This document shows, piece by piece, positions 1-46,757 of a stretch of 46,757 bases of DNA. A program made the position numbers and the translations under genes. The notes under the pieces were generated by a model that was given only the letters and a program-made list of their open reading frames with translations, did no database searches and was not told where the DNA came from. Positions within the stretch are counted from its first letter, which is position 1, and every line of letters starts with the position of its first letter. Source of the stretch: Nostoc linckia FACHB-104 (GTDB taxonomy: Bacteria > Cyanobacteriota > Cyanobacteriia > Cyanobacteriales > Nostocaceae); the NCBI RefSeq assembly GCF_014696615.1, contig NZ_JACJQJ010000065.1:1-46757 (forward strand), read 5' to 3'.

Positions 1-1
1 A

Positions 2-727
2 TCCTTACTCGATCAACTCAAATTGAGAAATTCATCGGTGCAACGCCACTGGGAGCAATATCAAACTCAGTATTGCCAGATCGAAAAAGCTCTATTCTCC
101 CTGAACACCCTGAGATTGGCTCAATGTCATCAGCGTCTCAGAGAGGCTCGAATTCGTCAACTTGAAGAACTTTTGGCAGCACCTGCTAGTGGTTTAGCTC
201 TCTCCAGTGGTTCTGTACGACCTGGAATTCCAGAGCTAAATTGTGTGGATAAGACGCAGATCGGGTTAAATCGATGCGCGGTCTATTGGTCGAAAACAAC
301 TCAGCTTTTGCAATCAAGCATTTATGGCGATTGGGCAAAAAGACTATCGAAGCAGTATCAGCCAACATTTGCGATCGCACAGAAATACTGGCAAGACTAT
401 CATGAAGCCCATTGTACTGAGTTGGTTGAGCCTTTTAAGGAAGGTTCCATGTCACCCATGCTCTATCATCGCTGTTTAGCTCGGCTAAATAACGATCGCA
501 TTGCGGATCTAAAGGGGATAGCTGTATACGATCCAGAAGACGATCCGCAGCAATCGCCACTTACATCTGGACAAGATACCACTGAATCTCTTTGGAAGCG
601 TTATCAAACTGAGTACTGCAAGTTTGAGTCACAGTTTTTTGGTAGTCAAACTAGAAGTAAGCAATGCCCAACTCGGTTAAATCTGGGGCGTTTGCGCCAT
701 CTCAAAGCAATAATTAACTCTCGATAA
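2..727 (+). CDS. LprI-repeat (DUF1311) protein, 5' end outside the window
   Basis: The frame is open to the left edge (codons Ser-Leu-Leu-Asp-Gln-Leu precede the first possible TTG start at 23), so the gene begins outside the window. Three copies of an LprI/DUF1311-like unit can be seen: each has W-x2-Y-x4-C, then a C-x(2-3)-RL-x(3)-R-x2-L segment (near residues 10-50, 121-165 and 191-232 counted from the TTG). The middle copy also has the preceding half, with paired cysteines in ELNCVDKTQIGLNRC. The family is usually periplasmic or lipid-anchored, and mycobacterial LprI inhibits lysozyme. The alternating Cys pairs fit disulfide-bonded helical hairpins in an exported protein. The signal peptide would lie outside the window. 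Domain call fairly sure, function unknown. Confidence 0.72.
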   Translation, partial: SLLDQLKLRNSSVQRHWEQYQTQYCQIEKALFSLNTLRLAQCHQRLREARIRQLEELLAAPASGLALSSGSVRPGIPELNCVDKTQIGLNRCAVYWSKTTQLLQSSIYGDWAKRLSKQYQPTFAIAQKYWQDYHEAHCTELVEPFKEGSMSPMLYHRCLARLNNDRIADLKGIAVYDPEDDPQQSPLTSGQDTTESLWKRYQTEYCKFESQFFGSQTRSKQCPTRLNLGRLRHLKAIINSR

Positions 728-1289
728 AAAGGAAAATGGTGAATCCAATTAGTGACAGTTGCGATGCCCTTTGATAAAAGCAGTTTTAGGGATTGCATTA
801 CATTTAACCCCTGGAAAACCAAATCCACACATTATTCATATTGTGTAAATATAGTTAATCAAGCTGATATTTTAGGTATAAGTTTCTCATTAATTTATTA
901 ATTAATTTTTGACTAGCACTAATTAAAATATAAATATTAAACTGTATTTTTCTGATAAAAATATACATAAAATACTCAAAAATAATTTTTAATTTTAATA
1001 AAAAGTACCTAAATCTAGATAGTAAAATTGAACGTTTCACAGGAAAGTGGCAAATATTTAGAAAAGCTAAATGTGTAAAATTATGCTTGAAATAGTAGCT
1101 TTACACGGTGCTTGATTATTCAGATTGTCTATGATAATTTCTTCTACAGTCATAAAATACATTAAGTCTACTGACTTACAGTATTTAAGTAAATCATTAA
1201 CCTAGCCACAGCTATGTGGAGTTGAGAATAACTAGGTTATCTGTTGCAGACAGTACATAGCCAGACCAGCAAATCTAGGAATTCATCTC
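728..1289. other. AT-rich intergenic region
   Basis: No convincing gene on either strand. The stretch 840-1040 is very AT-rich. Just before the SDR gene, ATAAC-TAG-GTTAT (about 1229-1241) is a short inverted repeat of the kind LysR regulators bind, but I cannot assign it. Confidence 0.5.
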
Positions 1290-2090
1290 ATGAGCTTAGA
1301 ACTCAAGCTAGCAGGTAAAACAGCAATTGTTACAGGTGGTAGCGCGGGTATTGGATTAGCGATCGCCAAAGCCCTTTATAGTGAAGGTGTGAATGTGGTT
1401 ATTGCAGCCCGTAACCCCGAACGATTAGAGAATGCTGTGAGTGCAATCCAGTCTCTACCTACACCAGGGGCGAAAGTCATCTCTATCAGTGCAGATTTGA
1501 CTCAGGCGGAAAGCGTCGATAAAGTTGTCTCAACCACACTGGCACAGTTTGGCCAGATTGATATCTTAGTCAACAATGCTGGGTCAGCCCGTGCTGGGTC
1601 TTTCCTCGACCTGAGCGATGATGTATTTCTAGATGCTTGGAACTTAAAATTATTAGGCTACATTCGCCTAGTTAAAGCCGTTGTTCCCCATCAAAAGAGT
1701 CGGGGTGATGGACGAATCGTCAATATTATAGGCGGTGCTGGACGCACACCTCGCCCCAGTTTCCTTCCCGGTGGTACAACCAACGCCGCCTTGCTCAACT
1801 TCACAAAGGGAATTTCTAAAGAATTAGCCGAGTACAACATTCGGATTAATGCCATTTCACCTGGTGCTACTGCTACCGAACGCGCTGAACGCTTAGCAGA
1901 ACAAAACGCCCAAGCGAAAGGAATTACAGTTGAGCAAGCAAAAGCCGAAACCCTAAAAGCTATTCCCCTCAAGAGAATCGCTCAACCAGAAGAAATTGCC
2001 TCATTGACACTATTTCTAGTCTCAGATCTCGCTGCTTCAATTACTGGTGCAGAGATTCTGGTTGATGGGGGAAGTACACCGGGAGTTTAG
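1290..2090 (+). CDS. SDR-family protein lacking the Ser-Tyr-Lys catalytic residues
   Basis: A 266-residue classical-type short-chain dehydrogenase/reductase fold. The NAD(P) loop TGGSAGIG is at residues 15-22, NNAG at 95-98, the structural Asn at 118 and a DGG near the C-terminus. The catalytic positions are not standard. Where the family has Ser, Tyr-x3-Lys, this protein has Gly148, Gly161 and Asn165 (GGTTNAALLN). It may therefore bind nucleotide without normal ketoreductase chemistry, or use other residues. The start is supported by AGGA about 9 bases upstream. It leads a same-strand run with a TauD-type dioxygenase and two flavin monooxygenases, so a step in organosulfur or aromatic/aliphatic side-chain catabolism is a reasonable inference. 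Fold sure, reaction unknown. Confidence 0.85.
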   Translation: MSLELKLAGKTAIVTGGSAGIGLAIAKALYSEGVNVVIAARNPERLENAVSAIQSLPTPGAKVISISADLTQAESVDKVVSTTLAQFGQIDILVNNAGSARAGSFLDLSDDVFLDAWNLKLLGYIRLVKAVVPHQKSRGDGRIVNIIGGAGRTPRPSFLPGGTTNAALLNFTKGISKELAEYNIRINAISPGATATERAERLAEQNAQAKGITVEQAKAETLKAIPLKRIAQPEEIASLTLFLVSDLAASITGAEILVDGGSTPGV

Positions 2091-2169
2091 GGAATTGGGC
2101 ATAGGGCATGGGACATAGGGTATTAGTAATTGGTAATTGAATTTCTCCCCTAGCCCCCGATCCCTAAAA

Positions 2170-2201
2170 TTTTTGAATTTTGAATTTTGAATTTTGAATT
2201 G
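2170..2201. repeat. TTTTGAA heptamer tandem repeat
   Basis: Four consecutive copies of the heptamer TTTTGAA between the SDR and dioxygenase genes. The same heptamer recurs near 38205-38290 and 40610-40630. It is typical of short tandemly repeated repetitive sequences in heterocyst-forming cyanobacteria. Confidence 0.85.
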
Positions 2202-2229
2202 ATTTGTCCCTAATACAGAGATAAAAACA

Positions 2230-3144
2230 ATGACTTCACAATATTTTGATATCAAACCAATCGCCGGACGTATCGGTGCAAAAATTATCGGTGTTGACCT
2301 GAGTACTAATCTCAGCGATGAAATTATTAGCGATATTCGCAAGGCTTTAGTTAAATACAAAGTTATCTTTTTCCGGGAACAGAATATTGATGCTAATCAA
2401 CAAATAGCTTTTGCTCGTCGGTTTGGTGAATTGACTACAGCTCACCCCACTGTACCCTCTCTTCCAGATAATCCAGAAGTTCTTGACCTGAACTACAGCA
2501 AAACTGTAGCGCGTGCCAATAACTGGCATACAGATGTGACATTTGTAGACCGTCCTCCGCTTGGTTCTGTATTGCGGGCGTTGGTTATTCCCCCATCTGG
2601 TGGTGATACGATTTGGGCAAACTCCGTTACAGCTTACCAAGATTTACCAACCCCATTGCGTCACCTTGCAGATCAACTTTGGGCAGTACATAGCAATGCT
2701 TACGACTATGCAGCAGCCGTAGTGGATCTTCCAGAAGCCGTTAGAGCCTATCGCGATGTGTTCACCTCAACTGTATACGAAACCTTGCACCCAGTTGTGC
2801 GCGTTCATCCGGAATCTGGGGAACGGGGATTATTTATTGGTGGTTTTGTGCGCCGCATTCGGGGATTGTCGCAAAACGAATCCGACGAAATCATCAAATT
2901 ATTGCAAGCTTATGTGACTCGCCCAGAAAATACAGTGCGTTGGCGTTGGCGAGTTGGTGACGTAGCTTTCTGGGACAACCGCGCTACTCAACATTATGCG
3001 ATCGCAGATTACGGCGATCAACCCCGTCATGTTCAGCGAATCACCATCGTTGGCGATATCCCAGTTGGTATTGATGGTAAACAAAGCGAAGCCATCAAAG
3101 GTGATTCTTCTGTATATAACCGCCGCGAACCAGCACTGGCATAG
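2230..3144 (+). CDS. TauD/TfdA-family Fe(II)/2-oxoglutarate dioxygenase
   Basis: A 304-residue TauD-family dioxygenase. These non-heme iron enzymes hydroxylate a sulfonate, phenoxyacetate or similar substrate with 2-oxoglutarate and O2; in TauD this releases sulfite from taurine. The iron ligands are visible: His100 and Asp102 in NNWHTDVTF, and His255 in WDNRATQHYAI. The 2-oxoglutarate-binding Arg lies in RHVQRITIVGD (266-270). Length is normal for the family. The gene lies between an SDR gene and two NtaA/DmoA-type monooxygenases on the same strand, which favours an organosulfur substrate, but no taurine or sulfonate ABC transporter is present. Exact substrate unknown. It is not of the phytanoyl-CoA-hydroxylase type to which PhnY belongs. 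Confidence 0.88.
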   Translation: MTSQYFDIKPIAGRIGAKIIGVDLSTNLSDEIISDIRKALVKYKVIFFREQNIDANQQIAFARRFGELTTAHPTVPSLPDNPEVLDLNYSKTVARANNWHTDVTFVDRPPLGSVLRALVIPPSGGDTIWANSVTAYQDLPTPLRHLADQLWAVHSNAYDYAAAVVDLPEAVRAYRDVFTSTVYETLHPVVRVHPESGERGLFIGGFVRRIRGLSQNESDEIIKLLQAYVTRPENTVRWRWRVGDVAFWDNRATQHYAIADYGDQPRHVQRITIVGDIPVGIDGKQSEAIKGDSSVYNRREPALA

Positions 3145-3197
3145 GGTGTGGGGCATTGGGCAAGGGGCATTGGGCATTTGTGATTCTGCTCTTGTCT

Positions 3198-3309
3198 CAA
3201 TACTTGTCGGTGAAGGGGAAAAAGGGGAATGGGAAAAGGGAAATAAAAAGCCTTTAACCTTTTCCCCAAAACCAATTTTGAGTTCAAAACGCTTAACCGA
3301 GTAGTATTG
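3198..3309. mobile_element. MITE-like element with terminal inverted repeats, copy 1
   Basis: A 112-base element whose ends are inverted repeats: left CAATACTTGTCGGTGAAG, right end read in reverse CAATACTACTCGGTTAAG. The inside is purine-rich on the left and pyrimidine-rich on the right, so it could fold back on itself. A second copy, similar over its whole length, lies at 16224-16342. It sits between the dioxygenase and the first monooxygenase gene. No transposase is present, so any movement would be in trans. Confidence 0.75.
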
Positions 3310-3366
3310 CCCCTTGTCTCTATTACCCATTACCAATTACCCATTCCCCATTCCCCTAAAATAATA

Positions 3367-4743
3367 ATGACTACGAAAAAGAAACAACTGAGACTGGGTG
3401 CATTTTTACATCCGACTGGACATCATATTGCGGCTTGGCGACATCCCGCAGCGCAAGCGAATCCTCTGAACTTCAAGCATTACAAGCAGTTGGTACAGAT
3501 AGCCGAACGGGGAAAATTTGATATGATTTTCCTGGCGGATGGGGTAGCAGTGCGGGATCACAGTTCTGATGTTGAAGGTTGGAGCCGTAACGGGAAGCTT
3601 GTACATTTTGAACCTCTGACGCTGCTGTCGGCTTTGTCTGCGGTGACAGAAAATATTGGCTTAGTCGCGACAGCCTCCACAACTTACAACGAACCTTTTC
3701 ACATCGCCCGCAAGTTTGCTTCCTTAGATTATCTTAGTGGCGGTCGGGCTGGCTGGAATGTTGTCACTTCTGGAACGGAAGCTGAAGCTAAGAACTTTAA
3801 CAGAGAAAAGCATTTAGAACACGCCACACGCTACGAACGTGCCCAGGAATTTGTCGAGGTTGTCACCAAACTGTGGGACAGTTGGGAAGATGATGCTTTT
3901 ATCCGTGACCAAGAATCAGGCGTTTACTTTGAAGCTGACAAACTGCACATTCCGCAGCACAAAGGCAAACATTTTTCAGTACGCGGCCCGTTGAATGTCG
4001 CCCGTCCGGTGCAAGGATATCCGGTAATTGTGCAAGCTGGTTCTTCGGAAGCTGGTCAAGAACTCGCAGCCCAAACTGCAGAGGTGATATTTACTGCCCA
4101 GCAAACTCTCAAAGAAGCACAGGAATTTTATGCCAGCGTCAAGGGCAGATTGGCTAAATATGGGCGTTCCCCTGAGCATCTCAAGATTATGCCAGGGATA
4201 TTCCCGGTAATTGGTAGGACTGAGCAAGAAGCCAAAGAAAAATACGACCAACTTCAGGAATTAGTCCATCCGCTAGTAGGTTTGGGATTACTGGGATGGG
4301 TATATGGTGGTAAGGATTTATCCGGATATCCTTTAGATGGCCCAGCACCAGAATTTCCTGATGATACCAACGGTAGTAAGAGCCGCTTGAAGCTGGTATC
4401 TGATTTGGCAAATCGCGAGAACTTGACACTCAGAGAATTGTACTTGGCGATCGCAGGTGCTAGAGGTCATAGAACTATCTGGGGTACACCACAGCAAATT
4501 GCTGACCAGTTGGAAGAATGGTTTGTCAATGATGGGGCTGATGGTTTCAATATTATGCCGCCTTATTTACCTGGTGGTTTAGAAGAGTTTGTTGATTTGG
4601 TGATTCCCGAATTACAACGCCGGGGTTTGTTCCGCACAGAATACGAAGGGCAAACTCTACGGGAGAATTTGGGACTACCAAGGCCAGCCAACCAGTTCAA
4701 CAATCTTGCTAATTCAGCAGAATTAGCAGGTGTATCTGTATAG
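3367..4743 (+). CDS. NtaA/DmoA-family FMN-dependent monooxygenase, copy 1
   Basis: A 458-residue luciferase-like flavin monooxygenase of the NtaA/SnaA/DszA/DmoA type. These enzymes use reduced FMN from a partner reductase to cleave C-S or C-N bonds. Family blocks seen are KKQLRLGAFLHPTGHH at the N-terminus, RGKFDMIFLADG, the SGGRAGWNVVTS block, RGPLNVARPVQGYPVIVQAG, and the C-terminal NDGADGFNIMPPYLPGG segment. I chose the ATG at 3367. Reading further upstream (to 3307) runs through mobile-element and heptamer sequence and is not family-like. The next gene, 8 bases downstream, is a close paralogue. No flavin reductase gene is visible in the window. Substrate unknown; an alkyl sulfide or sulfone is a plausible guess from the TauD neighbour. 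Confidence 0.88.
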   Translation: MTTKKKQLRLGAFLHPTGHHIAAWRHPAAQANPLNFKHYKQLVQIAERGKFDMIFLADGVAVRDHSSDVEGWSRNGKLVHFEPLTLLSALSAVTENIGLVATASTTYNEPFHIARKFASLDYLSGGRAGWNVVTSGTEAEAKNFNREKHLEHATRYERAQEFVEVVTKLWDSWEDDAFIRDQESGVYFEADKLHIPQHKGKHFSVRGPLNVARPVQGYPVIVQAGSSEAGQELAAQTAEVIFTAQQTLKEAQEFYASVKGRLAKYGRSPEHLKIMPGIFPVIGRTEQEAKEKYDQLQELVHPLVGLGLLGWVYGGKDLSGYPLDGPAPEFPDDTNGSKSRLKLVSDLANRENLTLRELYLAIAGARGHRTIWGTPQQIADQLEEWFVNDGADGFNIMPPYLPGGLEEFVDLVIPELQRRGLFRTEYEGQTLRENLGLPRPANQFNNLANSAELAGVSV

Positions 4744-4751
4744 AGAAGAAT

Positions 4752-6125
4752 ATGAGTCAGAAAAAACAACTGAGATTAGGTGCATTCTTACCAGACGCAG
4801 GCCATCACGTCGCAGCTTGGCGACATCCCGAAGCCCAAGCAGACGGAGGGCTGAATATTCAGCATTACACCCAGCTTGCACAGACAGCAGAACGGGGTAA
4901 ATTTGATATGGTATTCCTCGCAGATGGTTTAGCCGTCTGGGATAGAGGACAGGGAAAAGAAGCTTTTAGTCGTTCGGGACAATTCAGCGTCCACTTTGAA
5001 CCACTCACTTTATTGTCGGCTTTGTCTGTGGTGACAAAGAAAATCGGGTTGGTAGCAACAGCATCAACCACATACGAAGAACCTTTTCACCTCGCCCGTA
5101 AGTTTGCCTCCCTAGATTATCTCAGTGGTGGGCGTGCTGGGTGGAATGTCGTTACCTCCTCCGCCGAAGCCGCAGCCAAGAACTTTAGCCAGGAAGAACA
5201 TTTACAACACGCACTGCGCTACGAAAGAGCCACAGAATTTTTAGAGGTTGTCACCAAGCTGTGGGATAGTTGGGAAGATGATGCTTTAATTCGTGACAAA
5301 GAATCAGGCCTTTATTTCCATCCTGATAAACTACACATCCCCAACCATAAAGGTAAACATTTCTCAGTGCGCGGCCCGTTGAATGTCGCCCGCCCGGTGC
5401 AAGGATACCCGGTGATTGTGCAAGCAGGTTCTTCGGAAGCTGGGCAAGAACTGGCTGCACGTACCGCAGAAGTGATATTTACCGCCCAGCAAACTCTCAA
5501 AGAAGCACAAGCTTTCTATGCAAGTGTCAAGGGAAGACTGGCAAAATACGGACGTTCTTCTGAAAATCTCAAGATTATGCCTGGTGTCTTTCCGATAATT
5601 GGTAGCACTGAGCAAGAAGCGAAGGAGAAATACCAGCAGCTTCAGGATTTGATTCATCCTTCAGTTGGTTTGGGTTTGCTTTCCAGCCTCACTGGGCATG
5701 ATTTATCGTCATATCCCTTAGACGGGCCGTTACCAGATTTACTAGATACGAACGGCGGTAAAAGCCGTTTGCAGCTAATTAAAGACCTGGCCCAAAGAGA
5801 AAATTTAACCATCCGCCAACTATATTTATGGATTGCGGGCGCACGGGGACACCGAACAATTTTAGGAACACCAGAGCAAATTGCCGATCAATTAGAAGAA
5901 TGGTTTTTAAATGATGGCGCTGATGGCTTCAATATTATGCCGCCTTGGTTACCTGGTGGTTTAGATGAATTTGTTGATTTTGTCATCCCCGAATTGCAAC
6001 GCCGAGGTTTATTCCGCACTGAATATGAAGGGCAAACCTTGCGTGAGCATCTTGGTTTACCTCGTCCGGTAAATCAGTTCACTGCAAATGCAGCTGCTCG
6101 AGAATTAGCCAGTGTTTTGACTTAA
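4752..6125 (+). CDS. NtaA/DmoA-family FMN-dependent monooxygenase, copy 2
   Basis: A 457-residue paralogue of the preceding gene, matching it along its whole length. The same blocks are present (KKQLRLGAFLPDAGHH, RGKFDMVFLADG, SGGRAGWNVVTS, NDGADGFNIMPPWLPGG). By eye most positions are identical, and differences cluster near residues 60-80, 315-345 and the C-terminal 15 residues. The spacing of 8 bases from copy 1 implies cotranslation and a tandem duplication. Two copies may differ in substrate or form a mixed dimer, as is known for two-subunit luciferase-like enzymes; that is inference. It probably depends on a flavin reductase encoded elsewhere. Confidence 0.88.
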   Translation: MSQKKQLRLGAFLPDAGHHVAAWRHPEAQADGGLNIQHYTQLAQTAERGKFDMVFLADGLAVWDRGQGKEAFSRSGQFSVHFEPLTLLSALSVVTKKIGLVATASTTYEEPFHLARKFASLDYLSGGRAGWNVVTSSAEAAAKNFSQEEHLQHALRYERATEFLEVVTKLWDSWEDDALIRDKESGLYFHPDKLHIPNHKGKHFSVRGPLNVARPVQGYPVIVQAGSSEAGQELAARTAEVIFTAQQTLKEAQAFYASVKGRLAKYGRSSENLKIMPGVFPIIGSTEQEAKEKYQQLQDLIHPSVGLGLLSSLTGHDLSSYPLDGPLPDLLDTNGGKSRLQLIKDLAQRENLTIRQLYLWIAGARGHRTILGTPEQIADQLEEWFLNDGADGFNIMPPWLPGGLDEFVDFVIPELQRRGLFRTEYEGQTLREHLGLPRPVNQFTANAAARELASVLT

Positions 6126-6177
6126 TATCTTTGGCTGTGTTAAAGCACAAGAGTAGCTGCTAAGGAAACTTTTTACC

Positions 6178-7125
6178 TTGTTGGGCATCCTGACAGTTCT
6201 TCTATCCTCCTTCTTTTTGTCATTTCACAACGTTACCGTCCGAGTTTTATTTTCAGAACATCTCGTACTGAGTTTATTTTTACTCGGTGGTTACGTTAAA
6301 CCAGATTTGCAAAGTTCATTCTTACTCATGTTTATGCGGATGCTGCTAGTGGTTCCACTAATGGCATCTGTATCATTCAAGCTATATCCATCTGCTCCTC
6401 AAGAATTCCTTAGCTTATTCAGACGGGAACGCCGAGATGTGATGCTGCAAGCCTTGGGCTGTGGAGTACTCATGTTTTTGTACATTACCTCGCTGTACAT
6501 TGGCATTGGCTTGATACCTACAGGAATTGCACTCACCATATTTTTTACCTATCCGGTGTTTACAGCCCTGCTTTCTTGGAAATTTTTTGGCGATCGCCCC
6601 ACATCCTTTAGTTGGCTAGTCATGGGTATTATTCTCGTAGGCAGCGTTCTCACCGTTCCCCAATCTTCTGCTACCAACAGCAGTAATACCATTGCGATCG
6701 GCATTTGCGCCAGCCTGATTGCGGGAATTTTTAACGCTTTCTATAACGTCCTCGCCCAAAAATGTTTGCAGAAATTCCATCCAGTTCCCTTTACCTGGAT
6801 TAGTTTTGCCTCAACTCTAGTGCTTTCTGGATTGAGTTTACTCTTGTTTCCCCTTCCCAGCGCCCAGCTTGACTGGACACCTATGTGGATTGGCAGTATT
6901 TTTTCGGGTTTAGTCAGTTTTCTCGGTCATACTCTCAATAATTTAGGAATTCGCACCATTGGCGCAACTACCGCCTCTATTATTGGCGCTAGTAGTCCAG
7001 CTATGACAGCCTTAGTTGCATGGGCAACAATTAGCGAAACTTTAAACCTCATTCAATGTGTGGGAATTGGTATCGTCACATTAGGAATTGCTTTATTGAG
7101 CCGAGAGAAGTTTCTGCGCCAATGA
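6178..7125 (+). CDS. EamA/DMT-family transporter
   Basis: A 315-residue very hydrophobic protein with about ten membrane segments arranged as two EamA halves. The second half ends with the typical GATTASIIGASSPAMTAL segment followed by a last helix and a short charged tail. Drug/metabolite transporters of this family move small metabolites across the inner membrane. The start is a TTG at 6178, with AAGGA about 12 bases upstream; no ATG lies nearby in frame. It follows the two monooxygenases by about 50 bases and probably belongs to the same transcript, where it could import the substrate or export a product. Direction and cargo unknown. Confidence 0.83.
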   Translation: MLGILTVLLSSFFLSFHNVTVRVLFSEHLVLSLFLLGGYVKPDLQSSFLLMFMRMLLVVPLMASVSFKLYPSAPQEFLSLFRRERRDVMLQALGCGVLMFLYITSLYIGIGLIPTGIALTIFFTYPVFTALLSWKFFGDRPTSFSWLVMGIILVGSVLTVPQSSATNSSNTIAIGICASLIAGIFNAFYNVLAQKCLQKFHPVPFTWISFASTLVLSGLSLLLFPLPSAQLDWTPMWIGSIFSGLVSFLGHTLNNLGIRTIGATTASIIGASSPAMTALVAWATISETLNLIQCVGIGIVTLGIALLSREKFLRQ

Positions 7126-7126
7126 C

Positions 7127-7168
7127 GGAGATGAGGGAGATGAGGGAGATGAGGGAGATGAGGGAGAT
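7127..7168. repeat. GAGATGAGG 9-base tandem repeat
   Basis: About four and a half perfect copies of a 9-base unit directly after the EamA stop codon. It is followed at 7187-7215 by an ATGCCCT heptamer run that reaches the start of the next gene. Confidence 0.85.
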
Positions 7169-7211
7169 AATGCGAGAATAGCAACGACCAATGCCCTATG
7201 CCCTATGCCTT

Positions 7212-7862
7212 ATGCCCAATATCCTATTCGATTTAGATGGAACTTTAACCGATGCCAAGCCTGGTATTACTCGTAGCATTCAATATGCGCTGTTGGAACT
7301 TGGTTACACACCGCCAGATGTTGATGAATTGGGTTGGTATATCGGCCCGCCAATCACAGAGACTTTCTCGCTGTTACTGAAAACTACAGATGAAAAGTTA
7401 CTGACACAGGCTATTTCACTCTACCGCGATCGCTTTTCCACGATTGGATTATTTGAAAATCTGCTTTATCCCCAAATTCCCGAAACTCTTAAAACTCTGC
7501 GTGCCTATGGTTATAAAACCTTTATCGCTACTTCTAAGCCTTACATTTATACCATTCGTATTATTGAACATTTTGGCTTATCGCCTCTATTTGATGGGAT
7601 TTACGGTAGTGAACTGGATGGAACCCGCAGTGTTAAAGGCGACTTAATTGGGCATATTTTACTGTCAGAGAATCTTTCGCCCTCTACCGTTTTCATGGTA
7701 GGTGATCGCAAACACGACATGATCGGAGCCAAGCTGCATCAAGTTGCAACCATCGGCGTTACTTATGGCTACGGAACTGAGGAAGAATTGAAAACTCACG
7801 GTGCTGATTGGATTGCTCATTCTCCAGAAGATATTCCCAAATTGATAATTCCTCATTTGTGA
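7212..7862 (+). CDS. HAD-superfamily phosphatase (phosphoglycolate phosphatase-like)
   Basis: A 216-residue HAD hydrolase. The nucleophile motif FDLDGTL is at residues 6-12, motif II is near IATSK, motif III Lys is in the GSELDGTRSVKGDL region, and motif IV is MVGDRKHDMIGA. The helical cap between motifs I and II fits the phosphoglycolate phosphatase/nucleotidase subgroup. The ATG at 7212 is preferred. The ATG at 7191 lies within an ATGCCCT heptamer run and would only add repeat-encoded residues. It probably dephosphorylates a small sugar phosphate or nucleotide in the cytoplasm. It follows the EamA gene across a repeat-filled gap, so co-transcription is uncertain. Confidence 0.85.
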   Translation: MPNILFDLDGTLTDAKPGITRSIQYALLELGYTPPDVDELGWYIGPPITETFSLLLKTTDEKLLTQAISLYRDRFSTIGLFENLLYPQIPETLKTLRAYGYKTFIATSKPYIYTIRIIEHFGLSPLFDGIYGSELDGTRSVKGDLIGHILLSENLSPSTVFMVGDRKHDMIGAKLHQVATIGVTYGYGTEEELKTHGADWIAHSPEDIPKLIIPHL

Positions 7863-7959
7863 CCGGACTGACGCAAAAATAACGTAACTTCGTCATTACG
7901 AGCTAAGCCATTGTAAGTATTGGGGATGTTGATGTGCTGCTATTTTGACTTTTGTGTAC

Positions 7960-7979
7960 AGACGCGATTAATCGCGTCT
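7960..7979. terminator. Perfect 20-base palindrome between convergent genes
   Basis: AGACGCGATTAATCGCGTCT is a perfect palindrome lying between the ends of the HAD gene and the convergent phosphoesterase gene. Its position suits a two-way transcription stop, although the U-run is poor. It also resembles dispersed palindromes common in Nostoc genomes. Confidence 0.45.
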
Positions 7980-8033
7980 CTTCAACTTTTGACTTACTTG
8001 GCAGCAAGACTAGCTACCTTGACACTATCCCCA

Positions 8034-9158
8034 TTATGGAGCCGGAACCGCTACTCGATTGCTGGGAACAATTTGTGGCTGATAAGAAAATACTTCTCGA
8101 CTACGAGGATCAATAGTAACTTTGATCCACTGTACATCATTGGTGCCATTCGCCTGATTATTACCAAATGTCTCAACGCGAGTAAAATTCTCAAGCCTTC
8201 TACCTTGAGCATCTAAAAATGGCTTATCAATTCGGTAATAGTGTGAGTCACCATGAACATAGGCAACTGGCTTACGGAACGCAATTACCTCATCGCGCAA
8301 CGCTAATAAAAAGTCCTTAAAACCATCAGGTTGTCCATCGGTTTGTACAAGTGTCTTAGGATCGCGTAAAGGTGCTCTGGTAGGATCGCTCAGATCCCAA
8401 CCTGGATTTGCTTGAGAAATCAACATTACCGCCGCCGATTTGCGTTCTTTTGCCACTCTAAATGTCTCTTTCATCCATGCAATATTGGCCGCATTTCGCG
8501 CTTTGTACTCTTGTGGATCGGGTGCGGTATCGCATAAATTATTGCAGGAACCCTGGATATTAAGCGTCCCATAAGTAACCCTGCCAACTGTCCAACGGCG
8601 GTTTTCTACACAAGGCATTGGCCCTTTGACACCAAGGCATAAAGGCTCTTTCTGAACTTCTTGAACGAGCTGACGTTGTCCTAGAGAAAAATTCTTGCTG
8701 AAAAATAACATCCGCTCATAGTCAAGGCGTTCGAGAGAATTATATCCACCATTGGAAGGGCGATCGCAGTCAGTCCAATCGTTATCACCTGGTGTGAAAG
8801 CTGCTGGTGCTTCTAGGGAGTTGAAGTAGTTAAGAGCTTTGGCATATAGAGCATTATCACAAAGGCTGTTAGAACCCGCTTTGAGATCACCATCATGGAC
8901 GGTAAAACTAAGTCTGTGCGAATTCATGTCTTCGATTAGTCTGGTTACGCCAACCTCTTGCGCTTCGGAGTAGGGTAAATCGCCCCAGAGTCCGATTGCA
9001 TAGGGCGCATTCCTATTTTCATTCTCATTCTCTCCAGCAATTACCAAACTCATAGTAGATGCAAGGAAAGGTAAAGTCAGACCTAGTACACAAATATTTC
9101 GCAGTAAACCTGTAGTAAAAATACGTTGCAGCGTTAAATACCCCAGCTTTTTCATCAT
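8034..9158 (-). CDS. Secreted metallophosphoesterase
   Basis: A 374-residue protein with a basic start, a hydrophobic segment (about 20-41) ending in an Ala-containing cleavage region, and a calcineurin-like metallophosphoesterase core. Metal-binding motifs in order are GLWGDLPY (Asp60), VHDGDLKAG (88-96), PGDNDW (123-128), and the late YVHGDSHYYR. It probably works in the periplasm or outside the cell on phosphate esters. A two-copy 11-base-period repeat resembling a Pho box lies 104-122 bases upstream, and nucA lies divergently beyond it, which supports a role in phosphate scavenging. There are two adjacent Met codons at the start. Substrate unknown. Confidence 0.82.
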   Translation of the reverse strand: MMKKLGYLTLQRIFTTGLLRNICVLGLTLPFLASTMSLVIAGENENENRNAPYAIGLWGDLPYSEAQEVGVTRLIEDMNSHRLSFTVHDGDLKAGSNSLCDNALYAKALNYFNSLEAPAAFTPGDNDWTDCDRPSNGGYNSLERLDYERMLFFSKNFSLGQRQLVQEVQKEPLCLGVKGPMPCVENRRWTVGRVTYGTLNIQGSCNNLCDTAPDPQEYKARNAANIAWMKETFRVAKERKSAAVMLISQANPGWDLSDPTRAPLRDPKTLVQTDGQPDGFKDFLLALRDEVIAFRKPVAYVHGDSHYYRIDKPFLDAQGRRLENFTRVETFGNNQANGTNDVQWIKVTIDPRSREVFSYQPQIVPSNRVAVPAP

Positions 9159-9261
9159 ACCCTCAACTATTTTTGAATCCGCAGATGCATTTTAGGCAAT
9201 TAGCTTTTGCCCACAGCATTTGAGTCAGAAATTTTAGACTACCGGATTGTCAATAAGAGAT

Positions 9262-9280
9262 AGGTTATGAATAGGTTATA
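9262..9280 (-). promoter_or_regulatory. Candidate Pho box upstream of the phosphoesterase gene
   Basis: Read on the minus strand this is TATAACCT-ATT-CATAACCT: two 8-mers with an 11-base period. Each differs from the cyanobacterial Pho-box half-site YTTAAYYW at one or two positions. It lies about 104 bases before the ATG at 9158. Confidence 0.5.
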
Positions 9281-9617
9281 TGTAGTAAACTTCATGTATG
9301 ATTTGTCAAATTACTGTGTTACTTGCTACATCATTAATGACAAATTATCTATTTCACAGTAGCCCTAATGCTTACCTATCAAGGATTATTGGTTAACAGC
9401 CCTAACGTCGGAAATATTACTAGCAACTTGCATGAAGTTATGGGAAAAATATCGTTTTAGTTTCACGCCGTAGGCGAATTCATTTTTTGATAATTATGAC
9501 TGGGAATTACTACGAATGTTAATGATATGTAAGTTATAAATCGATGAAGTTACATTCTTGTAAATAAAACTCAGTAATCGAAATTGCTGACCCATTACAG
9601 TAATCTAATAACTTGGT

Positions 9618-9647
9618 TTTAATAACATCTTAATATATTCTTTACTT
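9618..9647 (+). promoter_or_regulatory. Candidate three-repeat Pho box upstream of nucA
   Basis: Three 8-mers in 11-base phase: TTTAATAA-CAT-CTTAATAT-ATT-CTTTACTT. Each is one base away from YTTAAYYW. The block ends 91 bases before the nucA ATG, a suitable distance for an activator site. Confidence 0.55.
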
Positions 9648-9664
9648 TCGTTTATCAAAAGTAG

Positions 9665-9693
9665 AGTTAAATTTTGACTGTCAAAATTTAACT
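9665..9693. promoter_or_regulatory. Perfect 14-base-arm palindrome in the nucA leader or promoter
   Basis: AGTTAAATTTTGAC, one central T, then its exact reverse complement. It lies between the candidate Pho box and the nucA start. It could be an operator for a dimeric regulator or an RNA hairpin in the leader. No U-run follows, so a terminator is unlikely. Confidence 0.5.
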
Positions 9694-9738
9694 TATTTCT
9701 GTAACTGGTACAGAAATAATTGAACCGTTTTTAAACAA

Positions 9739-10584
9739 ATGAAGAAGTCTAAGATTTTCGTCTCTGTTATATCGATTACTGGTACAACAGTAGTTTTGAC
9801 TCTGCTTAATTATTTGGCAAAGCCCATCACAGCCCAAACTTCAAGTGTTCATTTGACTATGGGAAATCCTAGTGGTGCTGGCAGTAGTTACAGTAATTAT
9901 TTATTAAGTAAACCTCAGTATGCAGTTTCTTATAACTGCTATCGAGGGACACCAAATTGGGTAAGTTGGCAATTAAATTCATCATGGTTGGGTAATACAC
10001 CTCGCCAAGATGATTTCCGTGCAGATACTACATTACCTTCATCTTGCTATCGAGTCAGTTCGTCTGATTATACAGGCAGTGGTTTTGACCGTGGGCATAT
10101 GACTCCTTCCGCAGATAGAACAAATACTATCGCCAATAACTCAGCTACATTTTTGATGACAAATATGATTCCCCAATCACCTGATAATAATCAGGGATTA
10201 TGGGCAAATCTGGAAAATTATTGTAGAGATTTGGTGGTCAATCAAGGTAAAGAGCTTTACATTATTTCTGGTTCTTATGGTACTGGTGGAACAGGGTCAA
10301 ACGGAACAAAAACCACAATAGCTAATGGTAATGTTACAGTCCCGTCCAGAATTTGGAAGGTGATTGTAGTCTTAGATAGGCCAAATTCTGGAGCTAGTAG
10401 TGTAACTACTAGTACAAGAGTAATTGCTGTCAACACACCTAATATACAAGGTGTGAGAACTGCAAATTGGAAAAATTACAGAGTTAGTGTTGATTCTATT
10501 GAATTGACCACTGGTTACAATTTGCTTTCTAATGTCTCTACATCTGTTCAAAGTACAATTGAGGCGAGAATTGATACTTTGTAA
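9739..10584 (+). CDS. nucA: NucA-type secreted DNA/RNA non-specific endonuclease
   Basis: A 281-residue beta-beta-alpha-metal nuclease closely resembling Anabaena NucA. An N-terminal hydrophobic segment ending near TAQT (about residues 10-33) is a signal peptide. The catalytic block is GFDRGHMTPSADR with His120 as general base. The Mg-binding Asn is in PDNNQGLW (Asn150/151) and a Glu follows in NLENYCRDL. Later conserved blocks KELYIISG and WKVIVVLD are present. NucA degrades single- and double-stranded DNA and RNA outside the cytoplasm. The inhibitor gene nuiA lies convergently 59 bases downstream. A Pho-box-like repeat and a long palindrome upstream suggest induction by phosphate starvation, so extracellular nucleic acid may be a phosphorus source. 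Confidence 0.93.
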   Translation: MKKSKIFVSVISITGTTVVLTLLNYLAKPITAQTSSVHLTMGNPSGAGSSYSNYLLSKPQYAVSYNCYRGTPNWVSWQLNSSWLGNTPRQDDFRADTTLPSSCYRVSSSDYTGSGFDRGHMTPSADRTNTIANNSATFLMTNMIPQSPDNNQGLWANLENYCRDLVVNQGKELYIISGSYGTGGTGSNGTKTTIANGNVTVPSRIWKVIVVLDRPNSGASSVTTSTRVIAVNTPNIQGVRTANWKNYRVSVDSIELTTGYNLLSNVSTSVQSTIEARIDTL

Positions 10585-10603
10585 AGGTTATTAATTAAAA
10601 CTA

Positions 10604-10631
10604 AAGCCTGTCTATATTTGTAAACAGGCTT
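10604..10631. terminator. Terminator between nucA and nuiA
   Basis: AAGCCTGT and ACAGGCTT form an 8-base stem with a 12-base loop. It is followed on the plus strand by a T6 run and on the minus strand by TAGTTTTAATT, so it can serve both convergent genes. Confidence 0.75.
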
Positions 10632-10643
10632 GTGATTTTTTAA

Positions 10644-11045
10644 CTAGGTCTCCACAACTTTTGTTGAAATCCCTGTTAATTCTTGAGAAAGAGTTTGACC
10701 AACAATATAGACATCAATATTCACTGTACCTAAACGATAAACTTTAATATCGGTCAAATTATCTTTGAGTGTCTTAATGAGTAACTGAAACTTTTGAACA
10801 TTTTGTTTTTGAATTTCATCGTGCCATTCTTGCTGTTGAGAATAATTCCTAAAGAAATAGTCTAAGTCTACAATTTCAATTGCTGTATCTTGAGGATGAC
10901 CTGTTAACTGTAAAAGCTTTTGATTTGTTAGAGATTCTTTACTTTGCTCAGACCATAAAAAAACTTCAAAGGGATATTCTGATTCACTAATCATTAGCAA
11001 ATTATCAGAAGCTTGCTTGAGTTTTTTAGTAATTTCTTCAATCAT
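10644..11045 (-). CDS. nuiA: NuiA, protein inhibitor of the NucA nuclease
   Basis: A 133-residue protein matching Anabaena NuiA along its length. The recognisable blocks are KLKQASDNLLMISESEYPFE near the start, LTGHPQDTAIEIVDLDYFF in the middle, and the C-terminus ISTKVVET. In the known complex the NuiA C-terminal Thr enters the NucA active site and contacts the metal; that Thr is present here. NuiA is cytoplasmic and protects the cell from its own nuclease before export. The ATG at 11045 fits the family length; an upstream ATG at 11066 would add seven residues and overlap the preceding gene. It follows the secreted protein gene at 11057-12169 by 11 bases on the same strand, so the two are probably cotranscribed. 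Confidence 0.92.
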   Translation of the reverse strand: MIEEITKKLKQASDNLLMISESEYPFEVFLWSEQSKESLTNQKLLQLTGHPQDTAIEIVDLDYFFRNYSQQQEWHDEIQKQNVQKFQLLIKTLKDNLTDIKVYRLGTVNIDVYIVGQTLSQELTGISTKVVET

Positions 11046-11056
11046 AAACAATGCAT

Positions 11057-12169
11057 TTAGAAACATTGGGTTTTAAGCTTACCAATCAGAGAATTAAGAT
11101 TGAGTTGAGTAGGCCAGCCTAGAGGAAGATTGGCTGAATTATAGCCCCTATCTCTTAAATTCTGAATAAATCGGTTACGGATGTAGGTTGTGTCAAAATT
11201 ACCAAGACCATCAAAGTAAACATCAGTTAGATGAGCTGGGTCTAAAGCCATTTCACCTTTATATACTGCACCATCATTAGAATCATCCCAACCCCAAGGT
11301 GTATTAGCGGAATTATTACTACAAGTTGGTGTACCAGCACCACAGCTACCACTAGAGTCACCCTTAAAAGTTCCCCAACCAGCGTAGGTCAATGCAGTGG
11401 AACTTGATACAGAGGCTTCATCTAATTGATGCTGCCACATTCCATTAGCCGCAAATACATCAAGCAACAAATATTTGACATCCCGGTCATTACCAGAAGC
11501 AGGAACTTCAGACGTAGTTGTAGAAGGATAGTAAATAATCCCATCCTCACTGCTAGCTCCTTCAAAATTCCCCGCGTATGGCCAAGCTTTGAGTCCATGA
11601 CCTTTGGCTTCTTGAGTCGTCAATTGATGTAGAGAACCGTTATAGTTGCTCATGGTAAGTGTTCCATCAATATTTTCTGCACCATTTCGCAAAGAGCTAC
11701 CAGACGGAGTATATGAGTAGAAATCTCTATGGAATGCAGTCACAATACCTTCGAGCTTACCAAAAGTTGAACCATCCTTGCGAACGATCGCCAATTCTCC
11801 CTCTAAATCATTTTCATGCTCTTGGTCGAAGGGAGTGTCAGTCCAGTCTTGTGGATGAAAAAAAGAATAAGTAATGAACCAATGAGTACAAGTCTCGACT
11901 ACGGAATAGTAAGCATGAGCGTTCAACGCAAAGAGTTGAAGATTGTCCCAATTATTTGTCCCGCGCCAATCTCCATCATAGTTAAACTTTGTAATATAAT
12001 CTCCGCTGTACTTAGTGCTATCTGTGTCTTGATAGTGAATTGGCGCATGGTAAAGAGCTAAATCTAAATCGCTAGGAGATTGAGCAATTACTTTTAATTC
12101 TGTAAAACTACTCACTAATATTGCTAAAATTACTCCCACAAGCATCAGAACAAACTTTTTAAAAAGCAT
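11057..12169 (-). CDS. Secreted protein of unknown function with HENDLEG motif
   Basis: A 370-residue protein with a clear signal peptide (basic start, hydrophobic residues 8-24, cleavage region near VIAQS). I do not recognise the family. Features seen: an aromatic-rich central region (VVETCTHWFITYSFFHPQDW), an acidic His-containing motif QEHENDLEGEL followed by FGKLEGIVTAFHRDF that could bind metal, two cysteines in a SGSCGAGTPTC loop, and a WGWDDSNDG turn. The protein is probably periplasmic or released. It is upstream of and probably cotranscribed with nuiA, which raises the possibility of a joint role with NucA, but nothing in the sequence proves this. Confidence 0.7.
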   Translation of the reverse strand: MLFKKFVLMLVGVILAILVSSFTELKVIAQSPSDLDLALYHAPIHYQDTDSTKYSGDYITKFNYDGDWRGTNNWDNLQLFALNAHAYYSVVETCTHWFITYSFFHPQDWTDTPFDQEHENDLEGELAIVRKDGSTFGKLEGIVTAFHRDFYSYTPSGSSLRNGAENIDGTLTMSNYNGSLHQLTTQEAKGHGLKAWPYAGNFEGASSEDGIIYYPSTTTSEVPASGNDRDVKYLLLDVFAANGMWQHQLDEASVSSSTALTYAGWGTFKGDSSGSCGAGTPTCSNNSANTPWGWDDSNDGAVYKGEMALDPAHLTDVYFDGLGNFDTTYIRNRFIQNLRDRGYNSANLPLGWPTQLNLNSLIGKLKTQCF

Positions 12170-12370
12170 TTGGTTTCTCCTTGAGATTAGTAAAAAAAAT
12201 CAGGAGCAAGATAGATATTTAAGAGTTAACGAGTAAGGTATACGGTTTAGATGTTTATTATTAAAAATCTAAGTAGTAAAAACAAACAAATTATTTACAT
12301 AGAAAGCTAGTCCAGAAAATGGTAAGGAGCTTTCTAATTGCTTAGACATGAAGTCAAAATAGCTGATTAT

Positions 12371-12874
12371 CTATTGAATAATCTGAAAATTCTCAATTGT
12401 CAGATATATTTCTTCGTCAGCTATTTGAGTGTTATAATCTATATCAATTTGAGTTGGATATCCTAGCCTAGGCTCGTACTTGACATTCAGGCTAGAAGCT
12501 TTTCTATTAATGGCATCCTGAATCACATTAAATAGTTTGGGAATTGTATTATAGTTTTGAAAAAATTGCGGATCAACTGGTTGTCCAGTAGCAACAGAAG
12601 TTATAGAAACTGTTTGACCATTACGTACTTCAATTACTACTGGCCCCCTAGCGTCAGGTATACAGAAACAACCATTGCTAAACGTATAACGATAGTTGAG
12701 AATATTTTGCTGATTCCACAAATTACGATTAAATTTTAATCGTCTGAAATTCAAGTTATTATTAGCAAACAATTGTGCTGTCTCTATAGGGTATTCCGAC
12801 ATTGCAGGTAAATTCATTCCCAGAGATAGCAAGAAGCCTACACTAATGATGATAAGTACGCGCATACCAAGCAA
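12371..12874 (-). CDS. DUF6174-like exported protein
   Basis: A 167-residue protein with an N-terminal hydrophobic segment (about residues 4-22) resembling a signal peptide. The mature part shows the DUF6174 pattern: W-x-Q-x-I-x-NYRY, then FCIP with a CxC (NGCFCIP), a VVIEVRNGQTVSI strand with a VATGQPV turn, a TIPKLFNVIQDAI helix, a YEPRLGYPTQIDIDY strand, and a final acidic ADEEIYLTIENF. Function of the family is unknown; proteins of this kind are small, secreted and widespread in bacteria. The gene stands alone, about 200 bases downstream of the unknown secreted-protein gene's start and on the same strand. Confidence 0.7.
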   Translation of the reverse strand: MLGMRVLIIISVGFLLSLGMNLPAMSEYPIETAQLFANNNLNFRRLKFNRNLWNQQNILNYRYTFSNGCFCIPDARGPVVIEVRNGQTVSITSVATGQPVDPQFFQNYNTIPKLFNVIQDAINRKASSLNVKYEPRLGYPTQIDIDYNTQIADEEIYLTIENFQIIQ

Positions 12875-12997
12875 TTTAATCTCAGCAAGTTTACATAACT
12901 ATGTTATTTACTCGCTTGTTTAAATCAACTTTATGTTTCGATTAAATGTATAAATAAAAAGTTGTTTCACATTATTTAGGAAAGCATATTTAATTGT

Positions 12998-13029
12998 GTT
13001 GACCGTTCACGGTTAACTGTAAACGGTCA
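12998..13029. repeat. Heptamer-derived hairpin
   Basis: TTGACCGTT and AACGGTCAA face each other across a short GGTTAACT-type loop. This is an inverted arrangement of the local TTGACGG-type heptamers, lying upstream of the DUF6174 gene. Confidence 0.5.
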
Positions 13030-13047
13030 AATATCTATGAAGTTACA

Positions 13048-13167
13048 TAAGTAAGTCGGCACAAATAAACCGAATTATGTAACAAAATGTAAAATACACT
13101 AAAGCTTGGCGATTCCTTTGTTTCACTCGCAATGACATACCTTGAAATTTTTACGCCGACTTACTTA
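13048..13167. mobile_element. Second MITE-like element with 13-base inverted ends
   Basis: TAAGTAAGTCGGC at the left end is matched exactly in reverse complement by GCCGACTTACTTA at the right end, 120 bases overall. The inside is AT-rich and encodes nothing. The right end stops two bases from the stop codon of the small hypothetical gene at 13170-13460, so insertion may have shaped that gene's 3' end. The sequence differs from the CAATACT element at 3198. Confidence 0.6.
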
Positions 13168-13169
13168 GT

Positions 13170-13460
13170 CTAGGGAAAAGTTGACAATTTCATTCTTAAA
13201 TGATTTTTTGGCTTTAAATCTATATTGTTCCTTGGCTGCTCACTAGATTGTTTAGCAGGATTATTACTAAATTCCACATCACACTCTGGGTTAATTTCTA
13301 CCTCATTTTCTAATTTACTCTCTGGAAGTTGGATATCTATGACATCTTGGCTGTTCTCTGAATCTTCTGAAGAAGCGTAACCAAAATATGCCCATATTTG
13401 CTCTTCAGTTAATTCTTTATGCCAGAAGAAAAAGTCATATTTTAACTGCATGTCTCTCAC
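13170..13460 (-). CDS. Small acidic hypothetical protein
   Basis: A 96-residue acidic protein I do not recognise. The N-terminus has an aromatic block (YDFFFWHKELTEEQIWAYFG) that looks like a genuine conserved helix. The rest is low-complexity, rich in Glu, Asn and Ser, and ends in a basic stretch close to the adjacent mobile element. No signal peptide or membrane segment. It stands alone. It may be a small cytoplasmic protein or a degraded end of a longer one. Confidence 0.45.
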   Translation of the reverse strand: MRDMQLKYDFFFWHKELTEEQIWAYFGYASSEDSENSQDVIDIQLPESKLENEVEINPECDVEFSNNPAKQSSEQPRNNIDLKPKNHLRMKLSTFP

Positions 13461-13946
13461 CTAATTGCACCCTATAAGGCACTTTGCTGTATTCAGCATT
13501 TAGTACCTAAATTAGGGTACTTTGAAGCGACTAATTAAAAAAAGATACAGGCGCTACAATTACTTACGATCCCTACAGGAAAAATTATTTTATTGACTGT
13601 TGACTATTGACTGTTGACTGTTAACAGTCAAAGACTGGAAGCGAAATAATTTTAATTTCTGGAAGTCCCTAACAGCCTCTACCCGACGATCTAAATGTCT
13701 GTAGCCTGATAAAATTATTTATGATAGTTTTTTTTACACTTAATCTATTCTCTTGTAATTGCATCTAGCTAAAGCTAATTTTATTTATTTATGATATTGA
13801 GGTTAAAAATAAATTTAGTTTAGGTTAAGAGATAAATGTGGTTAGGGTTTATTAGCAAATGATAAGTATCTAGAACACCTATCAAACAAATTTTCAGTAT
13901 TCAGCTTTCTTGTCAAACACAGCCTACTTAAATATCCTGAGAAATT
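13461..13946. other. Intergenic region with TTGACTG heptamers
   Basis: No gene seen. A run of TTGACTG/TTGACTA heptamers lies near 13591-13632 and ends in an inverted copy (TTAACAGTCAA). The remainder is AT-rich and should hold the promoter of the fusion gene at 13947. Confidence 0.5.
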
Positions 13947-16193
13947 ATGTATAAATTTAGTATAATTGCACACACTAAAACTGGTGAGTCTATTGCCTTG
14001 CTCGGTTCTACTCCTGAGTTGGGAATGTGGGATATCAACAAATGTATTCATCTGCGTACAAGTGGCGATCGCTATCCTTTATGGTGGACAGATACAGCAA
14101 TCGAGATTCAGTCATCTGCGGAGTTAGTGGAATATAAGTATGTACGCCTCGATGCTAAAGGCAATGGGCAATGGGAAGCTTTAGGCCCCAATCGTTGGCT
14201 ACCCATCAACTCAGAAACTCAGTCCAGCACCATTGTTGTAGATGATGGCGCATTCGGCTATTTGCAACCTTATCCATTTGGATATTTTGAGGAGTCTCAG
14301 GTTAAGATGCCTTGGGAACCAGCATCCCAGGGGCTGAAAATATTGGTAATTGGCAGTTCCGTTGCTGTAGGTCATAAAGCTTGGCTGTTGAGAGGTTGGG
14401 CTTGGTTATTAGGACAGACTTTAGAGCAAAAATACGGACACCAACTCGTCAATGTGTCAGAAGTGGGAGCTAATGTCAGCAGAACGATCGCCCGATTTGC
14501 CCAAGTTGTCACGCCACAAAAACCGGATGTGGTGATTATTGCCCTATCTCTGGGTAATGAAGGATTAGCCTATTGTCCACCTCACGAACGCCGCGCTATC
14601 CAGAGGCGTTTTGAAAGTGGCTTGCAACAGTTAGTGAAAATGACGCGGGAAATTGGCGCACGCCCAATTCTAGGCGGAGTCTATCCCAATGGTGACTATA
14701 AACCTGAGCATTACTGGCTATTGCGGGATACACACAACCGGATGTTGAATTGGGGCGTTCCGGTTTTAGATTGGTTAGCAGCAGTAGATGATGAACGGGG
14801 ATGTTGGCAAGCGGGAATATCCTTTGACCCAGCCCATCCTAATACTGTTGGTCACCGTCTGATGTATGAGGCAATAGATCTGCGCTTGTTCGATATTGAC
14901 AAAGAGGAATTAGCCAAGGAAAAACAACGCTTTTGGCAGCCGAACGAAGTTTTAATTTACTCGGACAATGCTGGCTTTTATATCTGGGCCTGTGTGGCAG
15001 AAAAACGGTTGCGGATTAGCAATAGCTCACAATACGGTTATACCATTGCTCCTTATTGGCAGGAATTACAAACTGCACTGCAAACTCAAGCAGGATTGAT
15101 CCCAGGGATTTACATTGCCAAATCAGTTCAGCCAGGGATACTTCCTTACTTTGCTGTGCAAGAAGATGGCGCGATCGCAACTTCAGTAGAAATTCCTCCT
15201 GTTGTTGATATCGAATACAGTGCCGTATTCAATTTATTTTCCCCAGATAACTCCCAAGTTCTCTTCTATGATGGACATTTGGGGATTTTGCAAGCAGACG
15301 AACACAACATCTGGATGATTAATGAATCAGACCATGAGTATAATATACAACCTATGTGGCAAGAGGTGCGTCTAGCATTAAAAGCTATGCCAGCAGGTGT
15401 TTATGCAGATCCGCTACATCCTGATATTCCCTTCCGCACCATGATGATTGGCAATTACGGACTAGAAAGCCGGGTGAAAGTACCAGCCAAGTCTGCGGTG
15501 CTATTTCAATACAAATGCAAATTATCCGATATCAGCCGTGTGGGGATTATTCCCTTAGGCGATCGCTGTGCCGTTCGCATGATGTTATACAAAATGGAGT
15601 ACGATGGCCCCGCCTTTCCCTTTGATTTGACGCGCACTACCAATATTGCCGATGTCGCAGATATGATTGAAAATCGCTTTGAGGATATGTGGAATCCTCA
15701 GTATTTGCATTACAATCCAGACGCAGGCAGAATTTATCACAGCAAATGGACTGGTTTATCTTTTGCTCATGAAGTTGAGGAAACAGATAATGCAGTTTAC
15801 GATATGTCTCCTGTTTATGAACGGATGCGCGTTCGGTATACAGCACGTTCCCAGCGATTTTGGTATACAATCGATAATTGCGACCAAGTGCTTTTCGTTC
15901 GCACAGGTATTTGCGATCGCGCTGGTGTAATTGACCTAGTCAACAAGCTAGAAAAACAATGTCAAGGTAAGCCATTTCAGTTACTCCTGCTTTCTCCCCA
16001 AACCTCCGATGAGTTTTTAGGTCTACTGAATGTAGCGCATTATAATGTCGAGTTTAATCCCGATCGGATGTATGACGACTTGGGACATTGGATGTACTGC
16101 ACAGAGATCATGCGAGGAATTTTAGAATCCCTTGGTATTTCTAGCCAAAACCTTTTCTGGTGTCCGCCAAATCCGCCGGGGAATTCCAACTAA
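13947..16193 (+). CDS. CBM20 - SGNH hydrolase - DUF1796 fusion protein
   Basis: A 748-residue multidomain protein without signal peptide. Residues 1-100 look like a CBM20 starch-binding module: TKTGESIALLGSTPELGMWD, then paired Trp and an EYKYVRLD strand. Residues 130-315 form an SGNH/GDSL hydrolase: ILVIGSSVAVG as block I, SLGNEG as block III, and DPAHPN (Asp294, His297) as block V. Residues 339-390 and 440-487 are two related units with an I-x-P-x-WQE-x(3)-AL core. Residues 527-735 resemble DUF1796, a putative papain-like peptidase: VGIIPLGDRCAVRMML with Cys541, FPFDLTRT, and YERMRVRY. Together this suggests an enzyme acting on glycogen-bound or other carbohydrate esters, with an added module of unknown activity. 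The gene is monocistronic. Confidence 0.8.
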   Translation: MYKFSIIAHTKTGESIALLGSTPELGMWDINKCIHLRTSGDRYPLWWTDTAIEIQSSAELVEYKYVRLDAKGNGQWEALGPNRWLPINSETQSSTIVVDDGAFGYLQPYPFGYFEESQVKMPWEPASQGLKILVIGSSVAVGHKAWLLRGWAWLLGQTLEQKYGHQLVNVSEVGANVSRTIARFAQVVTPQKPDVVIIALSLGNEGLAYCPPHERRAIQRRFESGLQQLVKMTREIGARPILGGVYPNGDYKPEHYWLLRDTHNRMLNWGVPVLDWLAAVDDERGCWQAGISFDPAHPNTVGHRLMYEAIDLRLFDIDKEELAKEKQRFWQPNEVLIYSDNAGFYIWACVAEKRLRISNSSQYGYTIAPYWQELQTALQTQAGLIPGIYIAKSVQPGILPYFAVQEDGAIATSVEIPPVVDIEYSAVFNLFSPDNSQVLFYDGHLGILQADEHNIWMINESDHEYNIQPMWQEVRLALKAMPAGVYADPLHPDIPFRTMMIGNYGLESRVKVPAKSAVLFQYKCKLSDISRVGIIPLGDRCAVRMMLYKMEYDGPAFPFDLTRTTNIADVADMIENRFEDMWNPQYLHYNPDAGRIYHSKWTGLSFAHEVEETDNAVYDMSPVYERMRVRYTARSQRFWYTIDNCDQVLFVRTGICDRAGVIDLVNKLEKQCQGKPFQLLLLSPQTSDEFLGLLNVAHYNVEFNPDRMYDDLGHWMYCTEIMRGILESLGISSQNLFWCPPNPPGNSN

Positions 16194-16223
16194 AAAATAT
16201 TCTATTGCTTTGTGGGTAGGGAG

Positions 16224-16342
16224 CAATACTTGTCGGTTAAGGGGAAAAAGGGGAATGGTTCAAGGGAAAGAAAAAACCTTTAACCCTTAACCTTTTCCCC
16301 AAAATCAATTTTGGGTTCAAAACCCTTAGCCGAGTAGTATTG
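16224..16342. mobile_element. MITE-like element, copy 2
   Basis: A 119-base second copy of the element at 3198-3309. It starts CAATACTTGTCGGTTAAGGG and ends in the inverted CAATACTACTCGGCTAAGGG. Imperfect direct repeats flank it (GGGTAGGGAG before, GGGTAGAGAG after), which could be a target-site duplication. Confidence 0.75.
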
Positions 16343-16493
16343 GGGTAGAGAGTAGGGAGAAAGAAAATTTTCTAATTTTTGAACAGATGGGGTAATGATC
16401 ACTAAATTAGACGTAGATGATCTGACTCACAGCGAACTAGCAGACTGATAGCGAATATGAAATTTAAACACTACAGTAATTAAGACAAAAGGT

Positions 16494-16958
16494 ATGAAGC
16501 AACGGCTATGTTCTGTAGTTTTTGGTGGGATATTTTTGCTTATCGGTCTGGTCTTCCTTTGGGAAGGTTTACCTCATACTAATTCAGTCACTTGTAACCG
16601 TATAGCAGTGAATCAAGTAGATTGCCAACAACAGGAAAAAATATTGTGGTGGATACCTATTAAAACAGTTTCATTAAAGAATTTACAAGCAATTAGTTTG
16701 GGAAAAGGGACAAACTATTACGATAGCATCCTGTATTTCATCTCTTTGAAAGGAGAAGAAAATAATTTAATGTTTGGTAATTCTCTTAATTTAGAAGATA
16801 TTCAAGGTGATTTACTCAAAGCACAACATTTTTTTCAATATAGCAAAACAATATCATTGACCTTAGAGAGGTACAAAGCAGAGTATTTGGTTGCAGTTAT
16901 CGGATTTTTATTTGGAATATTGGGTTTTCAGATAATGACATGGAAAAGAATAAATTAA
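16494..16958 (+). CDS. Small membrane protein of unknown function
   Basis: A 154-residue protein with two membrane segments, residues about 7-25 and 129-149. Between them is an extramembrane domain of about 100 residues rich in beta-type sequence (TCNRIAVNQVDCQQQE, VSLKNLQAISLGKG). This resembles small bacterial proteins with a PH-like domain between two helices, but I cannot name the family. It stands alone, convergent with the acyl-CoA ligase gene, and 150 bases downstream of the second MITE copy. Confidence 0.6.
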   Translation: MKQRLCSVVFGGIFLLIGLVFLWEGLPHTNSVTCNRIAVNQVDCQQQEKILWWIPIKTVSLKNLQAISLGKGTNYYDSILYFISLKGEENNLMFGNSLNLEDIQGDLLKAQHFFQYSKTISLTLERYKAEYLVAVIGFLFGILGFQIMTWKRIN

Positions 16959-17109
16959 GACCAATTTAAAAAATGAGACATATTGATAGGAAAACAACAA
17001 TGTATTGATATAATCTGACAGGTGCTAAATTTTATAAAAAATGTAATTTGAGCTATAACTCTAACTTTTAAAACTTGCGCCTCTCGTTCTTAAAAATTGC
17101 TAACTCCTA

Positions 17110-18627
17110 TCATGAAGATGAGCGAAATAGCTCAACCACTGTTGGCTTAGTTACCTTCCCCATAGCATTACGTGGTAGTTCTTCAACTGTCAAAATTCTA
17201 GTGGGAATTTTATAAACTGCTAATTGCTCTTTTGCCCAATTCCTAAAATATTCTAATGTCAACTGGCGCTGTGGTTGCAATACTAAAGCTGCACAGACTC
17301 GCTCACCCCATTCTGGATCGGGAACGCCGACAACTGCACATTCTTGTATATCTGGATGGGTTCTTAATACTTCTTCAATTTCTAAAGCCGAGACTTTATA
17401 GCCGCCAGTTTTGATAATATCCACGCTCATCCGCCCTAGAATGCGGTAGTTACCATTCTCAACTACGGCGAGATCGCCGGTACAAAACCAGCCATCTTTA
17501 AAAGCCTTTGCGGTTGCTTGGGGATTTTGCCAATATTCTAAAAATACTGTGGGGCCTTTAACTTGGATTTCGCCTGGAGTTCCTGGTGAAACTAACTCTC
17601 CACTTTCATCTACTAATCTGACTTCCACTTGCGGTAGTGGTTTTCCTACATATCCTGAGTAACGTTGACCATGTAAAGGATTGGACAACGCCATACCAAT
17701 TTCTGTCATCCCATAGCGTTCAAGCAGAAAGTGGTTGCTAATACTCTGCCATTTTTCTAAAACTTGAACTGGTAAGGCTGCTGAACCAGAAACCATGAGG
17801 CGCATTTTGCTACAGCCATCTGTCATACTTTTTTGGCGATCGCTAGAAGCAGCTTCCCAAGCAGCAATTAGCTTGACATAAATCGTGGGAACTGCCATAA
17901 ATAAGGTTAAGTCACCCTCACAAATTCTATTCCAGACGGTTTCAGCATCAAATTTGCTCAAAATATGACACTCAGCACCAGCCCATAAAGCACAAGTAAG
18001 GACGTTGATAATTCCATGAATATGATGCAGGGGAAGTACATGGAGAATGCGATCGCACAGCGTCTCCGTAGGAGAATCATTGGATGTCCATTCCCAAGCT
18101 GTAATTAAGCTAGTCACTTGCGCTTGAATATTTTTATGAGTTGTCACTACGCCTTTGGGTTTACCTGTGGTACCGCTTGTGTAGAGAATTAAGGCGCGTC
18201 TAGTGATATCTACTTTTGGAAAGCGATCAACAGGATCTGGAAGTGTTTCTGAGGTGAGGATAAATCGTAAATTTTTTTCAGTAGCGATCGCTCGCAATAT
18301 TGCTTCAAAATTGGGATGAGCAACAATAATCGATGCTCCGGAATTTGTAATTACATACTCTAATTCTGGTTTTGGGTGAGAAATACACAGAGGTACAGCT
18401 ATTCCACCAGCACGCCAAATCCCCCATTGAGTAGCGACATACTCAAACCCAGGTGGTATAAGAAAAGCAACTCGCACCTCCTGTAAATCTTCTGCATCTT
18501 GAAGCAAATTTGCTGCTATTTGACTAGATGTTTGCAGCAAATTTCTGTAGGTAAATGCTCCGTCCGTTGTAACAATTGCTATTTTCTCGTTATGCTCTTG
18601 AGCAAGAGTAATTAAAGGGAGATTCAC
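17110..18627 (-). CDS. AMP-forming acyl-CoA ligase, malonyl-CoA-synthetase-like
   Basis: A 505-residue ANL-superfamily enzyme that adenylates a carboxylic acid and transfers it to CoA. Motifs: P-loop YTSGTTGKPKG at residues 149-159, LPLHHIHG, the YGMTEIGMALSNPL block, TGDLA, and the C-terminal catalytic Lys in RNAMGKVTK. The length and the HGIINVLTCALWAGAECHIL region resemble MatB-type malonyl-CoA synthetases, but the substrate cannot be fixed by eye. It follows the last phn gene across a 126-base gap filled by TTGACGG heptamers on the same strand. It may be read from the phn transcript, without a known role in phosphonate breakdown. Confidence 0.85.
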   Translation of the reverse strand: MNLPLITLAQEHNEKIAIVTTDGAFTYRNLLQTSSQIAANLLQDAEDLQEVRVAFLIPPGFEYVATQWGIWRAGGIAVPLCISHPKPELEYVITNSGASIIVAHPNFEAILRAIATEKNLRFILTSETLPDPVDRFPKVDITRRALILYTSGTTGKPKGVVTTHKNIQAQVTSLITAWEWTSNDSPTETLCDRILHVLPLHHIHGIINVLTCALWAGAECHILSKFDAETVWNRICEGDLTLFMAVPTIYVKLIAAWEAASSDRQKSMTDGCSKMRLMVSGSAALPVQVLEKWQSISNHFLLERYGMTEIGMALSNPLHGQRYSGYVGKPLPQVEVRLVDESGELVSPGTPGEIQVKGPTVFLEYWQNPQATAKAFKDGWFCTGDLAVVENGNYRILGRMSVDIIKTGGYKVSALEIEEVLRTHPDIQECAVVGVPDPEWGERVCAALVLQPQRQLTLEYFRNWAKEQLAVYKIPTRILTVEELPRNAMGKVTKPTVVELFRSSS

Positions 18628-18642
18628 TGTTAGTTACCAACT

Positions 18643-18707
18643 TGATGACGGTTGACGGTTGACGGTTGACGGTTGACGGTTGACGGTTGACGGTTGACTG
18701 GTGACTG
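18643..18707. repeat. TTGACGG heptamer array between phnM and the ligase gene
   Basis: About eight head-to-tail copies of TTGACGG, ending in TGACTGG variants. It fills most of the gap between phnM1 and the ligase gene. There are no unique spacers, so it is not a CRISPR array. Confidence 0.9.
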
Positions 18708-18753
18708 TGAACAATATAGCAATCAGTAATGCTATTTTTTAACTTCCGTAAAT

Positions 18754-19890
18754 TTAAGCAACGCGATCGCCTCGGCAGATAGTTGCAGTTAAACGAGGTA
18801 CGATACCATCATCATGAACAGTGATAAAATCTGCTCTTTTGCCGATTTCTAGACTACCGCGATCGCTAAATACATTAATGGCTTTGGCTGGGTTACTGGT
18901 AAATAATTGCATTGCTTCGTAAATCGGCTTTTCTGTTTTCTGTGCAATCATAAAAATTGATTGCAATAAGCTTTGGGGAACGTAATCAGAGGAAATCACA
19001 TCCACTAAATTTTGCAATACCAATTCCATTGCAGAAACATTACCAGAATGAGAACCACCCAAAACTAAATTTGGCGCACCCATTAATACTTGTAATCCTA
19101 AACTGTGCGCTGCTTTAGCTGCTTCTAAGGTAGTAGGAAATTCCGCTAATACTGCACCATCTTGCACCGCTTCTTTAACGTGTTCTACGGTAGCATCATC
19201 ATGACTGGCTAAGGAAATACCTTGAGTTTGAGCGAGTTCTACTAAAGCTGTCCGGTTTTTCTGTGCATATATTTCTTGTTTTTGCTGACGAATTAAAATA
19301 AATTCATCCATTTGATCAGCAGTCACACCATGTTTACCCATATAGTATTCTTTAAACTTATCTAAGCGGATAAACTGGCGTTGTCCAGGGGTGTGATCCA
19401 TCAATGAAATCATGGATAACAGAGGATGATTGATATATTGTGCGGTAATTTCATAGACCTGTTCATAAGCTAATTCACAACGTAAATGCAGGCGATGTTC
19501 CACACAAAAGCGTCCTGCTGCTTGTCCTTGGGAGACAACATCAATCATCGGTGCATAGTTAATTAAGCGCGGAGAACCAGCTGCTACATCACCAATTGCG
19601 ATCGCATCACATACTGTTGTGACTCCGGCGCTGGCTAAATCGCGATCGTGATAAACTGCTGCGGCTTCTAAAGGCCAGCGAATACCAGGACGAGGAGACA
19701 TACAGCGTTCTAGGTTGTCGGTGTGTAACTCAATTAATCCTGGTAAAAGATAATCTCCCTCACCATTTTGTCCCTGACTCACAACTCCTGGTTGAATATC
19801 AGCAATCAATCCATCTCTGACTACTAAAGTACCCAGCAGTTCTTGATTTGGTAGTTGCAGACGATAGTTAGTGTAAATCTGCTCGTTCAT
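18754..19890 (-). CDS. phnM: PhnM, ribose 1-methylphosphonate 5-triphosphate diphosphatase (copy 1)
   Basis: A 378-residue amidohydrolase that follows E. coli PhnM closely: LLPGLIELHTDN, HRLHLRCEL, SLMDHTPGQRQF, SLASHDDATVEH, LMGAPNLVLGGSHSGN and DVISSDYVPQSLL. PhnM removes pyrophosphate from the alkylphosphonate-ribose triphosphate made by PhnGHI(L), giving the substrate of the PhnJ C-P lyase. It acts in the cytoplasm. It is the last phn gene of the GHIJKLM run, downstream of phnL across a heptamer-rich gap. A second, divergent PhnM is encoded at 23206-24411; this copy is the orthodox one. Confidence 0.93.
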   Translation of the reverse strand: MNEQIYTNYRLQLPNQELLGTLVVRDGLIADIQPGVVSQGQNGEGDYLLPGLIELHTDNLERCMSPRPGIRWPLEAAAVYHDRDLASAGVTTVCDAIAIGDVAAGSPRLINYAPMIDVVSQGQAAGRFCVEHRLHLRCELAYEQVYEITAQYINHPLLSMISLMDHTPGQRQFIRLDKFKEYYMGKHGVTADQMDEFILIRQQKQEIYAQKNRTALVELAQTQGISLASHDDATVEHVKEAVQDGAVLAEFPTTLEAAKAAHSLGLQVLMGAPNLVLGGSHSGNVSAMELVLQNLVDVISSDYVPQSLLQSIFMIAQKTEKPIYEAMQLFTSNPAKAINVFSDRGSLEIGKRADFITVHDDGIVPRLTATICRGDRVA

Positions 19891-19899
19891 AATAATTTG

Positions 19900-20032
19900 T
19901 TGACTGATGACTGGTGACTGATGACTGATGACTGATGACTGATGACTGGTGACTGGTGACTAGTGACTGGGAATGGTAAATGCTTTGTTGGGATAGTTAA
20001 GAAATCAACTGTTAACTGTCAACCGTCAACCG
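19900..20032. repeat. TGACTGA/TCAACCG heptamer tract between phnL and phnM
   Basis: Runs of GACTGAT and GACTGGT units followed by TCAACCG units fill the gap. The last units supply the TGA stop codon of phnL (20033-20035). Confidence 0.9.
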
Positions 20033-20758
20033 TCAACTATTAAAAATTAATTCGCGGGTGCAGAGTTGCGATCGCACTTCTTCATCATGAAAAATTCCAA
20101 TTAATGAACAGCCTTGATTTTTGCGTTCTTGTAATAGTTCAATCACTACCTGACGATTACTAGCATCTAGGGCTGATGTTGGTTCATCTAGTAGTAATAT
20201 TGGATAATTAACTACTAATGCTCTGGCAATATTTACCCGTTGTTTTTCACCACCAGAAAAAGTTGTGGGGGAAAGCTGCCATAATCTTTCTGCAAGGTTG
20301 AGGCGACGAAATAATTCTTTAACTTTGTTATATGCAATATCTATATTTATGCCTAATTCTAATAGTGGTTCGGCAGCTACATCTACGGCTGGTACTCTAG
20401 GAATTACTCTTAAAAATTGGCTGACATATCCCATAGTTTTCTGGCGAACTGCTAAAATTTCATGGGCTGCGAGTTGGCATAAATCAAGCCAGGATTCTTC
20501 ATGTTTCACCCAAATTGAACCACTATCAACGCGATAATTTGCATATAAACAGCGCATAAATGTAGATTTCCCAGTACCAGATGCTCCAGAAAGAGCGATA
20601 CATTCTCCCGCATTAACTGTCAAAGAAACTCCTTCTAAAACAGAAAGTTGCATTCCTCCTTGCTGATGCAAAGTAAAACTTTTGCGTAAGTTTTCTACTT
20701 GCAAAAGTGCTTGGCTAGGAAAGTTTACGGAACTATGATTAAGAGTTAATGATTGCAT
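20033..20758 (-). CDS. phnL: PhnL, ABC-type ATPase of the C-P lyase system
   Basis: A 241-residue ABC ATPase. Walker A is ALSGASGTGKSTFMR, the signature is TTFSGGEKQRVNIARA, and Walker B is PILLLDEPTSALD. PhnL, with PhnGHI, helps attach triphosphoribose to the phosphonate; it is not part of the transporter. It follows phnK in the usual K-L-M order. The final codons read AAT-AGT-TGA, where the stop falls in the adjacent heptamer repeat, so the C-terminus may have been trimmed or reset by repeat expansion. It ends slightly early after the conserved region, but all catalytic motifs are present. Confidence 0.92.
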   Translation of the reverse strand: MQSLTLNHSSVNFPSQALLQVENLRKSFTLHQQGGMQLSVLEGVSLTVNAGECIALSGASGTGKSTFMRCLYANYRVDSGSIWVKHEESWLDLCQLAAHEILAVRQKTMGYVSQFLRVIPRVPAVDVAAEPLLELGINIDIAYNKVKELFRRLNLAERLWQLSPTTFSGGEKQRVNIARALVVNYPILLLDEPTSALDASNRQVVIELLQERKNQGCSLIGIFHDEEVRSQLCTRELIFNS

Positions 20759-20782
20759 GGTTAAGAAGCATCAATAAGGAAC

Positions 20783-20845
20783 AGTCAATAGTCAAAAGTC
20801 AACCGTCAACCGTCAACCGTCAACCGTCATCAGTCAACCGTCAAC
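20783..20845. repeat. TCAACCG heptamer tract between phnK and phnL
   Basis: Head-to-tail TCAACCG units with interspersed TCATCAG variants, spanning nearly the whole 90-base gap. Confidence 0.88.
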
Positions 20846-20848
20846 AAA

Positions 20849-21622
20849 TCATGGTGTTAAAGCTGCGCTGACTAGTAGCTGGGTGTAAGGATGTTGTGGA
20901 TCGTCAAGTACTTGATCGGTTAAGCCTGATTCCACTACTTGTCCTTGTTGCATAACTAGTAATCTATGCGCTAGTAGCCTGACTACGCCGATATCGTGAG
21001 TCACTATAATGACGCTAAGACGAAAATTGCGGACAAGCGATCGCAATAAATCCAATAACCTCGCTTGTACCGAAACATCCAACCCACCTGTCGGTTCATC
21101 CATCAAAATCAACCGAGGACGTGTCACCAACACACGAGCTAGTTGTAATCTTTGTTGCATCCCTCCAGAAAATTGCACTGGTAAATCATCTATCCTTGCT
21201 GAGTCAATTTCTACTTGTCGTAGCCAGTGTGCGGCTTCATCCCGAATATTACCGTAGTGTCGCACCCCTATATCTAGAAGGCGTTCACCGATATTTGCCC
21301 CTGCACTCACCCGCATTCGCAACCCATCACGAGGATTTTGCTGAACAAAACCCCATTCAGTTCGCATTAATAACCGTCGTTTAGCTTCCGCAAGTTGAAA
21401 AACTTCTATGTCTTCATCATTACGATTGTTATAAGTAACATTACCTTGGTCAACAGTGATATGATTAGCGATCGCACTCAGCAAAGTAGACTTACCCGAA
21501 CCCGATTCACCCACAATCCCGAGAACTTGGCCAGGATAAAGATTAAACGAGATGCGATCGCAAGCCTTAATCGCACCGTAAGATTTACTCAGATGATGAA
21601 CTTGTAAAAGAGGTTTAGTCAT
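20849..21622 (-). CDS. phnK: PhnK, ABC-type ATPase of the C-P lyase complex
   Basis: A 257-residue ABC ATPase of the oligopeptide-transporter-like type, as PhnK is. Walker A is GIVGESGSGKSTLL, Q-loop is WGFVQQNPRDGLRM, the signature is VQFSGGMQQRLQLARV, Walker B is LILMDEPTGGLD and the switch His is in IVTHDIGVV. The QNPRDGLRM segment is a PhnK hallmark. In E. coli PhnK docks on the PhnGHIJ core and drives conformational change; it is not a transporter part. It lies downstream of phnJ, separated by a heptamer tract. Confidence 0.93.
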   Translation of the reverse strand: MTKPLLQVHHLSKSYGAIKACDRISFNLYPGQVLGIVGESGSGKSTLLSAIANHITVDQGNVTYNNRNDEDIEVFQLAEAKRRLLMRTEWGFVQQNPRDGLRMRVSAGANIGERLLDIGVRHYGNIRDEAAHWLRQVEIDSARIDDLPVQFSGGMQQRLQLARVLVTRPRLILMDEPTGGLDVSVQARLLDLLRSLVRNFRLSVIIVTHDIGVVRLLAHRLLVMQQGQVVESGLTDQVLDDPQHPYTQLLVSAALTP

Positions 21623-21624
21623 TT

Positions 21625-21698
21625 GTCATTGGTCATTTGTTATTAGTCATCAGTCAACCGTCATCAGTCAACCGTCAACAGTCATCAGTCAACCGTCA
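21625..21698. repeat. Heptamer tract after phnJ
   Basis: TCATCAG/TCAACCG units run up to the phnJ stop. The last PhnJ residues (Val-Asp) and its TGA are written by a repeat unit (GTTGACTGA on the minus strand). Confidence 0.88.
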
Positions 21699-22598
21699 TC
21701 AGTCAACACTTCTTTTATTACAAAAATCCGTATCTGAACAAATCCACATTCGCCCGCCTTGGTCATCAATCACGACTTCATCTAAATAGCTTTCTGTAGA
21801 ACCGCATAACTCACAGGCTTTATCCCATTTTTCTACGGTGAAGGGATGGTCTTCAAAATCTAGGCTTTTGACTTTGGTGTAGGGTGGAATTGCATATATG
21901 CGTTTTTCTCTCCCTGCACCAAATAATTGCAATGCGGGACTCATATTCATTTTGGGATTATCAAAGCGGGGAATGGGGCTAGGACTCATTAAATAACGGT
22001 CATGCACCATTACGGGATAATCGTAGGATGTGGCAATGTGTCCATGTGTGGTGATATCTTCGTAAAGTTTGACGTACATCGCCCCATATTCTTCTAAAGC
22101 GTGCATTTTTCCTGTCTCTACAGATGAGGGTTCTAGCCAGCGCAAAGGTTCGGGAATTGGTACTTGGTAAACTAAAATCTGTCCGTCTTTGAGTGGTGTT
22201 TCGGGTATGCGATGGCGCGTCTGAATCAGAGTGGCTTCTTGGGTGTGTTCTGTTGTCTCTACACCACAAACTTTTTTGAAAAAGCGACGAATATTTACAG
22301 CGTTTGTCGTATCATCTGCACCTTGATCGATGACTTTCAAGACATCAGTTTGACCGATTACAGCAGCCGTTACTTGAATCCCCCCAGTACCCCAGCCGTA
22401 AGACATGGGCATTTCTCTGGAAGAAAAGGGTATTTGATGTCCGGGAATCGCCACAGCTTTCAGCAAGGCGCGGCGAATAGAACGCTTTGTTTGTTCGTCT
22501 AGGTAGGCGAAGTTGAAGCCTGGTTCGGGGGATGGGGGATTGGGGATTGGGGACTGGGGACTGGGGATTGGGGACTGGGGATTGGGAGAAATAGTCAT
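21699..22598 (-). CDS. phnJ: PhnJ, radical-SAM carbon-phosphorus lyase
   Basis: A 299-residue PhnJ, the radical-SAM enzyme that breaks the C-P bond of ribose phosphonate 5-phosphate. The match to E. coli PhnJ starts at FNFAYLDEQTKR (residue 28) and runs to the end. The C-terminal cysteines Cys262, Cys265, Cys287 and Cys293 correspond to E. coli 241, 244, 266 and 272. The catalytic Gly (E. coli Gly32) is Gly53 in AIPG. The extra 21 N-terminal residues are Pro-Ser-rich and encoded by a TGGGGA-type repeat. No Met lies between the repeat and the conserved core, and the ATG overlaps the upstream gene's stop (ATGA, 22595-22598), so the repeat-encoded start is probably real. The last two residues also come from a repeat. 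Confidence 0.95.
   Translation of the reverse strand: MTISPNPQSPIPSPQSPIPNPPSPEPGFNFAYLDEQTKRSIRRALLKAVAIPGHQIPFSSREMPMSYGWGTGGIQVTAAVIGQTDVLKVIDQGADDTTNAVNIRRFFKKVCGVETTEHTQEATLIQTRHRIPETPLKDGQILVYQVPIPEPLRWLEPSSVETGKMHALEEYGAMYVKLYEDITTHGHIATSYDYPVMVHDRYLMSPSPIPRFDNPKMNMSPALQLFGAGREKRIYAIPPYTKVKSLDFEDHPFTVEKWDKACELCGSTESYLDEVVIDDQGGRMWICSDTDFCNKRSVD
22525..22590. repeat. GGGGACT/GGGGATT heptamer repeat coding for the PhnJ N-terminus
   Basis: Nine or so units of the GGGGACT/GGGGATT heptamer lie within the first 75 coding bases of phnJ and are read as a Pro-Asn-Pro-Gln-Ser-Pro-Ile pattern. Confidence 0.88.
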
Positions 22599-23152
22599 TG
22601 GATGGGGGATAGTAAAGAAGCGTTCATGTATTGGGTGAAGTAGTTTAAGTCAGTGGTGGGTAGATTTTTTATTTTGGCTTTGTCGTCGTAAATTCTTAGC
22701 TGTACTGCATCTTCGGCGTAAGGTTGCTGAATAAATTGCTCTGCTTGTTCTGGGGAAAATATGCCTCCTTGCAGTTCTAAGCTGCGTTTGGAAGCAACTG
22801 AGAGACTATCCCAATATTCAGGATCAATTGAGCAAAGATAACGTTTAGCGACGACATGAAGTCTAATTGGTTCTGTGACTGCTGAATTGAAAATCTGCTT
22901 TAGTAAAGGTATAGCGCGATGTTCGTGATGATCATCTATACCTTGGCTAGCGGGATTATCACCCAAGTCATGAATTAAATGCCCTAAATCATGGAGTAAA
23001 CAAGCGGTAATTAATTCATGGCTGTGACCTGATTGTTCAGCGAGGCTAGCACATTGCAAGGCGTGTTCTAGTTGGCTGACGGCTTCCGCACCATACAATT
23101 GAGAACCTTTTTCGGTGAATAGGTTAATGATGTTTTCGATGGTAGGGTTCAT
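22595..23152 (-). CDS. PhnZ-like HD-domain oxygenase of phosphonate operons
   Basis: A 185-residue HD-domain protein of the kind found in phosphonate operons, similar to PhnZ. PhnZ uses a mixed-valence di-iron centre to split 2-amino-1-hydroxyethylphosphonate into glycine and phosphate. By alignment to PhnZ from memory, all six metal ligands are present: His30 (QLEH), His54-Asp55 (LLHDLGH), His76 or 78 (DDHHEHR), His99 (RLHVVAKRY) and Asp156 (IYDDKAK). Substrate-contacting Tyr20 and Lys103 are also in place, as is the SLELQGGIF segment. It lies between phnM2 and phnJ and its stop overlaps the phnJ start by four bases, implying coupled translation. No PhnY partner is in the window, so the substrate may differ. 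Confidence 0.85.
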   Translation of the reverse strand: MNPTIENIINLFTEKGSQLYGAEAVSQLEHALQCASLAEQSGHSHELITACLLHDLGHLIHDLGDNPASQGIDDHHEHRAIPLLKQIFNSAVTEPIRLHVVAKRYLCSIDPEYWDSLSVASKRSLELQGGIFSPEQAEQFIQQPYAEDAVQLRIYDDKAKIKNLPTTDLNYFTQYMNASLLSPIQ

Positions 23153-23159
23153 AAGATAA

Positions 23160-23200
23160 ATGTTGACGGTTGATGGTTGACTGTTGACTGTTGACTGGGT
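23160..23200. repeat. TTGACTG heptamer tract
   Basis: About five TTGACGG/TTGATGG/TTGACTG units in the 53-base gap between phnM2 and the HD gene. Confidence 0.85.
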
Positions 23201-23205
23201 GTTTA

Positions 23206-24411
23206 TTAAATCTGGTAGCGGGCGACTTCTTGTCCGGCTACGTATACAGATGAAATTGCAGTAATCGCAGATGGTAAGGAATTATTAGGAGATATCAAGA
23301 GGAAATCTGCATCTAAACCTGGGGCGATTTTGCCTTTGCGATCGCTAATTCCCGCAGCTTTTGCTGGTAGGCTAGAAACTAATGACCATGCTTGTTCAAA
23401 GGACATTAAGCCTAATTCTTGGAGCTTGAAAGGGGCGTAAAACAAAGAAGGGTAATGATAATCTGAGCAGAGACAATCGATAACGTTATTTTTTACCGCC
23501 TCAGCTACACTCATCAAACCTAAGTGGGAACCACCACGCACTAAGTTAGGCGCACCCATGAGGACGGCTGCACCATATTCACGACACTTTGCTGCTAAAT
23601 CTACAGTCGCGGGAAATTCTGCGATCGCAACTCTGCGCTGTTGACTAAGTAAGACTTTTTCGAGGCTATCATCATCATGGGACGCAAGCGGAATACTATA
23701 TTTATGAGCTAATTCCACCAGTTCTTGTATTTGTGCGTCGCCTTCGTGTCGTTTTGCTGTCACCTGATTGATTAATTCTTCAATCTCTTCTAGAGACATG
23801 GATGATCTCTGCTTCACACTATTGATATAGCGGCTAAATCTCTTTTGATTACCTGGGGGTGGTAGGTGATCGTTGATAGATAAAAGATGCACTTTACCAG
23901 ATATCATCCAATCACATAACTCTTGATGTCCGGCTATATTTGCTTCTTCGTGTCTAATATGAATGCGATGATTGCAGTGTAAAACTTGTTTACCTACCCC
24001 TAAAATGAAGTCAATTAAAGCACGAGCAGAATCGCGACTGCGTAACCCTGGTTCGTAAGAGTCTGTAATTGAGCAGTAAAAAGTAGTGATACCAGACGCT
24101 AAGAGGTTACGGTCATTATCTGCGATCGCTATTGGTAGAGGAAAATTAACTCCCGGACGAGGACAAATCATCCTCTCAAAAGCATCACCATGTAAGTCAA
24201 TAATTCCTGGTAACATCTGGAGACCTTGACCATTTACCAGATGAAATCCATTAGGGCTTATTGCCTGATCAATACTAATAAATTGCCCATCTTCAATTAA
24301 AACAGTGGCATCTTTTACCCAATCATCAGGAGTTAAGACATTTACTCCTTGAATCGCAATTTTTGTATTATTTAATTTTGACAATATTTGAATAGTTTGT
24401 GTTGTTGTCAC
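23206..24411 (-). CDS. Divergent PhnM-family amidohydrolase (copy 2)
   Basis: A 401-residue PhnM homologue clearly different from copy 1. Shared landmarks: MLPGIIDLHGDAFER (copy 1 has LIELHTDNLER), HRIHIRHEE, SINDHLPPPGNQKRF with an inserted PPPG, PLASHDDDS, LMGAPNLVRGGSHLG and LCSDYHYPSL. The metal-binding His-x-Asp and later Asp/His residues are kept, so it should be catalytically active. It lies between phnI and the HD gene, where E. coli has no phnM. It may hydrolyse a different intermediate, for example work with the HD enzyme, or act on another nucleotide phosphonate. It belongs to the same transcript as its neighbours. Confidence 0.85.
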   Translation of the reverse strand: MTTTQTIQILSKLNNTKIAIQGVNVLTPDDWVKDATVLIEDGQFISIDQAISPNGFHLVNGQGLQMLPGIIDLHGDAFERMICPRPGVNFPLPIAIADNDRNLLASGITTFYCSITDSYEPGLRSRDSARALIDFILGVGKQVLHCNHRIHIRHEEANIAGHQELCDWMISGKVHLLSINDHLPPPGNQKRFSRYINSVKQRSSMSLEEIEELINQVTAKRHEGDAQIQELVELAHKYSIPLASHDDDSLEKVLLSQQRRVAIAEFPATVDLAAKCREYGAAVLMGAPNLVRGGSHLGLMSVAEAVKNNVIDCLCSDYHYPSLFYAPFKLQELGLMSFEQAWSLVSSLPAKAAGISDRKGKIAPGLDADFLLISPNNSLPSAITAISSVYVAGQEVARYQI

Positions 24412-24447
24412 TGACTTACACCAATTTGTGACTGATTAATAAAATAC

Positions 24448-25692
24448 CTAAACTTTACTAACAGGAAAAGTTTCCTTGTTTAATTCCTGACTTTCTTCTT
24501 GCTGAGATTCTTCCGGTATAACTGTTAAATCTGATGATTGATTATTTACTTGTTGCTGCCGAATTTTTCTTACTAAATTTAACTCTGCTTGAAAGTCAAT
24601 ATAGTGTGGAAGTTTAAGATGTTGTACAAAGCCTTGAGCTTCCACATTATCGGAGTGTAAAAGCACAAATTCAACATTTTGCGCTGGCCCTTGAATTGTT
24701 TCTCCTAATTCTTCAGCGCGCATTGCTCTATCTACCAACGCCATTGACATAGCTTTACGTTCGTTATAACCAAAGGTGAGGCCATAACCACGGGTAAATT
24801 GTGCGGGTAATTCTTTACTACCTTTAAATTGATTAACCATTTGCACTTCAGTGACAGTAATATCTGCGATCGCAATTTCAAATCCCAATTCTTCAGGACA
24901 AATCACCACCTCTACTTCCCCCATGCGAATCTCACCCGCAAACGGATGGTTTCTGCCGTAACCCCGTTGTGTAGAATAAGCCAGAGATAGCAAAAAACCC
25001 TCATCTGCACGCGCTAGATTTTGCAGTCTCGCATCTCGTCCAGCCGGAAAGGTTAATGGTTGGCGAGTTAAATCGAAGGGTTGTTGACTGTTGGTTGTTG
25101 ACTGTTGACTGTTGACTGTTGACTGGGGATTAAAAAATTCTTTCTCTGCTCCCCTGCTCCCCTGCTCCCCTGCTCCTCTGCTCTCCTCTGCTTGCATCAA
25201 TCCCTCTTGATCTAGGGTGTCAATTACACGGGGAATTGGTTCTGTAATGGCTTCTGCTTCTGGTGCTGGTGGTACTTGTCCTTCTGCTATTAATTTAAAA
25301 TCTAGTAGACGGTGAATATAGTCAAAAGTAGGGCCTAACTTTTGCCCTCCTGGGACATCTTTAAAAATGGCAGAAATGCGGCGTTGAATCTGCATTTTGC
25401 TGGTGTCTAAAGGTTGGCTGTAGTAAAAACGGGGAAGTGTTGTCCGATAGGCGCGTAATAAGAAAACTGCTTCGACTAAATCACCCCAAGATTGTTTAAT
25501 AGCTAGAGATGCTAACTCTCGGTCATATAAACTACCTTCACAAATTACCCTTTCTACTGCTAGAGTTAACTGTTGTTCAATCTGGTCTACAGTTAATTCA
25601 GGAATTGTCGGATCGCCTCTGCGCCTATTTTTAAGTAGCGCTTCTGCATTTTGAATTGCCTGTTCTCCACCTTTGACTGCAACGTATGGCAT
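24448..25692 (-). CDS. phnI: PhnI, C-P lyase core subunit with repeat-encoded insertion
   Basis: A 414-residue PhnI; the E. coli protein has 354. PhnI carries the purine nucleosidase-type activity that, with PhnG, H and L, exchanges adenine of ATP for the phosphonate. Conserved blocks: YVAVKGGEQAI, RRRGDPTIPELTVDQIEQQL, PGGQKLGPTFDYIHRLLDF, LAYSTQRGYGRNHPFAGEIR, PAQFTRGYGLTFGYNERKA and LKLPHYIDFQAELNL. Residues about 170-206 are an insertion rich in Gln, Ser, Asn and Gly, encoded by a heptamer tract (25075-25185) and placed in a surface-type linker before the LTRQPLTFPAGRDARLQ block. The C-terminal tail (about 390-414) is also Gln/Glu-rich. The reading frame is intact, so the protein is likely functional. 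Confidence 0.94.
   Translation of the reverse strand: MPYVAVKGGEQAIQNAEALLKNRRRGDPTIPELTVDQIEQQLTLAVERVICEGSLYDRELASLAIKQSWGDLVEAVFLLRAYRTTLPRFYYSQPLDTSKMQIQRRISAIFKDVPGGQKLGPTFDYIHRLLDFKLIAEGQVPPAPEAEAITEPIPRVIDTLDQEGLMQAEESRGAGEQGSRGAEKEFFNPQSTVNSQQSTTNSQQPFDLTRQPLTFPAGRDARLQNLARADEGFLLSLAYSTQRGYGRNHPFAGEIRMGEVEVVICPEELGFEIAIADITVTEVQMVNQFKGSKELPAQFTRGYGLTFGYNERKAMSMALVDRAMRAEELGETIQGPAQNVEFVLLHSDNVEAQGFVQHLKLPHYIDFQAELNLVRKIRQQQVNNQSSDLTVIPEESQQEESQELNKETFPVSKV
25075..25185. repeat. In-frame heptamer tract inside phnI
   Basis: GTTGACT units followed by CTGCTCCC units within the phnI coding sequence. Together they encode the extra segment of residues about 170-206 without breaking the frame. 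Confidence 0.88.
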
Positions 25693-25725
25693 ATACTTTT
25701 TGTTGATGGTTGACTGATGACAACT

Positions 25726-25788
25726 GTACGGGCGGGTTCACAAATATCCTCACTGATCAACGATAATTCTCAATAAACCCGCCCCTAC
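25726..25788. repeat. Palindromic repeat between the GNAT gene and phnI
   Basis: GTACGGGCGGGTT faces AACCCGCCCCTAC (one mismatch in 13) across a 37-base loop, bordered by heptamers. It could fold in the transcript between the two genes and weaken read-through, or be a dispersed element. Confidence 0.6.
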
Positions 25789-25805
25789 TGACTGTTGATT
25801 GGGGA

Positions 25806-26267
25806 TTATGCGAAATTTTGGGTTGGTTGGAGTATGCATTTAAAGCTCCAACCGTGTTGCTCGAAACCTAGTGATTGATAGAATTGATGGGCGCGATCGC
25901 GTTTTAAATTAGAAGAGAGCATCATTTTATAACATCCAGCTTCAGCACTCAGTTTGAGCGCAGCTTTTACCATTTGGCTACCAATTCCCTTTCCCCGCAT
26001 TTGAGAAATAATTGTTACTGAATCTAGGACTGCAAATTTGTGATATCCCAGATGCATCATTGTTGGTGCATGAAGAAGGCTAAAAGTCCCTACAGGTTGC
26101 TGATTTAAATAAGCAATATAAATGTGATAATTAGGAACTTGAGCAATTTCTGCAAAAATTTTTTCTAAATCATCTTTGGGTATGGGTGGCTGACCATCCA
26201 TGTCAGCATATAACTGATTTAATAGCGGCAAATCCTCACTTTTAGCAATACGAATATCAATATTCAT
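25806..26267 (-). CDS. GNAT-family N-acetyltransferase, possibly PhnO-like
   Basis: A 153-residue GNAT acetyltransferase. The acetyl-CoA loop is ISQMRGKGIGSQMVKAAL (the Q/R-x2-G-x-G/A motif), preceded by a beta-4 VLDSVTI strand and followed by MMLSSNLKRDRAHQFYQSLGF. The order and the SSNLKRDRAHQFY segment recall PhnO (STNVKRHDAHRFY in E. coli), which acetylates aminoalkylphosphonates. The position between phnH and phnI supports such a role. Sequence similarity across the GNAT family is broad, so substrate assignment remains an inference. It is cytoplasmic and in the phn transcript. Confidence 0.75.
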   Translation of the reverse strand: MNIDIRIAKSEDLPLLNQLYADMDGQPPIPKDDLEKIFAEIAQVPNYHIYIAYLNQQPVGTFSLLHAPTMMHLGYHKFAVLDSVTIISQMRGKGIGSQMVKAALKLSAEAGCYKMMLSSNLKRDRAHQFYQSLGFEQHGWSFKCILQPTQNFA

Positions 26268-26384
26268 AAGTAGGTCTGTGCAATTAAAGATAACTCGTAG
26301 GGGCTGTCATTGGTCATTAGTCATTTGTAATATTTTAAAGAGGTTGCTTTATTTTCAGTTTCTAGAGAGCAGATTACATTTTTT

Positions 26385-26969
26385 TCATTTTGAATTACTA
26401 GTTCTTGGTAATCCTATTACTGCATTTTCTGTAAATAAAAATACGTCTACACCTTGTGGATAGGCTTGGTGATTCTGTCTCCAGAAATTCCAAAAATCAG
26501 GGGGAATTGTAGGTGCAATAACACGTTCTTCTAAAATTCCTGGCCCTGTCAAAATTACAGGTTCTCCCATTTCAAAACTTTCTACCTGTACTAATAATGT
26601 TGTTGAAGCTTCTGGTTTTTCAGCCGTTCCCCAATTAAAAATAGGTAATTCTGGTAACACTGCTAAATCTTGAATTAAAGCAAAGTCAGCTTCCTCTGGG
26701 TACTGCGTAAAGCGACAGCCACTATGAAACAACAACCAAGCTTTAACTTGAGCATCAAAACTAGGTTGTAACCAAACCACAACATCCAAATCTAGCAACG
26801 TTAAACAAGCAGACCCGCAAGCAGCTGTTAAACCCGCAGGTACACTCATTTGGGCTGTTATCTGATAAGCTATCCCTGGTCGTGCATGAGCATCCAACAA
26901 CGCCCGAAACGTCCTTTGTGCATCATGAATCGAATCTTGTAACCCTGGTAATTGTGTAACTTTAGTCAT
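26385..26969 (-). CDS. phnH: PhnH, C-P lyase core subunit
   Basis: A 194-residue PhnH, a structural subunit of the PhnG2H2I2J2 core with a fold like PLP transferases but no cofactor. Seen: FRALLDAHARPG near the N-terminus, TAACGSACLTLLDLD, FHSGCRFTQYPEEADFALI, and VILTGPGI, followed by the FWNFWRQNHQAYPQGVDVFL segment typical of the family. The length matches the E. coli protein. It lies downstream of phnG with about 50 bases of heptamers between. Confidence 0.93.
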   Translation of the reverse strand: MTKVTQLPGLQDSIHDAQRTFRALLDAHARPGIAYQITAQMSVPAGLTAACGSACLTLLDLDVVVWLQPSFDAQVKAWLLFHSGCRFTQYPEEADFALIQDLAVLPELPIFNWGTAEKPEASTTLLVQVESFEMGEPVILTGPGILEERVIAPTIPPDFWNFWRQNHQAYPQGVDVFLFTENAVIGLPRTSNSK

Positions 26970-26974
26970 TTTTC

Positions 26975-27018
26975 ATTTGTCATTTATTAACTGTCATCAG
27001 TCAACCGTCAACCGTCAT
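26975..27018. repeat. TCAACCG tract between phnG and phnH
   Basis: TCATTTG and TCAACCG heptamers fill the 52-base gap. Confidence 0.8.
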
Positions 27019-27021
27019 TAT

Positions 27022-27477
27022 TTATTCCCCTCTCACCATTGTGAAGAAATTAACCTTTGTCGCTTCTGTTTGGCGTTGCTTAAGTTCTTGCTGCTTTTGG
27101 CTTTCTATTTGCAAGGGTTGAATGACTTCAGCTTGAATGCGATCGCGCCAATGTAAAGTTTGTAGTAATGCATCACATATAGCTGCTAATTCTGCATGAC
27201 GGTGCGATCGCCCTGCAATATACCCAAATCCGGCGATCGCTTCTTCTCCCTGATTCTCTAACTGCACAACGCAGCGAGTCATGGTGATTTCTCCTAAATT
27301 AAACGCCTCTCCTGTACCTCCAGCACGTCCCCGCACCATCGCCAGTCCAATTTCTGGAGAGCGTAAAAAGCTATATTCGGGCAAATTACCCAAGTTATTT
27401 ACCAGTTTTTCTAATAGCTCTAACTCAGCCTTCGCTAACGTTGCCATCCATGCTTGTCGCTTGCTCACAGTAGGCAT
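27022..27477 (-). CDS. phnG: PhnG, C-P lyase core subunit
   Basis: A 151-residue PhnG, first gene of the C-P lyase block. The diagnostic block GLAMVRGRAGGTGEAFNLGEITMTRC is split across residues about 47-70, followed by GFGYIAGRSHRHAELAAICDALLQ. PhnG joins PhnH, I and L in forming the ribose-phosphonate triphosphate. The gene is divergent from phnF. The gap between them carries a Pho-box-like repeat and a GTCTAGAC palindrome about 25-50 bases before its ATG. Confidence 0.93.
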   Translation of the reverse strand: MPTVSKRQAWMATLAKAELELLEKLVNNLGNLPEYSFLRSPEIGLAMVRGRAGGTGEAFNLGEITMTRCVVQLENQGEEAIAGFGYIAGRSHRHAELAAICDALLQTLHWRDRIQAEVIQPLQIESQKQQELKQRQTEATKVNFFTMVRGE

Positions 27478-27500
27478 AGGGTAGGTTTAGGGTATTTTGT

Positions 27501-27519
27501 TTTAAACTATTCTTAACTT
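27501..27519 (+). promoter_or_regulatory. Candidate Pho box in the phnG-phnF gap
   Basis: TTTAAACT-ATT-CTTAACTT: two 8-mers at 11-base period. The second fits YTTAAYYW fully and the first has one mismatch. Oriented toward phnF but only 24 bases from the phnG start codon. Confidence 0.5.
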
Positions 27520-27529
27520 GTCTAGACAT
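27518..27529. promoter_or_regulatory. Candidate PhnF operator (GTCTAGAC palindrome)
   Basis: TTGTCTAGACAT contains the perfect 10-base palindrome TGTCTAGACA. The core GTCTAGAC is the core of sites known for HutC-subfamily GntR regulators (TGGTCTAGACCA type). A second TCTAGA follows at 27529. It lies between phnG and phnF and touches the Pho-box-like repeat, so repressor and activator could compete. Confidence 0.6.
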
Positions 27530-27589
27530 CTAGATGAAAGTACATTAACGCAATTCGGACAAGTTGACAATCTATTAGGAAAAATTCGT

Positions 27590-27658
27590 TGACAGTTCAC
27601 TGTTCACCGTTAACAGTCAACAGTCAACAGTCAACCGTCAACCGTCAACCGTCAACAA
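27590..27658. repeat. Heptamer tract upstream of phnF
   Basis: TTGACAG, TCAACAG and TCAACCG units run to within eight bases of the phnF ATG and leave no clear ribosome-binding site. Confidence 0.88.
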
Positions 27659-27665
27659 AAAAATA

Positions 27666-28394
27666 ATGCCTGTATATATTCAAATTGCTGACCAAATCAG
27701 ACAAAATATTCATCAAGGGGTTTATCAAGTTGGTGAACAACTACCAACAGAAACCAAGTTAGCGGAACAGTTTGCAGTCAATCGCCATACGATTAGACAA
27801 GCGATCGCACTCCTAAAAAATGAGGGATGGTTACGAGTTGATAGGGGACGAGGGACATTTGTCGCTGCTAAAACTATCCGCTATGCGATTGGTAAGCGTG
27901 TGCGTTATAACCAAACTTTAAAAGCGCAGGGTTGGCAAGCGAGGTTTCAATTATTGCGTGTATTAGAAGTACCTGCAGATGATGCGATCGCAAAAGGATT
28001 AGAGATTACTTATGGTGAACCTGTAGCGTTAATTGAACGTTTAGGTTTTGCAGATGAAGAACCCATCAGTATAGGAACGGGATATTTTCCCCTGAAGCGA
28101 TTTCCTGATTTTTTAGAGCCAAAAAATATCAAAATTTTGCAAGAACAACAATCAATTTCTCAGCTTTTACAACAGATATATGGATGCGATCATATTCGTA
28201 GAAGTACCTGCGTTTCTGCTCGTTTAGTTCAGCCGCAAGATGCTAAATGGTTACAACTACCACTTAATCAACCAATTCTTTTAGCTGAATCAGTAAATGT
28301 TGATCAAACAGGTAATGTAATTGAATATGGTGTAACCCGATTGCGAGGCGATCGCATGGAATTATTTTTTGAAAATGAATTATTTGTTGACTGA
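27666..28394 (+). CDS. phnF: PhnF, GntR/HutC-family transcription regulator
   Basis: A 242-residue GntR regulator. The N-terminal winged helix shows MPVYIQIADQIRQNIHQG, GEQLPTETKLAEQFAVNRHT and RQAIALLKNEGWL, then RGRGTFV (residues 1-70). The C-terminal UTRA ligand-binding domain follows, with ALIERLGFADEEPISIGTGY and the ending GVTRLRGDRMELFFE. PhnF represses phosphonate or phosphate-responsive genes. Its position between the two phn blocks, opposite to them, supports control of phnG onward and of itself. The last residues Val-Asp and the TGA stop are written by a TTGACTGATGA heptamer unit, so the original C-terminus may have been lost. Confidence 0.9.
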   Translation: MPVYIQIADQIRQNIHQGVYQVGEQLPTETKLAEQFAVNRHTIRQAIALLKNEGWLRVDRGRGTFVAAKTIRYAIGKRVRYNQTLKAQGWQARFQLLRVLEVPADDAIAKGLEITYGEPVALIERLGFADEEPISIGTGYFPLKRFPDFLEPKNIKILQEQQSISQLLQQIYGCDHIRRSTCVSARLVQPQDAKWLQLPLNQPILLAESVNVDQTGNVIEYGVTRLRGDRMELFFENELFVD

Positions 28395-28525
28395 TGACTG
28401 ATGACTGGTGACTGGTGACTGGTGACTGATGACTGGTGACTGGTGACTGATGACTGGTGACGATAAAGACTTGTTGAGTTAGTTTAGCAGTTAACCGTCA
28501 ACTGTCAACCGTCAACCATCAACAA
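28384..28525. repeat. GACTGAT/GACTGGT heptamer tract after phnF
   Basis: Around ten GACTGAT/GACTGGT units, an AT-rich gap, and then TCAACCG units reaching the next gene. It overlaps the last codons of phnF. Confidence 0.9.
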
Positions 28526-28527
28526 TT

Positions 28528-28896
28528 ATGGAAACCTTTCAAAATTTGCGAGTTTACCAATTATCAGAAAATCTCGCAAATGAAATTTGGTTTATTGTAG
28601 AGAAATGGGATAGCTTTGCAAAAGATACAATTGGTAAACAAATTGTTAAGTCAGCAGATAGTATAGGTGCGAATATCGCTGAAGGAAATGGTCGTTATAA
28701 TTTACAGGATAATCAAAGATTCATAAAAATTGCTAGAGGTTCTTTAAACGAAAAAAGACATTGGCTAAGACTAGCTTTTAAGCGCCAACTTTTAACCCAA
28801 GAACAAATAGATAAAATCAAACCAATTATAGATGAATTATCACCTAAATTAAATGCCTATCTCAACTCCCTTAAACGCAAATCCAATAATAGTTAA
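28528..28896 (+). CDS. Four-helix-bundle protein (23S rRNA intervening-sequence type)
   Basis: A 122-residue protein of the S23/IVP four-helix-bundle family: ENLANEIWFIVEKWD, a GKQIVKSADSIGANIAEG core (highly typical), a short FIKIARGSLNEKRHWL helix, then a long final helix. The molecular role is unknown; homologues occur inside 23S rRNA intervening sequences and as scattered single genes. It sits between phnF and phnE with heptamer tracts on both sides, and its TAA stop falls in one (AGTTAACCG). This suggests a passenger gene delivered or framed by repeats rather than a phosphonate gene. Confidence 0.88.
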   Translation: METFQNLRVYQLSENLANEIWFIVEKWDSFAKDTIGKQIVKSADSIGANIAEGNGRYNLQDNQRFIKIARGSLNEKRHWLRLAFKRQLLTQEQIDKIKPIIDELSPKLNAYLNSLKRKSNNS

Positions 28897-28950
28897 CCGT
28901 CAACCGTCATCAGTCAACCGTCAACCGTTATCAGTCATCAGTCAACCATC
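28897..28950. repeat. Heptamer tract between convergent four-helix gene and phnE
   Basis: TCAACCG/TCATCAG units fill the gap up to the phnE stop. No hairpin terminator is evident. Confidence 0.85.
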
Positions 28951-28952
28951 AA

Positions 28953-29777
28953 CTAAACCAACCATTCCCTAATTTTTGCAGAGACTACGTCAATAGTACC
29001 AGTAGCAACAATTAAAATAATCAGAATTGCACAGACTTTTTGATATTCAAATGCGCCAAAACTTTGATATAGCGAAACGCCAATCCCACCAGCACCAACA
29101 ATTCCTAACACAGAAGCAGAACGGACATTTGACTCAAATCTGTAGAGAGTAAAAGAAGTCCACAAAGGTAATACTTGAGGAATCACCCCATAAATGACTT
29201 CTTGAATGTGATTTGCTCCAGTGGCTCGAATTCCTTCTACTGGGCCTGGCTCAATCGATTCTACAGCTTCAGAAAAGAGCTTACCCAAAGTGCCTGTAGT
29301 ATGAACAAATAAAGCTAACACACCTGCAAATGGCCCCAATCCTACAGCTACAACAAAAATAAGTGCAAAGACAATTTCGTTAATAGCACGCATTGCATCT
29401 AAGAGGCGGCGTGTGAATTGTACAACCCAGACTGGAAACATATTGTTAGATGCAAGTATGGAAAGAGGAACAGCTGCGATCGCAGCCATTAAAGTTCCCC
29501 AAATTCCCATTGAAATAGTAATAATAGTTTCTGATAGATAATATTTCCAATCGCTAAAGTTTGGTGGGAAATATGATTTTATATATTCTCCCATATTGTC
29601 TTTACCTTGGGACAATAATGTGAAATTTATTTCACTTTGTATATAAGAAAAAATTAAAACACTAACAATAGCTACCAAAAATAAAATTCTACTAATAGTT
29701 ACTAGTTTTGCCTCTTTATCCAACATCTCCAAAACTGCTGGAGAAGCATTGTGTAAATTTTGTATATTTTTAATCAT
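28953..29777 (-). CDS. phnE: PhnE, phosphonate ABC transporter permease
   Basis: A 274-residue inner-membrane permease with five to six hydrophobic segments and the binding-protein-dependent transport loop EGIRATGANHIQEVIYGVIP, which docks on PhnC. The ending shows SVLGIVGAGGIGVSLYQSF, typical of PhnE. I prefer the ATG at 29777 (MIKNIQNL); a TTG at 29807 would add ten residues. It is the last gene of the phnC-D-E block. One permease gene only; some cyanobacteria have two phnE genes. Confidence 0.9.
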   Translation of the reverse strand: MIKNIQNLHNASPAVLEMLDKEAKLVTISRILFLVAIVSVLIFSYIQSEINFTLLSQGKDNMGEYIKSYFPPNFSDWKYYLSETIITISMGIWGTLMAAIAAVPLSILASNNMFPVWVVQFTRRLLDAMRAINEIVFALIFVVAVGLGPFAGVLALFVHTTGTLGKLFSEAVESIEPGPVEGIRATGANHIQEVIYGVIPQVLPLWTSFTLYRFESNVRSASVLGIVGAGGIGVSLYQSFGAFEYQKVCAILIILIVATGTIDVVSAKIREWLV

Positions 29778-29830
29778 GAATTTTTTATAACCTATTACAC
29801 CAGACAAAATACAATCTAAAAATAAGACCT

Positions 29831-29866
29831 AGTTGACTGTCAACAGTTAACAGTCAACAGTCAACA
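29831..29866. repeat. Heptamer tract between phnD and phnE
   Basis: Several TTGACTG/TCAACAG/TTAACAG units in opposite orientations, which may form a weak hairpin. Confidence 0.8.
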
Positions 29867-29873
29867 ATATTTA

Positions 29874-30884
29874 TTAACGTCCTTGAAGTGCTCGCAACTG
29901 GTTATTCAGTTCACTTAATTTCTTCTTGTCCGCATCACTCAAATTCTCTTGAGCTTGTAAATCTAAAACCTTTTTGGCAATATCTAATTCACGGATTGCA
30001 TTCCAATTTTTATCTTGAGCAGCTACAAAACCAGACCAATTCAACGGGGCTAAAATTTTTCTATCTTTATAGCTATAGAAGAAGTTACGGAGTTTCTTTT
30101 TCACATCTTCTGGTAAATCCTTACGGTAAGCAATGGGATCGCTAGGAATTACTGGAGATGTCCAAATAATTTCAATGTTTTTACGAGCATTAGGGTTAGT
30201 CTTTTCTAATCGTTCTAAAGCTTCACTATTGTTGGTCGCAACATCTACTTGCTTATTAGCAACAGCAAGAGCAGTTGCTTCATGATTACCCGCAAAAATT
30301 AAGCGTTTAAATGCTTTTTTAGGGTCAATTTTGTTCTTTGCAAATACATAATAACTAGGTACAAGAAAGCCAGAAGTCGAGTTTGGCTCATTGAATGCAA
30401 AGGTAAGTTTAGAAGCATTTTTTACCACATACTTATCGCCACCTTGTTTTTTTGCTGCCGCAGTAATGGGATTACCTTTATTGGCGATTAAATAAGAATA
30501 ATAGCCTCTTGTACCATCTGCATTCACAACTTGAGCAAATACTTCTGCATTAGCGATTCTTGCTGCTTCTATATATGATTTTCCTCCATACCATGCTACT
30601 TGTACTCTTCCAAACCGCATAGCTTCAATTACGCCTGCATATTGAGTAGCATAAAAGGCTCTCACAGGAATGCCAATTGATTTGGATAAAGCTGCAATGA
30701 AAGGTTCCCACAAAGGTCTTTGGTTGGCTTGTGATTCTGTAGAGATGATACCAAAATTGAGTTCTTTAAGAGATGCAGCTTGTACTGGTTCAATCCAGTT
30801 AGAGGTAGATTCTGAAAACAGTTGAGTTCCTACTAAGGATGCACTAAATAGGGCAGCTTGTTCAATGAATGTCCGTCTTTTCAT
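29874..30884 (-). CDS. phnD: PhnD, phosphonate/phosphite-binding protein
   Basis: A 336-residue periplasmic substrate-binding protein. The N-terminus KRRTFIEQAALFSASLVG looks like a Tat-type or ordinary signal peptide. Family blocks: LNFGIISTESQANQRPLWEPF, FYATQYAGVIEAMRFGRVQVAWYG, FAFNEPNSTSGFLVPSYY and WTSPVIPSDPIAYRKDLP. It binds phosphonate, possibly phosphite, and delivers it to PhnCE. The C-terminal segment (about residues 305-336) is a charged Leu-rich helix (DLQAQENLSDADKKKLSELN), longer than in many PhnD proteins. It lies between phnC and phnE. Confidence 0.92.
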   Translation of the reverse strand: MKRRTFIEQAALFSASLVGTQLFSESTSNWIEPVQAASLKELNFGIISTESQANQRPLWEPFIAALSKSIGIPVRAFYATQYAGVIEAMRFGRVQVAWYGGKSYIEAARIANAEVFAQVVNADGTRGYYSYLIANKGNPITAAAKKQGGDKYVVKNASKLTFAFNEPNSTSGFLVPSYYVFAKNKIDPKKAFKRLIFAGNHEATALAVANKQVDVATNNSEALERLEKTNPNARKNIEIIWTSPVIPSDPIAYRKDLPEDVKKKLRNFFYSYKDRKILAPLNWSGFVAAQDKNWNAIRELDIAKKVLDLQAQENLSDADKKKLSELNNQLRALQGR

Positions 30885-30977
30885 TATTTATCTCCAGGTT
30901 ATTTATTGGCTAATTATTTCCAGTGAAAAGCCTTATACTCTGTTTGAATGTCTGATTAAATATTTTGTATTTTGGAA

Positions 30978-31775
30978 TTACACTAAAAGTTCCCCGTGTC
31001 CTCTCAAGACAAGTTCCTGAGCTGCTTTGCCATAAATCTCATTGAGCTTGTCGTCATTTAGTTCTACGGTTGCGCCATCAAACATGACTTCGCCATCTCT
31101 AAGCGCGATCGCTCGCTCAAAATAACCTCGTACCATTTGAATCTGATGCAAAGAAGCTATTACCGTAATTCCGCTTTGACTGTTGAGCTGCACTAGTAAT
31201 TCCATAACTTTCCTGGCAGACTCAGGATCTAAAGAGGCGATGGGTTCGTCTGCGAGGATAATTTTCGCCCCTTGTACTAAACAACGTGCGATCGCGACTC
31301 GTTGCTGTTGTCCTCCAGAAAGCATCGATGCGCGTTTGTAAGCATGTTCTAGAATCCCTACTCGCTCTAGAGCAGCTAGTGCTTTGGTTTTTTCTTCTTT
31401 AGTGAATAAATGTAATGCTGAGCGTAAAGTAGACAATCTTGCTAAGTTACCCACCAGAACATTTTCGATAACAGTGAGTCGATTGACTAAATTAAACTGT
31501 TGAAATATACACCCTATTTGACTCCGTAAAAATCTAATTTTTGAGTGTAATTTACCCTTACTTTGTAGCACAGTGCTAAATACGTAAACTGTCCCTGCAT
31601 CTCCGACATGCAAGCCATTCATGTGGCGCAGGATGGTAGATTTACCAGAGCCAGAGGCACCGATTAGGGCAACCATTTCTCCCTCATTAATAGAGAAAGA
31701 TAAATGTTTGATTGCCGTTTTACCTTTGAAACTCTTGGAAAGATTACTAACTTCTATTGCCACGTTGCTGGTCAT
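30978..31775 (-). CDS. phnC: PhnC, phosphonate ABC transporter ATPase
   Basis: A 265-residue ABC ATPase. Walker A is ALIGASGSGKSTILRHMNGL, Q-loop IGCIFQQFNLV, signature [15 protein letters not shown], Walker B KIILADEPIASLDPES and switch His in IASLHQIQMV. The MNGL and FNLVNRLTVIENVL segments are typical of PhnC. First gene of phnCDE. A Pho-box-like direct repeat lies about 46 bases upstream of its ATG. Confidence 0.93.
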   Translation of the reverse strand: MTSNVAIEVSNLSKSFKGKTAIKHLSFSINEGEMVALIGASGSGKSTILRHMNGLHVGDAGTVYVFSTVLQSKGKLHSKIRFLRSQIGCIFQQFNLVNRLTVIENVLVGNLARLSTLRSALHLFTKEEKTKALAALERVGILEHAYKRASMLSGGQQQRVAIARCLVQGAKIILADEPIASLDPESARKVMELLVQLNSQSGITVIASLHQIQMVRGYFERAIALRDGEVMFDGATVELNDDKLNEIYGKAAQELVLRGHGELLV

Positions 31776-31820
31776 TTTCTGGCATCTAAATGTCTCTCAC
31801 TAAAATTTAATAATCTTCTC

Positions 31821-31839
31821 AGATTAAGGAATTATTAAG
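31821..31839 (-). promoter_or_regulatory. Candidate Pho box upstream of phnC
   Basis: On the minus strand: CTTAATAA-TTC-CTTAATCT, two 8-mers at 11-base period. The second fits YTTAAYYW exactly and the first has one mismatch. It ends 46 bases before the phnC ATG. This is the best-placed such site in the phn locus. Confidence 0.6.
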
Positions 31840-32341
31840 CTAAGTATAATTTATGATTTAATTTCTTAATTATCAGTCTAATGATTGAGTTCATAAGTGA
31901 TATGCATCAATATAATTGAGTTTTGCTTACCTATCTTTTTATCTACACTATTTTGTTAAATTTGAATTAACCAAAGACTAAATTTATTTAAAAGCTAATT
32001 AAGCCAGCAAAATTCAAGTCAATTAGGTAAATGCAAAAATCTTGAAAAACAAAGATTTTTCCTGAATTCTGTTGCATTTTTTATGCCAATAAGGCGCGTC
32101 AACCCAAAGATATAACACACTATACTTAATATTTATTTAAGTATTCATTGTCCCCAAAATGTTTTTAGCTGGATATTAACTGTTCTGGAATGCTTGATCA
32201 ACAACAGCGCAAGATTAAACAATAATATTTATTTAATTAAGAATAGGTAAACAAATAAAAAATATATAGATTTGGAGACAGTATCTAGATTGTTGAACAT
32301 AATTATGCTTTGATACTCTTAAATTCAATTTCTATAAACCT

Positions 32342-32371
32342 TTTAATCAAAGGTTTACTTTTGGATTACCT
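32342..32371 (+). promoter_or_regulatory. Weak Pho-box-like repeat upstream of the porin gene
   Basis: TTTAATCA-AAG-GTTTACTT-TTG-GATTACCT. The first unit fits YTTAAYYW, the next two only partly. The 11-base phase is kept. The surrounding 31860-32526 is AT-rich and holds nothing else I can name. Confidence 0.3.
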
Positions 32372-32526
32372 AATAATTAAATGTTAGAAGCCAAACCTTA
32401 ATTCACAGCTTAGGTTAGTTAGTGAGAAAACTTTACTGATATCTGCAAATTTTTAATTTGCAGATAGTTGAATATGAGATAAGGTTTGATTTTTAGTTAA
32501 TTTTTACCAGGTGTGAGGTTATACTC

Positions 32527-34149
32527 GTGCAAAAGTTTTGGTTGCATTCTTTGTTATTTAGCCCAGTGATTTTCGACTTGTTGATAGTTGCAGTACCAGC
32601 AATGGGATCTGATGTACCTATCAATCAAGCATCTCAATCTGCTAATGCTGAGAGTATGGGACAAGTAACCTCAGTTTCCCAGCTTTCTGATGTTCAGCCT
32701 ACAGATTGGGCTTTTGGTGCATTGCAATCTTTGGTTGAGCGATACGGTTGTATTGCAGGTTATCCTAACCAAACTTATCGTGGTAATCGCGCTTTGACTC
32801 GTTATGAGTTTGCAGCTGGTTTAAATGCTTGTTTGAATCAGATAAATCAACTGATAACGACGAGTACAGCTGATTTAGTCAACAAAGAAGACCTCGCAAC
32901 ATTGCAAAAGCTACAAGAAGAATATGCAGCTGAACTGCAAACTGTACGTGGTCGAGTTGATGCTTTAGAAGCTCGTACCGCAACTTTAGAATCACAGCAA
33001 TTTTCTACAACTACAACACTGCGAGGAGAAGCAATTTTCGCCTTAGCTAGTGTGTTTGGCTCCGATCGAGCCATCAATACCGATGCTCAAAATGCTGGTA
33101 CTACCAGACAAGGACTTAATGAAAATGCAATTTTAGCCGATCGCGTCCGGTTAAACTTTGATGCTAGTTTTACTGGTAAAGACCGCTTGAGAGTGAGGTT
33201 ACAAGGGAGAAACATCACTTCATTTAATACAGGTGTGACTGGTACTAACCAAACTCGTTTAGGTTTTGATGGCAATGAATCCAACAATGTCAGCATCTCA
33301 GCGCTATTTTACCGTTTCCCCATAGGGAACTCTACGATGGCTAGCATCGCCACCGAAGGGTTGGAATATATTGATGAAGTACCTGCTCTCAGCCGCAACT
33401 TTGATTCTAGTGGTTCAGGTGCGTTATCTCGCTTTGGACGTTATAACCCCATTTATCGGGCAGCAGAAGGGCCGGGTATTATCGTTAATCACAAGTTCAA
33501 TAATGCTTTAACTCTCACTGCTGGTTACGTTGTACCATCTGGTGTTGGTAACGATCCTAATAATGGTAGAGGGCTTTTTAATGGTGCTTACTCCGCATTA
33601 GGTCAAGTTACTTTTCAGCCCATCTCTCCATTAAGTTTGGCTTTTACTTATGTCAACGCCTATTACACCGATGGTAGCGGAGTCTCTGGTAGCACTGGTA
33701 CGGGTTTTGCTAATAACCCATTCAACGGTGCGCGGACTTCTGTGAATAACTATAGTGTGAGTGCTAATTACAAATTCAGTCCAAAGTTTACACTTACTGC
33801 TTGGGGTGGCTACACCAATGCCCAAGCTGAGAATACAGCAGTTGCGAGGAGTAATGCAGAGATATGGAACTGGGCTGTTCAACTAGGCTTTCCCGATTTG
33901 GGTAAAAAAGGAAATTTTGGTGGGATTATTTTTGGTGCGCCACCTTACGTTGCTAGCAATCAATTTGTCAGTGGTGCTAATCGCCGCCGAGACGATGATA
34001 TCACCTATCATTTAGAGGCGTTCTATAGATATAAGCTGAATGACAACATTGCTATTACTCCAGGATTGATATCCATCTTTAATCCTGAAGGTAACAGCAG
34101 TAACCCAAATATCTATGTGGGAGTATTGCGTACTACCTTTACTTTCTAA
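32527..34149 (+). CDS. Cyanobacterial SLH-domain porin (OprB/iron-uptake porin type)
   Basis: A 540-residue outer-membrane protein of the cyanobacterial porin family. Order: signal peptide (about 1-27), SLH domain (VSQLSDVQPTDWAFGALQSL to about residue 115) for peptidoglycan anchoring, a coiled coil (about 118-155), and an OprB-type beta-barrel to the C-terminal TFTF, a terminal Phe expected for outer-membrane insertion. The GTG start at 32527 is supported by GAGG about nine bases upstream. Cyanobacterial porins of this family pass inorganic ions and small solutes. Divergence from phnC and a weak Pho-box-like repeat upstream allow a role in phosphonate or phosphate passage, but that is inference. 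Confidence 0.88.
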   Translation: MQKFWLHSLLFSPVIFDLLIVAVPAMGSDVPINQASQSANAESMGQVTSVSQLSDVQPTDWAFGALQSLVERYGCIAGYPNQTYRGNRALTRYEFAAGLNACLNQINQLITTSTADLVNKEDLATLQKLQEEYAAELQTVRGRVDALEARTATLESQQFSTTTTLRGEAIFALASVFGSDRAINTDAQNAGTTRQGLNENAILADRVRLNFDASFTGKDRLRVRLQGRNITSFNTGVTGTNQTRLGFDGNESNNVSISALFYRFPIGNSTMASIATEGLEYIDEVPALSRNFDSSGSGALSRFGRYNPIYRAAEGPGIIVNHKFNNALTLTAGYVVPSGVGNDPNNGRGLFNGAYSALGQVTFQPISPLSLAFTYVNAYYTDGSGVSGSTGTGFANNPFNGARTSVNNYSVSANYKFSPKFTLTAWGGYTNAQAENTAVARSNAEIWNWAVQLGFPDLGKKGNFGGIIFGAPPYVASNQFVSGANRRRDDDITYHLEAFYRYKLNDNIAITPGLISIFNPEGNSSNPNIYVGVLRTTFTF

Positions 34150-34162
34150 ACCCATCTGCCCA

Positions 34163-34196
34163 TGCGATCGCTTCTCTAATGACAGAGGCGATCGCA
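34163..34196. terminator. HIP1-derived hairpin after the porin gene
   Basis: TGCGATCGC pairs with GCGATCGCA, extended by four more pairs (one wobble) around an 8-base loop. It starts 14 bases after the porin stop. There is no long T-run, so it may act as an RNA-stabilising or weak terminator hairpin. Confidence 0.5.
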
Positions 34197-34258
34197 CTGT
34201 CCAACTCATAGGGCATTGGGTGTGAGTTCCTTTCTCCCTTATGTCCAGTCCTCATTAT

Positions 34259-34511
34259 TCAATCGACATCGCTATCACCAATCTTGGTTACTTGAGAAGT
34301 TTTATCTGCGGATTGTAAAGACAATTGCTCATATATTTGTTTAGGAGGAGTTCTTAAATTCCAAACAATTCCTAGCCATGCAAGTAGCGTCAGAATGTAA
34401 TTTCTCAGGCATGAAAGAACAGTGCTTGAAATTAGGTTTTGGCAAATGTTGGAGATGTATAATATAAGTTCATCATAGTTGAATTCGTTACAAAAATATA
34501 TAAAAATAATC
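34259..34511 (-). pseudogene. Possible remnant of a small membrane protein gene
   Basis: The minus strand holds an open frame of over 80 codons with no ATG, GTG or TTG start, ending in TGA at 34259. It contains a plausible membrane helix (NYILTLLAWLGIVWNL) followed by a hydrophilic tail. An AGGAGG lies at 34515-34520 just before the frame. It may be a decayed gene or chance. The rest of 34197-34787 is AT-rich without features. Confidence 0.22.
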
Positions 34512-34787
34512 TTACCTCCTGAAGATTTTTCATTTACAGTTATTTACTTATACATAGAAGCCAAAAAATCAATAGTCATCAGGTTTTAGAGAGTCGATTC
34601 CACAAATTGACCTCTATTTTTAGTGGGAATAAATTTTAAATTGTCTGATTTCGATACAATTAGAATACATTCTTTGGTGTGTATAAGTTCACCCAAGCGG
34701 AAGATTCAATAGCATAGAAAAACCTAGAACATCCATAGTGTTCATCAAAATTCAAATTATCAGTTTTCAATATGAGCTTTTTATTGT

Positions 34788-37100
34788 ATGGTCAGGCGAT
34801 CGCTCCAAGCATCAATCACTGGAATTCAGCAGGCTAAACGAGCATTTGCCCTCAAGGGATGGACGCAGGAAAATCTGGCAGGAGAAGTGAATTTAAAAAC
34901 TAGACAACCCATTTGGCGGTTTTTTACAGGTCGTCCGGTTGATCGGCATATATTTTTAGAAATTTGTACTGTATTAGACCTAAATTGGCGAGAAATTGCG
35001 GCTAATCCCCCGGCAGAATTCGTAGATCCACAAGAACGCACTCAGGCTAATGTTTTAGATATTGATGCGTTAGTACAAAAAGTGCGATCGCAACGCCGAG
35101 AAAAAATTCAAGACCAGTGCGGTATCTTACAGTTATTGGACATCAGCCACCCTGTTGGCATCGATGACATATATATTGATGTCAATATTTTGGAGGAAAT
35201 TCCCAGCCTTCAGTTGTTTGAAATTTCCAACTTACAAAACCTGAACCCAGAAGAATTTGACCGCATTGGACTAGGTGAAGTATGCCAGAAACAAATATCG
35301 GGTATACAAGCAGTCGAAACCTACTCCAAGCTGAGGGTGCTGGGTAAACCTGGGGTAGGTAAAACCACGTTTTTGCAACATCTCGCCATTCAGTGTAACA
35401 ACGGTGCATTTGCGGCAAACCAAGTTCCTATTTTCATCACACTGAGGAATTTTGCGGAAGAATGTAGACGCAACGGTGAGTTTAGCTTATTGAACTATAT
35501 CCGCCAGGAATTTCTCCGGTCTGGAATTTCCGATCCGTCAGTGATTGAAACCTTACTTTTAGCAGGTAGAGTGTTGCTGTTACTTGATGGGATGGATGAA
35601 GTTCTCAACCAACAAAGCAATGCTGTCTTAGGAGAAATTCGCATATTTTCCGAAAAATATTACAAAAATCGCTTTGTAGCCAGCTGTCGAACAGTAGCTC
35701 ACAAGCTCAGACTGCGAGGCTTTACCGATGTGGAAATAGCCCCATTTACCCAAGAACAAATCATCACCTTTGTGCAAAAATGGTTCGTAGTATTCACCAA
35801 GACGAACGCTCAGGCTGGGCTAGCGCAGTCCCAAGAGTTTATTAAAAAGCTAGACTTACCAGAAAACTGGCAATTTCGCCAACTCATCGTTACACCTCTA
35901 TTTCTGCATCTTGCCTGCTGGGTGTTCCACGGTCAAGAAAAATTTCCGGCTAAGCGGACGGAGTTTTATAAGCAAGGGCTAGATCTTCTCTTGGGCAAAT
36001 GGGATGAAGCCAAAGGTGTGGAACGGGACGAAGTTTACCAAGGATTTTTATTACCACAAAAGCTCAAGTTGCTGAGTCAGATTGCGGCGGTAACCTTTGA
36101 GCAAGGTCAGTACTTTTTTGAGCAACGTGTCATTGAGCAATATATTAGCGATTACATTCAGAATCTGTCGGAAATGACCATAGATGCAGAAGAACTGCAT
36201 CTAAAAAGCGAAGGAGCGCTGAAGGCAATTGAGGCGCAACATGGGCTACTAGCAGAACGGGCAAGAGGCATTTTTTCCTTCTCCTATCTGGCGTTTCAAG
36301 AATACTTCACCGCGAGAAAAATTGTTGCCAGCCATAACCTACAGGCATTAGAGCAAGCGCTGGGAGGACTGGTGAGTCACATCACTGACCCTCACTGGCG
36401 CGAAATCTTCTTGTTGACCGCTAGTATGCTCAGAAGTGCAGACTCCCTGGTGCAGTTGATGAAGCAACAAATTGATGCGCTAGTAGCTCAAGACCCTTAT
36501 CTACAAGAGTTTTTATCCTGGGCCAGCCAAAAATCTCGTACTACTCCCACAGTACCAAAGGATGCAACAGTGCGAGCTTTTTACCTTGCCCTTTCCCGGA
36601 CTCCTCATGTGGCTGCTCACTTTGCCTTAGCCTGTACCCTTGACCAAGGGATGTTTCTTGATGCAGCCTTGGATAACCTATTACTAGAAAGTGCAATTGA
36701 CCACAGCCAAGATTTTGCCTATGCTTATGCCTGTGGAGATGCTCTCTCCAACATTTTGGGTATTGTTCTGGATGCTGGACTGAAAAAATCTCTGCAAAAA
36801 CTCAGAGATCTATTGCCCAATTCTCATCAAAATGGAACACAATTTCAGGCATGGTGGCAAGCAAACTCTTCAGCCTGGGTTGAAAAATTAAAGATGACGA
36901 TCATTAATTATCGTAATATTCACCACCACTGGCAGTTTAGTCCAGAACAACAACAAGTACTGCAACGTTATTATGATGCCAATCAGCTACTGCTCGATTG
37001 TCTGCATAGTAATTGTGAGGTGACGGCTGCTATCAGACAGGAAATTGAAGCAACTTTACTATTACCTCAAAAAGAACTTGAGGATAGGGAATGGCAATAG
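34788..37100 (+). CDS. HTH-NACHT NTPase (bacterial NLR-like)
   Basis: A 770-residue STAND NTPase of the cyanobacterial NACHT type. Residues 1-75 form a helix-turn-helix-like region (FALKGWTQENLAGEV and PIWRFFTGRPVDRHIF). A linker with LVQKVRSQRREKIQDQCGIL precedes the NACHT domain. Walker A is GKPGVGKTTFL at 186-196, Walker B LLLLDGMDEV at 263-272, and sensor Arg is in FVASCR. The winged-helix region includes RGIFSFSYLAFQEYFTA. The C-terminus has WQFSPEQQQVLQRYYDANQLLLDCL, a block common to these proteins. Some bacterial NACHT proteins are anti-phage sensors, so a defence role is plausible. The gene is alone, with no obvious effector partner. Many paralogues are expected in such genomes. Confidence 0.85.
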   Translation: MVRRSLQASITGIQQAKRAFALKGWTQENLAGEVNLKTRQPIWRFFTGRPVDRHIFLEICTVLDLNWREIAANPPAEFVDPQERTQANVLDIDALVQKVRSQRREKIQDQCGILQLLDISHPVGIDDIYIDVNILEEIPSLQLFEISNLQNLNPEEFDRIGLGEVCQKQISGIQAVETYSKLRVLGKPGVGKTTFLQHLAIQCNNGAFAANQVPIFITLRNFAEECRRNGEFSLLNYIRQEFLRSGISDPSVIETLLLAGRVLLLLDGMDEVLNQQSNAVLGEIRIFSEKYYKNRFVASCRTVAHKLRLRGFTDVEIAPFTQEQIITFVQKWFVVFTKTNAQAGLAQSQEFIKKLDLPENWQFRQLIVTPLFLHLACWVFHGQEKFPAKRTEFYKQGLDLLLGKWDEAKGVERDEVYQGFLLPQKLKLLSQIAAVTFEQGQYFFEQRVIEQYISDYIQNLSEMTIDAEELHLKSEGALKAIEAQHGLLAERARGIFSFSYLAFQEYFTARKIVASHNLQALEQALGGLVSHITDPHWREIFLLTASMLRSADSLVQLMKQQIDALVAQDPYLQEFLSWASQKSRTTPTVPKDATVRAFYLALSRTPHVAAHFALACTLDQGMFLDAALDNLLLESAIDHSQDFAYAYACGDALSNILGIVLDAGLKKSLQKLRDLLPNSHQNGTQFQAWWQANSSAWVEKLKMTIINYRNIHHHWQFSPEQQQVLQRYYDANQLLLDCLHSNCEVTAAIRQEIEATLLLPQKELEDREWQ

Positions 37101-37128
37101 AATTTGTCTGTTGATTGCACAACAGAAA

Positions 37129-37157
37129 ACACAGATAAATTTAGATTTTATCTGTGT
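37129..37157 (+). terminator. Hairpin after the NACHT gene
   Basis: ACACAGATAAA and TTTATCTGTGT form a perfect 11-base stem with a 7-base loop, 28 bases after the stop codon. The U-run is poor. Confidence 0.6.
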
Positions 37158-37237
37158 ATGACTCAGGTTAATTTTGGTTTAATTCAGATTTTGATAAGAA
37201 GTCTAATACATCTTGATGGTTGTGATGTATCGACTAA

Positions 37238-37264
37238 AAGGAATTGCTATCTCAGCAATTCCTT
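37238..37264 (-). terminator. Rho-independent terminator of the FAS1 gene
   Basis: Read on the minus strand, AAGGAATTGC and GCAATTCCTT form a 10-base stem with a 7-base loop, followed by TTTTAG. It overlaps the FAS1 stop codon. Confidence 0.75.
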
Positions 37265-37664
37265 ATGCAGGCATTAAAACTGTGTCGATGATGTGGATAA
37301 CGCCGTTATCAGCAGCAACATCTGGTGTTGTAACTGTGGCATTATTTATCTTGACCCCATGCGAAGCGTCAATTTTCACATCTTCACCTTCAACCGTTTT
37401 AGCTGATTTTAATTTAACTACATCAGCTGCCAATACTTTGCCAGAAACGACATGATATGTCAGGATTTTTTTCAGTTTGGGAATGTCTTTCAGCAATGCA
37501 TCTACTGTACCTGCGGGAAGTTTAGCAAATGCTTCATCCGTAGGTGCAAAAACAGTGAATGGGCCGATACCTTTGAGAGTATCTACAAGACCAGCAGCTT
37601 TAACTGCAGCAACCAAAGTACCGAAAGAACCAGCCTTAACAGCGGTATCTACAATGTCAGCCAT
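37263..37664 (-). CDS. Fasciclin (FAS1) domain protein
   Basis: A 133-residue single FAS1 domain: [20 protein letters not shown] at the start, the H1 box [16 protein letters not shown], the YHVVSGKV segment, and the H2 box [14 protein letters not shown] at the end. No signal peptide is visible, unlike many secreted FAS1 proteins, so it is probably cytoplasmic or exported by another route. FAS1 domains support adhesion. Single-domain cyanobacterial proteins of this kind are known but of unclear role. The gene is monocistronic with its own terminator. Confidence 0.92.
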
Positions 37665-38501
37665 GTGATTTACCCTAAGTTTTGTGTCATCTCTTTACAA
37701 GGTTTAGTATGACAGACTGTTGTTTCAAATCATGTTTGATTCAACGTTTCAATAGCGTATAAATTGTATGTTTTACCCTAAAAAATCAATTTTTTAGAGT
37801 CAATTTTAAATTGATTAACCAAAATTATATTTTCAGTAATGTAATGTTATCATCACCTGAAAAATAATCATGATGATTTGGTAAAACAAGTACAATAAAT
37901 TAGTAAAAATAAATCTGCATTTAGTAATATTTTATCAAAAAAGTATTACTTTTTAATAAATCCTTGAGCGATTATATAGCAATCCTATTTCAGTTGTGAA
38001 AAATATATGTTGTGGCTGTTAACAGTTAACTGTTAACTGTTAACGAACCTTTTTGCAATATTTCACAAATCATTTAGGATTGCTATCTATGTCTATAGAT
38101 CAATATATTTACCAAAATTCTTAGCCTCCAAAAATTTTGCTAGTACACCTCGGCGTAACTAAGCAGACCATTCTAAACTCACGAAACGCTTACGCTGTAT
38201 TCATTTTGAATTTTGAATTTTGTTAGCGTAGCGTTAGCGAGTCATCTCCCAAGGGGAGAGGCTACGCGAACGAGCGTCATTTTGAATTTTGGGCGTTGCA
38301 TAAATGAGGGATGATTTATTTCACGCAGAGACGCAGAGCCGCAGAGAGAATAAGGAGTTTTAAATTTTTAGCTGTTAAATTTCATCCCATAATTCAGCAA
38401 TGCCGAATTTTGAATTCCGCCTTGCGGTACTAGTTTTTGCTACAATTCCCCAGATATCAGTGTGGAGCTTATCAGGTAGCTTGGACTCTCAAAACCCAAA
38501 T
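37665..38501. other. Intergenic region rich in dispersed repeats
   Basis: No gene seen. It holds a GTTAACA/GTTAACT heptamer run (38018-38044), TTTTGAA heptamers (about 38206-38222 and 38278-38290), and a foldable palindromic repeat at 38223-38275 (GTTAGCGTAGC facing GCTACGCGAAC with an inner TCTCCC-AAGG-GGAGA stem). An ACGCAGAG 8-base repeat lies near 38324-38350. The part near 37680-37950 is AT-rich and should contain the FAS1 promoter. Confidence 0.6.
38223..38275. repeat. Nested palindromic small dispersed repeat
   Basis: An outer stem of GTTAGCGTAGC/GCTACGCGAAC type and an inner TCTCCC/GGGAGA stem. Related GCGTAGCC and GGCGAAGCC sequences occur at 42074-42122 and near 43160-43180. Confidence 0.65.
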
Positions 38502-39323
38502 TTAACCAAATCTACCACTGATGTAATCTTTTGTGGCTTCCTGCTGAGGATGATTAAAAATCACGTTTGTTGAGTCGTACTCTACCAAGTAGCCAGTAAG
38601 ATCTCTTGTTTGGGTAGAGCTAACGTTGAAAAAAGCAGTTTTGTCAGAGACTCGTGCCGCTTGTTGCATATTGTGAGTAACAATGACGATGGTATATTGC
38701 TTTTTGAGTTCGTGAATCAATTCTTCAACCCGCAAAGTAGATAGGGGGTCAAGGGCAGAACAAGGTTCATCCATAAGTATAACTTCTGGTTGCCCAGCGA
38801 TCGCTCGCGCAATACACAAACGTTGTTGTTGACCACCAGATAAGGCTAAAGCACTTTGTCGCAGTCTGTCTTTAACTTCATCCCATAAAGCTGATTGCCG
38901 TAGACTCTGTTCTACCAATTCATCCATGTTATCTTTGTAGCCGTTGACTCTGGCTCCAAAAGCAACATTGTCATAAATTGATTTGGGAAATGGGTTGGCT
39001 GTTTGAAACACCATCCCAATCCGACGACGCACCTCTACAGCATCAATTTCTGGTGCATACAAATTTTTATCGTAAAAATAAACTTGACCTTCGGCTCGAA
39101 ATGACTTAACGAGGTCGTTGAGACGGTTATAGCATCGCAGCAATGTACTTTTACCACAACCAGAAGGGCCAATAAAAGCTGTAACCTGATTTTTGGAAAT
39201 ATTTAGGCAAATATTCTGCAACGCGAGAAACTTCCCGTAATAAACATTGAGGTTTTCTGTGCGTAAAACGGTTTCAGTGTCAATTATTGTAGTAGTATTG
39301 GTAGCCGTAAAATTGTTTAGCAT
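38502..39323 (-). CDS. pstB: PstB, phosphate ABC transporter ATPase (orphan)
   Basis: A 273-residue PstB. It begins [18 protein letters not shown]. Walker A is [20 protein letters not shown]-loop [20 protein letters not shown], signature [15 protein letters not shown], Walker [14 protein letters not shown], and it ends DYISGRFG, all family hallmarks. PstB drives high-affinity phosphate import with PstS, PstC and PstA. None of those is adjacent here, so this is an isolated copy. In cyanobacteria pst genes are often duplicated, and this one probably serves a permease encoded elsewhere. The segment after AFFN ([18 protein letters not shown]) is somewhat longer than in E. coli. Confidence 0.92.
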
Positions 39324-39801
39324 TAGTTTGATTAGTCACTCTATATGAACTAAGTACCAGGTAAATTACGCAGATATGCTGGTCAATGTTAGCGAGCGCC
39401 CAATAATTGCAGACTTAGTAAGGCCACTTCCAGTTGAAGATTTCTGGCTTATCTATTGTGATTGCTAAGCTGTTACGCATTTAAATTGTATATTTCGCAC
39501 TCAGGTTGTCAAAAGGAGCCAGTGCGTTGGGCGGCTTTGCCGACTTGAAGCAACTGGCGTTCAAGAGTCCAAAGTCCAAGCTAGCCTTTGACCCTGGACT
39601 ATTGACCCTTGACAGTCCTAACGCCAGAATATTTGATTTAGGTGCGTATCAGCTTACCTGATGCGATCGCATCTTTTGAGGGACTTCCAGAAAATAAATT
39701 ATCCAATTTAGTCAGGTCATATTTTCTGTTTCTTCTCTGCTCCCCTGCCCACCTGCTGACTTAGTGATGGTATATTTTTTTAGTTGGAAGTCCCTTACCT
39801 C
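39324..39801. other. Intergenic region with a palindromic repeat
   Basis: No gene seen. An imperfect palindrome lies at about 39517-39561 (GCCAGTGCGTTG facing CAACTGGC). AGTCCAA/TTGACCC-type short repeats follow at 39565-39615. No Pho-box-like repeat was found upstream of pstB. Confidence 0.5.
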
Positions 39802-40251
39802 TCATTGTTTCGCCTGCGGATAAAACAAATATGTCACCCACTCACTCAGCGGGTTTTCATGTTCTGCCAAAGAGTCATCACCCTGGCAACTAAATGTCAC
39901 AAAGTAATATTGTTGCTCTTGCTTGTGGACAAACTTACCGTATTCTATCTGCCGAATTATTTCCATAGAGGTAGCCTTGCCTAATGCAGGGAGGGGGAAA
40001 AGTTTTAAGCTCACATTTAATGGCGGTGATTCAACGAGGTTTTTAATCCCTCTATCTACTACGAGTGAAATTACCCACTCCTGACCCCACGGGTGTGGAT
40101 CGGGCGAAATAATTTGTAGGCAAGGGGTGTTTTTATCGGCCCAATACCATGCGCCCTGATTAAAAGATTGAACAGGGATGTAATTGTCTTTGGGTGGCAA
40201 TTTTCCTATAAATTTGAGAAAATCTGTAACTTGGCGATCGGTTAGGTTCAT
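39802..40251 (-). CDS. Hypothetical cyanobacterial protein
   Basis: A 149-residue protein I do not recognise. It starts NLTDRQVTDFLKFIGKLPPKDNYIP. The middle has PWGQEWVISLVVDRGI, and a YYFVTFSCQGDD strand lies near the end. Alternating hydrophobic residues suggest an alpha/beta protein. No signal peptide or membrane helix. The gene is on the same strand as pstB, 480 bases apart, so co-transcription is unlikely. Confidence 0.6.
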   Translation of the reverse strand: MNLTDRQVTDFLKFIGKLPPKDNYIPVQSFNQGAWYWADKNTPCLQIISPDPHPWGQEWVISLVVDRGIKNLVESPPLNVSLKLFPLPALGKATSMEIIRQIEYGKFVHKQEQQYYFVTFSCQGDDSLAEHENPLSEWVTYLFYPQAKQ

Positions 40252-40953
40252 TGTGACAATTCCTGACTAAAGTACCTGGTATTTTTAAAGGCTTTGATAT
40301 TGGGGACTTTTCCCTTAGAAGTTCTTAAATCCCAAACTAAACAAATTATGAAATTAGTTGTAGACAAGACTTACCCAACTGGCACAGTGACCCTCTGGTA
40401 TAAGAGTCAAGAGTCAAGGGTCAAAAATTTAGATTTTTTGGACTCTTGACATTTGACCTTGGACAAACCTAAACGAAAAAAATATGACATTTGCGTAAGT
40501 CCTATTAGAATGTAATGGGTAATAGCTGTTATTGGATAAGAAATTGAAGCTAATTATTTTTGCTAATAAAAGAATTTGAGGACAGAGAATAGCAATAGTT
40601 ATACCAATTCAAAATTCAAAATTCAAAATTAAGAAAACCATATGTAGCAAGGATTTTTGAGTTGGGATCTGTTGCTAAATTTTGGATAATTGGTATTACT
40701 TGCTTAGTTTCTCAAAGAGTTTTTTATTGCAAACATAGTTTTGAATAAGTTTTATATCGTAGTTAATCAAATAATTCATCAAATCAAACAACACCAAATC
40801 ATACTACAGGAGTAATAATATTTCATCTGAACCATTAAAGTGATACTCTCCTCTCCTACTTTTGATTCAGAATATCCAGTTGTTTAGCCTCTTCTGTAGT
40901 TCCGGTTTTTTCAATACCGCGTTGCACTTAAAATCTTAATCGCAGGTTTTGTG
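40252..40953. other. Intergenic region
   Basis: No gene seen. It contains GAGTCAA/GGGTCAA units facing GACTCTTGAC/TTTGACC units (40404-40467), which can form a long imperfect hairpin, and ATTCAAA heptamers near 40608-40632. Confidence 0.5.
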
Positions 40954-41478
40954 ATGAATTTAACTATTGCCTCTCTTTTCAAGGTTGAGATACTCAAAAA
41001 TGTGCAAATACTAGTTGTAGACAATGACCTCGATAGTGGAGTGCTATACACCTTATTTTTCAAGCATTTTGGCGCAAATGTGATCGCAACTGGCTCCATT
41101 AAAGAGGCTTTAAAAACCCTGACTTGGTTCGTCCCCCACATCGTAATCTGTGAAATAAGATTCTTAGGTGAAAGTATCTGTACTTTACTCGATAAATTGA
41201 CGGCTCTGGAAGCAGACAACAGGAATCATATCCCAATTATTGTGACTTCAACATCTGCCACAAGTACTATTGAACAAATTTTTAAGATAGAAATTGCCGG
41301 ATATTTGATCAAACCAATTGACCTGGATAAATTAGTTGTCATGATAGAGAACCTAGTACCAACTAGAGAAGTGAATATACTAGGAAAAAATAGCTATAAG
41401 CTAATACAAAAAATTAGAATACTTCTGTCTCCCAAAAAAAAGAAAAATTCCCGCGATCGCTTTGACTGGCAATGCTGA
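40954..41478 (+). CDS. Receiver-domain protein with Glu at the phosphorylation site
   Basis: A 174-residue stand-alone response-regulator receiver domain plus a basic tail. Counting from the ATG at 40954 (a GTG lies directly before it), the acidic patch is LVVDNDLDS (Asp23, Asp25). The phospho-acceptor position is Glu67 (HIVICEIRFLG) instead of Asp. The Thr switch is in PIIVTSTSA and the conserved Lys in YLIKPID. A Glu here often mimics the phosphorylated state, so the protein may be constitutively active or act as a scaffold. The last 40 residues are basic with a KKKK run. No output domain and no kinase neighbour. Confidence 0.8.
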   Translation: MNLTIASLFKVEILKNVQILVVDNDLDSGVLYTLFFKHFGANVIATGSIKEALKTLTWFVPHIVICEIRFLGESICTLLDKLTALEADNRNHIPIIVTSTSATSTIEQIFKIEIAGYLIKPIDLDKLVVMIENLVPTREVNILGKNSYKLIQKIRILLSPKKKKNSRDRFDWQC

Positions 41479-41507
41479 ATGCTCTTGCTTCTGTTAAGAC
41501 AAGATTC

Positions 41508-42227
41508 CTAACACCAGGATTGTTCTCCCGGAGGATTGTGCAGTAACTCCCGAATATTGGCTTCAATGACCCGGTAGCCTACATTGCCGTTGAGTCTCTG
41601 CCGTCCTTCATTAAAAATCAGGGTAGGGCTGACTGTAACTGTATGCTCTTTAACTAATTCAAAATCTTTGGATAGCTCGGCATAAGACTCACCACTATCG
41701 ATTTGAGCTTGGATAGCTGCGATCGGCAGTCTTAACTCCTCCGCAATTTGAAATTGCACTTTGCGATCGGAAACATCTGCTAGTTGCGTAAAAAACGCCT
41801 CTCGAAATGCCCAGGTTGCTTTTTCAAATACCGGTTGATTTTGCTCTACTAAACCCTTTACTTCTAGTAGTTGAATCGCATGGAGAAACAAATGAGAGGA
41901 TGTGGATGAAAATGGTGTAACCTTAGTCCAAATATCAGGATGAACGCTGATGTGATCGAACTTTTTCGCCACCTCTTGGACATGATTGCTATATCCTTGC
42001 AATCCACCGCGATCGCGCCATCGGTTCTCCAGTTTTTCACGAGCAACACCAAAGACGGGGACAAAGTGCTGTGCGATGGCTATGCCCGCCGTTGGCGAAG
42101 CCTCTCGTAGAGAAGGCATCGCAATCTTGTCTTCAAAGGTTGTTTTCAACTCATCCAAACGAATCTGAGCAATATAAGCCCAAACGCAGAGAACATCGGA
42201 AAAGTAAAAAATCCGAATCGGTTCCAT
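41508..42227 (-). CDS. DsbA-like thioredoxin-fold protein (FrnE type) with inserted repeat
   Basis: A 239-residue DsbA-family protein. The start IRIFYFSDVLCVWAYIAQ carries Cys14 but not the second Cys of CxxC (Cys-Val-Trp-Ala). The helical insertion contains SSTSSHLFLHAIQLLE, and the cis-Pro loop is TVSPTLIFNEG, followed by GNVGYRVIEANIREL. The fold matches FrnE or 2-hydroxychromene-2-carboxylate isomerase relatives; with a single Cys, glutathione-type or non-redox chemistry is possible. Residues about 36-51 are encoded by a palindromic dispersed repeat and have no place in the family. A good ribosome-binding site (AAGGA) lies eight bases before the ATG. A truncated gene lies directly upstream. 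Confidence 0.82.
   Translation of the reverse strand: MEPIRIFYFSDVLCVWAYIAQIRLDELKTTFEDKIAMPSLREASPTAGIAIAQHFVPVFGVAREKLENRWRDRGGLQGYSNHVQEVAKKFDHISVHPDIWTKVTPFSSTSSHLFLHAIQLLEVKGLVEQNQPVFEKATWAFREAFFTQLADVSDRKVQFQIAEELRLPIAAIQAQIDSGESYAELSKDFELVKEHTVTVSPTLIFNEGRQRLNGNVGYRVIEANIRELLHNPPGEQSWC
42074..42122. repeat. Palindromic dispersed repeat inserted in frame
   Basis: GCGATGGCTATGCC at one end faces GGCATCGC at the other, and GGCGAAGCCTCTC faces GAGAAGGC within. It lies inside the DsbA-like gene and encodes about 16 extra residues without shifting the frame. Confidence 0.7.
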
Positions 42228-42239
42228 ATCACTTCATCC

Positions 42240-42302
42240 TTAGACCCACCAGGGTTTCTTGCCGGTACGGGGATCAGTTTCCGTCCAAGGCGAGATAAAA
42301 TT
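42240..42302 (-). pseudogene. C-terminal remnant of an upstream gene
   Basis: A 20-codon minus-strand frame ending in TAA at 42240 encodes FISPWTETDPRTGKKPWWV, whose composition looks like a genuine protein C-terminus. An in-frame stop lies just upstream, in AT-rich sequence. The stop is 12 bases before the DsbA-like start, so the two probably formed an operon before most of the first gene was lost. Confidence 0.45.
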
Positions 42303-42487
42303 TTCTTATTTTCTCTTTTATTTTAACCCTTAAATGACCGGGAGCTTTTAATATCAAGACTTATATGTTTCTATTACAATTTATACACTTTATACATAAC
42401 TCAAACATGATTTTAAACAATAGAATTTCATACTTTTCTTGTAATTAACTCTCCCTGAATACTTTGGAAATAAGTAAGAATTCAGGT

Positions 42488-42652
42488 CTAAATTTGAGGT
42501 ATTAAAGATGGTGCTTGTACATTTGGGTTAATCATCGCTTTGATAGCTTGCTCAAAAAATTGAATTACGCAACGCCCTCGACGGCGACAAGTTTGTATAA
42601 CTGTCAATAAATTAGCAGTATCTTGAAACCGCTCCATTGAGCGGGGACTCCA
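42488..42652 (-). pseudogene. C-terminal fragment of an IS66-like transposase
   Basis: A minus-strand frame of about 54 codons ending in TAG. The segment MERFQDTANLLTVIQTCRRR, followed by GRCVIQFFEQAIKA, resembles the last part of cyanobacterial IS66-type transposases (a TCR-x-RG motif followed by FFxQAI). A stop codon precedes the Trp at 42650-42652, and I found no upstream parts or terminal repeats. It is a dead remnant. Confidence 0.55.
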
Positions 42653-43208
42653 CTAACTTTTCGTTTTATCGTAAGCTGTTTGGCTCTCCAAAATTTCACT
42701 GCTAGTGAGATTCCTCAATCAAAATTGCTAAACTCTATACTTTATCACAAAAAACTTTTGCAAGAGTTCTAATTTATTTAACATTAGTCCAATGATAAAG
42801 CAAGTAACATAAAAATAACTGGATAGATCGGCTTCATCCAGTCTTTTAAGTCTGACATGCTTGCAGTCTGAAATAGTGCATTACATCCGTGTTTCCTAGC
42901 AAACTTCTTTAAAAAACTTTTTCAATCGGTGCATTTTTTAGAATCAAAACTTGATTGAATGGTAAGAGACTCGCGTAAAAATAAAATAAGCTGCTGCGCT
43001 TATAACTTGGACTTTTTATGGTTTGTAACCCTTGTTGCAACAATAACACTCTGGAAAATTAAAGACACAACAGCTTACCAGCCAGACAATCTATATCAGA
43101 TTTCAATCAAGTATCGTTTCAAGCTTTGATTACAGATCGTTAATTTGATAAATAACGTCAGCGTAGCCTGCCGAAGGTTGCGTGATTTTTGCATAGCGAA
43201 GGAGTAAG
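42653..43208. other. Intergenic region upstream of the LuxR-type gene
   Basis: No gene seen. The sequence is AT-rich. Near 43160-43180 there is a GCGTAGCCTGCCGAAGG segment of the same dispersed family as at 42074. Confidence 0.5.
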
Positions 43209-43901
43209 ATGCTATTAAAGCAAAGGATTTCGTTGAGTAGCGATCGCCCAAATATCACAGAGTGCGATCGCTGTGTTCTGAATCTACTGCGTCTCCACCC
43301 GGTTCAGACAGATGAGAATAACCATACATTCAGCACATTCAGCCAATATCAGCAAATACTGACAAAATTTACCCAGATTTCCGATCATATAGGAGCGATC
43401 GTTTTAGCGATCGATGGGCAAGTGCAGCTCATGACTCAACGCGCAGAACAACTATTGAGCCAGTATTCTTTAGCTCGTACTCCACCCTTATTGCCAGACT
43501 CCTTATACCATTGGTTCAAGCATCAGATTACACAACTCACATTCAATGAAAATGTACCATCCCCGTGTTTACCCTTGCACATAGAACAAGCAGAAAAACA
43601 ATTAGTCATCCGTCTCATTTCCGATCCAATCAGGAAGCAATATCTCTTACTTTTGGAGGAAGAAGAATTACAATCCTTTTCAATCTCTTCCCTGGAATTA
43701 CTAGGACTTACTCAACGTGAAGCGGAGGTATTATTTTGGGTGGCCAAGGATAAAAGCAATGCCGGAATTGCGAAAGTGCTGGGTTGCAGTGAAGGAACCG
43801 TGCGAAAACATCTGGAACATCTTTACCAGAAATTAGAAGTGCAAACCCGGACGGGTGCGGTGATGGTTGCTCTAGAAAAGTTGGGGTTACTCAAAAAATA
43901 G
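43209..43901 (+). CDS. LuxR-type helix-turn-helix transcription regulator
   Basis: A 230-residue regulator. The N-terminal part (about 1-155) contains ILTKFTQISDHIGAIVLAIDG, then AEQLLSQY, and looks like a PAS-type sensor. It is followed by a C-terminal LuxR HTH (LGLTQREAEVLFWVAKDKSN, GCSEGTVRKHLEHLYQKLEV), residues about 163-225. The start is supported by AAGGAG about five bases upstream. There is no receiver domain, so it probably senses a ligand or protein directly. It is followed by an unknown protein gene and a papain-like protease gene on the same strand, each preceded by a copy of a 75-78-base element, so control of those genes is a reasonable guess. Confidence 0.85.
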   Translation: MLLKQRISLSSDRPNITECDRCVLNLLRLHPVQTDENNHTFSTFSQYQQILTKFTQISDHIGAIVLAIDGQVQLMTQRAEQLLSQYSLARTPPLLPDSLYHWFKHQITQLTFNENVPSPCLPLHIEQAEKQLVIRLISDPIRKQYLLLLEEEELQSFSISSLELLGLTQREAEVLFWVAKDKSNAGIAKVLGCSEGTVRKHLEHLYQKLEVQTRTGAVMVALEKLGLLKK

Positions 43902-43921
43902 TTTGTTACAAGGTCGTTATC

Positions 43922-43999
43922 ATCCTAATACGCGGATCATCGTATTGTTTCCAAAGTTGATTTTGAAGAGAATTAAATCAAAGGCTTTTATCCAGTTTC
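43922..43999 (+). repeat. Duplicated upstream element, copy A
   Basis: A 78-base sequence that recurs as copy B at 45327-45401, with about four in five positions the same by hand alignment. The best-kept part is ATACGCGGATCATC followed by TATTG-TTCCAAAGTT. It lies 177 bases before the gene at 44176, directly after the LuxR-type gene. Confidence 0.75.
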
Positions 44000-44054
44000 A
44001 GAGCAACTGCCTGATACTACACCATATTAATCCAAGTTGCGGGTTATCGACCTC

Positions 44055-44090
44055 TGGGTGCTTTGCATCTGGAGAGTCATCTGGCACCCA
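44055..44090 (+). other. Hairpin in the leader of the 44176 gene
   Basis: TGGGTGC and GCACCCA form a 7-base stem around a 22-base loop between element A and the next gene. It might end transcription of the LuxR-type gene or structure the leader. There is no U-run. Confidence 0.3.
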
Positions 44091-44175
44091 CAAAAAGTTG
44101 CTGGGATAACTTATTTCTTGGCAGTCCCTAATATGGTTAAAAAAACGATTCATCTATCTCAAAAGGAGATATCTA

Positions 44176-45060
44176 ATGAGTAAATTGCATATATACCAGA
44201 AAGTGGGACAACATTGGTCATCAGTTGCCGATGGGGATGGTAATGTCAGTACTAAGGCACCATTCGAGGTATTGATAACCGACAAAAAGGTCGAAAAAGG
44301 TCAAACCTATGAAATTAGGGAAGGACAATCCCATACTGGGAATAAATATAATTGCACAGTGGGAGCAGATAAGGGTAAAGACGCAACATTTAGTTTCCAG
44401 TCTCATTTATCGTTATCATTTGCCTTAAGATCTGCCTTGCTAGCGGCAGAAAAATCCGTAACTATCACTATTGAAGAGACGGATCTTCAGAATTTAAAGG
44501 ATGCAAATTACAAACTTTGTTTTGCCAAAAAGGTGGATGAAGGTAAGTATAACGTTGTATGGCAGTCTTACGACGAGTTTTTGATGAACAATACCTTCTC
44601 GTGGACTCCCCAATATCAACTCTTCGGCACTAATACCTTCAAAGAAAATATCAAAGTGGTGGTGTCAACGAACTTGGTAACAATTGGATTGGGAGAGATA
44701 AGTACAATAAATAAGGCGGGTATTTTCAGCCATGCAAGTACAATTATTCCTGAGACTGAGACATCGATCAAATCGATCAATTTGGACAATGAATTTGGCA
44801 GCATTCACCCAGGTGTGAATCAATTGTCAACAGGTATTGATGGGCAACAGATAAGTAGCCCTATTTATGTAGCTGCGGATCCAATTTTACCGGGAACCGC
44901 AACTCTGACACCTGTTGAGACAGTCCTAGTCTGGTTTGAGCAAAACCTCGAGACCAGTACTATGTTTAGCACAGCCAGAGCTAAATCAGTTGAAATTAAT
45001 TTGACTGACACTAACACCGCAAGCCGGAAATATCAAGGGGGAAAGTGGATAACTCCTTAA
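44176..45060 (+). CDS. Protein of unknown family, beta-rich, no signal peptide
   Basis: A 294-residue protein I do not recognise. The start is well supported (AAGGAG seven bases before the ATG). Visible features: an N-terminal strand-rich region, GKDATFSFQSHLSLSFALRS, a central block NYKLCFAKKVDEGKYNVVWQ, an aromatic segment NTFSWTPQYQLFGTN, then a Thr/Ser/Ile-rich region with no long helix. Only two cysteines. No signal peptide or membrane segment. It sits between a LuxR-type regulator and a papain-like protease and shares a duplicated upstream element with the protease gene. It could be a protease substrate, partner or lectin-like protein; none of this is shown by the sequence. Confidence 0.7.
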   Translation: MSKLHIYQKVGQHWSSVADGDGNVSTKAPFEVLITDKKVEKGQTYEIREGQSHTGNKYNCTVGADKGKDATFSFQSHLSLSFALRSALLAAEKSVTITIEETDLQNLKDANYKLCFAKKVDEGKYNVVWQSYDEFLMNNTFSWTPQYQLFGTNTFKENIKVVVSTNLVTIGLGEISTINKAGIFSHASTIIPETETSIKSINLDNEFGSIHPGVNQLSTGIDGQQISSPIYVAADPILPGTATLTPVETVLVWFEQNLETSTMFSTARAKSVEINLTDTNTASRKYQGGKWITP

Positions 45061-45493
45061 CTGAGTCAGATACACAGGTTTTTCTTGTCTAAATCTAGAT
45101 AAGTTGAACTTAAGCAAGCCCTTCGGCCAGGTAATAAGGCAATAGCGAAAAGAACCTGCCCGAATAATTAATTACCAGTCCCTAATTTTAATTATGGGGA
45201 TTTCTCTATTGCCTTTTAATCGAGTAGCACTAGTAAAAGCGATAAGTGATGCTGAATCAAAACTACAGATTTTTGGTCTTTCCTCACACCCTAAACCTGC
45301 AAGTCCATACCGGGTTTTCAGTCATAATCCTATACGCGGATCATCATATTGCTTCCAAAGTTTATTTTGAGGACAATTAGACAAACGCCTTCATCTAGCT
45401 TGGCAGCATAGCTTGAAAAAAGCGCCAAAGATATGAAGGCTCACAAGCGTTTTTAGTCCAATTCAAACCTACTTTACGTTTTGAGGAAATATT
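45061..45493. other. Intergenic region before the protease gene
   Basis: It contains a perfect 10-base inverted repeat (AAGGCAATAG at 45136-45145, CTATTGCCTT at 45206-45215), 60 bases apart, and then element copy B at 45327-45401. No gene seen. Confidence 0.55.
45327..45401 (+). repeat. Duplicated upstream element, copy B
   Basis: A 75-base copy of the element at 43922-43999, ending 93 bases before the protease ATG. The conserved core is ATACGCGGATCATC followed by TATTG-TTCCAAAGTT and ATTTTGA. Confidence 0.75.
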
Positions 45494-46579
45494 ATGGATT
45501 CTGTAAAACTCCAAGAAGCGATTGATCGCGCCGGTGCTAAGTGGCAGGCAGGTGAAACCAGTCTGTCTCGACTGTCAGAGCAGGAAAAGCAGATCCGCCT
45601 GGGCTATCAGCCCCGTGCCGATGAACCCTCCTTAGAAGAGCTTGAACAAATAGGACGCATTAACTACGAGGCTTTTAGAGCATTTGAAGCTCAGGGTAAG
45701 ACTTTTGGCTATCCGAATGTCTATGATCTGCGGACGGGTGGTTTTGTCACACCTATTAAAGACCAAGGAGGTTGCGGTTCCTGTGTTGCTTTCGGCACAG
45801 TGGCTATGATCGAAGCGACGTTCCGTCGCCAACGCAATAATCCAAACCTCAACGTGGATTTATCAGAAGCCCACTTGTTTTACTGTTATGCCAAAAATGA
45901 GGGCATGAACTGCAACACAGGTTGGTGGCCTGATCACGCAATGGAAGCTGCCAAAAAAGGCATTGTTGATGAAGCTTGTTTCCCTTACACAGCAGGAAAT
46001 CAGGACTGCAAACTTTGCTCTGATTGGCAGAATCGGCTTGTGACTATTAACGATTATCACAAGATTACAGATGTATCTGCGATGAAAGATTGGTTGTCTA
46101 GCCGTGGCGCACTAAGTGGCTGCTTCAGTGTCTACAACGATTTCTTTTCTTACAAAAGCGGTGTCTATCGTCATGTTTCTGGTGGATTAGCAGGTGGACA
46201 CTGTATTGCAATCATTGGTTATGATGATAGCCAAGGATGCTGGATTTGCAAAAATAGTTGGGGAACTGGTTGGGGTGAGCAGGGCTTCTTCAAGATCGCT
46301 TATGGAGAGTGTGGAATTGAAGGCTCGGTTTATGCAGCAGATGGAATTGTGGAAACAGGCTGGCTAAGTAATGTGAAAGTTCAAGGTCTTTGGACTAATA
46401 ACGGAGATTTGAATTCCTATGTGTACCTCAGTGAAGGAATTGGCTGGCGAAGACTGTGTACCTCCAACGTCAACGCGCACCTTGATATGCTAGTGCAATT
46501 AGCTGCGTCTAAAGAACAAGATCACGCCGTGTCTGTTTACGAAAATACCGGAATTATTACACAGGTTTATGCCTGGTAG
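45494..46579 (+). CDS. Papain-like (C1A) cysteine protease
   Basis: A 361-residue C1A peptidase. The first 75 residues are helical and charged (a prosegment-like region with EAIDRAGAKW and LEQIGRINYEAF). The catalytic core begins at VYDLRTGGFVTPIKDQGGCGSC. Oxyanion Gln91, nucleophile Cys97, His236 in AGGHCIAIIGYD and Asn254 in CKNSWGTGWGEQGFF are all present. The Trp that normally follows the catalytic Cys is Val98. Several other cysteines (131, 140, 162, 172, 175) could pair as in papain. A C-terminal extension of about 75 residues (VKVQGLWTNNGDLNSYVYL onward) is not part of the fold. There is no signal peptide, so it may act inside the cell or leave by another route. Confidence 0.9.
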   Translation: MDSVKLQEAIDRAGAKWQAGETSLSRLSEQEKQIRLGYQPRADEPSLEELEQIGRINYEAFRAFEAQGKTFGYPNVYDLRTGGFVTPIKDQGGCGSCVAFGTVAMIEATFRRQRNNPNLNVDLSEAHLFYCYAKNEGMNCNTGWWPDHAMEAAKKGIVDEACFPYTAGNQDCKLCSDWQNRLVTINDYHKITDVSAMKDWLSSRGALSGCFSVYNDFFSYKSGVYRHVSGGLAGGHCIAIIGYDDSQGCWICKNSWGTGWGEQGFFKIAYGECGIEGSVYAADGIVETGWLSNVKVQGLWTNNGDLNSYVYLSEGIGWRRLCTSNVNAHLDMLVQLAASKEQDHAVSVYENTGIITQVYAW

Positions 46580-46586
46580 GCAAAGT

Positions 46587-46600
46587 TCACTAATTAGTGA
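46587..46600 (+). terminator. Short palindrome after the protease gene
   Basis: TCACTAATTAGTGA is a perfect 14-base palindrome followed by CTTTTACT, eight bases after the stop codon. Without a loop it is a weak hairpin, so this is a low-confidence terminator. Confidence 0.3.
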
Positions 46601-46690
46601 CTTTTACTCATAGTTTTTCTCAGTTTTGTCGTAGTAATTTACCCAAGATTTCAACTGAATGGCACTAAGAAAAGCTGAAAAGCTTGTGGT

Positions 46691-46757
46691 TTAAGCACTC
46701 TGCAATTGATTGCGTAATTCTTGCCGGGGTGTGGTCAATCTGGGGTATGCTTTGGGA
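46691..46757 (-). CDS. Possible C-terminal end of a gene entering from the right
   Basis: A minus-strand frame from the window edge to TAA at 46691-46693 encodes PKAYPRLTTPRQELRNQLQ and two further residues. The composition is protein-like, but only about 21 codons are visible and no family can be named. Confidence 0.35.
   Translation of the reverse strand, partial: PKAYPRLTTPRQELRNQLQSA

Follow-up and report, generated by a model that had tools for sequence, protein, structure and literature searches.

The radical-SAM subunit of C-P lyase, PhnJ, is encoded in Nostoc linckia FACHB-104 by a gene whose first codons contain a GGGGA(C/T)T-type heptamer array, and we propose, with high confidence on the strength of comparative sequence data, that this array changes in length by slippage, is translated into a flexible tail and is kept in frame by selection. 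A cyanobacterial short tandem heptamer repeat located in the first codons of phnJ would thus lengthen and shorten, its translation would give a flexible N-terminal tail, and selection on C-P lyase would keep the start ATG and the conserved core in one frame; the net changes that survive would accordingly be multiples of three bases, in many cases three heptamers (21 nt, or 7 residues). The tail peptide itself would be nearly unconstrained. The gene offers a natural test of a seven-base repeat inside a coding sequence, in which the repeat still varies and the steps keep the frame.

The array in the first codons of phnJ

The window, that is, the whole stretch of DNA analyzed (46,757 nucleotides), contains the following features at and around the phnJ start:

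21699..22598, minus strand: phnJ, C-P lyase radical-SAM subunit, 299 aa (Pfam PF06007, E 2.6e-151, 502.7 bits; PDB 7z15_D, 4xb6_D)
22518..22598, minus strand: phnJ leader, from the ATG to the last codon before the FNFAYLDE core, 81 nt, 27 codons (Pfam and PDB alignment)
22528..22586, minus strand: GGGGA(C/T)T heptamer array (coding strand CCCCAAT/CCCCAGT), phnJ codons 5-24, read as PNPQSPIPSPQSPIPNPPSP (TRF)
22595..22598, minus strand: ATGA in which the stop of the HD gene and the start of phnJ overlap, 4 nt (ORF coordinates)
22595..23152, minus strand: HD gene, of the HD-domain oxygenase family for phosphonate degradation, TIGR03276 (NCBIfam, 253.5 bits against a cutoff of 214.6)

The array was recovered by TRF with a period of 7, 8.4 copies, 90% matches and a score of 90, some units being altered from CCCCAAT/CCCCAGT. 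The sequence GGGGAYTGGGGAYT occurs six times in the window, always within this array, and was absent from 100 shuffles; the array is far above chance expectation. With GGGGATT/GGGGACT units in tandem (at least two), it belongs to the heptamer repeat family (STRR), and the genome-wide dispersal of that family is seen in the genome of this strain (G000, 9.4 Mb), where 126 + 120 = 246 overlapping four-unit heptamer matches were counted and a control gave 0.

Reading from the 5' end, phnJ consists of ATG ACT ATT TCT, the array in codons 5-24, and then the core, GFNFAYLDEQTK. A preliminary description of this DNA had placed the start inside the heptamer run; the array does occupy the first codons, and the ATG lies 12 nt before it. 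The overlap of this ATG with the stop of the upstream gene (ATGA, 4 nt), also described there, was confirmed by ORF coordinates. Within the first 70 codons, in-frame starts are ATG at codons 1, 63 and 65, GTG at 49 and TTG at 45; a scan of the window ORF found no in-frame ATG, GTG or TTG in codons 2-44, and the TTG at codon 45 is already within the conserved core. The earlier statement that no other methionine precedes the core accordingly holds, the next in-frame ATG being codon 63. ATC at codons 11 and 18, within the array, may be regarded as conceivable non-AUG starts.

By PDB alignment, residue 26 of the product pairs with residue 5 of E. coli PhnJ, which gives an extension of 21 residues, as the preliminary description had estimated, rich in Pro, Ser, Asn and Gln; the Pfam PhnJ match starts at residue 28. 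Residues C262, C265, C287 and C293, among which we take the cluster ligands to lie, are invariant in 37 aligned sequences. The structure model of PhnJ is weak (mean pLDDT 55), with values of 41-46 for residues 1-30. Pro/Ser/Gln-rich starts such as that of PhnJ in Nostoc can be real, which calls for caution in annotation.

PhnJ is required for phosphonate use, and its gene is embedded in an operon with the order phnG, phnH, GNAT gene, phnI, phnM-like gene, HD gene, phnJ, phnK, phnL, phnM, so that phnG, H, I, K, L and M, the companions that mark a C-P lyase operon, are all present. Two PhnM-like genes (18754-19890 and 23206-24411) lie within this one operon. According to TRF, seven of the nine spacers between phnG and the ligase gene at 17110 contain period-7 arrays. 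The array of the phnJ-phnK spacer (21645-21708) overlaps the end of phnJ and seemingly provides its last codons and stop. Among other loci, the phnG-phnH spacer of L039 carries a different short insert within its heptamer array, and the C-terminus of the HD gene of L047 runs into a CAACAGT-type array.

Frame and length of the leader among relatives

To compare phnJ 5' ends, 42 tree rows, mostly from the same family, were hand-picked from 98 unique phnJ loci, with one genome per species. Their leaders were cut at the in-frame ATG; lengths are therefore multiples of three by construction and provide no test of frame, and the same applies to the 13 length changes and 0 frame changes counted on the cut leaders. 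The 14 leaders of 39 + 21n nt form a set selected by those very lengths and are no evidence either. We consequently relied on a frame-blind test, in which the ATG nearest upstream of the core was taken in any frame and regardless of motif, chance being one third. This ATG shared the frame of the core in 40 of 42 genes and, among those with an array, in 23 of 24 (binomial 3e-17 and 2e-10, values that assume independent rows, which these rows are not), as well as in 82 of the 98 unique loci. Only L124 and L051 departed from the frame among the 42: the leader of L124 includes a chance ATG, its homologous start at 39 nt being in frame, and L051 carries no array. Outside the 42, L031, which also has no array, contains no ATG in the leader stretch. 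In an any-frame search, a homologous start motif, composed after the leaders had been viewed, was found in 26 of the 35 rows, which include that of the window, and all 26 have an in-frame copy; L009 has a second match, out of frame, beside the in-frame one.

Frame preservation was also examined along a tree. Across 22 strains, the distance to the nearest ATG changed 14 times and the frame once, the single change being that of L124, whereas nine operon spacers (20-22 strains each) underwent 119 length changes and 67 changes of relative frame (Fisher 4e-4, the events being not fully independent). Against the five array-richest spacers (75 length changes, 43 frame changes), the Fisher value was 8e-4. 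This spacer control also counts changes that do not involve heptamers, and arrays are present in 3-15 of the 20-22 strains per spacer. A separate count for the 21 array rows gave 14 length changes (range 12-15 in 1000 bootstrap trees), where "array-bearing" denotes a hand-made pattern that omits L124, L126 and L140; with these included, the nearest-ATG counts become 16 and 1.

Translation of the array and its filtering for frame are most likely, because no other common start exists, the motif is in frame and the nearest ATG is in frame. These counts bear out the earlier suggestion that the repeat has become coding sequence. Another account would place the true start downstream at a non-AUG codon and regard the array as leader RNA that is open only by chance, stops being uncommon within the repeat. 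Many other arrays of the same genome are indeed open in several frames, and openness alone therefore proves little; however, the first alternative ATG, GTG or TTG in frame is located in the core, and the near-uniform frame of the nearest ATG in array-bearing rows would be hard to square with an untranslated leader, so that we consider this account highly improbable. The overlap with the upstream gene had been thought to fix the start by translational coupling. This part of the preliminary description is weakened, because, of the 27 rows where the end of the HD gene was located (42 scanned), only 11 have an ATGA-type 4-nt overlap, and rows without the overlap retain the start motif.

The leaders as cut range from 21 to 207 nt in the 42 rows, and those with arrays span 33-207 nt, in many cases by 21-nt (three-heptamer) steps. 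An array is also present in phnJ of Calothrix brevissima NIES-22. In one lineage, identical flanks enclose 39 nt (L141), 60 nt (L012) and 207 nt (L138); lengths of 39 and 60 nt occur in the main Nostoc group, and 60 and 81 nt in the genus of the window strain. Some array leaders lie off the 39 + 21n series (33, 48, 69 and 90 nt), among them the 33-nt leader of L011, which equals the 39-nt form minus one unit plus one base, a compensated change. The 39-nt leaders contain only about three units, and four loci (L013, L014, L146, L148) have 7-residue leaders with no array. Between close relatives, operon spacers show differences of one or five heptamers. We infer that slippage is the cause of these differences. 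PhnJ, a conserved enzyme, thus tolerates leaders of 7 to 69 residues among relatives. The longest example (L138:1492-2514, minus strand) has a 207-nt leader with 26 C-tracts and 69 residues, and its nearest tree row, L141, has 13 residues.

A seven-base unit near an N-terminus also raises the question of phase variation. Contingency loci, whose phase-variable coding repeats are short, N-terminal and built of units that are not multiples of three, share this arrangement with phnJ; phnJ, in contrast, is a metabolic gene in which no off-phase allele was seen with one genome per species. Slippage by one or two heptamers would, on this reading, alternately silence and restore phnJ and the genes downstream of it in the population. 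When heptamers were removed or added in silico, the ORF ended at 79, 30, 86 and 37 codons for changes of -2, -1, +1 and +2 and stayed full length for -3 and +3, as expected of a unit that is not a multiple of three with off-phase truncation, and growth of phnJ by 21-nt steps may have proceeded via off-phase intermediates. Off-phase alleles among strains were not observed, however: among array-bearing rows, judged by start motif and nearest ATG, none has an out-of-frame array, and every row with the motif keeps it in frame. A copy-number switch would leave such alleles, and their absence from these rows therefore disfavors it. The array is moreover missing or short in several relatives (the four array-free loci and the 39-nt leaders mentioned above), so that a switch would not be conserved. 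Phase variation by heptamer repeats was likewise held unlikely in the excerpted account of Rehm et al. 2015 (PMC4692102). Of the two claims made earlier about copy number, the shift of frame by non-multiples of three stands in silico, and the switching of the operon, which we consider improbable, is not supported by these rows. To judge from these comparisons, the array appears to encode a tail that is translated and tolerated, and not to serve as an on/off switch.

The array might alternatively act as nucleic acid, its G-rich template strand forming a G-quadruplex that tunes transcription or access to the start. The window leader holds 9 C-tracts, and repeats of this type, in the sections of Rehm et al. 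considered, form G-quadruplexes in vitro and prefer the vicinity of starts on the non-coding strand (PMC4692102). Four or more C-tracts, however, were present in 12 of 42 leaders with loops of up to 7 nt and in 16 of 42 at any spacing, and such a role would leave the conservation of frame unexplained. Since so few leaders have at least four short-loop C-tracts, the capacity is not conserved, and a conserved G-quadruplex function of the phnJ leader was rejected on both counts; we regard the nucleic acid reading as very unlikely. A translated tail of variable length remains our preferred explanation.

A dispersed 24-nt repeat in the phnJ tail

In seven relatives, the tail also contains a 24-nt dispersed repeat. 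Five of them (L126, L134, L042, L043, L046) carry the repeat with the same frame (frame 0) and neighboring bases in leaders of 69 nt; in L120 and L038 it sits at other heptamer positions in 90-nt leaders and is read in frame 2 and frame 1, respectively. The repeat is thus read in all three frames, from which it follows that widely differing sequences are tolerated in the tail as long as they lack stops. The tail is presumably flexible and nearly neutral.

Allowing up to 3 mismatches, genome searches found 26 copies in the window strain, 71 in G359, 22 in G398, 5 in G485, 3 each in G454, G474 and G457, and 1 each in G395 and G473, and did not find the repeat in G459. For G395 and G473, the searches detected no copy other than that in phnJ. 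None of the 71 copies of G359 lies in its own phnJ leader. Heptamer-like bases flank the repeat on both sides in 13 contexts viewed in the window strain, and an RNA fold of the element with its flanks gave no sign of structure (z -0.13). Small dispersed repeats (SDR) of Nostoc were reportedly described by Elhai et al. in 2008. SDR are 21-27 nt long, dispersed and often located within heptamer arrays, and the 24-nt element, dispersed and flanked by heptamer-like bases in the contexts viewed, may be of this kind when compared with that general definition.

Known repeats and other coding arrays

STRR sequences of heterocystous cyanobacteria were reportedly described by Mazel in 1990 and Vioque in 1997. 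The phnJ array differs from them in being situated in a protein-coding gene, so that only changes by multiples of three bases survive in it. The palindromic elements found within ORFs of Rickettsia likewise demonstrate that conserved proteins tolerate in-frame repeats; those elements are longer, mobile palindromes, whereas the phnJ repeat consists of slipping heptamers.

In Nostoc PCC 7120, Rehm et al. 2015 counted 89 GGGGA(C/T)T arrays, 68% of them intergenic, with variable copy number and a preference for the vicinity of gene starts on the non-coding strand, and found no regulatory role for the repeat, which forms G-quadruplexes in vitro (PMC4692102, from the excerpts used). By subtraction from these excerpted figures, about 32% of the arrays are not intergenic, and "normally extragenic", as the repeat had been called, is too strong (PMC4692102). 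The unit and the genome group are common to both cases; what phnJ adds, relative to the parts of that study covered, is frame conservation in one named gene across relatives (PMC4692102). The heptamer repeat itself is thus already known, and its frame-locked change in a named conserved gene is absent from Rehm et al. 2015 as far as covered. A search of open-licence literature, in which phnJ itself was little queried, returned no account of the phnJ N-terminal repeat.

Coding arrays were also found beyond phnJ, and within the operon they occur in phnI:

24448..25692, minus strand: phnI, a second core subunit of C-P lyase, whose internal loop contains coding arrays (Pfam PF05861)
25146..25187, minus strand: octamer array (CTGCTCCC), part of the PhnI loop (TRF and comparison)
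25082..25125, minus strand: heptamer array (TGTTGAC), part of the PhnI loop (TRF and comparison)

Because E. coli PhnI residue 173 aligns with both residue 174 and residue 203 of the query, the loop is extra relative to E. coli. In G359, another heptamer replaces the octamer array, and in G398 the octamer array is missing and the heptamer part is shorter.

Elsewhere in the genome of the window strain, 39 arrays were viewed, namely 36 among the matches listed, two picked for lying in long frames, and phnJ. Fourteen of the 39 lie in stop-to-stop ORFs of more than 150 aa (11 of 36 without the picked two and phnJ). Several may be located upstream of the gene proper, because an ATG follows the array. 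In addition to phnJ, the genes for MobA (L244), Wzy_C (L194), C39-ABC (L230) and TPR/CHAT (L229) proteins look coding through the array on sequence grounds, and MobA is the only one of these four whose main profile matches in two stretches. In MobA of the window strain (L244:1524-2249, plus strand), the heptamer array lies inside the NTP-transferase domain; the array stretch measures 78-195 nt (22 of 30 loci parsable, including that of the window strain), and G397 and G359 are 42 nt, or six heptamers, apart.

A broader and doubtful extension of these findings would be that conserved enzymes of Nostocales (PhnJ, PhnI, MobA and others) generally gain new disordered tails and linkers, in frame, from slipping heptamer arrays and from the small repeats lodged within these, with 21-nt steps perhaps recording short-lived enzyme-off states, since single-heptamer slips break the frame. 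If true, copy-number history would show when phosphonate use was dispensable. Unrelated coding repeats are present at the phnJ N-terminus in other cyanobacteria, with a 12-nt unit in L059 and a 9-nt unit in L065.
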